A DNA stretch of 35,029 nucleotides. It comes from Bacteroidaceae bacterium (GTDB taxonomy: Bacteria; Bacteroidota; Bacteroidia; Bacteroidales; Bacteroidaceae). The stretch spans positions 1-35,029 of the forward strand of contig JAKSLI010000035.1 in NCBI GenBank assembly GCA_024401305.1, read 5' to 3'. The notes beneath the pieces were generated by a model that had not been told where the DNA came from, did not search any database, and saw only the letters and a list, made by a program, of their open reading frames with translations. Of this stretch, positions 1-35,029 are shown piece by piece. Each line of letters begins with the position of its first letter. Position 1 is the first letter of the stretch. Made by a program: the position numbers and the translations under genes.

Positions 1-762
1 ATCCTGGACTTCTGCAAGCAACAAGGAATCATGCTTGTTCACGCTTCAACGACAAGCGTCTGCGGAAGTGTAGGTAACACAGATGGAAGCACATCAGCAA
101 AGTCGCCTGTGTTATCAGAAAAGTCACTCTTCATTGGTCAGGATTGTAATGCAAACGATTATGTTTGCAGCAAATTTCTTGCTGAACGCGCTGTGCTTCA
201 GGCAGTTGCTGATGGATATCGTGCGAAGGTGATCCGACTTGGTAATCTGTCGCCACGAATGTCTGACGGTCGTTTCCAAACCAATGCTGATGACAGCACA
301 TTCCTTCGTACCTTCAAGGGCTTTGCTCGTGCTGCTGCTTATCCGAAAGATATTGCTGAAGTGCCAATGCATCTAGAACCAATCGACGAAACGGCACGCG
401 CTTTTCTCCTTCTTGCACAGACACCAGACAGCTGTCCGTTGCTTCATTGCTGCAACAATCATGTTGCTACATACGGTAATCTTATCTCTGCCATGCAGCA
501 GTCTGGCATAGCAATGGATGCACTCTCCATAGCTGATTTTTACACTCGTGTGGAGTCACTTGAAGCAGAAGACAAGACGCTTATGATGACCAATATTGTT
601 GCCTACGGAATAAACGCAGGTCAGCTCGCATCAACTCCGCGTATAAGCAGCGAATTCAGCAATGAATTGCTGGCGGCTATGAACTTCAAATGGGCAGAAA
701 CTGGCTGCGATTACATGCTGAAGTTCGTGGAAGAATTGAAGAAGTGTGGATTTTTTCTTTGA
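1..762 (+). CDS. Thioester-reductase-type (NAD-binding_4/SDR-e) domain protein, C-terminal part
   Basis: The reading frame is open from base 1, so the gene starts before the window; the first internal ATG at 31 is not the true start. The visible ~250 residues resemble the C-terminal half of an extended short-chain reductase of the thioester-reductase/male-sterility family. They include the catalytic Tyr-Lys pair in NDYVCSKFLAE (YxxxK), followed by AKVIRLGNLSPR and a GRFQ segment typical of that family. Such domains release acyl or aminoacyl thioesters from carrier proteins by NAD(P)H reduction and often sit at the end of adenylation or NRPS-like proteins. Whether an adenylation and carrier domain lies upstream cannot be seen here. 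The C-terminal ~100 residues look like a substrate-binding lid. The product of the pathway is unknown. Confidence 0.75.
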   Translation: MLDFCKQQGIMLVHASTTSVCGSVGNTDGSTSAKSPVLSEKSLFIGQDCNANDYVCSKFLAERAVLQAVADGYRAKVIRLGNLSPRMSDGRFQTNADDSTFLRTFKGFARAAAYPKDIAEVPMHLEPIDETARAFLLLAQTPDSCPLLHCCNNHVATYGNLISAMQQSGIAMDALSIADFYTRVESLEAEDKTLMMTNIVAYGINAGQLASTPRISSEFSNELLAAMNFKWAETGCDYMLKFVEELKKCGFFL

Positions 763-789
763 TTTTATGAGAGTTTTTGGACTTTCATT

Positions 790-967
790 TTGTATTTCAC
801 TCACTTATTCGTAATTTTGGCTTTGCCTAAATTACTCTCGTTCGGAAAAAATCAAATATAATTTGCTTTTTCGCTCACTTATTCGTAATTTTGACTTCGC
901 CTAAATTACTCTCGTTCGGAAAAAATCAAATATAATTTGTTTTTTCGCTCACTTATTCGTAATTTTG
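790..967 (+). promoter_or_regulatory. Three tandem 74-bp repeats, each with a Bacteroidetes promoter
   Basis: A 74-bp unit (CTCACTTATTCGTAATTTTG... ATCAAATATAATTTG) is repeated head to tail. Its -7 boxes TAATTTTG lie at 812-819, 886-893 and 960-967, exactly 74 bp apart. Each has a TTG at the -33 position (790-792, 863-865, 937-939) with 19-20 bases between, which fits the Bacteroidetes primary sigma consensus. The last box would start transcription about 13 bases before the FKBP gene ATG at 987. Between copies, GTAATTT...AAATTAC can form a small hairpin (811-835 in the first copy). Multiplied promoter strength, or regulation by copy number of the unit, is inference. Confidence 0.75.
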
Positions 968-986
968 CACCCAAAATCAAGATATA

Positions 987-1577
987 ATGAAGAAAATACT
1001 GTTTATCCTTCTTTTACCAGCCCTGCTCTTTGCCTCATGCAAGGAAGAGACAAACGAGGTGGAAGAATATGCAAACTGGCAGTCTGTCAATGAGACTGCG
1101 TTCAAAGCTAAATATGCGTCAGCAGTTGCAAGTTTGTCTGACAATATTGACACAATCCGTTGCTATTCGCTGACTGCAAAGCCTTCTGCTCAGACGGAAG
1201 ATTACATCGTGGTAAAGAAACTCGATCGCGTTGAGGAACTTGTGAAGACAGATTCGCCTAAGGGTTCTCCACTCTTTACTGACTCTGTTTTGGTAAGTTA
1301 TCGTGGTAATCTCCAGCCATCTTACTCTTATCCAGGAGGTTTGGTGTTCGACCAATCGTTCACATCACCACAATATAACGCGAATATTGCAAAGCCTGTC
1401 AAACTGCTTACCTCAACAGTTGTTGGAGGATTCTCAACAGCATTGCAGAACATGACGGTTGGTGACCACTGGATTGTTTACATGCCATACCAACTTGGCT
1501 ACGGAACGACCGAAACATCCACTATCCCTGCATACTCGATGCTTACATTCGAGATTGTGCTTGAAAAGTATTGGTAG
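987..1577 (+). CDS. FKBP-type peptidyl-prolyl cis-trans isomerase, predicted lipoprotein
   Basis: This 196-residue protein starts with a lipoprotein signal peptide: a KK start, a hydrophobic stretch and the lipobox LFASC, which puts the lipidated Cys at residue 17. It is therefore expected to be anchored on the periplasmic or outer-membrane side. The C-terminal ~110 residues carry the FKBP fold signature: DSVLVSYRG, then VFDQSF, VGGFSTALQNM, GDHWIVYMPYQLGYG and IPAYSMLTFEIVL. FKBP proteins catalyse cis-trans isomerisation of Xaa-Pro bonds and help fold exported proteins. The usual FKBP tail (IPA.S.L.F.V.L) is complete, so the domain looks intact. It is a single gene behind a tandem promoter array and convergent with era. 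Confidence 0.9.
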   Translation: MKKILFILLLPALLFASCKEETNEVEEYANWQSVNETAFKAKYASAVASLSDNIDTIRCYSLTAKPSAQTEDYIVVKKLDRVEELVKTDSPKGSPLFTDSVLVSYRGNLQPSYSYPGGLVFDQSFTSPQYNANIAKPVKLLTSTVVGGFSTALQNMTVGDHWIVYMPYQLGYGTTETSTIPAYSMLTFEIVLEKYW

Positions 1578-1605
1578 TTCTGACTTATCGGTCATTTAAT
1601 AAATT

Positions 1606-1640
1606 AGGGGACTATATACTCTTTTTGTATATGGTCCCCT
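1606..1640. terminator. Hairpin terminator between FKBP gene and era
   Basis: AGGGGAC...GTCCCCT with further pairing of TATAC/GTATA forms a 13-14 bp stem with a T-rich loop between two convergent genes. It is flanked by A/T-rich sequence on both sides but lacks a long T run, so it is a probable bidirectional terminator. Confidence 0.6.
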
Positions 1641-1646
1641 AAAATT

Positions 1647-2591
1647 TTAGTTCGGATTGTAACCGAAACCGTCGAGTTCCTTCTTTGATGAGCGCCAGTC
1701 CTTATCGACCTTGACATAGCACTCGAGATAGATTTGCTTGTCGAAAAACTTCTCCAATGTCTTGCGTGCTTCGGAAGATACTTTCTTGAGGGCAACGCCT
1801 TGATGACCGATGATGATGCCCTTCTGTGAGTCGCGTTCAACATAGATGATTGCACGGATGCGGATGATCTTCTGCTCCTCCTTGAACGATTCTACTGCAA
1901 CTTCCACTGAGTATGGTATCTCCTTGTCGTAGTAAAGGAGAATCTTCTCGCGGATGATTTCGGAAACGAAGAATCGCGCAGGCTTGTCGGTGAGCTGATC
2001 CTTGTCGAAGAATGGGGGAGAGACAGGGAGAAGTTCCTTGATGCGAGCCATGAGCATGTCGATGCCGAACTTGTTGCTTGCCGACATAGGGAGAATCTCT
2101 GCGTTAGGGAGAAGCTTGTGCCACTTGTCAACAATCTTTGGAAGATCCTTCTGGTTGGATAGGTCAATCTTGTTGATGAGAAGAAGTACAGGGATTGTCA
2201 TCTTCTGCACCTTTTCAAGAAACTCCATGTTCTTTTCCGGACTCTCGATGACATCTGTGACATAAAGGAGAATGTCTGCGTCCTGAAGAGCTGACTCGGA
2301 GAAGGCGAGCATTGACTCCTGAAGCTTGTAGTTTGGTTTTAGAACGCCAGGGGTGTCGGAGAAAACTATCTGCGAATCGTCGGTATTCACGATTCCCATG
2401 ATGCGATGGCGTGTGGTCTGTGCCTTGAAAGTGGCAATGGAAATTCGCTCGCCAACGAGCTGGTTCATCAGCGTTGACTTGCCGACATTAGGATTACCTA
2501 CTATGTTTACGAAACCGGATTTGTGCGGCCCCTCCTCCTTACTCCTCCCATGGGAGGAGAGAGATGTGCTATTATTGTTTTTGTTATTCAT
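1647..2591 (-). CDS. era: GTPase Era
   Basis: Era is a ribosome-associated GTPase needed for 16S rRNA maturation and 30S assembly. The G1 loop is GNPNVGKS (residues ~32-39), G3 is DTPG, G4 is NKID, and a C-terminal KH domain contains a GHQG loop (IIIGHQGVALKKV) followed by ECYVKVDKDW. Length 314 is slightly above the usual ~295-300. The excess is at the N-terminus: residues 1-24 are not family-like, and Era proteins usually begin right at HKSGFVNIVG. The bases for residues ~11-22 are a C-rich palindrome (CTCCTCCCATGGGAGGAG at 2542-2559) related to the repeats elsewhere in the window. The original start codon seems to have been replaced and the frame now opens at an upstream ATG. The gene follows the deacetylase gene by 56 bases on the same strand. 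Confidence 0.95.
   Translation of the reverse strand: MNNKNNNSTSLSSHGRSKEEGPHKSGFVNIVGNPNVGKSTLMNQLVGERISIATFKAQTTRHRIMGIVNTDDSQIVFSDTPGVLKPNYKLQESMLAFSESALQDADILLYVTDVIESPEKNMEFLEKVQKMTIPVLLLINKIDLSNQKDLPKIVDKWHKLLPNAEILPMSASNKFGIDMLMARIKELLPVSPPFFDKDQLTDKPARFFVSEIIREKILLYYDKEIPYSVEVAVESFKEEQKIIRIRAIIYVERDSQKGIIIGHQGVALKKVSSEARKTLEKFFDKQIYLECYVKVDKDWRSSKKELDGFGYNPN
2527..2562. repeat. C-rich palindromic element inside the 5' end of era
   Basis: An 18-bp perfect palindrome at 2542-2559, flanked by CCCCTCCTCC, forms part of the coding sequence of the non-conserved Era N-terminus. It belongs by composition and layout to the family of CCCCTCCC/GGGAGGGG elements found at several other places here. 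Confidence 0.6.
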
Positions 2592-2629
2592 TAATGTCTT
2601 GATTTAAATAGGTGGTGATTGTAATTCTT

Positions 2630-2660
2630 CCCCTCCCAAGGGAGGGGTTAGGGGAGGGGC
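2630..2660. repeat. CCCCTCCC palindromic element at the deacetylase stop codon
   Basis: CCCCTCCC-AA-GGGAGGGG is followed by TTAGGGGAGGGG. The TAA stop of the deacetylase gene (2648-2650, minus strand) lies inside this element, and the last residues KPLP are encoded by it. Confidence 0.7.
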
Positions 2661-3259
2661 TTGAACTCATACCCTTGCTCCATAAGCCACTCGATGGATT
2701 CTGGCAAGGCTGTCTTGAGTTTGTCAATACTTTTGAGCGAGTCGTGAAAGGTTATTATGGAGCCGTTGCGTGAGTAGCGCTTCACATTTGCAACAACATC
2801 AGCGGCGGTAAGTCGATTGCTGTAATCGCGAGTGACAACATCCCACATGATAACGCGGTAGTGAGGCGATATGAAACCGTACTGCGGATAGCGAATCCAA
2901 CCGTGTGGTGGACGGAAAAGGTCGGTATGCAGCAACTCGTTAGCCTTTTTTACATTGTTGATGTATTCCTTCGTGCTGTGGCGCATTCCGCTGTAGTGGT
3001 TGAAGGTGTGGTTGCCTATGCGATGGCCTTCAGCCTTCACCTGCTCAAAGAGTTCTGGATGCTTCCTCACGTTGTCGCCAACCATGAAGAATGTAGCCTT
3101 TATGTTGTACTTCCTCAACGTTTCAAGGATGAATGGCGTAGCCTCAGGTATCGGACCGTCATCGAAAGTCAGATAGACAGCCTTGACTTTCTTGTCCATT
3201 CTCCAGGTAGCTCTAGGATATAGCCAACGGAGGAATATTACGGGTTGTTCGATGATCAT
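2648..3259 (-). CDS. Polysaccharide deacetylase (NodB/CE4 family)
   Basis: This 203-residue protein is a single NodB homology domain. Motif 1 is TFDDG (metal-binding Asp plus catalytic Asp), motif 2 is HRIGNHTFNH (two metal-binding His), motif 3 is FRPPHGW, and a late TFHDS supplies the catalytic His. These enzymes remove N- or O-acetyl groups from sugars such as peptidoglycan or chitin-type polymers, using a divalent metal. The N-terminus (FLRWLYPRATWRM) has no clear signal peptide, though a short hydrophobic piece might serve as a membrane anchor. The substrate cannot be told from sequence. The stop codon comes from a palindromic repeat, so the final residues may not be ancestral. Confidence 0.88.
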   Translation of the reverse strand: MIIEQPVIFLRWLYPRATWRMDKKVKAVYLTFDDGPIPEATPFILETLRKYNIKATFFMVGDNVRKHPELFEQVKAEGHRIGNHTFNHYSGMRHSTKEYINNVKKANELLHTDLFRPPHGWIRYPQYGFISPHYRVIMWDVVTRDYSNRLTAADVVANVKRYSRNGSIITFHDSLKSIDKLKTALPESIEWLMEQGYEFKPLP

Positions 3260-3334
3260 TGTTTAACACTAAACACATAAACACTAAGCACTAAATCGAG
3301 TTAGTGTTGGATTGTGTTGACTTTGAAACTTATT

Positions 3335-4291
3335 CTAAGAACTATAGATAAGCCATGTGATATATCCTGCACAGAGTGCGAGTAGTACGGCTCCTTCCCA
3401 GCGTTCAAGCTTGTATTTCGTGAACGAGAACAGCCAGAAGAGTAGAGCAGCCAAGATGAGTACGCTGAGGTCTATATAGTTTATTGTAATTCCTTCAAGT
3501 GGCTGAATGAGACCAGTGAGACCGAGAATCATCAGTATGTTGAAGATGTTGCTGCCGATGACATTACCAATTGCCATCTCGCCTTGACCTTTGCGTGCTG
3601 CCATGACGGATGTTGCAAGCTCTGGAGCCGATGTGCCTGCACCGACAATGGTGAGGCCGACAATCTTCTCCGACACATTAAGGTTTGTTGCTATGTCTGA
3701 CGCGTAATCAACGAAAAGGTCTGATGCAAATACCAATACTCCTAAACCGACGATTATGCAGATGATGGCTTTCCACAAAGCCATTGTCTGTACGTTTTCA
3801 GTGCTTTCGTTTTCATCGCCATTCTCTTTTGCACTGCGAACGGTCATCCACATGAACAGTAGGAAACATACGCAGAAAAAGGTACCTTCAATGCGAGAGA
3901 GGCTGCCGTTGAGCAGGAATAGAAAGAGAGCAGCGGATGCAAGGGTTACAATAGGCAGGTCGCGCTTCACCGTTATCTTGCTGACAGTGAGAGGGGCTAT
4001 GAGTGATACGCTACCGATGATGAGCAGGTTGTTGAAGATGTTGCTGCCCACGACATTACCGATGGCAATGTCGCCCATACCAGGATTGCCACTGCTTATG
4101 GACTCAAGGGCAGAACTGACCGATACGAAAAGCTCAGGTGCAGACGTACCCATAGCCACTATGGTCAGTCCGACAATGAATGGCTTGATGTGCATCTTCA
4201 CTGCTACGGCAGAAGCACCATTGGTCATCCAATCGGCACCAATGATGATGGCTGCCAGCGAGAGTATCAGTTTTATAATTAGAAGTAACAC
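3335..4291 (-). CDS. Calcium/sodium antiporter, CaCA family (YrbG-like)
   Basis: The 318-residue membrane protein has about ten hydrophobic segments arranged as two inverted halves. Each half carries the CaCA alpha-repeat signature: GTSAPELFVSV followed by GNVVGSNIFN in the first, and GAGTSAPELATSV followed by GNVIGSNIFN in the second. These acidic and Ser/Asn residues form the ion-binding site of K+-dependent and K+-independent Na+/Ca2+ exchangers. The bacterial members (YrbG type) have about this length. The real substrate ions in this organism are inferred from family only. It is on the minus strand downstream of the DUF349 gene, separated by an inverted-repeat element. Confidence 0.92.
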   Translation of the reverse strand: MLLLIIKLILSLAAIIIGADWMTNGASAVAVKMHIKPFIVGLTIVAMGTSAPELFVSVSSALESISSGNPGMGDIAIGNVVGSNIFNNLLIIGSVSLIAPLTVSKITVKRDLPIVTLASAALFLFLLNGSLSRIEGTFFCVCFLLFMWMTVRSAKENGDENESTENVQTMALWKAIICIIVGLGVLVFASDLFVDYASDIATNLNVSEKIVGLTIVGAGTSAPELATSVMAARKGQGEMAIGNVIGSNIFNILMILGLTGLIQPLEGITINYIDLSVLILAALLFWLFSFTKYKLERWEGAVLLALCAGYITWLIYSS

Positions 4292-4310
4292 AGTATAATT
4301 TGAAAAGTGA

Positions 4311-4383
4311 AGGGCGAAGATTTCTGAGCCGTTTGTCCCCGGATTATGTTCATCACGGTTGCGGCTCGGAAATCCTCGCCCTA
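4311..4383 (-). repeat. ~72-bp inverted-repeat element, copy 1
   Basis: The arms AGGGCGAAGATTTCTGAGCC and GGCTCGGAAATCCTCGCCCT are ~21 bases each around a ~30-base loop. Read on the minus strand, the two non-Watson-Crick positions become G-U pairs, so the RNA form would be fully paired. A second copy with the same arms but a different loop lies at 34251-34321. The adjacent 4384-4450 stretch is low-complexity, with repeated TTTAGCC/CATTAGC words. Confidence 0.85.
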
Positions 4384-4474
4384 CTTTCTGGTTTTTGGTT
4401 TTTAGCTTTGGGCTTTTGGTTTTTAGCCATTACCCATTAGCCATTAGCCTTGCAACTGAGAACGGCTGCGAATA

Positions 4475-6274
4475 TTACTTCTCGTCGATAGCCTTGATTT
4501 TCTCAATTGTGAGAGCTATTTCGTCTTTGATCTTCTCCATCTGCTTCTTTACGCCGTCAAGGAGTGGATTAGCCTTCTTTCCGTTAGAACTAGAGAAGAA
4601 CGAGAGGTTGTTTTCAACTGTAGCAAGCTCCTTCTTGAGGTTCTCAAGACGGCGTGCAAGGCGTGAACGCTCATCGCCGAGGTTCTCTGCAGCGTCCTTG
4701 ATAGACTTCTTGAAGCGGTCGAGACGTCTTCCTGCATTAGCCTTGTTGAGCTTTGAGTATGCAGCGTCAAGAGCCTGCTTGTATTCAGTGTAGAGAGCAT
4801 CCTTTTCCTTGAAAGGCACATGACCGATCTTGCTGAATTCTTCAGAAAGGCTACGGAGAACTTCGCGCATGTTTTCAACAGGTTCTTCAACGAGAGCCTT
4901 GAGGCGAGCAACAACATCGTACTTCTTCTGGAGATTCTCCTGCTGTTCGTTGCGCTGGCCAGCATTTGCTGCGTTGCGAGCATCAAAGAACTTATTGCAA
5001 GCACCGATGAACTCTGCCCAGAGCTCTTCACCTATCTTGTGAGGTGTAGCGCCGATAGCCTTCCATTCTTTCTGGAGGTTTACGAATTTGTCTGCAGTAG
5101 CACGCCATTCTGTTGATTCTGCCAATTCCTTAGCTTGCTCAACGAGTGCCTTCTTCTTCTCAATATTCTGTGCATAAGACTCCTTGAGCTGTGCGTAGAA
5201 CTCGTTCTTCTTAGTGAAGAAAGCGTCGCATGCTGCGCGGAAGCGTTCAAAGATCTTTGCATTCATCTTCTGTGCAGTGAAGCCAATAGTCTTCCATTCT
5301 GCCTGAAGTTCAAGCATGAGCTTTGTCTGCTCGTCCCATGCTGCCGCATTTGCAGGAATTGCCTCTACAGCAGTCATTGCCTCAGCCTTTTCGCAAAGAG
5401 CAGTCTTGAGCTCAAGGTTCTTTTCTTCCTTCTCCTTGATGGCGAGGTAATGGTCTTGGTAGCGCTTGTTGATGATAGTAGAAGCAGCCTTGAAGCGTGT
5501 CCACATATCTTCGCGAAGTTCCTTTGCTACAGGACCAGACTCGCGCCATTGGTCATGGAGTGTCTGAAGCTGATAGAATGCACTGATTACATCTTCTTCC
5601 TCTGCAAGTTTCTCTGCAGTTTCGATGATTTGTGTCTTTATCTCAAGATTCTTCTTGAAATCGTATTCGCGAGCTTCACGGTTGAGCTGGAGAAGATCGT
5701 AGAACTGCTCACAGTAGAGCTGGTAGTTCTTCCAAAGTTCAGTAGCCTTCTCTGCTGGCACTGGAGTGATGGTCTTCCACTCTTCCTGAAGTGTCTTGAA
5801 TTCCTGATAATGTGCGCCAGTCTCCTCAGGAGTTGTGGTCATAGCCTTGATCTTGTCAAGGATTTCCAGCTTCTTCATGAGGTTGTCTGCCTTGAGCTGC
5901 TCGAGTTCAAGGAAAGCCTTCTGGCGTCTCTCACGAATGACGGAGAGTTCCGCTTTGAATTTTTCTTCGTTTTCATCCTGTTCTGGCTGATATTCCTCTG
6001 CGTTGCCACCAGCCTCGATGAACGCCTGCTTCTTAGCTTCGTTATCAGCATTGCGGAACTTGTAGAAAAGACTCTTGAGGAGTTCTACCTCTTGGCGTTC
6101 AGGCTCATCTTCCGACTGAGCAATTTCTGCCATGCGATCTACAACTTCCTGTGTTGTCTTGTAAACAGGATACTGCTTTGTTTCTTCAACAGCGTTCTGA
6201 ACTTCTGCTACTTCAGCGATGTTCTGAACATTTTCTGTTGCTTCCGTGAGAGATTTGTTTTCGTTTTCCATCAT
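4475..6274 (-). CDS. DUF349 repeat protein, predicted coiled coil
   Basis: A 599-residue, highly charged, Glu/Lys/Ala-rich protein without signal peptide or membrane segment. It contains several copies of the DUF349 unit, recognisable as W..ig..p....eelW..F..acd.ff..k: for example LQAEWKTIGFTAQKMNAK, LQKEWKAIGATPHKIGEE and LYTEYKQALDAAYSKLNK. Long helices are predicted throughout, and the C-terminus (LARRLENLKKELATVENN) looks like a coiled coil. DUF349 proteins are common in Bacteroidetes; I know of no firm biochemical role. It appears to be transcribed alone from a promoter at ~6386-6412. The start may be either of two adjacent Met codons. Confidence 0.85.
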   Translation of the reverse strand: MMENENKSLTEATENVQNIAEVAEVQNAVEETKQYPVYKTTQEVVDRMAEIAQSEDEPERQEVELLKSLFYKFRNADNEAKKQAFIEAGGNAEEYQPEQDENEEKFKAELSVIRERRQKAFLELEQLKADNLMKKLEILDKIKAMTTTPEETGAHYQEFKTLQEEWKTITPVPAEKATELWKNYQLYCEQFYDLLQLNREAREYDFKKNLEIKTQIIETAEKLAEEEDVISAFYQLQTLHDQWRESGPVAKELREDMWTRFKAASTIINKRYQDHYLAIKEKEEKNLELKTALCEKAEAMTAVEAIPANAAAWDEQTKLMLELQAEWKTIGFTAQKMNAKIFERFRAACDAFFTKKNEFYAQLKESYAQNIEKKKALVEQAKELAESTEWRATADKFVNLQKEWKAIGATPHKIGEELWAEFIGACNKFFDARNAANAGQRNEQQENLQKKYDVVARLKALVEEPVENMREVLRSLSEEFSKIGHVPFKEKDALYTEYKQALDAAYSKLNKANAGRRLDRFKKSIKDAAENLGDERSRLARRLENLKKELATVENNLSFFSSSNGKKANPLLDGVKKQMEKIKDEIALTIEKIKAIDEK

Positions 6275-6385
6275 TAATAAATGTAGTAGGTGAGTGTATT
6301 TACTGTCACCTAAGATTTATTGTGCAGCTATGGTTATTACTTGTTTTAGAGCCACACATTATTAAATATGTACATTATTAAGGCG

Positions 6386-6412
6386 CAAAGTTAGAAAATA
6401 TTTTCATTTCAA
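6386..6412 (-). promoter_or_regulatory. Promoter of the DUF349 gene
   Basis: On the minus strand, TAACTTTG (6386-6393) matches the Bacteroidetes -7 box, with TTTG/TTG at 6410-6412 upstream. The spacing is slightly short. The predicted leader is ~105 bases. Confidence 0.55.
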
Positions 6413-6490
6413 AGAAGAAAAACTGAAAAAATGTTAAAGTTCGAGCCTTTTGCCTTCATTTATAGATGCTTAACTTGCTGAAATGGCTAT

Positions 6491-8464
6491 TTATTCTTGA
6501 ATTTCAAGCCATCTCATTTCCTTTTCTTCCAACAAAGCTTCAACTTCCGGCAAGCGTTTTCCGTGAGCAATGATTTGCTCTGTACTGATGTTTCCTGCAG
6601 AGAGTTCTTCCACTATTGTCGCCTTTTCTGTTTCAAGAGCTGCAATGTCTTTCTCTAGTTGCTCCAATTCGCGAGTTTCCTTGTAAGAGAGCTTCTTAGG
6701 CTTAGCGGATGAGGCTTGTGACGATGAAGAAGGGTTGCCTGAAGAGGCTTGCTTGGCTTCTTTTGTTGGCTTTGCGTTATTAACATTCTTGGCATTCTTG
6801 CTGTCCTTTGCGCTTTCATTGGACTTCAGCTTCTGGTAGATGCGATGCTGTGAATAATTTCCTGGGAAATCCTGCACCTTGCCTTCGCCATGGAATACGA
6901 GAAGGTGGTCAACAACCTTGTCTGTAAAGAAACGGTCGTGACTAACTATGATGACGCAGCCAGGGAAGTCTTGCAGATATTCTTCAAGCACCTCAAGTGT
7001 CTGGATGTCAAGGTCGTTCGTAGGCTCATCAAGTATCAGGAAGTTCGGGTCTTGCATTAATACAGTACAGAGATAAAGCTTGCGTTGCTCTCCGCCCGAG
7101 AGTTTCTCGATATAGTCGTACTGCTGCTTGCGAGAGAACAGGAACCTTTCAAGAAGTTGTGCTGCCGTGAGATGCTTTCCGTTGCCCAGATTTACATATT
7201 CCGCAATGTCTCTTACAACATCTATAACTCGCTGGTCTTGACGGAATTGCAAACCGTCCTGCGAGAAATATCCGAACTTTACGGTCTGTCCGATGTCGAA
7301 TTGTCCGCTGTCGGGTTGTTCAAGTCCTAAAAGGAGCTTGATGAAGGTGGATTTTCCTGCACCGTTATTGCCTACGATTCCCATCTTCTCATAGCGTGAG
7401 AAGTTGTAGTAGAAGTCTTTCAGGATAACGATCCCCTCCGTATCCCCCACAGTGGGAGTGCCAGGAAAAGCCTTACTCACATATTGGCATTCGAAAATCT
7501 TGGAGCCTATATATACATTATTGTTCTTAAGCCTAACCTGTCGCTCTTGTATGCGCTGCTTTGCGATTTTCTCCAGTTCATAGAATGCTTCTTCGCGATA
7601 ACGAGCCTTGTGACCGCGAGCTTGTGGCTGTCGGCGCATCCATTCAAGTTCTGTGCGATAGAGGTTGTTGGCGCGTGCTATCGTGGCATTTCTTACGTCA
7701 ATGCGTTCTTGGCGCTTTTCGAGATAGTAGGAGAAATTGCCGCGGTAGGTATATATTGTTTGGTCGTCAAGTTCGAGAATGAGGTTGCAGACATTGTCAA
7801 GGAAATAGCGGTCGTGCGTAACCATCAGCAATGTCTTGTTGCCGCGACGAAGGAAACCTTCAAGCCATTCTATCATTTCAAGGTCAAGATGGTTGGTAGG
7901 CTCGTCAAGGATGAAGAGGTCAGGCTCTGTGATAAGCACATTAGCAAGAGCAACACGCTTCTGCTGACCGCCAGAAAGTTCCTTGATTTTCTGGTTTAAG
8001 TTCTTGATCTTTAGGGAAGTTAGGATTTGCTTCGCCTTGAGGATGCGGTTGTCTTCGGCGTAGTCGTAGGAGGTTGCGACCGACGATAAATCGTCGGGAA
8101 CGGTGGCTTCAGTGCTGCTTGAGGTAGCGCTTGTGTTGCTTGAGGCGGTTTCTGTTTCGGAATAATTCGCATCGAAATCAAAGTCCGGATGTTTGCCGAA
8201 ACAAGCGTCGAGGACTGTTGATTCCGGGTCGAAGTTTTGCTTCTGTCTCAGAAAGCCTACGCGAATGCCGTTGCGGAAGATTACGGAACCTGAATCTTGT
8301 GGTTCGTCGCCGGCTATGATTGAAAGCAGGGTTGATTTGCCTGTGCCGTTCTGTGCTATGAGGCCAACTTTCTCGCCTTCACCGATGGCAAAGGAAATAT
8401 TGTCGAAAAGCAGTCGTTCGCCAAAGCGCTTGCTTATGTTTTGAATGTCAAGGAATGGAATCAT
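6491..8464 (-). CDS. ABC-F family ATP-binding protein (Uup-like)
   Basis: The 657-residue soluble protein has two ATP-binding cassettes and no membrane segments. The first has Walker A GLIAQNGTGKST (34-45), signature LSGGQQKRVALA and Walker B LFILDEPTNHLD. The second has GIVGNNGAGKST, LSGGEQRKLYLC and FLILDEPTNDLD. Between them is the ABC-F linker (YLEKRQERIDVR...). After a low-complexity Ser/Lys/Ala spacer comes a C-terminal helical hairpin (YKETRELEQLEKDIAALE) as in Uup. ABC-F proteins act on ribosomes or, for Uup, also on branched DNA. A Ser/Thr-rich insertion (SSNTSATSSSTE) lies within the first cassette and is probably a surface loop. Its leader seems very long (see 8465-9042). Confidence 0.92.
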   Translation of the reverse strand: MIPFLDIQNISKRFGERLLFDNISFAIGEGEKVGLIAQNGTGKSTLLSIIAGDEPQDSGSVIFRNGIRVGFLRQKQNFDPESTVLDACFGKHPDFDFDANYSETETASSNTSATSSSTEATVPDDLSSVATSYDYAEDNRILKAKQILTSLKIKNLNQKIKELSGGQQKRVALANVLITEPDLFILDEPTNHLDLEMIEWLEGFLRRGNKTLLMVTHDRYFLDNVCNLILELDDQTIYTYRGNFSYYLEKRQERIDVRNATIARANNLYRTELEWMRRQPQARGHKARYREEAFYELEKIAKQRIQERQVRLKNNNVYIGSKIFECQYVSKAFPGTPTVGDTEGIVILKDFYYNFSRYEKMGIVGNNGAGKSTFIKLLLGLEQPDSGQFDIGQTVKFGYFSQDGLQFRQDQRVIDVVRDIAEYVNLGNGKHLTAAQLLERFLFSRKQQYDYIEKLSGGEQRKLYLCTVLMQDPNFLILDEPTNDLDIQTLEVLEEYLQDFPGCVIIVSHDRFFTDKVVDHLLVFHGEGKVQDFPGNYSQHRIYQKLKSNESAKDSKNAKNVNNAKPTKEAKQASSGNPSSSSQASSAKPKKLSYKETRELEQLEKDIAALETEKATIVEELSAGNISTEQIIAHGKRLPEVEALLEEKEMRWLEIQE

Positions 8465-8764
8465 CCTATCATTTATGATTTTTGATTTATGATTTGGTGA
8501 TTATATACAATTTGGCATTATAGTTTGGACTCTTTTAGACAAAAACATTAAAAACCGTTTTTATAAGGGAGTGTCTCTTTTGAGCCACTGCTGCATTGCT
8601 TCTGAATTGTTCTTATGAAAGCGAGCTTTCAACGCCCAATCCATAATCAATCCAGCACCCTATGGGTTTCCCTATAAAAACAAAAAACAACGCTTCGCTA
8701 AAAACAAGCAACCACGGTCAACATTAGATACATTGGCGACATAGGAATGTTTTTCCTGTTTTTT

Positions 8765-8884
8765 GCATGAAAGAGAAGAAACTCGTAGAGTGATGCTTTG
8801 AATTTGGGATTTTGTCTGTGAGCTTGCTCACTAGGAAAATCACGAAGGCAAAGCATCAATGGCAAAGCCATCTTCTCTTTATGC
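8765..8884. repeat. ~120-bp nested inverted repeat
   Basis: The outer arms GCATGAAAGAGAAGA and TCTTCTCTTTATGC enclose GATGCTTTG/CAAAGCATC and a central GATTTT..GTGAGC-TT-GCTCAC..AAAATC. The symmetry is continuous over the whole element, as in a MITE or a cruciform-forming RNA. It has no transposase. Confidence 0.75.
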
Positions 8885-8964
8885 GGTTTTTATTGTTTTT
8901 GTTTTATCATCATCTGACATTGTGCCTAATCGTATATAGTTTCCAATGATTTTTGATTTGGCCG

Positions 8965-8995
8965 CAAAGTTAAGCTTTTTGTGCGAATTATACAA
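8965..8995 (-). promoter_or_regulatory. Promoter reading toward the ABC-F gene
   Basis: The minus strand shows TTG (8993-8995), 20 bases, then TAACTTTG (8965-8972), an excellent fit to the Bacteroidetes consensus. The predicted start is near 8958. Confidence 0.7.
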
Positions 8996-9042
8996 CAAAA
9001 GGCCCTCCTTTTTGATAGGAGTATAAGAATGTAATCAATATA

Positions 9043-9213
9043 TTCAAGTTTCGCAAGCTCAACTTGAGGCTACAGACTATAAACTACAGAGTACAGGATG
9101 CCATGCGGTTTGTAAACTATTCAACAGAAAACAGTTCGCAGCCAAAGCCTGTTGTCTGTACTCTGTAGTTTGTAGCCTCAACATAAGCAAGTTAGAAACT
9201 TGCGAAAGTTGAA
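9043..9213. repeat. ~170-bp inverted-repeat element next to azlD
   Basis: TTGAGGCTACA...AAACTACAGAGTACAG pairs with CTGTACTCTGTAGTTTGTAG followed by CCTCAA. The outer flanks TTCAAGTTTCGCAAG and CTTGCGAAAGTTGAA extend the symmetry up to the base before the azlD stop codon (9214). It has no coding capacity. It may terminate azlD transcription or be a MITE-like insert. Confidence 0.8.
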
Positions 9214-9525
9214 TCAACATGGGCAGAACAATTCAATGCAGAACACCACTGCGCTGCATATAATCGCTACCTTGAATAGGCTTGCGCCTCTCCAAGCTGC
9301 CAGCATTCCACAAAGGAAAGCGATGCCGCCGGCGAAAGGTGTCTGTGTAGCTTCCACGATGGCGGGGAATGTCATTACGGCAAGTGTGACATACGGCACG
9401 TAGTAAAGGAACGACATGATGAACTCGTTCTTTATCTTCTTGCGCAGAAGTGTCATTGGTAGCACGCGAATGAAGTAGCTAACGCCTGCCATCACGAGTA
9501 TGTAAATCCAGATGTTGCTGCTCAT
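9214..9525 (-). CDS. azlD: AzlD family branched-chain amino acid export subunit
   Basis: The 103-residue hydrophobic protein has four predicted membrane segments, the usual size for AzlD. The start (YILVMAGVSYFIRVLPMTLLRKK) and the FLYYVPYVTLAVMTFPAI segment match the family, which partners a larger AzlC protein to export branched-chain amino acids. The start codon overlaps the azlC stop in an ATGA arrangement (9522-9525), indicating translational coupling. An inverted-repeat element directly follows the stop. Confidence 0.88.
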   Translation of the reverse strand: MSSNIWIYILVMAGVSYFIRVLPMTLLRKKIKNEFIMSFLYYVPYVTLAVMTFPAIVEATQTPFAGGIAFLCGMLAAWRGASLFKVAIICSAVVFCIELFCPC

Positions 9526-10244
9526 TCTTCCTCCTCCTTCTCTTCTTTATGTGGGAAAAGCCAAGCAGCCACGGACGCAATGATGATGGTAAGCAGAATC
9601 GTTCTCGTGCCGCTTGATATCGTAGATACCAATGGCAGGTAAGTGCATGCGGCACTGCAAACGAAGCAAATGCCTATTATCCACGCAATTATGCGATTCT
9701 CCTTTGCTGGTGGCACAATGATTGCGATGAACATTCCGTACAATGCAACACCTAAAGCACTGACAATACGTTGCGGCAAAACGTCGCCGGCAATGACTCC
9801 CAATGATGTTCCTACGCTCCAACACAAGATGGAAAGCGTGGCAGCGGCGTAAGAATAATATGGGTTGAGATTGCCTTTGCGAGCGATGGCTATGGCGAAA
9901 AGTTCGTCGGTGATATGCAGTGCCATGAGCAGACGGTGGAGTAGGGAAGTCTTTCCACTAAGTCTCTGGCTCATAGCCGTGCTCATAAGCAGATAGCGTG
10001 CGTTGGCAATGACGGTCATCACTGCCAGTTCTACATAGCTTGCGTGCGAAGCGATAAGCGTGAAGCCAACATATTCGCCTGCGGAAGCGGCGCAAAACCA
10101 ACTTGCCACGAAACCTTGGAAAGCATTCAGTCCAGCAGAAGCAGCAATGATACCAAGCGAAAACGACACGGCAAGATAGCCCAATCCGATAGGGATTGAG
10201 TCGCGTAGTCCTTCCTTGTATGCAGTGCGATTGGCTTGATTCAT
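9522..10244 (-). CDS. azlC: AzlC family branched-chain amino acid export protein
   Basis: AzlC is the larger integral-membrane subunit of a two-component amino acid exporter. About seven membrane segments are visible. The N-terminal signature EGLRDSIPIGLGYLAVSFSLGI and the NARYLLMSTAMS region are characteristic. I chose the ATG at 10244 (MNQANRTAYKEG) rather than an in-frame ATG at 10277, because the added residues (MFTYLLRKTKT) are not family-like and fall in the inverted-repeat leader; this choice is not certain. It is co-transcribed with azlD. Upstream, a possible -7 box (TAATTTTG, minus strand, 10513-10520) would give a ~260-base leader containing the 10262-10506 repeat. Confidence 0.88.
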   Translation of the reverse strand: MNQANRTAYKEGLRDSIPIGLGYLAVSFSLGIIAASAGLNAFQGFVASWFCAASAGEYVGFTLIASHASYVELAVMTVIANARYLLMSTAMSQRLSGKTSLLHRLLMALHITDELFAIAIARKGNLNPYYSYAAATLSILCWSVGTSLGVIAGDVLPQRIVSALGVALYGMFIAIIVPPAKENRIIAWIIGICFVCSAACTYLPLVSTISSGTRTILLTIIIASVAAWLFPHKEEKEEEE

Positions 10245-10261
10245 TGTTTTGGTCTTTCTTA

Positions 10262-10506
10262 ATAAGTAAGTGAACACAATTATTTTTATAATTACGCTCT
10301 GAGTTTAAAACACAAGTTTCACAAGTGACACGAGTTCAGTTACAATAGTCTTTAAAAGGTACGCAAGTCTTTCTTCCACCATAAACAAAGAAAACTTGTG
10401 TTACTATTGAAAACTATAAAAACTTGTGTATCTTGTGCAACTAGTGTTTAATAAAAATATTTAGTGTTCATTGTGATTATAAAAATAAATATGATCACTT
10501 ACTTAT
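10262..10506. repeat. ~245-bp element with 33-bp inverted ends
   Basis: ATAAGTAAGTGAACACAATT ATTTTTATAATTA at the left pairs with TGATTATAAAAATAAATATG ATCACTTACTTAT at the right. The interior has several CACAAGTTT/AACTTGTG words in opposite orientations. It has no coding sequence. This looks like a MITE-type element sitting in the azlC leader. The rest of the 10245-10912 gap holds a hairpin at 10613-10645 and the HTH gene promoter. Confidence 0.65.
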
Positions 10507-10612
10507 GGCGTGCAAAATTACACATTTATAATATAAAAAGAGTGAGTATTAGAGACTTTCTCGTAAAGAGTTGGGGAAAATCTACCTCAGATTAGGGAAA
10601 AGGCATAAGACA

Positions 10613-10645
10613 AACCCCACTTGATTGCAATAATCAGGTGGGGTT
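10613..10645. terminator. Isolated strong hairpin
   Basis: AACCCCAC-TTGATT...AATCAG-GTGGGGTT makes a 13-bp stem. There is no long T run on either side, so terminator function is only possible. It marks the left edge of the accessory island. Confidence 0.45.
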
Positions 10646-10849
10646 ATGTTAATATTACACTATGGAAATTACATTCTATACTTGTCCGCCTTTTGTCCTC
10701 AATATTGCATATAGAGACTACAAAATCAAGGAGAATCCGAATGGCTTCCTTGACAGAATAGGCACGATTTCAATATAACTGATTACTTTGATAATTCCAG
10801 GCTCAAACTAACTAAATACATCTAAAAGCATTAATAATTTCACATTTCC

Positions 10850-10880
10850 TTGTATAATTAAAGTTTATGTAGTAACTTTG
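10850..10880 (+). promoter_or_regulatory. Promoter of the HTH gene (and possibly the cas9 operon)
   Basis: TTG (10850-10852), 20 bases, TAACTTTG (10873-10880) is an almost ideal Bacteroidetes promoter. Transcription would start near 10887, giving a ~25-base leader before the ATG at 10913. Confidence 0.75.
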
Positions 10881-10912
10881 TACCTACAAATTAAAACAAA
10901 TGATATAAATGT

Positions 10913-11221
10913 ATGGAAAAGATTGATATTTTACATACAATTCGTGCGCACGGCTTTATGGCAAAGGACATAGCCGAGAAACTGGGTATTACGACCGTGG
11001 CAATGTCACAACAGATTACGGGCAACCCACGCCTTGAGACTCTGCGCAAGACCGCCGATGCAATTGGCTGCAACGTCAGGGACTTCTTCTACATCGTAGA
11101 TGAAAATGGTAATGACATAGAAACCGGAGATGGTCAGGAAACTGGAGGAGAAACAAAACAAGAAAATGAAGTCATATTTTGTCCTCGTTGTGGTACAAAG
11201 TTCATGGTAGTCAATAAATAA
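10913..11221 (+). CDS. XRE-type HTH regulator with C-terminal CxxC motif
   Basis: The 102-residue protein has an N-terminal Cro/CI-type helix-turn-helix (residues ~4-60: AKDIAEKLGITTVAMSQQIT, then LETLRKTADAIGCNVRDFF). An acidic linker rich in Gly/Glu/Gln follows, then a C-terminal FCPRCGTKF, half of a zinc-ribbon. One CxxC is not enough for a full zinc site, so a dimer may share the metal, or it may be a remnant. Such short regulators are widespread in Bacteroidetes. It precedes the unknown gene at 11271 by 49 bases with no obvious promoter between them, so an HTH-unknown-cas9 operon is possible. Its target is unknown. Confidence 0.82.
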   Translation: MEKIDILHTIRAHGFMAKDIAEKLGITTVAMSQQITGNPRLETLRKTADAIGCNVRDFFYIVDENGNDIETGDGQETGGETKQENEVIFCPRCGTKFMVVNK

Positions 11222-11270
11222 TAATACTATGCTTCACACATTATAATTTAAGATTAGAAAATTTGCAATA

Positions 11271-12227
11271 ATGATAAAAGAATTTGCTCACAAATCAGAT
11301 AGTAGTTCTAAGGATATAATCGGGAAGGATACATTATTGCATGAAGCAAAACTTATGTGTTCGATTGCTGATGGTTTGATACGTTTCGTCAATATCAAAC
11401 ATCCAGAACTTCTAAAAAACGAAAGAAAGAAATATTCTCTTTTCTTTCTAAAAAACGCATTACTTCGAATGGATTCGTGTATTGTGTTACTTGAAAACGG
11501 CTCATCATTACTCAAATGCAAAGATGGTTCCATGTTCATTAATCCTTTTTCTATTCTTACACTTATACGCTCAATCTATGAAAGTTTAGTAGTTCACTAC
11601 TATTATATTCTAATTCCTAGTGAAAAATGCGTGTCTGATACACTAATTTGCTTGTGGAAAATGTCAGGCATGAAAAATCGACTCACTGTAGCTGCAGATG
11701 TACCAGCATTTCATGAAAAGTATTGTTTAGAAAAGGCTGAATACGAAATACTCAAAGATAATATAAAAAAATCCGTGGTTTATACAAATACATCAGACGA
11801 TGAGCAGAAATTATTAAGAAAAGCAATGAAAGAGTTGTCCTTGTTTAAAATCACAAAAAATGGAAGAAAATATGTTGTTACACCAAGTTCTTATGGAAAA
11901 GCTTGCTCTGATATTTTCTCAGACACATCCATAGAGACAAAAGCGTTAATCATATATAAGCATCTTTCTGCTATAAGTCATCCATCATACTTAAATTGCA
12001 TTCAGACACGCGCCCATGATGGTTCCTATAATCATTACACAGAGACAACATTTGAAGGTGGAATCATTTATATCAAAAAACTAATAGATGATGTTTTGCA
12101 GGTTATACCAGAAGGACAAAAATATATAGGCTCTCTATCTCTGAATCAAAGAACTCACTTTGCTAAATGGGAATTAAAACAAAAAGCCCCCACGTCAAAC
12201 GCAGGGGCAGAGGTCTTCGGCTTATAG
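11271..12227 (+). CDS. Hypothetical protein, 318 aa, upstream of cas9
   Basis: I do not recognise this protein with confidence. It is soluble, largely helical and AT-rich compared with the neighbouring housekeeping genes, suggesting acquisition by transfer. It has no signal peptide. A segment RSIYESLVVHYYY and a later YKHLSAISHPSYL resemble, loosely, the helical R..yE and H-P pattern of DUF5677-like uncharacterised proteins; this is a weak impression only. The last ~14 codons overlap, in antisense, the terminator stem and adjoining part of the tracrRNA gene (12178-12261), so the tail is dictated by RNA structure. It lies between an HTH regulator and cas9 on the same strand. A role with the CRISPR locus is possible but unproven. 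Confidence 0.6.
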   Translation: MIKEFAHKSDSSSKDIIGKDTLLHEAKLMCSIADGLIRFVNIKHPELLKNERKKYSLFFLKNALLRMDSCIVLLENGSSLLKCKDGSMFINPFSILTLIRSIYESLVVHYYYILIPSEKCVSDTLICLWKMSGMKNRLTVAADVPAFHEKYCLEKAEYEILKDNIKKSVVYTNTSDDEQKLLRKAMKELSLFKITKNGRKYVVTPSSYGKACSDIFSDTSIETKALIIYKHLSAISHPSYLNCIQTRAHDGSYNHYTETTFEGGIIYIKKLIDDVLQVIPEGQKYIGSLSLNQRTHFAKWELKQKAPTSNAGAEVFGL

Positions 12228-12261
12228 CCTTATTGTGAAAAGCTTCACAAATGTACCAATT
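12178..12261 (-). ncRNA. tracrRNA of the type II-C system
   Basis: Read on the minus strand, the predicted RNA begins near 12261. An anti-repeat TGGTACATTTGTGAAGCTTT TCACAAT (12232-12258) pairs with the repeat start GTTGTGAATAGCTCTCAAAA ATGTACCA with a small bulge. CACAATAAGGCTATAAGCC and a CTCTGCCCC segment then follow, closely resembling the layout of the Neisseria type II-C tracrRNA (CAATAAGG..., CTCTGCCCC...). A 10-bp hairpin (12186-12208, GCCCCTGCGT/ACGTGGGGGC with G-U pairs) and a T run complete a rho-independent terminator. It is divergent from and antisense to the cas9 leader. The exact ends are inferred. Confidence 0.88.
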
Positions 12262-12267
12262 TTGGTG

Positions 12268-12296
12268 CAAAGGTAGTAATATTTTTTGAAAAACAA
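12268..12296 (-). promoter_or_regulatory. tracrRNA promoter
   Basis: Minus strand: TTG (12294-12296), 18 bases, TACCTTTG (12268-12275), then a predicted start near 12261, immediately before the anti-repeat. The promoter occupies the 45 bases just before the cas9 ATG, so tracrRNA and cas9 initiation regions overlap. Confidence 0.75.
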
Positions 12297-12312
12297 AGAA
12301 AATCAAAGCAAA

Positions 12313-15300
12313 ATGACAAAAATAGTTGGAATAGACGTAGGAACAAACTCTCTCGGCATAACTGTTCGCGATACAGATTTGCGTCATGGTGAGGATATAG
12401 TGTATAGTACTGTTCACCAGTTTAAGTCGGGTGTGGGTAACGGCAAGACAGGAGAATACTCGCTTGCAGCTCAGCGCACGGAGAAGCGTGCTATGCGAAA
12501 GTTGAACCGTGTTCGCCGTTATCGCAAATGGGCTACCCTTCGTCTTCTTATTGACAATAACGCTTGTCCTTTGACTCATGAACAATTAGATGAATGGACA
12601 AAATATAACAAAGAACAAGGACGTCGTACTTATCCAACACATCATGAAGCTTTTGAAAATTGGATAAAGTGTGATTTCGTTGGTTCTGGAAGACCTGATA
12701 AGGATTGTCCTAATCCGTATGCTTTAAGAGCATGGCTGGCTACTACTCCCGACATTGATTTCACCCAAACCATAAATCGCTATAAGCTTGGACGTGCTTT
12801 ATACCATATTGCCCAGCGACGAGGATTCAAAAGCAGTAAAGGGGAACGAATCAAAGAGGAAGTTTCAATACCAGATAACGCCGAAAGAGATTTCAAACTC
12901 TCAGAAATGAATCGCTGTGAAGCGCTCGAAAAATATATGGTAGAACACAACCATCCAACCATGGGTTGTGCCCTCTATGAGATTTCAAAAACAGAACGTG
13001 TGCGAGCTCATGAGAAATATCAACCAGTACGTAAGGAATATCAAGAGGAAATAGAATATATTTTTAACTTCCAGACTGGATTGCATTGTGAAGAAGCGTT
13101 GCACCAACGACTTCTTTCTGAAAAAAAGGATGGTACAATATTCTACAAACGTCCGTTGAAGTCGCAGAAAGGAAACGTAGGTAAATGTACACTCGAACCT
13201 TCAAAAACGCGTTGTCCCCAAAGCCGACCAGAATTTGAGTTGTTTACTGCATGGTCTTTCATCAACAATATTCGTTTTGGCGAAGGATGTAGTACAGAAC
13301 TAAATATTGGACAGAAGCAGGCACTTTTTGAAGAAAAGTTCATACGTGCAACGGATAAAGATTTTACTTTTAGTACTATTCGTACTTGGATTGAGCGTCA
13401 CACAGGTGCTCAATATTCCTACGATACAAATCAGGCTAACCGAACCATCAACTATGCCGATGATACCAAGATGGAGGCATGTTCTGTAATCTATCGCTTA
13501 CGAGAATTGCTTGGAGCAGAATGGCAGACCTGGGAATGTTCAACAGAAAAGACTCATAACACAAAAAATGACAACAATAAACGCCATCAGGTAGTGTATC
13601 ATTGGGAAGATGTTTGGCACGTATGCTTTACAGCCGACGATGAAGAACCTCTTGAACGTTTTGCCAAGGATGCCAATCTCGACTTGGTGTTGCTCAAACG
13701 CCTCTTTAACTCGATGCCTGTGGCTTATGCCAACCTGAGCCTCAAAGCCATTAACAATATAAATCGGTTCCTTCTGCAGGGCTTCCTCTACAACGAAGCC
13801 TGTCTCTATGCCAAGATTCCTGAGATTATTGGCGAAAAGTGCGATGCGAAACTTATCAAGAAACTGCAATCTGTCATTGCTAACGTCAATAGGAACAAAC
13901 GTATTGTCTGCATAGCTAACGCCCTCATTGCATATTATAAGGCAGAAGAGTTTCGTTGGGCAGATCACGATACCACATATCAGCTCCAACCTTCCGATTA
14001 CGACGATGTGCAGAGCTTTGCCATCGAGGAAATCGGTAATGTGACATGGAATGCCATGAGCACCGATGAACAAAGGGGCATCATCAACGAGGTTGCAGAA
14101 CTCTATCAACAGTTCTTCGCATCAAGGGAGCGCAAGTTTTTCAAGGCTTCAACTGTAAAAGATGCTATGGTAAAGTATCTTGCAGATCATTTTCCCGAGG
14201 TTGATCCTTTAAAATTCAGTAAACTCTATCATCATTCGCAGATTTCCGTTTATCGTCCAGCACGTGAACACCGCATTGAACAGGACGACCGCATACTCTA
14301 CCGCAAGTTGCTGGATTCTCCTGTAATCAGTGCTTTGCGCAACCCGATGGCTCTACGAGTACTCCATGCACTACGTCAGGACATCAACACGTTGCTTCGC
14401 GATGGCACTATCTACGAGGATGATACGAAGATTGTCGTAGAGGTGGCACGCGAACTGAACGATGCCAACATGCGATGGGCAATAAAGGAATACAATGACA
14501 AGCGTAGAGACGAGAACCGAGAGCTTGAAAAGCTTCTTGGGGAGTTCATTCCCACAAACGAAGCGCTGCGCAAAGTTCGCTATCTGGCAGAACAAAGCGA
14601 GGAACTGCAATCGTTTGAGGCAACTCTAGCAGATAAGCGTTATGATGAATACAAGAAGAAAATAATCAACCGCTACCGTCTATGGCGAGAGCAAAATGGA
14701 CGATGCTTCTATACAGGCGATACGATTTCCTTGTCTGCCGTTCTTAATGGTGAAACAGTTGACATTGAGCATACCCTCCCTCGCAGTCAGTCGTTTGATG
14801 ACTCCATGGAGAACCAGACACTTTGCAAAGCAAGTTTCAACCGACAGGTGAAGCGCAACCAAATTCCTTCGCAGCTCGACAACTACGAAGACATTCTCCG
14901 TAATCTCCAACCATGGGAGGAACGCATAGAACGCATCAAGGAGCGCGTCAGCCATTGGCGTTACCGTGCAAAGAAGGCACAGGACAAAGATAGCAAAGAT
15001 TATGCCATCCGACAGCGCCACCTTTGGGAAATGGAACAACAATACTGGCAGCACAAGGTGGGCAACTTTAAGGTTAAGGAGGTGAAGCGAGGATTCCGTA
15101 ACAGTCAATTAGTTGATACCTCCATCATAGCCAAGTATGCCACGCTTTTCCTCAAATCGTTGTTTGCCAACGTTGAGGTGCAGAAGGGTTCAGTTACAGC
15201 TGCCTTCCGTAACATTATCGGCGTACCTCAGAAATCTCGCGACAACAACTCTCACCATGCTGTGGATGCCCTTATACTGACCTACATTCCAACCTCGGCT

Positions 15301-15507
15301 CTACGTGAGAAATTGCTCAAGCTCTACTATGGGAAACTGGAGGCAGAACGCACAGGGCGCAATGTGTCGCACATTGAGAGTCAAATACAGAGAGAAGTCG
15401 CTCTGTGGCATCAACGTCAATCTCAATCCTACCATACAATTTTTGCGCGAGAATGTTATTGCTCGCTACACCGTCCACGAACAGATTATCACGCCTGCAC
15501 GTCGTAA
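12313..15507 (+). CDS. cas9: Cas9 (type II-C), N-terminal ~1,033 residues before a frameshift
   Basis: RNA-guided DNA endonuclease. All nuclease motifs are intact (numbered from the ATG at 12313): RuvC-I GIDVGTNSLG with D8, the Arg-rich bridge helix (~52-72, EKRAMRKLNRVRRYRKW), RuvC-II VVEVARE with E710, HNH VDIEHTLPRSQSFDDS with H820 and N843, and RuvC-III NNSHHAVDA with H982 and D985. The ATG at 12313 is preferred to an in-frame TTG at 12286, because family proteins start just before the RuvC-I strand and the TTG lies inside the tracrRNA promoter. After about codon 1,033 (near 15412) the frame departs from family-like sequence, and the last ~31 residues to the stop at 15507 look like out-of-frame translation. 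The true continuation is in the +1 frame. As read, the protein lacks the C-terminal PAM-interacting region. Confidence 0.93.
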   Translation: MTKIVGIDVGTNSLGITVRDTDLRHGEDIVYSTVHQFKSGVGNGKTGEYSLAAQRTEKRAMRKLNRVRRYRKWATLRLLIDNNACPLTHEQLDEWTKYNKEQGRRTYPTHHEAFENWIKCDFVGSGRPDKDCPNPYALRAWLATTPDIDFTQTINRYKLGRALYHIAQRRGFKSSKGERIKEEVSIPDNAERDFKLSEMNRCEALEKYMVEHNHPTMGCALYEISKTERVRAHEKYQPVRKEYQEEIEYIFNFQTGLHCEEALHQRLLSEKKDGTIFYKRPLKSQKGNVGKCTLEPSKTRCPQSRPEFELFTAWSFINNIRFGEGCSTELNIGQKQALFEEKFIRATDKDFTFSTIRTWIERHTGAQYSYDTNQANRTINYADDTKMEACSVIYRLRELLGAEWQTWECSTEKTHNTKNDNNKRHQVVYHWEDVWHVCFTADDEEPLERFAKDANLDLVLLKRLFNSMPVAYANLSLKAINNINRFLLQGFLYNEACLYAKIPEIIGEKCDAKLIKKLQSVIANVNRNKRIVCIANALIAYYKAEEFRWADHDTTYQLQPSDYDDVQSFAIEEIGNVTWNAMSTDEQRGIINEVAELYQQFFASRERKFFKASTVKDAMVKYLADHFPEVDPLKFSKLYHHSQISVYRPAREHRIEQDDRILYRKLLDSPVISALRNPMALRVLHALRQDINTLLRDGTIYEDDTKIVVEVARELNDANMRWAIKEYNDKRRDENRELEKLLGEFIPTNEALRKVRYLAEQSEELQSFEATLADKRYDEYKKKIINRYRLWREQNGRCFYTGDTISLSAVLNGETVDIEHTLPRSQSFDDSMENQTLCKASFNRQVKRNQIPSQLDNYEDILRNLQPWEERIERIKERVSHWRYRAKKAQDKDSKDYAIRQRHLWEMEQQYWQHKVGNFKVKEVKRGFRNSQLVDTSIIAKYATLFLKSLFANVEVQKGSVTAAFRNIIGVPQKSRDNNSHHAVDALILTYIPTSALREKLLKLYYGKLEAERTGRNVSHIESQIQREVALWHQRQSQSYHTIFARECYCSLHRPRTDYHACTS

Positions 15508-16360
15508 GAAGAAGGTAGGCACACGCACTTTTTGGCTTCAAGGTGACAACATTCGTGGCAAACTCTTCGAGGATAATTTCTACGGCAAGATTATGATTGA
15601 TGAACAGGAGAAGGTGGTCATCCGCAGAAATGGAGGATACATCCCATTTGATGTGAAGCACATCCCCGATATCATTGACCCAAAGATTCGCGAGGCTGTA
15701 GAGAACCTCGTCAAGGAGAAAGGTTTCAAGCAAGCCATAAAGGATGGACTTTACATCGTAGGTCCTACTGGCGTAAAGACTCCAATTCGTCACATCCGAT
15801 GCGAGTATAAGGATAAGCCGATCGTACCCGTGAAGAAGCATGCTTACACATCAACGAGAGAACACAAGCAGTACGCCTATGCTGTAAACGGCGAAGTGGT
15901 TCTCTATGCGCTTTATGAGAATGGCAATTTGCAGGAGCATCGTTGTGTGACACTTGCCGAGGTGGCAGCGGCTAATAAGCGCAATGCGCTTGAAAACATG
16001 GAGGATTTATTGCCTAAAGTTATTTTGAAGAAAGGCAAAAAACTACTGCGTAGTTTCGTGCTTCATCGTGGTACTATGCTCATTCTTCGTAAAGATAATG
16101 AAAAACTGGCAGAACTTTCTGCTTCAGAGATTTCAAAGAGATTATATCGGTTCAGAGCTTTAGACGAGGCAAAGCGAGGTACCATAACGCTTCAGCATCA
16201 CTTGTATTCAGATACCGGAGGTAGCACAAAGCCAGCAAAAGTATTTGAAGTTGGCGATGCCTCCCAAAAGATTACCGTTGCCCGAAGCAAGCAGAAATTC
16301 TGGATTGAAGGTGCCGATTTTGAAATAGTACAAGGTAAGGTGATAGCTATACAGCATTAA
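15413..16360 (+). pseudogene. cas9: Cas9 C-terminal (WED/PAM-interacting) part, displaced by frameshift
   Basis: From about 15413 the +1 frame encodes family-like Cas9 C-terminal sequence: FLRENVIARYTVHEQIITPA, then RRKKKVGTRTFWLQGDNIRG KLFEDNFYGKI, typical of the segment after RuvC-III in long II-C Cas9s. About 315 residues follow to the stop at 16360, ending FWIEGADFEIVQGKVIAIQH. Joining 12313-15411 with 15413-16360 gives ~1,348 residues, a credible full length for Bacteroidetes Cas9. No good start codon or leader precedes this frame (an ATG at 15305 lies in the overlapping shadow). It is therefore the second half of one gene, split by a single extra base or a sequencing error, rather than an independent gene. 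Confidence 0.85.
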
Positions 16361-16391
16361 AAAAACTGCACGCTCAGTCAGGGCGTGCAGT
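16359..16391 (-). terminator. Terminator of the pre-crRNA (minus strand), also after cas9
   Basis: ACTGCACGC (16365-16373) and GCGTGCAGT (16383-16391) form a 9-bp stem. On the minus strand it is followed by seven T, making a good rho-independent terminator for RNA coming from the array. On the plus strand, after the cas9 stop at 16360, the T run is absent, so its effect there would be weaker. Confidence 0.8.
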
Positions 16392-16463
16392 TCTATTATC
16401 AGCCATTTTTTGTTACTAAATTTGTTTCTACGCCATTTACGTACAGGTGTTTACACCAACTAT

Positions 16464-16807
16464 GTTGTTAATGACTGGTGTCTGGTACATTTTTGAGAGC
16501 TATTCACAACAGTTCGTGGGTAGGGATGTTTGCGTTTGCGGTTGTTAATGACTGGTGTCTGGTACATTCTTGAGAGCTATTCACAACTGGTTGCGATTTG
16601 TTACCAGTTGACGGAGAGTTGTTAATGACTGGTGTCTGGTACATTTTTGAGAGCTATTCACAACACTTCCGTAACCTTTTCATTGCCAACTTCCTTGTGC
16701 CTGGTACATTTTTGAGAGCTATTCACAACTGTAGATGGTTGCCCAGTGTTCGGGAATTTGTCGCTTATGGCTGATGTTAGATGTATTTTTTGCATGTTAT
16801 TCACAAA
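16464..16807 (-). CRISPR. Type II-C CRISPR array: three full 47-nt repeats, one truncated, one degenerate
   Basis: Full repeats lie at 16464-16510, 16541-16587 and 16618-16664; the second has one base change. They are separated by 30-base spacers at 16511-16540 and 16588-16617. A third spacer (16665-16694) is followed by a repeat lacking its first ~12 plus-strand bases (16695-16729). A ~31-base spacer (16730-16760) leads to a strongly diverged repeat (16761-16807) that keeps mainly TATTCACAA and TTTTTTG. In crRNA orientation (minus strand) the repeat starts GTTGTGAATAGCTCTCAAAA and ends TCATTAACAAC. Pairing with the tracrRNA and the flanking promoter and terminator fix this direction, so the decayed copies are at the leader (5') end. 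Confidence 0.95.
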
Positions 16808-16881
16808 GTACAAAATTACTAAGGGGTTCATTGATAGTTGCTCATATTATGTCTGCAAACGCTATTATGCGAATGCAGTTG

Positions 16882-16910
16882 CAAAGTTATTAAAAAAAAT
16901 GAATATACAA
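16882..16910 (-). promoter_or_regulatory. Array leader promoter
   Basis: Minus strand: TTG (16908-16910), 18 bases, TAACTTTG (16882-16889). The predicted start near 16876 gives an AT-rich leader of ~70 bases before the first degenerate repeat. A second -7-like box (TAATTTTG, 16811-16818) lies just before that repeat. Nothing else is seen in 16911-17081. Confidence 0.7.
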
Positions 16911-17081
16911 CACTTTACAAGCGAAAAAAACATTAAATCTATGTTATATCGCTATTCTCATGGCAGAATCTCGTTGGTATTATCCCGAATTGTCCATGTT
17001 GAACCCAAATAGTCCAGTTCAAAACAAGAAAATTATGTACATTTCATGAAATTCACAATCAGCACCACATATTTTCATGTT

Positions 17082-17117
17082 TTGTCTGGAGAGGAGGGAG
17101 AATGCTGCGTAACTTTG
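17082..17117 (+). promoter_or_regulatory. Probable promoter of the exported protein gene
   Basis: TAACTTTG at 17110-17117 matches the -7 box. The nearest TTG (17082-17084) is 25 bases upstream, a little far. GCTGC...GCAGC around the -7 box is a small palindrome that could be an operator. Confidence 0.5.
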
Positions 17118-17183
17118 CAGCGTAAAAAAATGAAAAAGTTCATCTCAGAAAATAAACAATCAGAAAACTAAAAAGACAAAATT

Positions 17184-17702
17184 ATGAAGAAGCAATTATT
17201 CTCTCTCGCCATGCTTTTATTCACAATGGCACCATGCTCACAAATCAATGCAGATAACCAGAATTCAGATTCTACAATAGTCGAGAATCAGGAACAAGAC
17301 GCTCTACGTTCGTTCGTAAGCAATTTCAGTGATACCTCAGCTTTCGCTTATGTAAAAGTCGGTGATCAGCAGGTACTGCTTGTATCGCAAGAGACTTTCG
17401 GAAATAATGAGAACTCAGATTTGGAAGCTGTCGCAACCTCTATCTTTGCTCTCGACGCAAAGGGCAAGATCGTCAGCCTTGGTTCCATCCGCTCGCAAGG
17501 CACTCTCTACCCTGTATCGCTATCCGACGACAACAAACTCATGGTAGCTGGCCATAGATTCGTAAACATATACAGCATCCGAGGCGAAGTCCCAGACTTA
17601 TATCTTGACACCCATGCCGAGGGCGAAGTCCAAGAAATGGCAGAAATGTTCAAAATCTTCGAGCAAGGAACCCCTATTTTGTTCAATAAGAATCGCCATT
17701 GA
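17184..17702 (+). CDS. Hypothetical exported protein, 172 aa
   Basis: An N-terminal signal peptide (MKKQLFSLAMLLFTMAPCSQ INA) is clear. An MAPCS stretch could be read as a poor lipobox, but a cleaved secretory signal is more likely. The mature part is acidic and seems beta-rich, with YVKVGDQQVLLVSQETF, IFALDAKGKIVSLGSIRSQG and YPVSLSDDNKLMVAGHRFVNIYSI in order, reminiscent of a small repeat of beta strands. I recognise no family. It is a single gene with its own promoter and terminator, between the CRISPR array and the convergent xylan operon. Confidence 0.7.
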   Translation: MKKQLFSLAMLLFTMAPCSQINADNQNSDSTIVENQEQDALRSFVSNFSDTSAFAYVKVGDQQVLLVSQETFGNNENSDLEAVATSIFALDAKGKIVSLGSIRSQGTLYPVSLSDDNKLMVAGHRFVNIYSIRGEVPDLYLDTHAEGEVQEMAEMFKIFEQGTPILFNKNRH

Positions 17703-17761
17703 CACGCATTCTCCACGAGAGTTCAGGAATGCTTGGAAATAGGGCTAGCTGCATAAAAAAT

Positions 17762-17820
17762 GGGAAACGATGCCACTCTGCGTGAAAAAACGCGGAATAG
17801 CATCGTTTCCCTTCTTTTTC
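17762..17820. terminator. Bidirectional terminator between exported-protein gene and xylan operon
   Basis: GGGAAACGATGC...GCATCGTTTCCC with inner GCGT/ACGC is a long stem. On the plus strand it is followed by TTCTTTTTC, on the minus strand by ATTTTTTAT, so it can serve both convergent units. Downstream (17840-17925) are two short AAGGAAA/TTTCCTT hairpins of unknown meaning. Confidence 0.85.
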
Positions 17821-17943
17821 CCGACATCGTTTTTGACCCGAGGAAAACTTTCCTTCCTATGAAAGGAAACCTTTCCCACCGTGGATGACACCTTTCCTTG
17901 CTATAGAAGGAAAGGCGAGTCCTTGCAGTTTAACGATTTTAGT

Positions 17944-18969
17944 TTATCCTTCGATAGTCTGGATAGTGCCGTCTTCGTTGTAGTGGAGTTCAGCAACCTT
18001 GAGTGAACGGAGACTGTTTACACCGCCTGAAGGTGCTGAGTCGTGGTGGAAGAGATACCACTTGCCCTTGAACTCTACGATAGAGTGGTGGGTAGTCCAA
18101 CCAGCCTTAACAGGAGTGAGGACAACGCCCTGGTAAGTGAAAGGTCCGTAAGGATTGTCACCGATAGCGTAGCAGATCATGTGAGTATCACCTGTAGAGT
18201 ATGAGAAGTAGTACTTTCCGTTGTACTTATGGCACCAAGAAGCTTCGAAGAAACGGTGTGGATCGTCAGCCTTGAGTGGCTTGCCATCTTCGCCAAGGAT
18301 GATTACTGGCTTTGGCTCTTCTGCGAAATGGAGCATGTCAGGAGCAAGGCGAGCAACGCGTGATGGGAGAGCGTCAACCTCAGACTTCTTTGCAGGTGTG
18401 ATGCCTTCTGTGTCACCTGGAGGAGGACATGCAGGACCTACTTCGTTGAATGCCATCTTATTGTCCTTGTACCACTGAAGCTGACCGCCCCAGATACCGC
18501 CAAGGTAGAAGTAATACTCGTTGTCGTCGTCCTTGAGAACTGCATAGTCGATAGAGTATGAGCCGTGCATTGGGTCGTTGAGAGGCTTGAAAGGACCTTC
18601 CGGTGAATCTGCAATGGCAACACCAGTGCGGAAGATCTCTGTCTTGTCCTTTGCTGGGAAGTACATGTAGTACTTGCCGTCCTTCTCCTGAACATCATTG
18701 TCCCAAAGCTGGTGGCTAGCCCAAGGAATATCCTTGAGATCGAGAATACAACCGTGGTCAACGAGTTCCTTCTCGCCGCGGCAAACTGCCTCGAGGTCGT
18801 CTGTAGAGAATACGTGGTAGTCCTTCATCTCATACTCAGCGCCGCTGTCGTCGTCACCAACGCCTGCGTCCCAGTCGTGAGATGGGTAGATATAAAGTCT
18901 GTCGTTCCAAACGTGAACAGATGGGTCAGCCATATAGTCGTGTGGCCAAAGATAGAATTTTCCTTCCAT
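17944..18969 (-). CDS. xynB: Glycoside hydrolase family 43, probable cytoplasmic beta-xylosidase/arabinofuranosidase (XynB-like)
   Basis: The 341-residue single-domain five-bladed GH43 protein has no signal peptide. The three catalytic acids appear in the expected contexts: general base D15 in MADPSVHVW, pKa-modulating D141 in SIDYAVL, and general acid E242 in RFFEASW, with YNGKYYFSYSTGD after it. The family removes xylose or arabinose from xylo-oligosaccharide ends. A cytoplasmic location and a place downstream of a GH10 xylanase and a GPH symporter match the xynD-xynA-xynB order described in Prevotella bryantii, from which the symbol is taken. A -7-like box (TACCTTTG, 19083-19090, minus strand) in the preceding gap may add an internal promoter. 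The exact substrate is inferred. Confidence 0.88.
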   Translation of the reverse strand: MEGKFYLWPHDYMADPSVHVWNDRLYIYPSHDWDAGVGDDDSGAEYEMKDYHVFSTDDLEAVCRGEKELVDHGCILDLKDIPWASHQLWDNDVQEKDGKYYMYFPAKDKTEIFRTGVAIADSPEGPFKPLNDPMHGSYSIDYAVLKDDDNEYYFYLGGIWGGQLQWYKDNKMAFNEVGPACPPPGDTEGITPAKKSEVDALPSRVARLAPDMLHFAEEPKPVIILGEDGKPLKADDPHRFFEASWCHKYNGKYYFSYSTGDTHMICYAIGDNPYGPFTYQGVVLTPVKAGWTTHHSIVEFKGKWYLFHHDSAPSGGVNSLRSLKVAELHYNEDGTIQTIEG

Positions 18970-18970
18970 A

Positions 18971-19134
18971 AAGCCCCCCTCTAACTCCCCCCCTAATGGG
19001 GGAGGACCTTAATTAGATTTGCTAATGAGGGGAAAAGGTCTAATTGGTTAATAATTAATTATAGTAATAGGGAACTACCTCACAAAGGTAATTGTAATCC
19101 CCCTCCCATAAGGGGGAGGGATGGGGTGGGGCTT
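18971..19134. repeat. Inverted pair of C-rich/G-rich palindromes between xynA and xynB
   Basis: AAGCCCCCCTCTAACTCCCC (from 18971, with GGGGGAGG soon after) faces GGGGGAGGGATGGGGTGGGG CTT (to 19134). Together they can fold the whole intergenic region into one hairpin. One end touches the xynA stop codon (19133-19135) and the other lies two bases from the xynB ATG. Confidence 0.8.
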
Positions 19135-20266
19135 AGAACTTGAACTTTCCTTCGCGGTCGAATGGAAGCGGATAGTCTGTGCGTCCAGGGATAGGGAAGT
19201 CGTTCTTCCATGAAGAAGCGTCGGTGATGCCCCAGAATGTTACGCGCTTAACATTCTTTGAATACTTGTTGATGATAGCGAAGAGCTGCTTGAAACGCTT
19301 CTGCCAAGGCTTGAGCTGTTCTGCAGTGATGCCGTTCTTGTAAGGGTCTTTCTCCGGAGTGTACTGGAAGCGAGTTGATACATCGGCACCTGTGTAAGGG
19401 TTAGGGAGGATGGACATGTCAGTCTCTGTGAGCTGAACATCAACGCCAGCCTCAATGAATGCCTTGAGAGACTTCTCGTATTCCTTGAAATCAGGGAAGT
19501 CCATGCCGATATGTGTCTGTAAACCAACAGCATCGATGCGGATGCCCTTGCTCTTGAGACGCTGGATGAGCTTTACAACAGTGGCACGCTTGCCAGGAGC
19601 CGACATTGAATAGTCGTTGTAATAAAGCTCTGTGTTTGGGTCTGCTTCCTGAGCGCACTGGAAAGCCCAGTCGATGAACTCCTCACCCATGATCTTGTAG
19701 AAATCGCTCTTGCGGTAAGAACCATCGTCTTCGATAGCCTCGTTTACTACATCATAGCCCTTGATCTTGCCACGGAAGTGACCGTAAACAGTGTTGATGT
19801 AAGTACGCATGTTCTCCTTAAGCTGTTCCTTGCTAACGAGACTTCCGTCTTCGTTGTGGCAAATCCAGCGAGCACACTGTGAGTGCCAGATTGGAGCGTG
19901 AGCGATGATTGTGAGGTTATGCTTCTGTGCATACGCTACAAACTGGTCTGCAAGTACGAAATCGAAGACGCCCTTCTTAGGGGAAATAACTTCAGACTTC
20001 ATGCAGTTTTCTGCTGTTACGCAGTTGAATTCGTTTGGTACGACACCAAGTTCAACCTTCATCTGCTCGCGATTGCCAACAAGCTTGTAGCTTGGGTCAT
20101 CTATTTTATGCTCAGAAAGTCCGAGGTCAGCTGCCACTACCCACTGGTTGACCGTAGCGCCGATGAGAATGTTCTCAGCAGGAATGAGTTTGCGGAGTTG
20201 CATGTCCTTCTGGGCACTAACGCCAAGTGAGCAAAGCAAAGCCGCGGTTAATAGTATCTTTTTCAT
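19133..20266 (-). CDS. xynA: GH10 endo-beta-1,4-xylanase, exported
   Basis: The signal peptide MKKILLTAALLCSLGVSAQ is followed by a GH10 TIM barrel filling the rest of the 377 residues. The acid/base is E176 in YDVVNEAIED, the nucleophile E281 in VQLTETDMS. Other family marks are HAPIWHSQ, YYNDYS, GLQTHIGMD and the C-terminal FWGITDASSW. The enzyme cuts internal xylosyl bonds of xylan. No carbohydrate-binding module is present. The gene sits between the GPH symporter (50 bases upstream) and the GH43, all on one strand. The stop codon abuts a palindromic repeat. Confidence 0.95.
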   Translation of the reverse strand: MKKILLTAALLCSLGVSAQKDMQLRKLIPAENILIGATVNQWVVAADLGLSEHKIDDPSYKLVGNREQMKVELGVVPNEFNCVTAENCMKSEVISPKKGVFDFVLADQFVAYAQKHNLTIIAHAPIWHSQCARWICHNEDGSLVSKEQLKENMRTYINTVYGHFRGKIKGYDVVNEAIEDDGSYRKSDFYKIMGEEFIDWAFQCAQEADPNTELYYNDYSMSAPGKRATVVKLIQRLKSKGIRIDAVGLQTHIGMDFPDFKEYEKSLKAFIEAGVDVQLTETDMSILPNPYTGADVSTRFQYTPEKDPYKNGITAEQLKPWQKRFKQLFAIINKYSKNVKRVTFWGITDASSWKNDFPIPGRTDYPLPFDREGKFKF

Positions 20267-20285
20267 TATTAGGTTGGGTTATAAA

Positions 20286-20305
20286 CCCTCCCAAGAATGG
20301 GAGGG
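20286..20305. repeat. CCCTCCC/GGGAGGG palindrome between symporter and xylanase genes
   Basis: CCCTCCC-AAGAAT-GGGAGGG is a 7-bp stem, a minimal form of the palindromes seen elsewhere. It lies just upstream of the xynA start. Confidence 0.6.
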
Positions 20306-20316
20306 AATAATCTTAT

Positions 20317-21708
20317 TTACTTGTTGCGAGCTTCGATTTCCCTGTTCATTTCGTCAAGCTTCTCGTCAGTGAGTGGATACTTGTAGATGAGGAAACCTAC
20401 AACGATGAGAAGGATAGCAGGAATGATAGTTGTGAACCAAAGGATAGCGTTCTGAACTGTTGCAGAATAATCTGCCAGATTCATGTAGTATGCGTTTACA
20501 GGACCGCTGATGAATGATGCGAGGAATACGACAATGAAGATTCCAATCATCAACTGCAAGCACTTGTTTGCCTTGAACTCGGCAAACATCTCGCCGTAGG
20601 TAACAGGCTTCTCAGGAGTAGTGGCAATATTCTCCTTGCAGCTCTTGAAACAATAGAACAGAAGACCAAGACCTACAATTGCAAACAGCGATGTTACCGA
20701 GAACCAAGCGTATGGGTCGGTCTCGAGTGCAGAAGACTCGCTTGAGAGGTCAAAACCAATCATACCCATTACGAGCGGAGTAATCCATCCTGCGATAGAG
20801 AAACCAGCCTTGAAGGCAACACCAGCCAAAGCGTTTACAGTAGCTGCTGGACGGTTGCCTGTGCGGTACTCAGCCTCTGTGATTACCTCAGGAACGAGCG
20901 CCCACATGAGTGAACCTACGAGCAAGCCGACGCCTGTCATCACCTTGGCAGTCTGTACTAAAGTCTTGCAATCAGCCACATTTGCTACGTTAGGAACGAT
21001 GTAAAGGATAGCAAAACCAATGAAACCAATGGCAAGAAGTGTGTAGTAAAGCCCTTTCTTACCCAATTTGCTCTTAAGGAATGGAAGCGAAGGAAGGATT
21101 ATGAACGCCGGGATTGTACCGATAGCCATGAACAACGCCTGATCCCAGTTGATGCTTGCGCCTGCAAAAACAGCCAAGCCGATTGGGAAACCTGCCTGAA
21201 CAATGATCTGACCGATGTTGGCGCATACCATACGAGTGGAAGTAAGCTTGAGAACCTCGTCGTTGTCACGAGTCATACTTGCCATGATAGAGCCGTACGG
21301 GATGTTTACCACGGAGTAGATCATGCTTAATAAACCATAGCTTACTACAGCATAACCCATCTTGGCACCTTCTGACCACGCAGCCACCTGAGGAAGCATG
21401 AGTAAGCATGCCGCAATTGTCAAAGGAATACCACCATAAAGGAGGTAAGAGCGGTATTTTCCGAACTTAGGATTGTTGTTGTCGATGTAGCGACCTACCA
21501 CAGGTGACCAAATACAGTCGAGGAGTCGTACCACGAGGATAAGTGTGCCAACGAATTCAGGGCTGATTTTCAATACTGTTGTCATGTACAGCATCATGTA
21601 AACAGCCACTGTCTGGAAGATGAGGTTCTGTGCTAGGTCACCAGAACCGTAGCCGATGCGCTGCATCCAGCTAAGCTTGTAAAAGCCATTGTTTTGTGAA
21701 GTTTCCAT
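20317..21708 (-). CDS. xynD: GPH-family sugar/cation symporter (MFS_2), probable xylo-oligosaccharide importer
   Basis: The 463-residue protein has twelve predicted membrane segments and glycoside-pentoside-hexuronide family features: an N-terminal RIGYGSGDLAQNLIFQTVAV YMMLYMTTVL, then IWSPVVGRYIDNNNPKFGKYR (the conserved D..N...GK.R loop), and NIPYGSIMASMTRD in loop 4-5. These carriers import glycosides with Na+ or H+. Position directly upstream of GH10 and GH43 genes matches XynD of Prevotella bryantii, hence the symbol. Ion choice cannot be told, although a Na+ pump (nqr) lies next door. Confidence 0.88.
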   Translation of the reverse strand: METSQNNGFYKLSWMQRIGYGSGDLAQNLIFQTVAVYMMLYMTTVLKISPEFVGTLILVVRLLDCIWSPVVGRYIDNNNPKFGKYRSYLLYGGIPLTIAACLLMLPQVAAWSEGAKMGYAVVSYGLLSMIYSVVNIPYGSIMASMTRDNDEVLKLTSTRMVCANIGQIIVQAGFPIGLAVFAGASINWDQALFMAIGTIPAFIILPSLPFLKSKLGKKGLYYTLLAIGFIGFAILYIVPNVANVADCKTLVQTAKVMTGVGLLVGSLMWALVPEVITEAEYRTGNRPAATVNALAGVAFKAGFSIAGWITPLVMGMIGFDLSSESSALETDPYAWFSVTSLFAIVGLGLLFYCFKSCKENIATTPEKPVTYGEMFAEFKANKCLQLMIGIFIVVFLASFISGPVNAYYMNLADYSATVQNAILWFTTIIPAILLIVVGFLIYKYPLTDEKLDEMNREIEARNK

Positions 21709-21750
21709 TATGGTTAATAGTTTTTAGTTTTATTATTTCTTGGTTAATGG

Positions 21751-22959
21751 TTATTTTTTAATTGCTTCTGCAGCCATCTTACCCATCAATTCGTAGCCAG
21801 CAGGATTGAGGTGAAGCCAGTCGTCGCTGTACTTCTGCATAAGCTTTGCTGGGTCTTGTGGGTCTTTAACAGCAGCATCAAAGTCGATTACACCGTCAGC
21901 AACCTTCTGAGTGCGAATCCATTCGTTGACAGTCTGGCGAGCAGCCTCGTGGAAGAAAGTGTAATAGCCATTGCCCTTGAAAGGACAGATTGTTGCGATA
22001 TAAACCTTCATGCCAGCAGCGTGAGCCTTGTCAGTCATGGTCTTGTATGCTTCGATGAGCTCGTTTGCCCTAACGATACTGTTGTCCTTTTCGCTGTTTT
22101 CTCTTGCACCGCCAATGTCGTTTACGCCTTCGTAGATGATGAGAGTCTTTGCTGCAGTCTGAGCAAGAACATCGCGATCGAAGCGAACGAGAGCAGGCTG
22201 ACTAAGACCGCCGCGAAGAACAGCATTGCCGCCGATACCCTGATTAAGCACGCCAACCTTTCCTTCAAGAGCTTCTGCCATGCGGTCTGTCCAGCGGTTC
22301 TGGAGGTTTGTTGTTGTACCGCGACCATCTGTGATGCTATTGCCAAGGGCTACTACAACAGGAGTTTCCTTTGGTGCCATGACATCAAGCGATGCGATGT
22401 TGTACCAGTGGTCGAGACGCTCTGCAGATTCTACGCCGAAGTCTGACTTTGGCTTTGCCTCGCCTTCAATGATATAAGAAGTTGTGCGAGAACCGCGATG
22501 TGAAGTTGCGTGTTCCGGAGTCTGGTTTCCGTAAGAAATGGTAACTGTAAGGCGCTGAAGTGGCTTGAGATTGTACTTGATATTGTCAGAATAAACATCC
22601 TTGCCAGCCTCTATCTTCACGCTGCGCTTGCCGTTGAACGTAAGATATTTGGCAGTCTTTACATCAATGTCGTAGAGGTCTTTTGTGTCTGCAATATAGA
22701 CAGACTTGATCTCTACAGCCTCGTTTCCGAAGACATTGCTGAACTGCATACGCATCAAATCGCCACCGATTGAAACATGGATTATTTCACGAACGGCACG
22801 ATTAGATAGGCTCTTCTTTGGCATGTCGCTTGGTCCTGTGTATTCAACAGATGTTGCCCAAGTGCCAGTCCACTGCATGTCCTGTGCATTATTCTCCTGA
22901 GCGTTTGCTGAGAGAATGCCCAGAATTGATGCAAGAAATAGGCTACATAGTTTTTTCAT
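21751..22959 (-). CDS. SGNH/GDSL hydrolase, exported, probable xylan esterase
   Basis: A signal peptide (MKKLCSLFLASILGILSANA) is followed by an N-terminal beta domain (~30-195) and an SGNH hydrolase domain. Block I is ALGNSITDG (Ser208), block II NQGIGGNAVL, block III YEGVNDIGG (Asn280) and block V DDWLHLNPAGY (Asp380 and His383), so the catalytic set is complete. The 402-residue length fits two-domain GDSL esterases of this class. As the first gene of the xylan operon it probably removes acetyl or related ester groups from xylan. It resembles by position the acylhydrolase-type gene reported in the Prevotella bryantii xyn cluster. Exact substrate uncertain. Confidence 0.88.
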   Translation of the reverse strand: MKKLCSLFLASILGILSANAQENNAQDMQWTGTWATSVEYTGPSDMPKKSLSNRAVREIIHVSIGGDLMRMQFSNVFGNEAVEIKSVYIADTKDLYDIDVKTAKYLTFNGKRSVKIEAGKDVYSDNIKYNLKPLQRLTVTISYGNQTPEHATSHRGSRTTSYIIEGEAKPKSDFGVESAERLDHWYNIASLDVMAPKETPVVVALGNSITDGRGTTTNLQNRWTDRMAEALEGKVGVLNQGIGGNAVLRGGLSQPALVRFDRDVLAQTAAKTLIIYEGVNDIGGARENSEKDNSIVRANELIEAYKTMTDKAHAAGMKVYIATICPFKGNGYYTFFHEAARQTVNEWIRTQKVADGVIDFDAAVKDPQDPAKLMQKYSDDWLHLNPAGYELMGKMAAEAIKK

Positions 22960-23039
22960 ATTGGTCTTTTTTGTTAGTTTTTTAGGATTAGGTTTCGTAT
23001 ATTTGTAATTGGCATGAATTTTAACATGATATTTGTGCG

Positions 23040-23072
23040 CAAAGTTAACAAAAAAATGAAGTAAATGCGCAA
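23040..23072 (-). promoter_or_regulatory. Promoter of the xylan operon
   Basis: Minus strand: TTG (23070-23072), 22 bases, TAACTTTG (23040-23047). The predicted leader is ~75 bases. No clear operator was seen. Confidence 0.6.
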
Positions 23073-23152
23073 TAAAATCTTTGATTTTGAAACAAATGTA
23101 TCAAAAACAAAGGTTTTGGTAGTTATTTTAGCCAATTCTAGTACTTAAAAAA

Positions 23153-23189
23153 CAAAAAAAGACCTGCACAATTGCTGTGCAAGTCTTTT
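23153..23189 (-). terminator. Terminator of the nqr operon
   Basis: AAAAGACTTGCACA and TGTGCAGGTCTTTT (minus strand, 23157-23189) form a 14-bp stem with one mismatch and a 5-base loop, followed by a long T run. It lies 22 bases after the nqrF stop. Confidence 0.9.
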
Positions 23190-23210
23190 CTTTTTATGTG
23201 TTAACTCCCA

Positions 23211-24488
23211 TTAACCACCGAAGTTGTCGAAGCGAATCATTTCGTCTTCTACACCGAGAGAGTGGAGGAGGTCGAGAACTGTCTTAGCCATCATTGGAGG
23301 TCCACAGAGGTAGTACTCACAATCTTCTGGAGCTTCGTGCTGCTTGAGGTAAGTGTCACCCATAACAGGAGCTACGAAACCTGGAGTGTACTTGATTCCA
23401 GCTGCATCAGCCTTTGGATCTGGACGGTCGAGGGCAAGATGGAAGTGGAAGTTAGGGAAGTCCTTCTCAAGCTGGAGGAAGTCATCAAGGAATGGGATTT
23501 CCTCGAGAGCGCGTGCACCATAGAAGTAGTGCATTGGACGCTGACGATCTTCTGGGTTGATACCGTTACCCTTGAGCATGTGCATGATCTGAGCGCGGAG
23601 AGGAGCCATACCGGCACCACCACCAACCCAAATCATCTCACGGCCTGAACCGTACTGAGGACGGAACTCACCGAAAGGACCTGACATGATAACCTTATCA
23701 CCTGGCTTGAGGTTGAAGATGTAAGAAGAAGCGATACCTGGGTTTACATCCATGAAGCCTGGACCCTGATCCTTTGGCTTGAAAGGAGGAGTTGCGATAC
23801 GCACATTAAGAGTGATGATATCGCCCTCGTCAGGGTAGTTAGCCATAGAGTAAGCACGGATTGTAGGAGCTGGGTTAGAGCAGTGGAGGTCGAAGAGACC
23901 GAACTTCTCCCAAGCAGGAATATAAGTCTCACCGATGAGATCACGGTCGAAGTCCTTATAGTCAAGTTCGAATGCAGGGATGCGAATCTGTGCGTAAGAA
24001 CCTGGTTCGAAGTTCATGTGCTCGCCTGGAGGGAGAGCCACCTTGTACTCCTTGATGAATGTAGCAACATTGCGGTTGCCGATAACTGTACATTCCCATT
24101 CCTTAACGCCCATGATAGACTCGTCAACATGAATCTTCATGTCGCTCTTAACCTTGCACTGGCAACCGAGACGCCAGCCTGCCTTCTGCTCCTTGCGAGA
24201 GAAGTGAGGCTTCTCTGAGTCGAGGATTTCGCCACCGCCTTCGAGTACCTGTACCTTACACTGTCCGCAGCTTGCCTTACCACCACAAGCAGATGGAAGG
24301 AAGATGCCATCCTCGTTCAATGTGGCCATGAGTGAAGCACCCTGTGGCACATTGATAGTTTGTTCGCCGTTGATCTCGATGTTCACATTGCCGCTTGGAG
24401 AGAGGAACTTCTTAGCAGTAAGAAGAATCACTACAAGCAGAATGATTACAACGAGGAATACGACAATACTTGATATAATAAAGTTCAT
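23211..24488 (-). CDS. nqrF: Na+-translocating NADH:quinone reductase subunit F
   Basis: NqrF takes electrons from NADH into the sodium pump. One N-terminal membrane helix (~4-28) is followed by a plant-type 2Fe-2S domain with C68, C74, C77 and C109 in CGGKASCGQC...LGC. An FAD domain follows (RAYSMANYPDE) and an NADH domain (GGGAGMAPLRAQ, and YLCGPPMM near the end). Length 425 is usual for Bacteroidetes. It is the last gene of a six-gene operon; the gap after nqrE is 16 bases. Confidence 0.97.
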   Translation of the reverse strand: MNFIISSIVVFLVVIILLVVILLTAKKFLSPSGNVNIEINGEQTINVPQGASLMATLNEDGIFLPSACGGKASCGQCKVQVLEGGGEILDSEKPHFSRKEQKAGWRLGCQCKVKSDMKIHVDESIMGVKEWECTVIGNRNVATFIKEYKVALPPGEHMNFEPGSYAQIRIPAFELDYKDFDRDLIGETYIPAWEKFGLFDLHCSNPAPTIRAYSMANYPDEGDIITLNVRIATPPFKPKDQGPGFMDVNPGIASSYIFNLKPGDKVIMSGPFGEFRPQYGSGREMIWVGGGAGMAPLRAQIMHMLKGNGINPEDRQRPMHYFYGARALEEIPFLDDFLQLEKDFPNFHFHLALDRPDPKADAAGIKYTPGFVAPVMGDTYLKQHEAPEDCEYYLCGPPMMAKTVLDLLHSLGVEDEMIRFDNFGG

Positions 24489-24504
24489 AATATATTTCCT
24501 CTAA

Positions 24505-25128
24505 TTAGATTTTAAGACCTGAGAAACACATCATTGCCATACCCATGAGACCTACAGTGATGAAGGTGATACCGAGACCCTGGAGAGGCTTTGGCACATC
24601 AGAGTATTGCATCTTTTCACGGATAGCACCCATTGCGCAGATAGCAAGTGTCCAACCGATACCAGAACCGAGAGCGTAAACGAGAGCGTCGCCAACGCCG
24701 CCAATGTACTGAGTGTTAGAAGGATCGAGGTTGATGCGCTGCTGCATGAAGAGTGAAGCACCCATGATAGCACAGTTTACAGCGATGAGAGGGAGGAAGA
24801 TACCGAGAGCAGCGTAGAGAGAAGGAGAGAAACGCTCTACAATCATTTCGACGAGCTGTACCATACCTGCGATAACGGCGATGAAGAGAATGAATGAAAG
24901 GTAAGTGAGATCCTGTCCAAAGATTCCGTCAGCTGCAAGCACCTTTGTCTGAAGAAGATAGTCAACAGGCACGGTGATGAGGAGCACGAAGGTAACGGCA
25001 AGTCCGAGTCCGAAAGATGTCTTCACATTCTTTGATACGGCCAAGAAAGAACACATACCAAGGAAGTAAGCGAAGATCATATTGTCCACAAAGATGGACT
25101 TAACGAATAATGCTATTTGATGTTCCAT
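24505..25128 (-). CDS. nqrE: Na+-translocating NADH:quinone reductase subunit E
   Basis: The 207-residue membrane subunit has six predicted helices and the paired signature with NqrD. It opens with [40 protein letters not shown] and contains the conserved [10 protein letters not shown]. The Cys residues in these half-helices coordinate an intramembrane Fe-S cluster with NqrD in known structures. Fifth gene of the nqr operon. Confidence 0.97.
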
Positions 25129-25141
25129 TTTGTAGAATCAA

Positions 25142-25744
25142 TTATTTGTTAGTAATTGCACGGTGTACCCAGATAACGATGCCGAGGAGGATGAGTGACA
25201 TCACTGACATTGTCATCATACCGTTGTTAACATAACCGAAGTCGTAAGCACCTTCAGGGATGATGCGGAAACCGAGAAGAGTACCGCGGCCGAGGAGTTC
25301 GCGAACACCACCTACTATAATAAGAATGTACGCGTAGCCGAGACCGTTTGCAATACCGTCGATGAGAGAAGGGATTGGCTTGTTGGTCATGGCAAATGCC
25401 TCAAGACGACCCATAAGGATACAGTTTGTGATGATAAGACCTACGTAAACAGAGAGGGTTACGCTCACGTCGTAAGCGAAAGCCTTGAGAACCTGTGATA
25501 CGATAGTAACGAGAGCAGCTACGACAACGAGCTGTACGATGATACGAATACGGTTTGGAATAGTGTTACGAAGTACTGAGATCGTAACATTTGCAAGGGC
25601 TGTAATGATAGTCACAGCAAGACCCATCACAATAGCTGGCTCAAGCTGAGATGTAACAGCCAAGGCTGAACAGATACCGAGCACCTGTACAAGGATAGGA
25701 TGGTCTTGGTTCAGCGGATTGATAAATGCTTCTTTGTTTGTCAT
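25142..25744 (-). CDS. nqrD: Na+-translocating NADH:quinone reductase subunit D
   Basis: A 200-residue, six-helix membrane subunit homologous to NqrE in inverted topology. Conserved segments are NQDHPILVQVLGICSALAVT and TNCILMGRLEAFA, which hold the Cys residues expected to bind the Fe-S cluster shared with NqrE. The gap of 7 bases to nqrC and 13 to nqrE indicates tight co-transcription. Confidence 0.97.
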   Translation of the reverse strand: MTNKEAFINPLNQDHPILVQVLGICSALAVTSQLEPAIVMGLAVTIITALANVTISVLRNTIPNRIRIIVQLVVVAALVTIVSQVLKAFAYDVSVTLSVYVGLIITNCILMGRLEAFAMTNKPIPSLIDGIANGLGYAYILIIVGGVRELLGRGTLLGFRIIPEGAYDFGYVNNGMMTMSVMSLILLGIVIWVHRAITNK

Positions 25745-25751
25745 AATTCAA

Positions 25752-26369
25752 TTATTTCTTTAAGAAGTCGTTATACTTTGCAAGACCTTCCTTAAGCATG
25801 AGGTTTACACCGTCAGAAGTAAGAGTGGCACCTGTTACGGCGTCAACTTCGCTTTCTGGGTTTTCCACATTCTTCTTTACACCGAGAACGATGTCTGAAG
25901 AGCCTTCAGCAGTAATCTTCTTGCCCTTGAACTTGTCCTGCCAAGCCTTAGAGTCCTTGATTTCAGCACCAAGACCTGCAGTTTCGCCTTCGTGGTTGAA
26001 GAATACGCCGTAAACAGTCTGCTTGTCGTCGTTGAGAGAGATGAAACCTGAGATAGGGCCCCAAAGTCCCATGCCCTTTACTGTGAGCACGTACTTTGTC
26101 TTGCCTTCAAGTTCGCAAGTGAAAATCTTGTAGCCGTCTTCCACTTCCTCTTCGCTCTTAACCACCTCGCTGTAAGTCTTTTCAGCGTCTGGGAGGTTGC
26201 GGAGGTCGAGAGAGTTGAGAACCTGCTTCTTATAGTCAAGCTGTACGTTTGCATCCTGCTTATCCTTCAATGACTGAGAGATGAAAGCAAGGAGGAAAGC
26301 CACGATAACCACCATTACTATTGCGTAACCGATGGTATAAACATTAGAGTTTGTATTCAGTTTTGCCAT
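25752..26369 (-). CDS. nqrC: Na+-translocating NADH:quinone reductase subunit C
   Basis: A single N-terminal membrane helix (~10-31) anchors a periplasmic FMN-binding domain. The flavinylation motif TGATLT near residues 179-184 contains the Thr that carries covalently bound FMN in this family. At 205 residues it is shorter than the Vibrio protein, as is usual in Bacteroidetes. FMN is normally attached by an ApbE-type transferase, which is not in this window. Confidence 0.96.
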   Translation of the reverse strand: MAKLNTNSNVYTIGYAIVMVVIVAFLLAFISQSLKDKQDANVQLDYKKQVLNSLDLRNLPDAEKTYSEVVKSEEEVEDGYKIFTCELEGKTKYVLTVKGMGLWGPISGFISLNDDKQTVYGVFFNHEGETAGLGAEIKDSKAWQDKFKGKKITAEGSSDIVLGVKKNVENPESEVDAVTGATLTSDGVNLMLKEGLAKYNDFLKK

Positions 26370-26380
26370 AGTTGTAATGA

Positions 26381-27535
26381 TTATTTAGTTGCACGCTTAG
26401 CACGCTTAGAGATATTGCTCTGTACTACGCAATAGTCAATAAGTGGTGCGAACATGTTCATAAGAAGGATAGCGAGCATCATACCCTCTGGATAACCTGG
26501 GTTGAGAACGCGCACTGTAACTGCTACGAGACCGATGAGAACACCGTAAACATACTGTCCACAGCTTGTGCGGCAAGATGTTACAGGGTCTGTTGCCATG
26601 AATACAGCACCGAAGCAGAAGCCACCGAGAACGAGGTGCTCATACCATTCGATAGTTGTCTGACCTGTAGCCTTGAAGATAAGACCTGCAACAGCACCAC
26701 CAGCGAATACAGAAAGCATTGTACGCCATGAAGCTACGTTAGTGATGAGGAGGAGAAGACCACCGATTGCGATAGCGATAACAGAAGTTTCACCGATAGA
26801 ACCTGGGATAGTACCGATGATAGCATCGCAGATGCATCCGTTGTAGCTTCCACCAGCAACCTCAGCGAGTGGGGTAGCGGCAGTGAAAGTGTCAGGGAGC
26901 TCGTAGCCGAGACCGAAGAATGTGTCGTTAGCCACCCAAACCTTGTCACCACTCATCATTGTAGGATAAGAGAAGAAAAGGAACGCGCGCGCTACGAGTG
27001 CAGGGTTGAAGATGTTCATACCTGTACCACCGAAGATTTCCTTACCGATGATTACGGCGAATGCTGTAGCGATGGCAAGCATCCAGAGTGGGCAACCGAT
27101 AGGGATGATCATTGGGATGATGATACCAGAAGCGAGGAAGCCTTCGTGGATTTCCTCACCCTTCCACTGTGCCCAAGCGAACTCGATGGAAAGACCTACG
27201 ATGTAGCTTACAATAATCTTTGGCAATACCTGGAGCATACCGTAAAGGAACATCTCGCAGCAGCCAGTTTCAGCGAGCTTGCCTGCAGCAAGAGCGTTCT
27301 GGTAGCCGATGTTGTACATACCGAACAGAAGTGCAGGAAGGAGCGCTATAACCACAAAACTGATGACACGCTTAGAGTCAACGGCATCATGAATGTGTGA
27401 GCCAGACTTCGCCGTATTGTTTGGCACGAAGAGGAATGAGTCAAAACCATCGAATACGCTTCTCAGGTAGTGGAACTTTCCGTCCTTCTCGAAGTTTGGC
27501 TTTAAGTTATTACGGAGATTAACTAAAAATTTCAT
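26381..27535 (-). CDS. nqrB: Na+-translocating NADH:quinone reductase subunit B
   Basis: The main membrane subunit, 384 residues, about ten helices, which binds FMN covalently and riboflavin and forms the sodium path. Visible conserved parts are GKEIFGGTGMNIFNPALVAR, the probable flavinylation site in GSIGETSVIA, and GFCFGAVFMATDPVTS. The gap to nqrA is 34 bases, with a small AT-rich hairpin that may tune translation or RNA stability. Confidence 0.97.
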   Translation of the reverse strand: MKFLVNLRNNLKPNFEKDGKFHYLRSVFDGFDSFLFVPNNTAKSGSHIHDAVDSKRVISFVVIALLPALLFGMYNIGYQNALAAGKLAETGCCEMFLYGMLQVLPKIIVSYIVGLSIEFAWAQWKGEEIHEGFLASGIIIPMIIPIGCPLWMLAIATAFAVIIGKEIFGGTGMNIFNPALVARAFLFFSYPTMMSGDKVWVANDTFFGLGYELPDTFTAATPLAEVAGGSYNGCICDAIIGTIPGSIGETSVIAIAIGGLLLLITNVASWRTMLSVFAGGAVAGLIFKATGQTTIEWYEHLVLGGFCFGAVFMATDPVTSCRTSCGQYVYGVLIGLVAVTVRVLNPGYPEGMMLAILLMNMFAPLIDYCVVQSNISKRAKRATK

Positions 27536-27569
27536 GTTTAATAATTATCAATTTGTAATTAATAATTGA

Positions 27570-28922
27570 TTATGAGTTTTCCTTCTTGAGCATGTTCAAG
27601 CCTTCGCGAACGATAGCCTGAAGTGGCTGCTTAGATGAACAAACGAACTCTGCGAGAGCAAAGTCCTTTGGAGAAACCTCATATATGCCGAGCTGCTCCA
27701 TCTTGTCGATGTCCTGAGCGATGATAGCCTTTACGAGATATTCTGGGTAGATGTCCATAGGGAAAACCTTGTCGTACTCACCAGACATGATCATGTGGCG
27801 AGCCTCCCCCTTCATACGAGCGTCGAGAGCATACTCCTTCTTGCCCTGGAGCCAAGAGAAGTAAGTGCGGCTTGTAGAGAACTGGTTGAAGCGTGGCATG
27901 ATCCAGCCGAAGAGCTCGTCTGGGCATGAGTTTTCAGGAATTGCTGTTACGCATGAAGAAGTAGCCCAAAGATAGTCGTCGATGTTAGAGAGAGCACCTG
28001 TGAGAGGGTTACCGTTGATGATGCGAACATTCTCTGTTGAGTTGAGCTGACCAGCGAGGATAGCCTTGAGGTTCTGACCTACGACTGTCTTCACGTAGCA
28101 TGGCTCGTTCATTTCGCTACCTGCAACTGCGATGACGCGAGAGAAGTCAACCTTGCCAGTGTTTACGAGACGACCGATGAATACGACTGCCATTGGGTCA
28201 ACAGTCCAAACAACTTCGCCCTTGTTCACTGGGTCGAGGTGGTTAACCTGAACGCTTACGTTGCCTGCAGGACACTTGCCCTTGAACACTGCCACTTCTG
28301 CGTCGAGACCTTGTGTGAAAGCCTGACCGTCCTGATCAGCGTTTACGCCAACGTAAGTCTTTGCAATCTTTGCGAGAGCTGCGATACCAGCCTTGAAGTT
28401 AGCATCTTCGCCTGCAAATTCAACTGCAGCCTCTGCTTCGAGCGGCATGTCGCGGAAAGCAGAAACAAAAATTGCTTTCGGAGCAACGGTTGGGTCGGCT
28501 ACAACACAGTCGTAAGGCAACTGGTTGACGAATGCCAACATTCCGCTTTCTGAAAGCAAGCTAACAATCTCATTACCTGACATCTTTGCGACGTCTTTCT
28601 TGCCGAAGTCCTTTTGCTTCTGCTCCTTGTCTGCCTGAATCTTAACGAGCATCAACTTGCGGCGCTCGCCACGAACTACCTCAGTTACAGTACCGCTTAC
28701 AGGCGCAACAACCTTGACAGCCTCACTGCTCTTCGCCTGGAAGAGAGCATCGCCAGCCAAGACCTTATCGCCTTGCTTTACCAATACCTTTGGAGTTACA
28801 CCTTCAAAAGCAGCAGGAACAATAGCAATGTCTTCGCCCAAGGCCACTTCCTTGACAGTAGAAGCTGCCTTTCCCTTAAGGGAAATGTTGAGGCCTTTGC
28901 TAAGTTTAATGTATTGTGTCAT
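27570..28922 (-). CDS. nqrA: Na+-translocating NADH:quinone reductase subunit A
   Basis: First gene of the operon. The 450-residue soluble subunit begins MTQYIKLSKGLNISLKGKA, with a biotinyl-lipoyl-like fold (VKQGDKVLAGDALFQAK, VVAPVSGTVTEVVRGERRK) as in all NqrA. It then has the SLBB-type and C-terminal regions, ending with the family's CSSKQPLQAIVREGLNMLKKE. NqrA is at the cytoplasmic face near the quinone site. The promoter is at 28961-28968. Confidence 0.97.
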   Translation of the reverse strand: MTQYIKLSKGLNISLKGKAASTVKEVALGEDIAIVPAAFEGVTPKVLVKQGDKVLAGDALFQAKSSEAVKVVAPVSGTVTEVVRGERRKLMLVKIQADKEQKQKDFGKKDVAKMSGNEIVSLLSESGMLAFVNQLPYDCVVADPTVAPKAIFVSAFRDMPLEAEAAVEFAGEDANFKAGIAALAKIAKTYVGVNADQDGQAFTQGLDAEVAVFKGKCPAGNVSVQVNHLDPVNKGEVVWTVDPMAVVFIGRLVNTGKVDFSRVIAVAGSEMNEPCYVKTVVGQNLKAILAGQLNSTENVRIINGNPLTGALSNIDDYLWATSSCVTAIPENSCPDELFGWIMPRFNQFSTSRTYFSWLQGKKEYALDARMKGEARHMIMSGEYDKVFPMDIYPEYLVKAIIAQDIDKMEQLGIYEVSPKDFALAEFVCSSKQPLQAIVREGLNMLKKENS

Positions 28923-28960
28923 ACTGTTAAAAATGATGAATAATTTTATTTTTTACGCGG

Positions 28961-28968
28961 CAAAGTTA
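28961..28968 (-). promoter_or_regulatory. -7 box of the nqr operon promoter
   Basis: TAACTTTG on the minus strand, 38 bases before the nqrA ATG. No good TTG is seen at the ideal upstream distance, so only the -7 part is well supported. Confidence 0.55.
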
Positions 28969-29073
28969 ACAATTTTTAACCACTTACTCGCGCTCTCATA
29001 CAGATTTCTTTATGTTTTTGCAACATATTTGATAGGCAAACAGTCATTTCGCTATGTGTAAATAACAAAACGA

Positions 29074-31032
29074 CTACTTCACGACAATCTTCTTTCCTCC
29101 ACGGATATAAATGCCTGGAGCAGAAGGATAGGCAACGCGGCGACCGCTGAGATCGAAAATGGCTGCATCGGAAGGTTCTGCAAGATTGATAGGAGTATCA
29201 ATGCCAGTCTCTTCATCGTGCTTTACGAGCTTTACATTGCCGAGCAAAGCTTCGTTGAAACCGCCATTAGTCTTCTGAAGTTCCCATTTCAGGATGTAGT
29301 TTGTCTGTTCCGTAATCTCGAAGGAAACCTTTTCGTCGTTTGTCTCAGTGATTCTAGCCGAAGAACCGTTGCTGGAAACGATAGCCGTTGGCGTGAAGAC
29401 TTCCTCGGTTACTTTTCCGCGAACCTTCTGTATGATTGCTGTGACTGAAGGTGTGGCTTTCCAACCGGCAATGGAGAAACTCAAGGTGTATTTGCCAGGG
29501 GAAAGTTGCAAGCGGTAATTTTGTTCGCTTCCGTAGCTTACATAACCAGTGCCGTTGTTGCCAGAGCGGAAATAGAATGCGTAAGCCATCTTGCCTTCTG
29601 GAGAGAACGACATGATGCGAGGACCGAGTGAATAGTTGCCTGCACTGCGAAGACCTTCTTCCGAATATGAGCACCAGCCCGGAGGAATGCAAGAAGCACC
29701 TGCAATGTCAAATCCGTCTGTGAACACGCTACTTCCTTCCACTTCCGTAACAAGGTCAGTGCGTTCGCTGCTCTTCTTGTAGATGAATGTGTTTACGCTG
29801 TAAGGTTGGATTTCAACGGTTGGTTCGTAGGTTTCTTCTGCACAAGTGATGTCAGTCTTCACCATGTTGGCAGTTTCTGTTGTCACAATCTGACTACCGC
29901 CCTTAGTGAAGAATGGCAATGTGAGCGTAGTGTTGTAAGTGTATGAACCTGAGTTGATTACCATAACAACAACGCTATCGCCTGTCTGTGAGAGATAAGC
30001 AGAAGAAGAGAGCTTGCCACTATTGTCAGTAAGTGCGTGTGAGATGCGTGTTGTGCCCGAAACATACTTTGCATAGTGCGAAAGAATGTAGCCGCGCTTT
30101 GTTATTTCATTGTTTACAGTTCCATAATTTCCGTCGCCAAGACAACCATAATAGCGCTTCAGAGAGTAGTGAACCCACGCACTCATATTGGCAAGCATTG
30201 CGTCGTTTATGCTCTTTGCAAAAAGGAAACCATCATCTTTCCAGTTGATGTCCTTTTTGTCTTTCTCCTGACGCTCGTTGATGAGGAATTCCGTCATCCA
30301 AACTTCCTTGCCCTTTTGTGCAGCAAGTGGATAAGAAGAACCATCCCAACCGTAGAAGTGACCGCCAAGAATGTCGAGTTCATCACATGCAGCAGGATCG
30401 TTGAGGATAGGCTCGTGCATGCTGCGAGTGAAGTGGATAGCCTCAGGAGCGATGATCTTGCACTTGATGAGATTGCCGTAGTTCTTCAGAAAATTTGCAA
30501 GCTTCTCGCCTGTCCAGATGCAGCTCTGGTAAGTGGCGTTCCAGTCAGGTTCGTTCTGGATGGAAACGGCATCGATGGAAGTGCCTTGCTGCTTCATGTA
30601 TTCTGCGTAGTCGTTGAGGAACACTGCCCAATCCTTGTAGCGGGAAGTGAGAAGTTCACCGCCATTGGAATCGGAATTGTTTGATTTCCAGGAAGCTGGT
30701 GGCGACCATGGTGAACCGAAAACGAAAGCGCCATACATCTTTGCACGCTTAACATTGGCAACGCCAGCGCTCCAGGAACTCTTGCTGTTGCCGATGTAAG
30801 TACGGAGAATGTTTAGTCCAAGCTGGTTCTCGTCCTTGCCAAAGAGTTTGTCCATCTCTGTGTTTCCAAGCCAATAGCTCCATGTTGGACTTGGCGAGAA
30901 ACCACCGAAACCAGTGACGTGCTGGAATTGCTTGCGACTGTCAATGCTGATGCTTGCCTCCTTGTTCTGCGCGTTTGAAGCAATGGCAACGAACGAAAAG
31001 GCTGCGATTAATGAATAAAGGATTTTTCTCAT
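29074..31032 (-). CDS. GH30 family endo-xylanase (glucuronoxylanase-like), exported, with C-terminal beta domain
   Basis: I chose the ATG at 31032 because it begins a proper signal peptide (MRKILYSLIAAFSFVAIASN A); an in-frame start at 31149 would lie inside the preceding helicase gene. The catalytic part (~25-450) has the GH30 layout: HVTGFGGFSPS, LGLNILRTYIG, FGSPWSPPASWK, acid/base E161 in SIQNEPDWN, and nucleophile E248 in VWMTEFL. A beta-sandwich region of ~150 residues follows, perhaps carbohydrate-binding. The C-terminus IFDLSGRRV...PGIYIRGGKKIVVK resembles Bacteroidetes type IX secretion sorting tails. The likely substrate is xylan branched with glucuronate, in line with the nearby xylan operon, but other GH30 specificities are possible. 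The helicase gene is 22 bases upstream on the same strand. Confidence 0.85.
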   Translation of the reverse strand: MRKILYSLIAAFSFVAIASNAQNKEASISIDSRKQFQHVTGFGGFSPSPTWSYWLGNTEMDKLFGKDENQLGLNILRTYIGNSKSSWSAGVANVKRAKMYGAFVFGSPWSPPASWKSNNSDSNGGELLTSRYKDWAVFLNDYAEYMKQQGTSIDAVSIQNEPDWNATYQSCIWTGEKLANFLKNYGNLIKCKIIAPEAIHFTRSMHEPILNDPAACDELDILGGHFYGWDGSSYPLAAQKGKEVWMTEFLINERQEKDKKDINWKDDGFLFAKSINDAMLANMSAWVHYSLKRYYGCLGDGNYGTVNNEITKRGYILSHYAKYVSGTTRISHALTDNSGKLSSSAYLSQTGDSVVVMVINSGSYTYNTTLTLPFFTKGGSQIVTTETANMVKTDITCAEETYEPTVEIQPYSVNTFIYKKSSERTDLVTEVEGSSVFTDGFDIAGASCIPPGWCSYSEEGLRSAGNYSLGPRIMSFSPEGKMAYAFYFRSGNNGTGYVSYGSEQNYRLQLSPGKYTLSFSIAGWKATPSVTAIIQKVRGKVTEEVFTPTAIVSSNGSSARITETNDEKVSFEITEQTNYILKWELQKTNGGFNEALLGNVKLVKHDEETGIDTPINLAEPSDAAIFDLSGRRVAYPSAPGIYIRGGKKIVVK

Positions 31033-31054
31033 ATAGGTTAATAGTTTTGTTTCG

Positions 31055-34000
31055 TTATTGTTCTTTGCAACTTTCAATAAGCTTCTTGAATAGGTAATTC
31101 TTCGAGAGCAACTCCTTGTTACCCAATGCGATGAACTTCTTTCGGGCACGGGTTAATGCCACATTCAACTTTCGGTCTATCGGGCGATTGTTCTCGTAGA
31201 ATGTGTTTGCCGTAAGGAATCCGAGCTGGTGTTCCTTGCTTATCGTGAACGAATATATTATCACGTCGCGCTGACTACCTTGGTATCGCTCAACGGTGTC
31301 GATGCTTATGCGTGAATAATCTGCAATGCCGTACTTTTCGAGTTCACTGCGAACGGTTGCTATCTGGTTGCGGTAAGGCACGATGATGCCGACAGTCTTT
31401 CGCGGATTGAAACCATCAGAGCCATTCTTTTTAGCAGCTTCTTCATATTCCTTTCTGACCTCGTCAACGATTTTTGCAGCCACGATTGCTTCATCGATGT
31501 TTGCCTTGTCGTTGCCGTTTGTGTCGGTCTTCTTGATGTCATGGAAAAGCATTCTGCCACCGCTTTCCTCAAGCTGATGGGGTAGGGGAACAGGCTGAAG
31601 GTTCTCCTCTTTGTAGAAGTGTTCGTTGGCAAACTCTGCGATGTCCGGATGCATTCTGCCTTGCTTGCGGAGAAGTCCGATGAACTGTGTTCTGCCAGCC
31701 TTTCGTTCGATGTTTATGAGTCGTTCGAAGAGTGAGTTGCGGCAGTCGGTTAGGCAGATGTCGTTGAGTTCCTTGCTAGTGACTTTGCTTTCTTCTGGCG
31801 ATTGCTGAACAACGGCTGGAAGCTGCTTGTAGTCGCCGATAAGAACGAACTTGTCAATGTCCTGCGAGAGAATGCCGATGATGTTCGGCTCAAGGATTTG
31901 CGAAGATTCGTCGATTATGGCGAGCGAGAAATGCTTCAGCGTGAAGAGGTATGTGCGAGAGGATATTGTGGATGTTGTGCCGACAATGACTTTCGCATTA
32001 AGTATGTCTGCCTTGATGACTGCGAGAGAGGAGTTCTCGCGTGCCTTTATATTCAATAGATGTGGCAACCACTGTTCGTCAGTGGCAAACTCATTGCCGA
32101 TGCGAAGGAAGTCTATTCCTGCTCCGTCAAGCATCTCGCAGATTTCATCCACAGCGCGGTTTGTGTAGCTGAGAAGGAGTAAAGCGCCATCTGACCCCCC
32201 ATCCCCCCGAGGGGGAGTTTTTAATGTGATTATTTCGCTGCTTTTATATTTGTTTTCATCTGCAGAACTATTAAAAGTTCCCCCTTGGGGGGCTAGGGGG
32301 TCAAGACTCTCCTGCACCATGAACTTCAAGGCTTGTGAGGTCTTGCCTGTTCCTGGAGGTCCGATGAGTAGGAAGTAGTCTTTCGCTTGCTTCATGCGAA
32401 GTACGATGTCATCGTAATCTTCCGAATATGAGCGAGTTAGAGTTTTTGTAAGATCTGCTTGTGGCTCTCGTTGTCCGAGAATTAGTTCCTGTCTTTCCGG
32501 CTCTGCTTTGAGGAAAGCTGTAAGCGAACGAAGTGACGAAGATGTTGATGAGTTTGACGCAGAATGTTCTATTGCCCAGAATGTCTTTTCATCATTCTCA
32601 TTGTTTTGCGAAAGTTTGTCGAGATGAATCGGATTCTTCAGCGAAAGAACAATCTCGTCTGATGTCATCTTTATGATATTCGCCTTATGAAGGAAAGCCT
32701 TGCGAACATCAGGAATGTCTGTATATTGGTAAAGATAAACGCTGTCACCACGACGGAAGTTAGGGAGTGGCCCCCCAACCCCCCGAGGGGGAGTTGACCC
32801 CCCAGCCCCCGAAGGGGGAGTTTTTAATTGTTCTGTGCACTGATTCTTATGCAGCGAAAGAGTCATTTGAAGAGTTCCCCCTTGGGGGGCTAGGGGGTCT
32901 TTCTCCCCCTGGGGGGCTAGGGGGTCAGTTAGTGGCGCTAAGATATTTCCCGTATCAATCTTTTCTTCCAACGTCATCTTCCAAAGATAGGAAACTGCAG
33001 TGCTTTGCTCTGTGCTTTCGCCAAGCCATGCGGCACGCTGCTCACGATAGACGAAAGTTGCCATCGTGTCGAAATAAGCGTAGAGAAGTTTTGATACGAA
33101 AAGATTGTTGTAGATTGAGAACTGTTCCTCGAGTTGCGGACATTGGTAGTCTCTCCAAAGATTGCTTTGGCTGCGTTTCACGTTCACGACATCCGTTCTG
33201 AGCAGCGGACGGATCTTCCCAAAGCCCTTGTCGGCAACCATCAACTCTGTGGCTACGATTTGATTGCGCAGTTTCAGCGCTTCATTTATCAGTACTTCGT
33301 AATAGTCAACAGGCAGCAAACCCGTCGGCATCTCGTATTTTGAGTAGAGAAGGTAGAAGTCAATGTCTTCCCTTTTTACTCCGAAGTTGAAGTAAAGTAC
33401 TGAGAAATAAAGCAATAGCTGAACATAATGGCTTTCAACATGATAACCGATGTCGCTGATTCGTGAGTTTGCGAGATTGAAGTTCTTGCCGGATTTCTGT
33501 TCGATGAGCAACTTTAGGTCTGTTGTCATCATATCCACACGACCTTGCAAACCAAGAGCTTCGCAGACGAAAGTCGGTTCAAGAATTGCTTTGTCCAAAT
33601 CGTATTTCTCCTTCAATGCAGCAACAATCTCCTGGATATTGCTTGCCTGCTTGATGGCATCTTGCTTGAATTGGTTGCCGTTGAATTTCGGACAAGTGAT
33701 GAACTCCAGCGGTTGCGATTGGAAACATTGCGTAAGAACCTTAGCGAAGTTGAAACCCCTCCCAACCTCCCCACAAGGGGAGGGGTTGCTACCCGGACGG
33801 TTCTGTCCTCCCCCTTGTGGGGGAGTTAGAGGGGGTCTGGAGATTATCTCATCGAGCGCTGCACCAGCGTAATTACCGAGAAGAATAGGTTGCGATGTCT
33901 CTGGCTTGGAGAGTCTGCTAACAATGTAGTTCAGAGCGTGATGACCGTATTCCTTGAAGCAGCCCGCAATGGAAGAAATGTCAACAAGGAAGTCTGGTTC

Positions 34001-34231
34001 TACGATGATGTGCTGCGGAAAGACAACGGCATTCTCTATGAGCTGTGTGGCGTCGAGAATGTTAATCTGCATGCCCGACTTGAGAATCTTCTTCAGATAA
34101 AGAAACTGCCCGTCGCTGTAATCCACAACATATCGCTTCGCCTTTGCCTCATCGCCAGGAAGAGGAGAAGAAAAGCAATGGAGATATTGCGGTGTGATGC
34201 GTTCTATTATGAGTCGGAGTTTCTTTATCAT
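31055..34231 (-). CDS. Dna2-like helicase with N-terminal Cas4/PD-(D/E)XK nuclease domain
   Basis: The 1,058-residue protein combines a RecB/Cas4-type nuclease motif (~220-275: D233 in LQGRVDMM, E244xK246 in LIEQKSGK, Q271 in HYVQLLLYF) with a superfamily 1 helicase. Walker A is LLIGPPGTGKT (~618-628), motif Ia SYTNRAVDEIC, motif II IIDESSQI, motif III GDYKQLPAV, motif V RISIDTVERYQGSQRDV and motif VI NVALTRARKKF. Such proteins act in DNA end processing and repair. Three segments (about residues 132-158, 434-487 and 643-679) are proline/glycine-rich, not family-like, and are encoded by C-rich palindromic elements inserted in frame (see repeats). The third lies between Walker A and motif Ia. 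Whether the protein stays active is uncertain, but the frame and all motifs are intact. Confidence 0.88.
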   Translation of the reverse strand: MIKKLRLIIERITPQYLHCFSSPLPGDEAKAKRYVVDYSDGQFLYLKKILKSGMQINILDATQLIENAVVFPQHIIVEPDFLVDISSIAGCFKEYGHHALNYIVSRLSKPETSQPILLGNYAGAALDEIISRPPLTPPQGGGQNRPGSNPSPCGEVGRGFNFAKVLTQCFQSQPLEFITCPKFNGNQFKQDAIKQASNIQEIVAALKEKYDLDKAILEPTFVCEALGLQGRVDMMTTDLKLLIEQKSGKNFNLANSRISDIGYHVESHYVQLLLYFSVLYFNFGVKREDIDFYLLYSKYEMPTGLLPVDYYEVLINEALKLRNQIVATELMVADKGFGKIRPLLRTDVVNVKRSQSNLWRDYQCPQLEEQFSIYNNLFVSKLLYAYFDTMATFVYREQRAAWLGESTEQSTAVSYLWKMTLEEKIDTGNILAPLTDPLAPQGEKDPLAPQGGTLQMTLSLHKNQCTEQLKTPPSGAGGSTPPRGVGGPLPNFRRGDSVYLYQYTDIPDVRKAFLHKANIIKMTSDEIVLSLKNPIHLDKLSQNNENDEKTFWAIEHSASNSSTSSSLRSLTAFLKAEPERQELILGQREPQADLTKTLTRSYSEDYDDIVLRMKQAKDYFLLIGPPGTGKTSQALKFMVQESLDPLAPQGGTFNSSADENKYKSSEIITLKTPPRGDGGSDGALLLLSYTNRAVDEICEMLDGAGIDFLRIGNEFATDEQWLPHLLNIKARENSSLAVIKADILNAKVIVGTTSTISSRTYLFTLKHFSLAIIDESSQILEPNIIGILSQDIDKFVLIGDYKQLPAVVQQSPEESKVTSKELNDICLTDCRNSLFERLINIERKAGRTQFIGLLRKQGRMHPDIAEFANEHFYKEENLQPVPLPHQLEESGGRMLFHDIKKTDTNGNDKANIDEAIVAAKIVDEVRKEYEEAAKKNGSDGFNPRKTVGIIVPYRNQIATVRSELEKYGIADYSRISIDTVERYQGSQRDVIIYSFTISKEHQLGFLTANTFYENNRPIDRKLNVALTRARKKFIALGNKELLSKNYLFKKLIESCKEQ
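32193..32304. repeat. In-frame palindromic element, third insertion in the helicase
   Basis: The left end GACCCCCCATCCCCCCGAGG (GGGAGTTTTTAA) and the right end (ACTTTT/AGTTCCCCCTTGGGGGG CTAGGGGGTC) are inverted copies flanking ~50 bases. The encoded peptide includes DPLAPQGGTF and LKTPPRGDGG. Confidence 0.85.
32769..32926. repeat. In-frame palindromic element, second (doubled) insertion in the helicase
   Basis: Two adjacent left-type units at 32769-32822 face two right-type units at 32874-32926. The protein reads DPLAPQGEKDPLAPQGG on one side and LKTPPSGAGGSTPPRGVGG on the other. The doubling suggests an insertion next to or into an older copy, or local duplication. Confidence 0.85.
33754..33837. 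repeat. In-frame palindromic element, first insertion in the helicase
   Basis: AACCCCTCCCAACCTCCCCA CAAGGGGAGGGG faces TCCTCCCCCTTGTGGGGGAG TTAGAGGGGG around a short middle. It encodes RPPLTPPQGGG and SPCGEVGRG. The frame is kept. Confidence 0.85.
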
Positions 34232-34250
34232 AGTTTAATATAAAATCAGT

Positions 34251-34321
34251 AGGGCGAAGATTTCTGAGCCGTTAACAAAGGAATAGTTTCCAATGGTTGC
34301 GGCTCGGAAATCCTCGCCCTA
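34251..34321 (-). repeat. ~71-bp inverted-repeat element, copy 2
   Basis: It has the same arms as the element at 4311-4383 (AGGGCGAAGATTTCTGAGCC / GGCTCGGAAATCCTCGCCCT), with a different ~29-base loop. As with copy 1, it lies between two minus-strand genes, and only the minus-strand RNA has G-U pairs at the two imperfect positions. A TTTAGCC-rich stretch is again next to it (34341-34371). Confidence 0.85.
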
Positions 34322-34391
34322 CATTATTTAATTCGAAGTAAAGCCTTTAGCTTTTAGCCTTTAGCCTTTACCCTCGCTCAAAGAGCGAACT

Positions 34392-35029
34392 TTAGATTGC
34401 GAATGGGTTCTCGCCTGGGTAGAGCTGTCCTGCTGGGAGAGGAGTGTTGATGTCTTCTACGCCGAGCATCTTGAGAGCCTCGAAGAGAACCTTGCCAGAC
34501 TTCTTGAATGCGTAAGCACCGTGGTGTGGGAAGCGCTTGCCAACGAGGACGTGGCGATAGAAGCGAGCGAATCCAGGGATAGCTGCGATACCGATACCAC
34601 CGAATGAGCAAGGATCGATGTCGAGGAAGTGACCTTCAGCGATGTAAGAAACAAGCTTGGCATCAGAGTTAGACTGGATGCGGAACATTGTAGTAGCAGA
34701 AGGCATGATCTGACCTTCGAGAGTACCCTTTGTGATTTCTGGGCTCATGAGACGAGCCTGGATGAGCTGATACTTGATCTTGCAGTCCTTCATGCACTGT
34801 GAGCAAGTGTTACCGCAGTGGAAGCCCATGTAGAGGTCCTTGAGGTCTGCACCAGCGAGGTTAGCACCAGCAGGGATAACGTCAGCAGGAACAGAGTTGT
34901 TGATGTCGAGGAGAGTAGCTGGCTTCTCAGTAGCGCACTCAGCCATGTACTCAGAGAGAGCACCGTAGAGGTCAACCTCACAAGCTACAGGGATACCACG
35001 ACCGGTGAGACGTGAGTTAACGTAGCAAG
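34392..35029 (-). CDS. FucI/AraA-like sugar isomerase family protein, C-terminal part
   Basis: The frame is open to the window edge, so the N-terminus is missing; an internal ATG at 34946 is not the start. The visible ~212 residues begin CYVNSRLTGRGIPVACEVDL YGALSEYM, a segment typical of the L-fucose isomerase-related family (COG2407 type). They continue with FRIQSNSDAKLVSYIAEGHF and a C-terminus KRFPHHGAYAFKKSGKVLFE. Family members isomerise aldoses and ketoses such as fucose or arabinose with a divalent metal. The C-terminus does not match classical E. coli FucI, so the substrate should be left open. A GFHCGNTCSQCMKDC Cys cluster is notable and could bind metal. Confidence 0.75.
   Translation of the reverse strand, partial: CYVNSRLTGRGIPVACEVDLYGALSEYMAECATEKPATLLDINNSVPADVIPAGANLAGADLKDLYMGFHCGNTCSQCMKDCKIKYQLIQARLMSPEITKGTLEGQIMPSATTMFRIQSNSDAKLVSYIAEGHFLDIDPCSFGGIGIAAIPGFARFYRHVLVGKRFPHHGAYAFKKSGKVLFEALKMLGVEDINTPLPAGQLYPGENPFAI

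Follow-up and report, generated by a model that had tools for sequence, protein, structure and literature searches.

Families of palindromic repeats lie in frame within a helicase gene and other conserved genes of a Prevotella-like genome

The stretch of DNA analysed here (35,029 nucleotides, termed the window) holds a Dna2-like helicase gene that hosts three palindromic inserts (Table 1). The open reading frame (ORF) gave Pfam matches to AAA_11/AAA_12, and a profile made from the window protein and 19 homologues matched DNA2 best (5eaw, E 8.7e-48), with the helicase half covered. A preliminary description of the window had reported three in-frame palindromic insertions, one of them doubled, and this was borne out: the arms could be located and the ORF is open throughout. 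The words it listed (PPLTPPQGGG, DPLAPQGG and TPPRGxGG) are present, and its figure of about 118 added residues became about 121 codons on recounting, with 29 to 55 residues per site. One insertion had been placed inside the helicase core past Walker A, and insert 3 does lie there, after GPPGTGKTS (Walker A, residues 623-631) and before YTNRAVDE (688-695).

Table 1. The helicase gene, its palindromic inserts and their arms, in window coordinates.
Feature	Position	Strand	Basis
Dna2-like helicase gene, 1058 aa, host of three palindromic inserts	31055..34231	-	ORF call, Pfam, profile match
Insert 1, family B/C palindrome, 84 nt, residues 132-160, peptide RPPLTPPQGGGQNRPGSNPSPCGEVGRGF	33754..33837	-	in 0/65 homologues
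Insert 2, doubled family A pair (two left and two right arms), residues 435-489	32767..32928	-	in 0/65 homologues
Insert 3, family A pair, 110 nt, residues 644-680	32193..32302	-	in 0/65 homologues
Insert 3 left arm	32193..32215	.	arm-pattern match
Insert 3 right arm	32280..32302	.	arm-pattern match
Insert 2 outer left arm	32769..32791	.	arm-pattern match
Insert 2 inner left arm	32796..32818	.	arm-pattern match
Insert 2 inner right arm	32877..32899	.	arm-pattern match
Insert 2 outer right arm	32904..32926	.	arm-pattern match
Insert 1 left arm, class C	33756..33780	.	class C half-site match
Insert 1 right arm, class B	33810..33835	.	class B half-site match

The two inserts of family A have interior sequence in common, oppositely oriented, and both copies are open in two frames (108 and 114 nt as cut for the frame count). 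The 23-mer arm of this family matches the window five times when up to three mismatches are allowed, against a mean of 0 over 100 dinucleotide shuffles. When treated as single DNA strands, insert 1 (33754-33837; z -3.75), insert 3 (32193-32302; z -6.27) and the inner pair of insert 2 (32795-32899; z -5.38) each folded better than 200 of 200 shuffles.

The helicase was compared with 65 homologue ORFs from retrieved loci, 30 of which stood in the readable alignment, and the inserts were missing from all 65, as the preliminary description would have it. None of the 30 aligned homologues contained any of the three segments, and a scripted scan of the full set for seven words from the inserts gave no match. 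The three sites were spanned by 64, 65 and 64 of the 65 homologues, with median lengths of 17, 39 and 15 residues compared with 41, 65 and 49 in the window protein. Two homologues exceed the window length (L066 at site 2 and L014 at site 3) with sequence unrelated to the inserts; L039, from MAG57, has a different loop, shorter than that of the window protein, at each of the three sites; and L010, L011, L012 and L039 have loops a little above the usual length at one site or another. Because several homologues carry longer loops there, the insert sites are length-tolerant. A search of the MAG57 and MAG59 helicase loci found no element of these families.

The helicase gene is one case among many in its genome, which is probably that of a Prevotella-like species (a draft of 3.2 Mb in 115 contigs, 86% complete). 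A search of this assembly found 170 half-sites (69 of class A, 82 of class B and 19 of class C), and the reversed-pattern controls gave 0 for each class. Neighbouring half-sites less than 300 bp apart faced one another in 40 of 47 pairs. The elements have the general ends (A)GACCCC...GGGGTC(T). Family A begins GACCCCC and ends GGGGGTC, with arms that are conserved and a middle that varies in length, and the family B/C unit is about 80 nt long with the conserved centre CCATCCGGATGG. A third palindrome, family D, starts with GTAG and gave 24 arm matches. The terminal inverted repeats are those expected of a MITE, and the number of short palindromes (170 half-sites) and their inverted pairing (40/47) are those of REPIN/REP elements; the GTAG/CGTC tag of the latter is missing from the ends of families A and B, GTAG occurring only in the separate family D. 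Neither a target-site duplication nor a same-species empty site was seen, the nearest empty site (in LpxB) being too diverged at the DNA level. Two element copies in LpxB are identical at 85 of 89 positions and share 12 nt past one end, as expected from recent copying.

Other genomic copies were also found in open frames, as the preliminary description had suggested checking: 90 of the 170 half-sites lie inside ORFs, 57 in all, under a longest-ORF gene model that labels 0.87 of loci as coding and in which being inside a gene is judged by open ORFs, so that the count is biased toward in-frame copies. The stricter rule of an ORF of 150 aa with 20 codons on either side of the half-site retained 83 of 170. 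The share differed between families, with 70 of 101 B and C half-sites inside ORFs compared with 20 of 69 in family A (Fisher p 4e-7), the other 49 A half-sites being outside or at an ORF edge. When half-sites were grouped into 123 clusters, the difference persisted (B/C 48/71, A 12/45, mixed 5/7; B/C versus A, p 2e-5). Near-full-length B matches, identified by profile, were inside ORFs in 22 of 26 cases, or 21 of 25 once a mis-assigned family A pair (L079) is removed.

Recognisable domains surround many of these inserts. A Pfam scan of 50 host ORFs left seven with no match, and in 49 host ORFs a Pfam match spans the insert in 17, lies on both sides in seven, on one side in 19 and on neither in six; this count uses the best stretch only, with coordinates entered by hand and one member of an opposed ORF pair at L105 removed. 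The helicase, RsgA and LpxB were scored as one-sided by Pfam and are covered by homologue or structure alignments. The hosts include LpxB, SpoT, MurB, RsgA, TatD, RecN, a SufB/SufD protein, a tRNA pseudouridine synthase, an AcrB-type pump and an asparagine synthase. Against solved structures, the inserts appear as alignment gaps in RsgA, TatD, SpoT and LpxB; a clear gap at the insert was not evident for the SufB/SufD protein. The LpxB orthologues of MAG57, G006 and G003 lack the LpxB inserts, and a fourth searched genome gave no match. Nine same-strand neighbour pairs flank B/C copies outside ORFs, and no split gene was seen among the five tested, since the neighbours differ in domains in four and one neighbour of the fifth has no domain; the test covered B/C copies, and 15 comparable sites belong to family A.

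Separate in-frame families were found in two of three other genomes of the same genus, which were sampled at first-listed rather than random sites (20, 18 and 12 stretches). In G023 (56% complete), 24 of 37 half-sites are inside ORFs, 12 in number; ten of these were scanned, all with matches, and they include TyrRS, LeuRS (with two elements) and BipA, the TyrRS and BipA inserts being alignment gaps against solved homologues. All nine paired copies of its main family that lie inside ORFs are read in the same peptide frame, PLS-PEG-T...APSGAVGGA or close variants, the DNA having been examined for eight pairs. In G008 (90% complete), 14 of 23 half-sites are inside 14 ORFs, and matches for all ten ORFs scanned reached E 1e-3 or better, that of L188 falling below the family cut-off. 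Only two of 15 half-sites were inside ORFs in G028, the other 13 being outside. A broad pattern matched 238 of 299 genomes of the genus (the host genome included); with 248 raw matches, G000 was surpassed by just three genomes, G085 (270), G122 (306) and G205 (255), in counts that include some sites repeatedly and for which the reversed control reached 23 in one genome.

The preliminary description had also held that the repeat is tuned to avoid stop codons, and this part of it was not supported. Near-full-length B copies inside ORFs are open in a mean of 3.4 of six frames compared with 2.9 in dinucleotide shuffles, and the four B copies outside ORFs in 2.25 compared with 1.9; base composition is therefore nearly sufficient to account for the open frames. 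In family A, 11 of 15 paired copies are closed in all six frames. At least three frames are in use among the host genes (12, 7 and 3 of 22 copies), by a frame rule that depends on the length of the C run and misplaces copies with unusual C runs, L079 being among the 22. A single fixed length class likewise found no support: intragenic B match lengths fall into all three classes modulo 3 (6, 6 and 10 copies, by profile match length rather than established true ends), as do the arm-to-arm lengths. Insertion at a fixed length alone consequently does not explain how the frame is kept, and the frame may have been kept through selection among insertions, through variable ends or through later small indels.

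The explanation favoured with good confidence is that genes retain REPIN/MITE-like palindromes wherever the frame remains open and the added loop can be tolerated. High-copy, non-autonomous palindromes with two facing arms would spread into intergenic DNA and genes, probably transposing as hairpins, and intragenic copies would persist if they can be read through in the host's frame and a loop is acceptable at the site. A persisting open-frame copy would be translated, so that the predicted host protein gains a Pro/Gly-rich segment, and such inserts may be near-neutral.

It is possible, though on balance improbable, that family B only seems to prefer genes: insertion would occur everywhere, full-length intergenic palindromes would be deleted, and genic copies would be kept since most deletions shift the frame. 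A process of this kind would fit both the concentration of near-full-length B matches in ORFs, while 31 of 101 B/C half-sites are outside, and the variation of B lengths modulo 3. However, the sister family A retains paired copies outside ORFs, and intergenic palindromes are thus not generally erased. It is very improbable that the segments are missing from the protein through ribosome bypass of the hairpins or RNA processing. The hairpins are strong, but bypass needs no open frame and the counted inserts are open (in a count biased by the calling of genes from open frames), and domains resume in frame beyond the insert. Still fainter is the prospect that the segments arose by local slippage in C/G runs or from assembly errors rather than from a mobile repeat. 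G/C runs are error-prone, which counts for it, as does a draft genome in 115 contigs; against it, unrelated genes share a consensus with AT-rich arms and the same conserved centre, the half-sites form facing pairs, and separate families occur in other assemblies.

The weakest step in the favoured explanation is the mobiliser. The elements may be moved by diverged RAYT (Y1/HUH) proteins, a suggestion made tentatively, and RAYT involvement is best regarded as a lead. Two RAYT-like ORFs (L075 and L076) carry PDHLH and DNPRRL; they narrowly passed the Pfam Y1_Tnp cut-off of 23 (28.2 and 23.9 bits) and fell below that of 80 for the NCBIfam REP-associated tyrosine transposase (38.3 and 35.9). The family of these two ORFs is present in 29 of 60 genomes, the host genome included. 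Across 36 same-genus genomes, element copy number rises with the number of RAYT-like loci (rho 0.56, p 4e-4; rho 0.52, p 0.001 with the host genome removed), kinship being ignored in both figures and the loci having been merged by eye at E 1e-10 or better, which scored G002, G005 and G025 as having none. Generic PF01797 was rejected as a mobiliser marker (rho -0.05 with copy number).

The rise of copy number with RAYT-like loci stands against the movement of the elements by a transposase other than RAYT, an alternative that is held with about the same reserve as the RAYT proposal itself. In its favour, no element lies within 300 nt of any of the 20 RAYT loci scanned, and G003, G004 and G026 have 14, 20 and 31 raw matches with zero RAYT-like matches. 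The scan covered all 20 loci, of which the RAYT motif filter recognised nine, and its outcome led to the rejection of RAYT flanks as the repeat source. Two of the 20 have an element within about 1 kb; for the C87 RAYT this is a B half-site at a distance of 316 nt, inside the neighbouring GH3 gene.

A further proposal, that family B and its same-genus counterparts are adapted to life inside coding DNA, with the conserved enzymes of each species carrying a vocabulary of inserted peptides particular to it, is rather unlikely; it draws on the far more frequent genic location of B than of its sister family A and on the single frame of the nine G023 copies. If true, a species-rich genus would be supplied by these elements with new protein segments on a continuing basis. 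As the inserts lie in conserved genes and the sister families are unequal in genic share, it becomes testable by strain comparison and proteomics whether an insert is neutral, carries a cost or serves a use. The best-known protein-coding palindromes are those of obligate intracellular bacteria, in which weak selection is a ready explanation. Here they occur in dozens of conserved genes (among them SpoT, LpxB and RsgA) of a Prevotella-like genome, and in TyrRS, LeuRS and BipA of a genome of the same genus. Pro/Gly-rich 'variable loops' annotated in such genomes can accordingly be mobile DNA. A literature search, with subscription papers mostly outside its scope, returned no report of coding palindromes in Prevotella.

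The parallel that had been drawn between this Bacteroidota gene and the protein-coding palindromes (RPE) of Rickettsia holds, and extends to dozens of genes and to other species of the genus. PMC2229807 and PMC3733652 describe RPE as palindromic repeats of several families that lie in frame in conserved genes and also between genes, and the first reports RPE in 19 reading frames and an active guanylate kinase that contains an insert. The present elements have the same character, with 57 host ORFs, domains spanning or on both sides of the insert in 24 of 49, and homologues without inserts. By comparison of descriptions, they differ in unit length (about 80-110 nt versus 105-146 bp; PMC2229807), in phylum, and in forming species-specific families within one genus.

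Further cases are listed in PMC3733652, in which O. terrae, Thauera, R. conorii and others are described as having REPs within genes, many of these being DNA repair genes. The REPINs and REP dimers described there (with GTAG and CGTC REPs) resemble the present elements in their high-copy facing pairs and in having copies within conserved genes, DNA repair genes among them, whereas families A and B lack the GTAG/CGTC tag and have arms with C5/G5 blocks, and the RAYT genes are unflanked by repeats. The elements therefore work like RPE and REPINs, and fall outside the REPs by tag and by RAYT flanks. TnpA-REP subclasses 2.4 and 2.6 include RAYTs of Bacteroidetes, those of 2.6 having atypical REPs and those of 2.4 having REPs within their own tnpA-REP genes, according to PMC6006769; the RAYT-like proteins found here differ in having PDHLH and DNPRRL.

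The Correia elements of Neisseria offer a likeness to families B and A together, since they comprise an open, intragenic form of 107 bp and a closed, intergenic form of 155 bp in the account given in PMC2229807; compared by description, their ends are TA, whereas those of the present elements are GACCCC. Among the half-sites outside ORFs, the arms of family A contain, or lie within 5 nt of, the 3' ends of 26 ORFs.

The lpxB gene of the window's own genome carries two copies of the family B palindromic repeat with an identity of 85/89, which have 12 nt in common past one end only, together with an additional third half-element and a small extra segment of 7 residues. The asparagine synthase gene bears an insert both in this genome (L102) and in the same-genus genome G008 (L201), which has its own in-frame palindrome family. 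In both genes the insert occupies the linker joining the two domains, with differing local sequence. A single 790-residue ORF was also seen to contain six half-sites, i.e., matches to one repeat arm. In four homologues of the helicase, loops at the sites of inserts 2 and 3 hold different extra peptides, either repeat-like or long.

Across the family A sites of the genome, 26 ORF 3' ends were located inside a family A arm or within 5 nt of one, suggesting that the arms may often provide the stop codon.

The diverged genes for REP-associated tyrosine transposase (RAYT)-like proteins are candidate mobilisers, and no palindrome was found within 300 nt of any of the seven contigs' loci. The GTAG-tagged palindrome has 24 arm matches in the genome, and one pair lies directly upstream of the helicase start. 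The other C/G-run palindromes of the window look mostly intergenic, as judged by the ORF list.

Coordinates of the palindromes, host genes and related loci
Feature	Location	Remarks
GTAG-tagged palindrome	window 34249-34322	GTAGGGCGAGGATTTCCGAGCCG...
GTAG-tagged palindrome	window 4309-4384	GTAGGGCGAGGATTTCCGAGCCG...
GTAG-tagged palindrome	C51:30711-30785	nested between paired arms
GTAG-tagged palindrome	C55:22100-22169	nested between paired arms
C/G-run palindrome	window 18974-19131	similar to helicase inserts
C/G-run palindrome	window 2630-2659	similar to helicase inserts
LpxB gene	L161 1582-2982	with inserts
790-residue ORF	L083 1440-3812	matches: APH, RapZ C-terminal, nucleotidyltransferase
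Helicase homologues, other extra peptides	L034, L066	site of insert 2
Helicase homologues, other extra peptides	L010, L014	site of insert 3
RAYT-like loci, diverged	G000 (window's genome) C34, C36, C72, C85, C87, C88, C91	several in one genome
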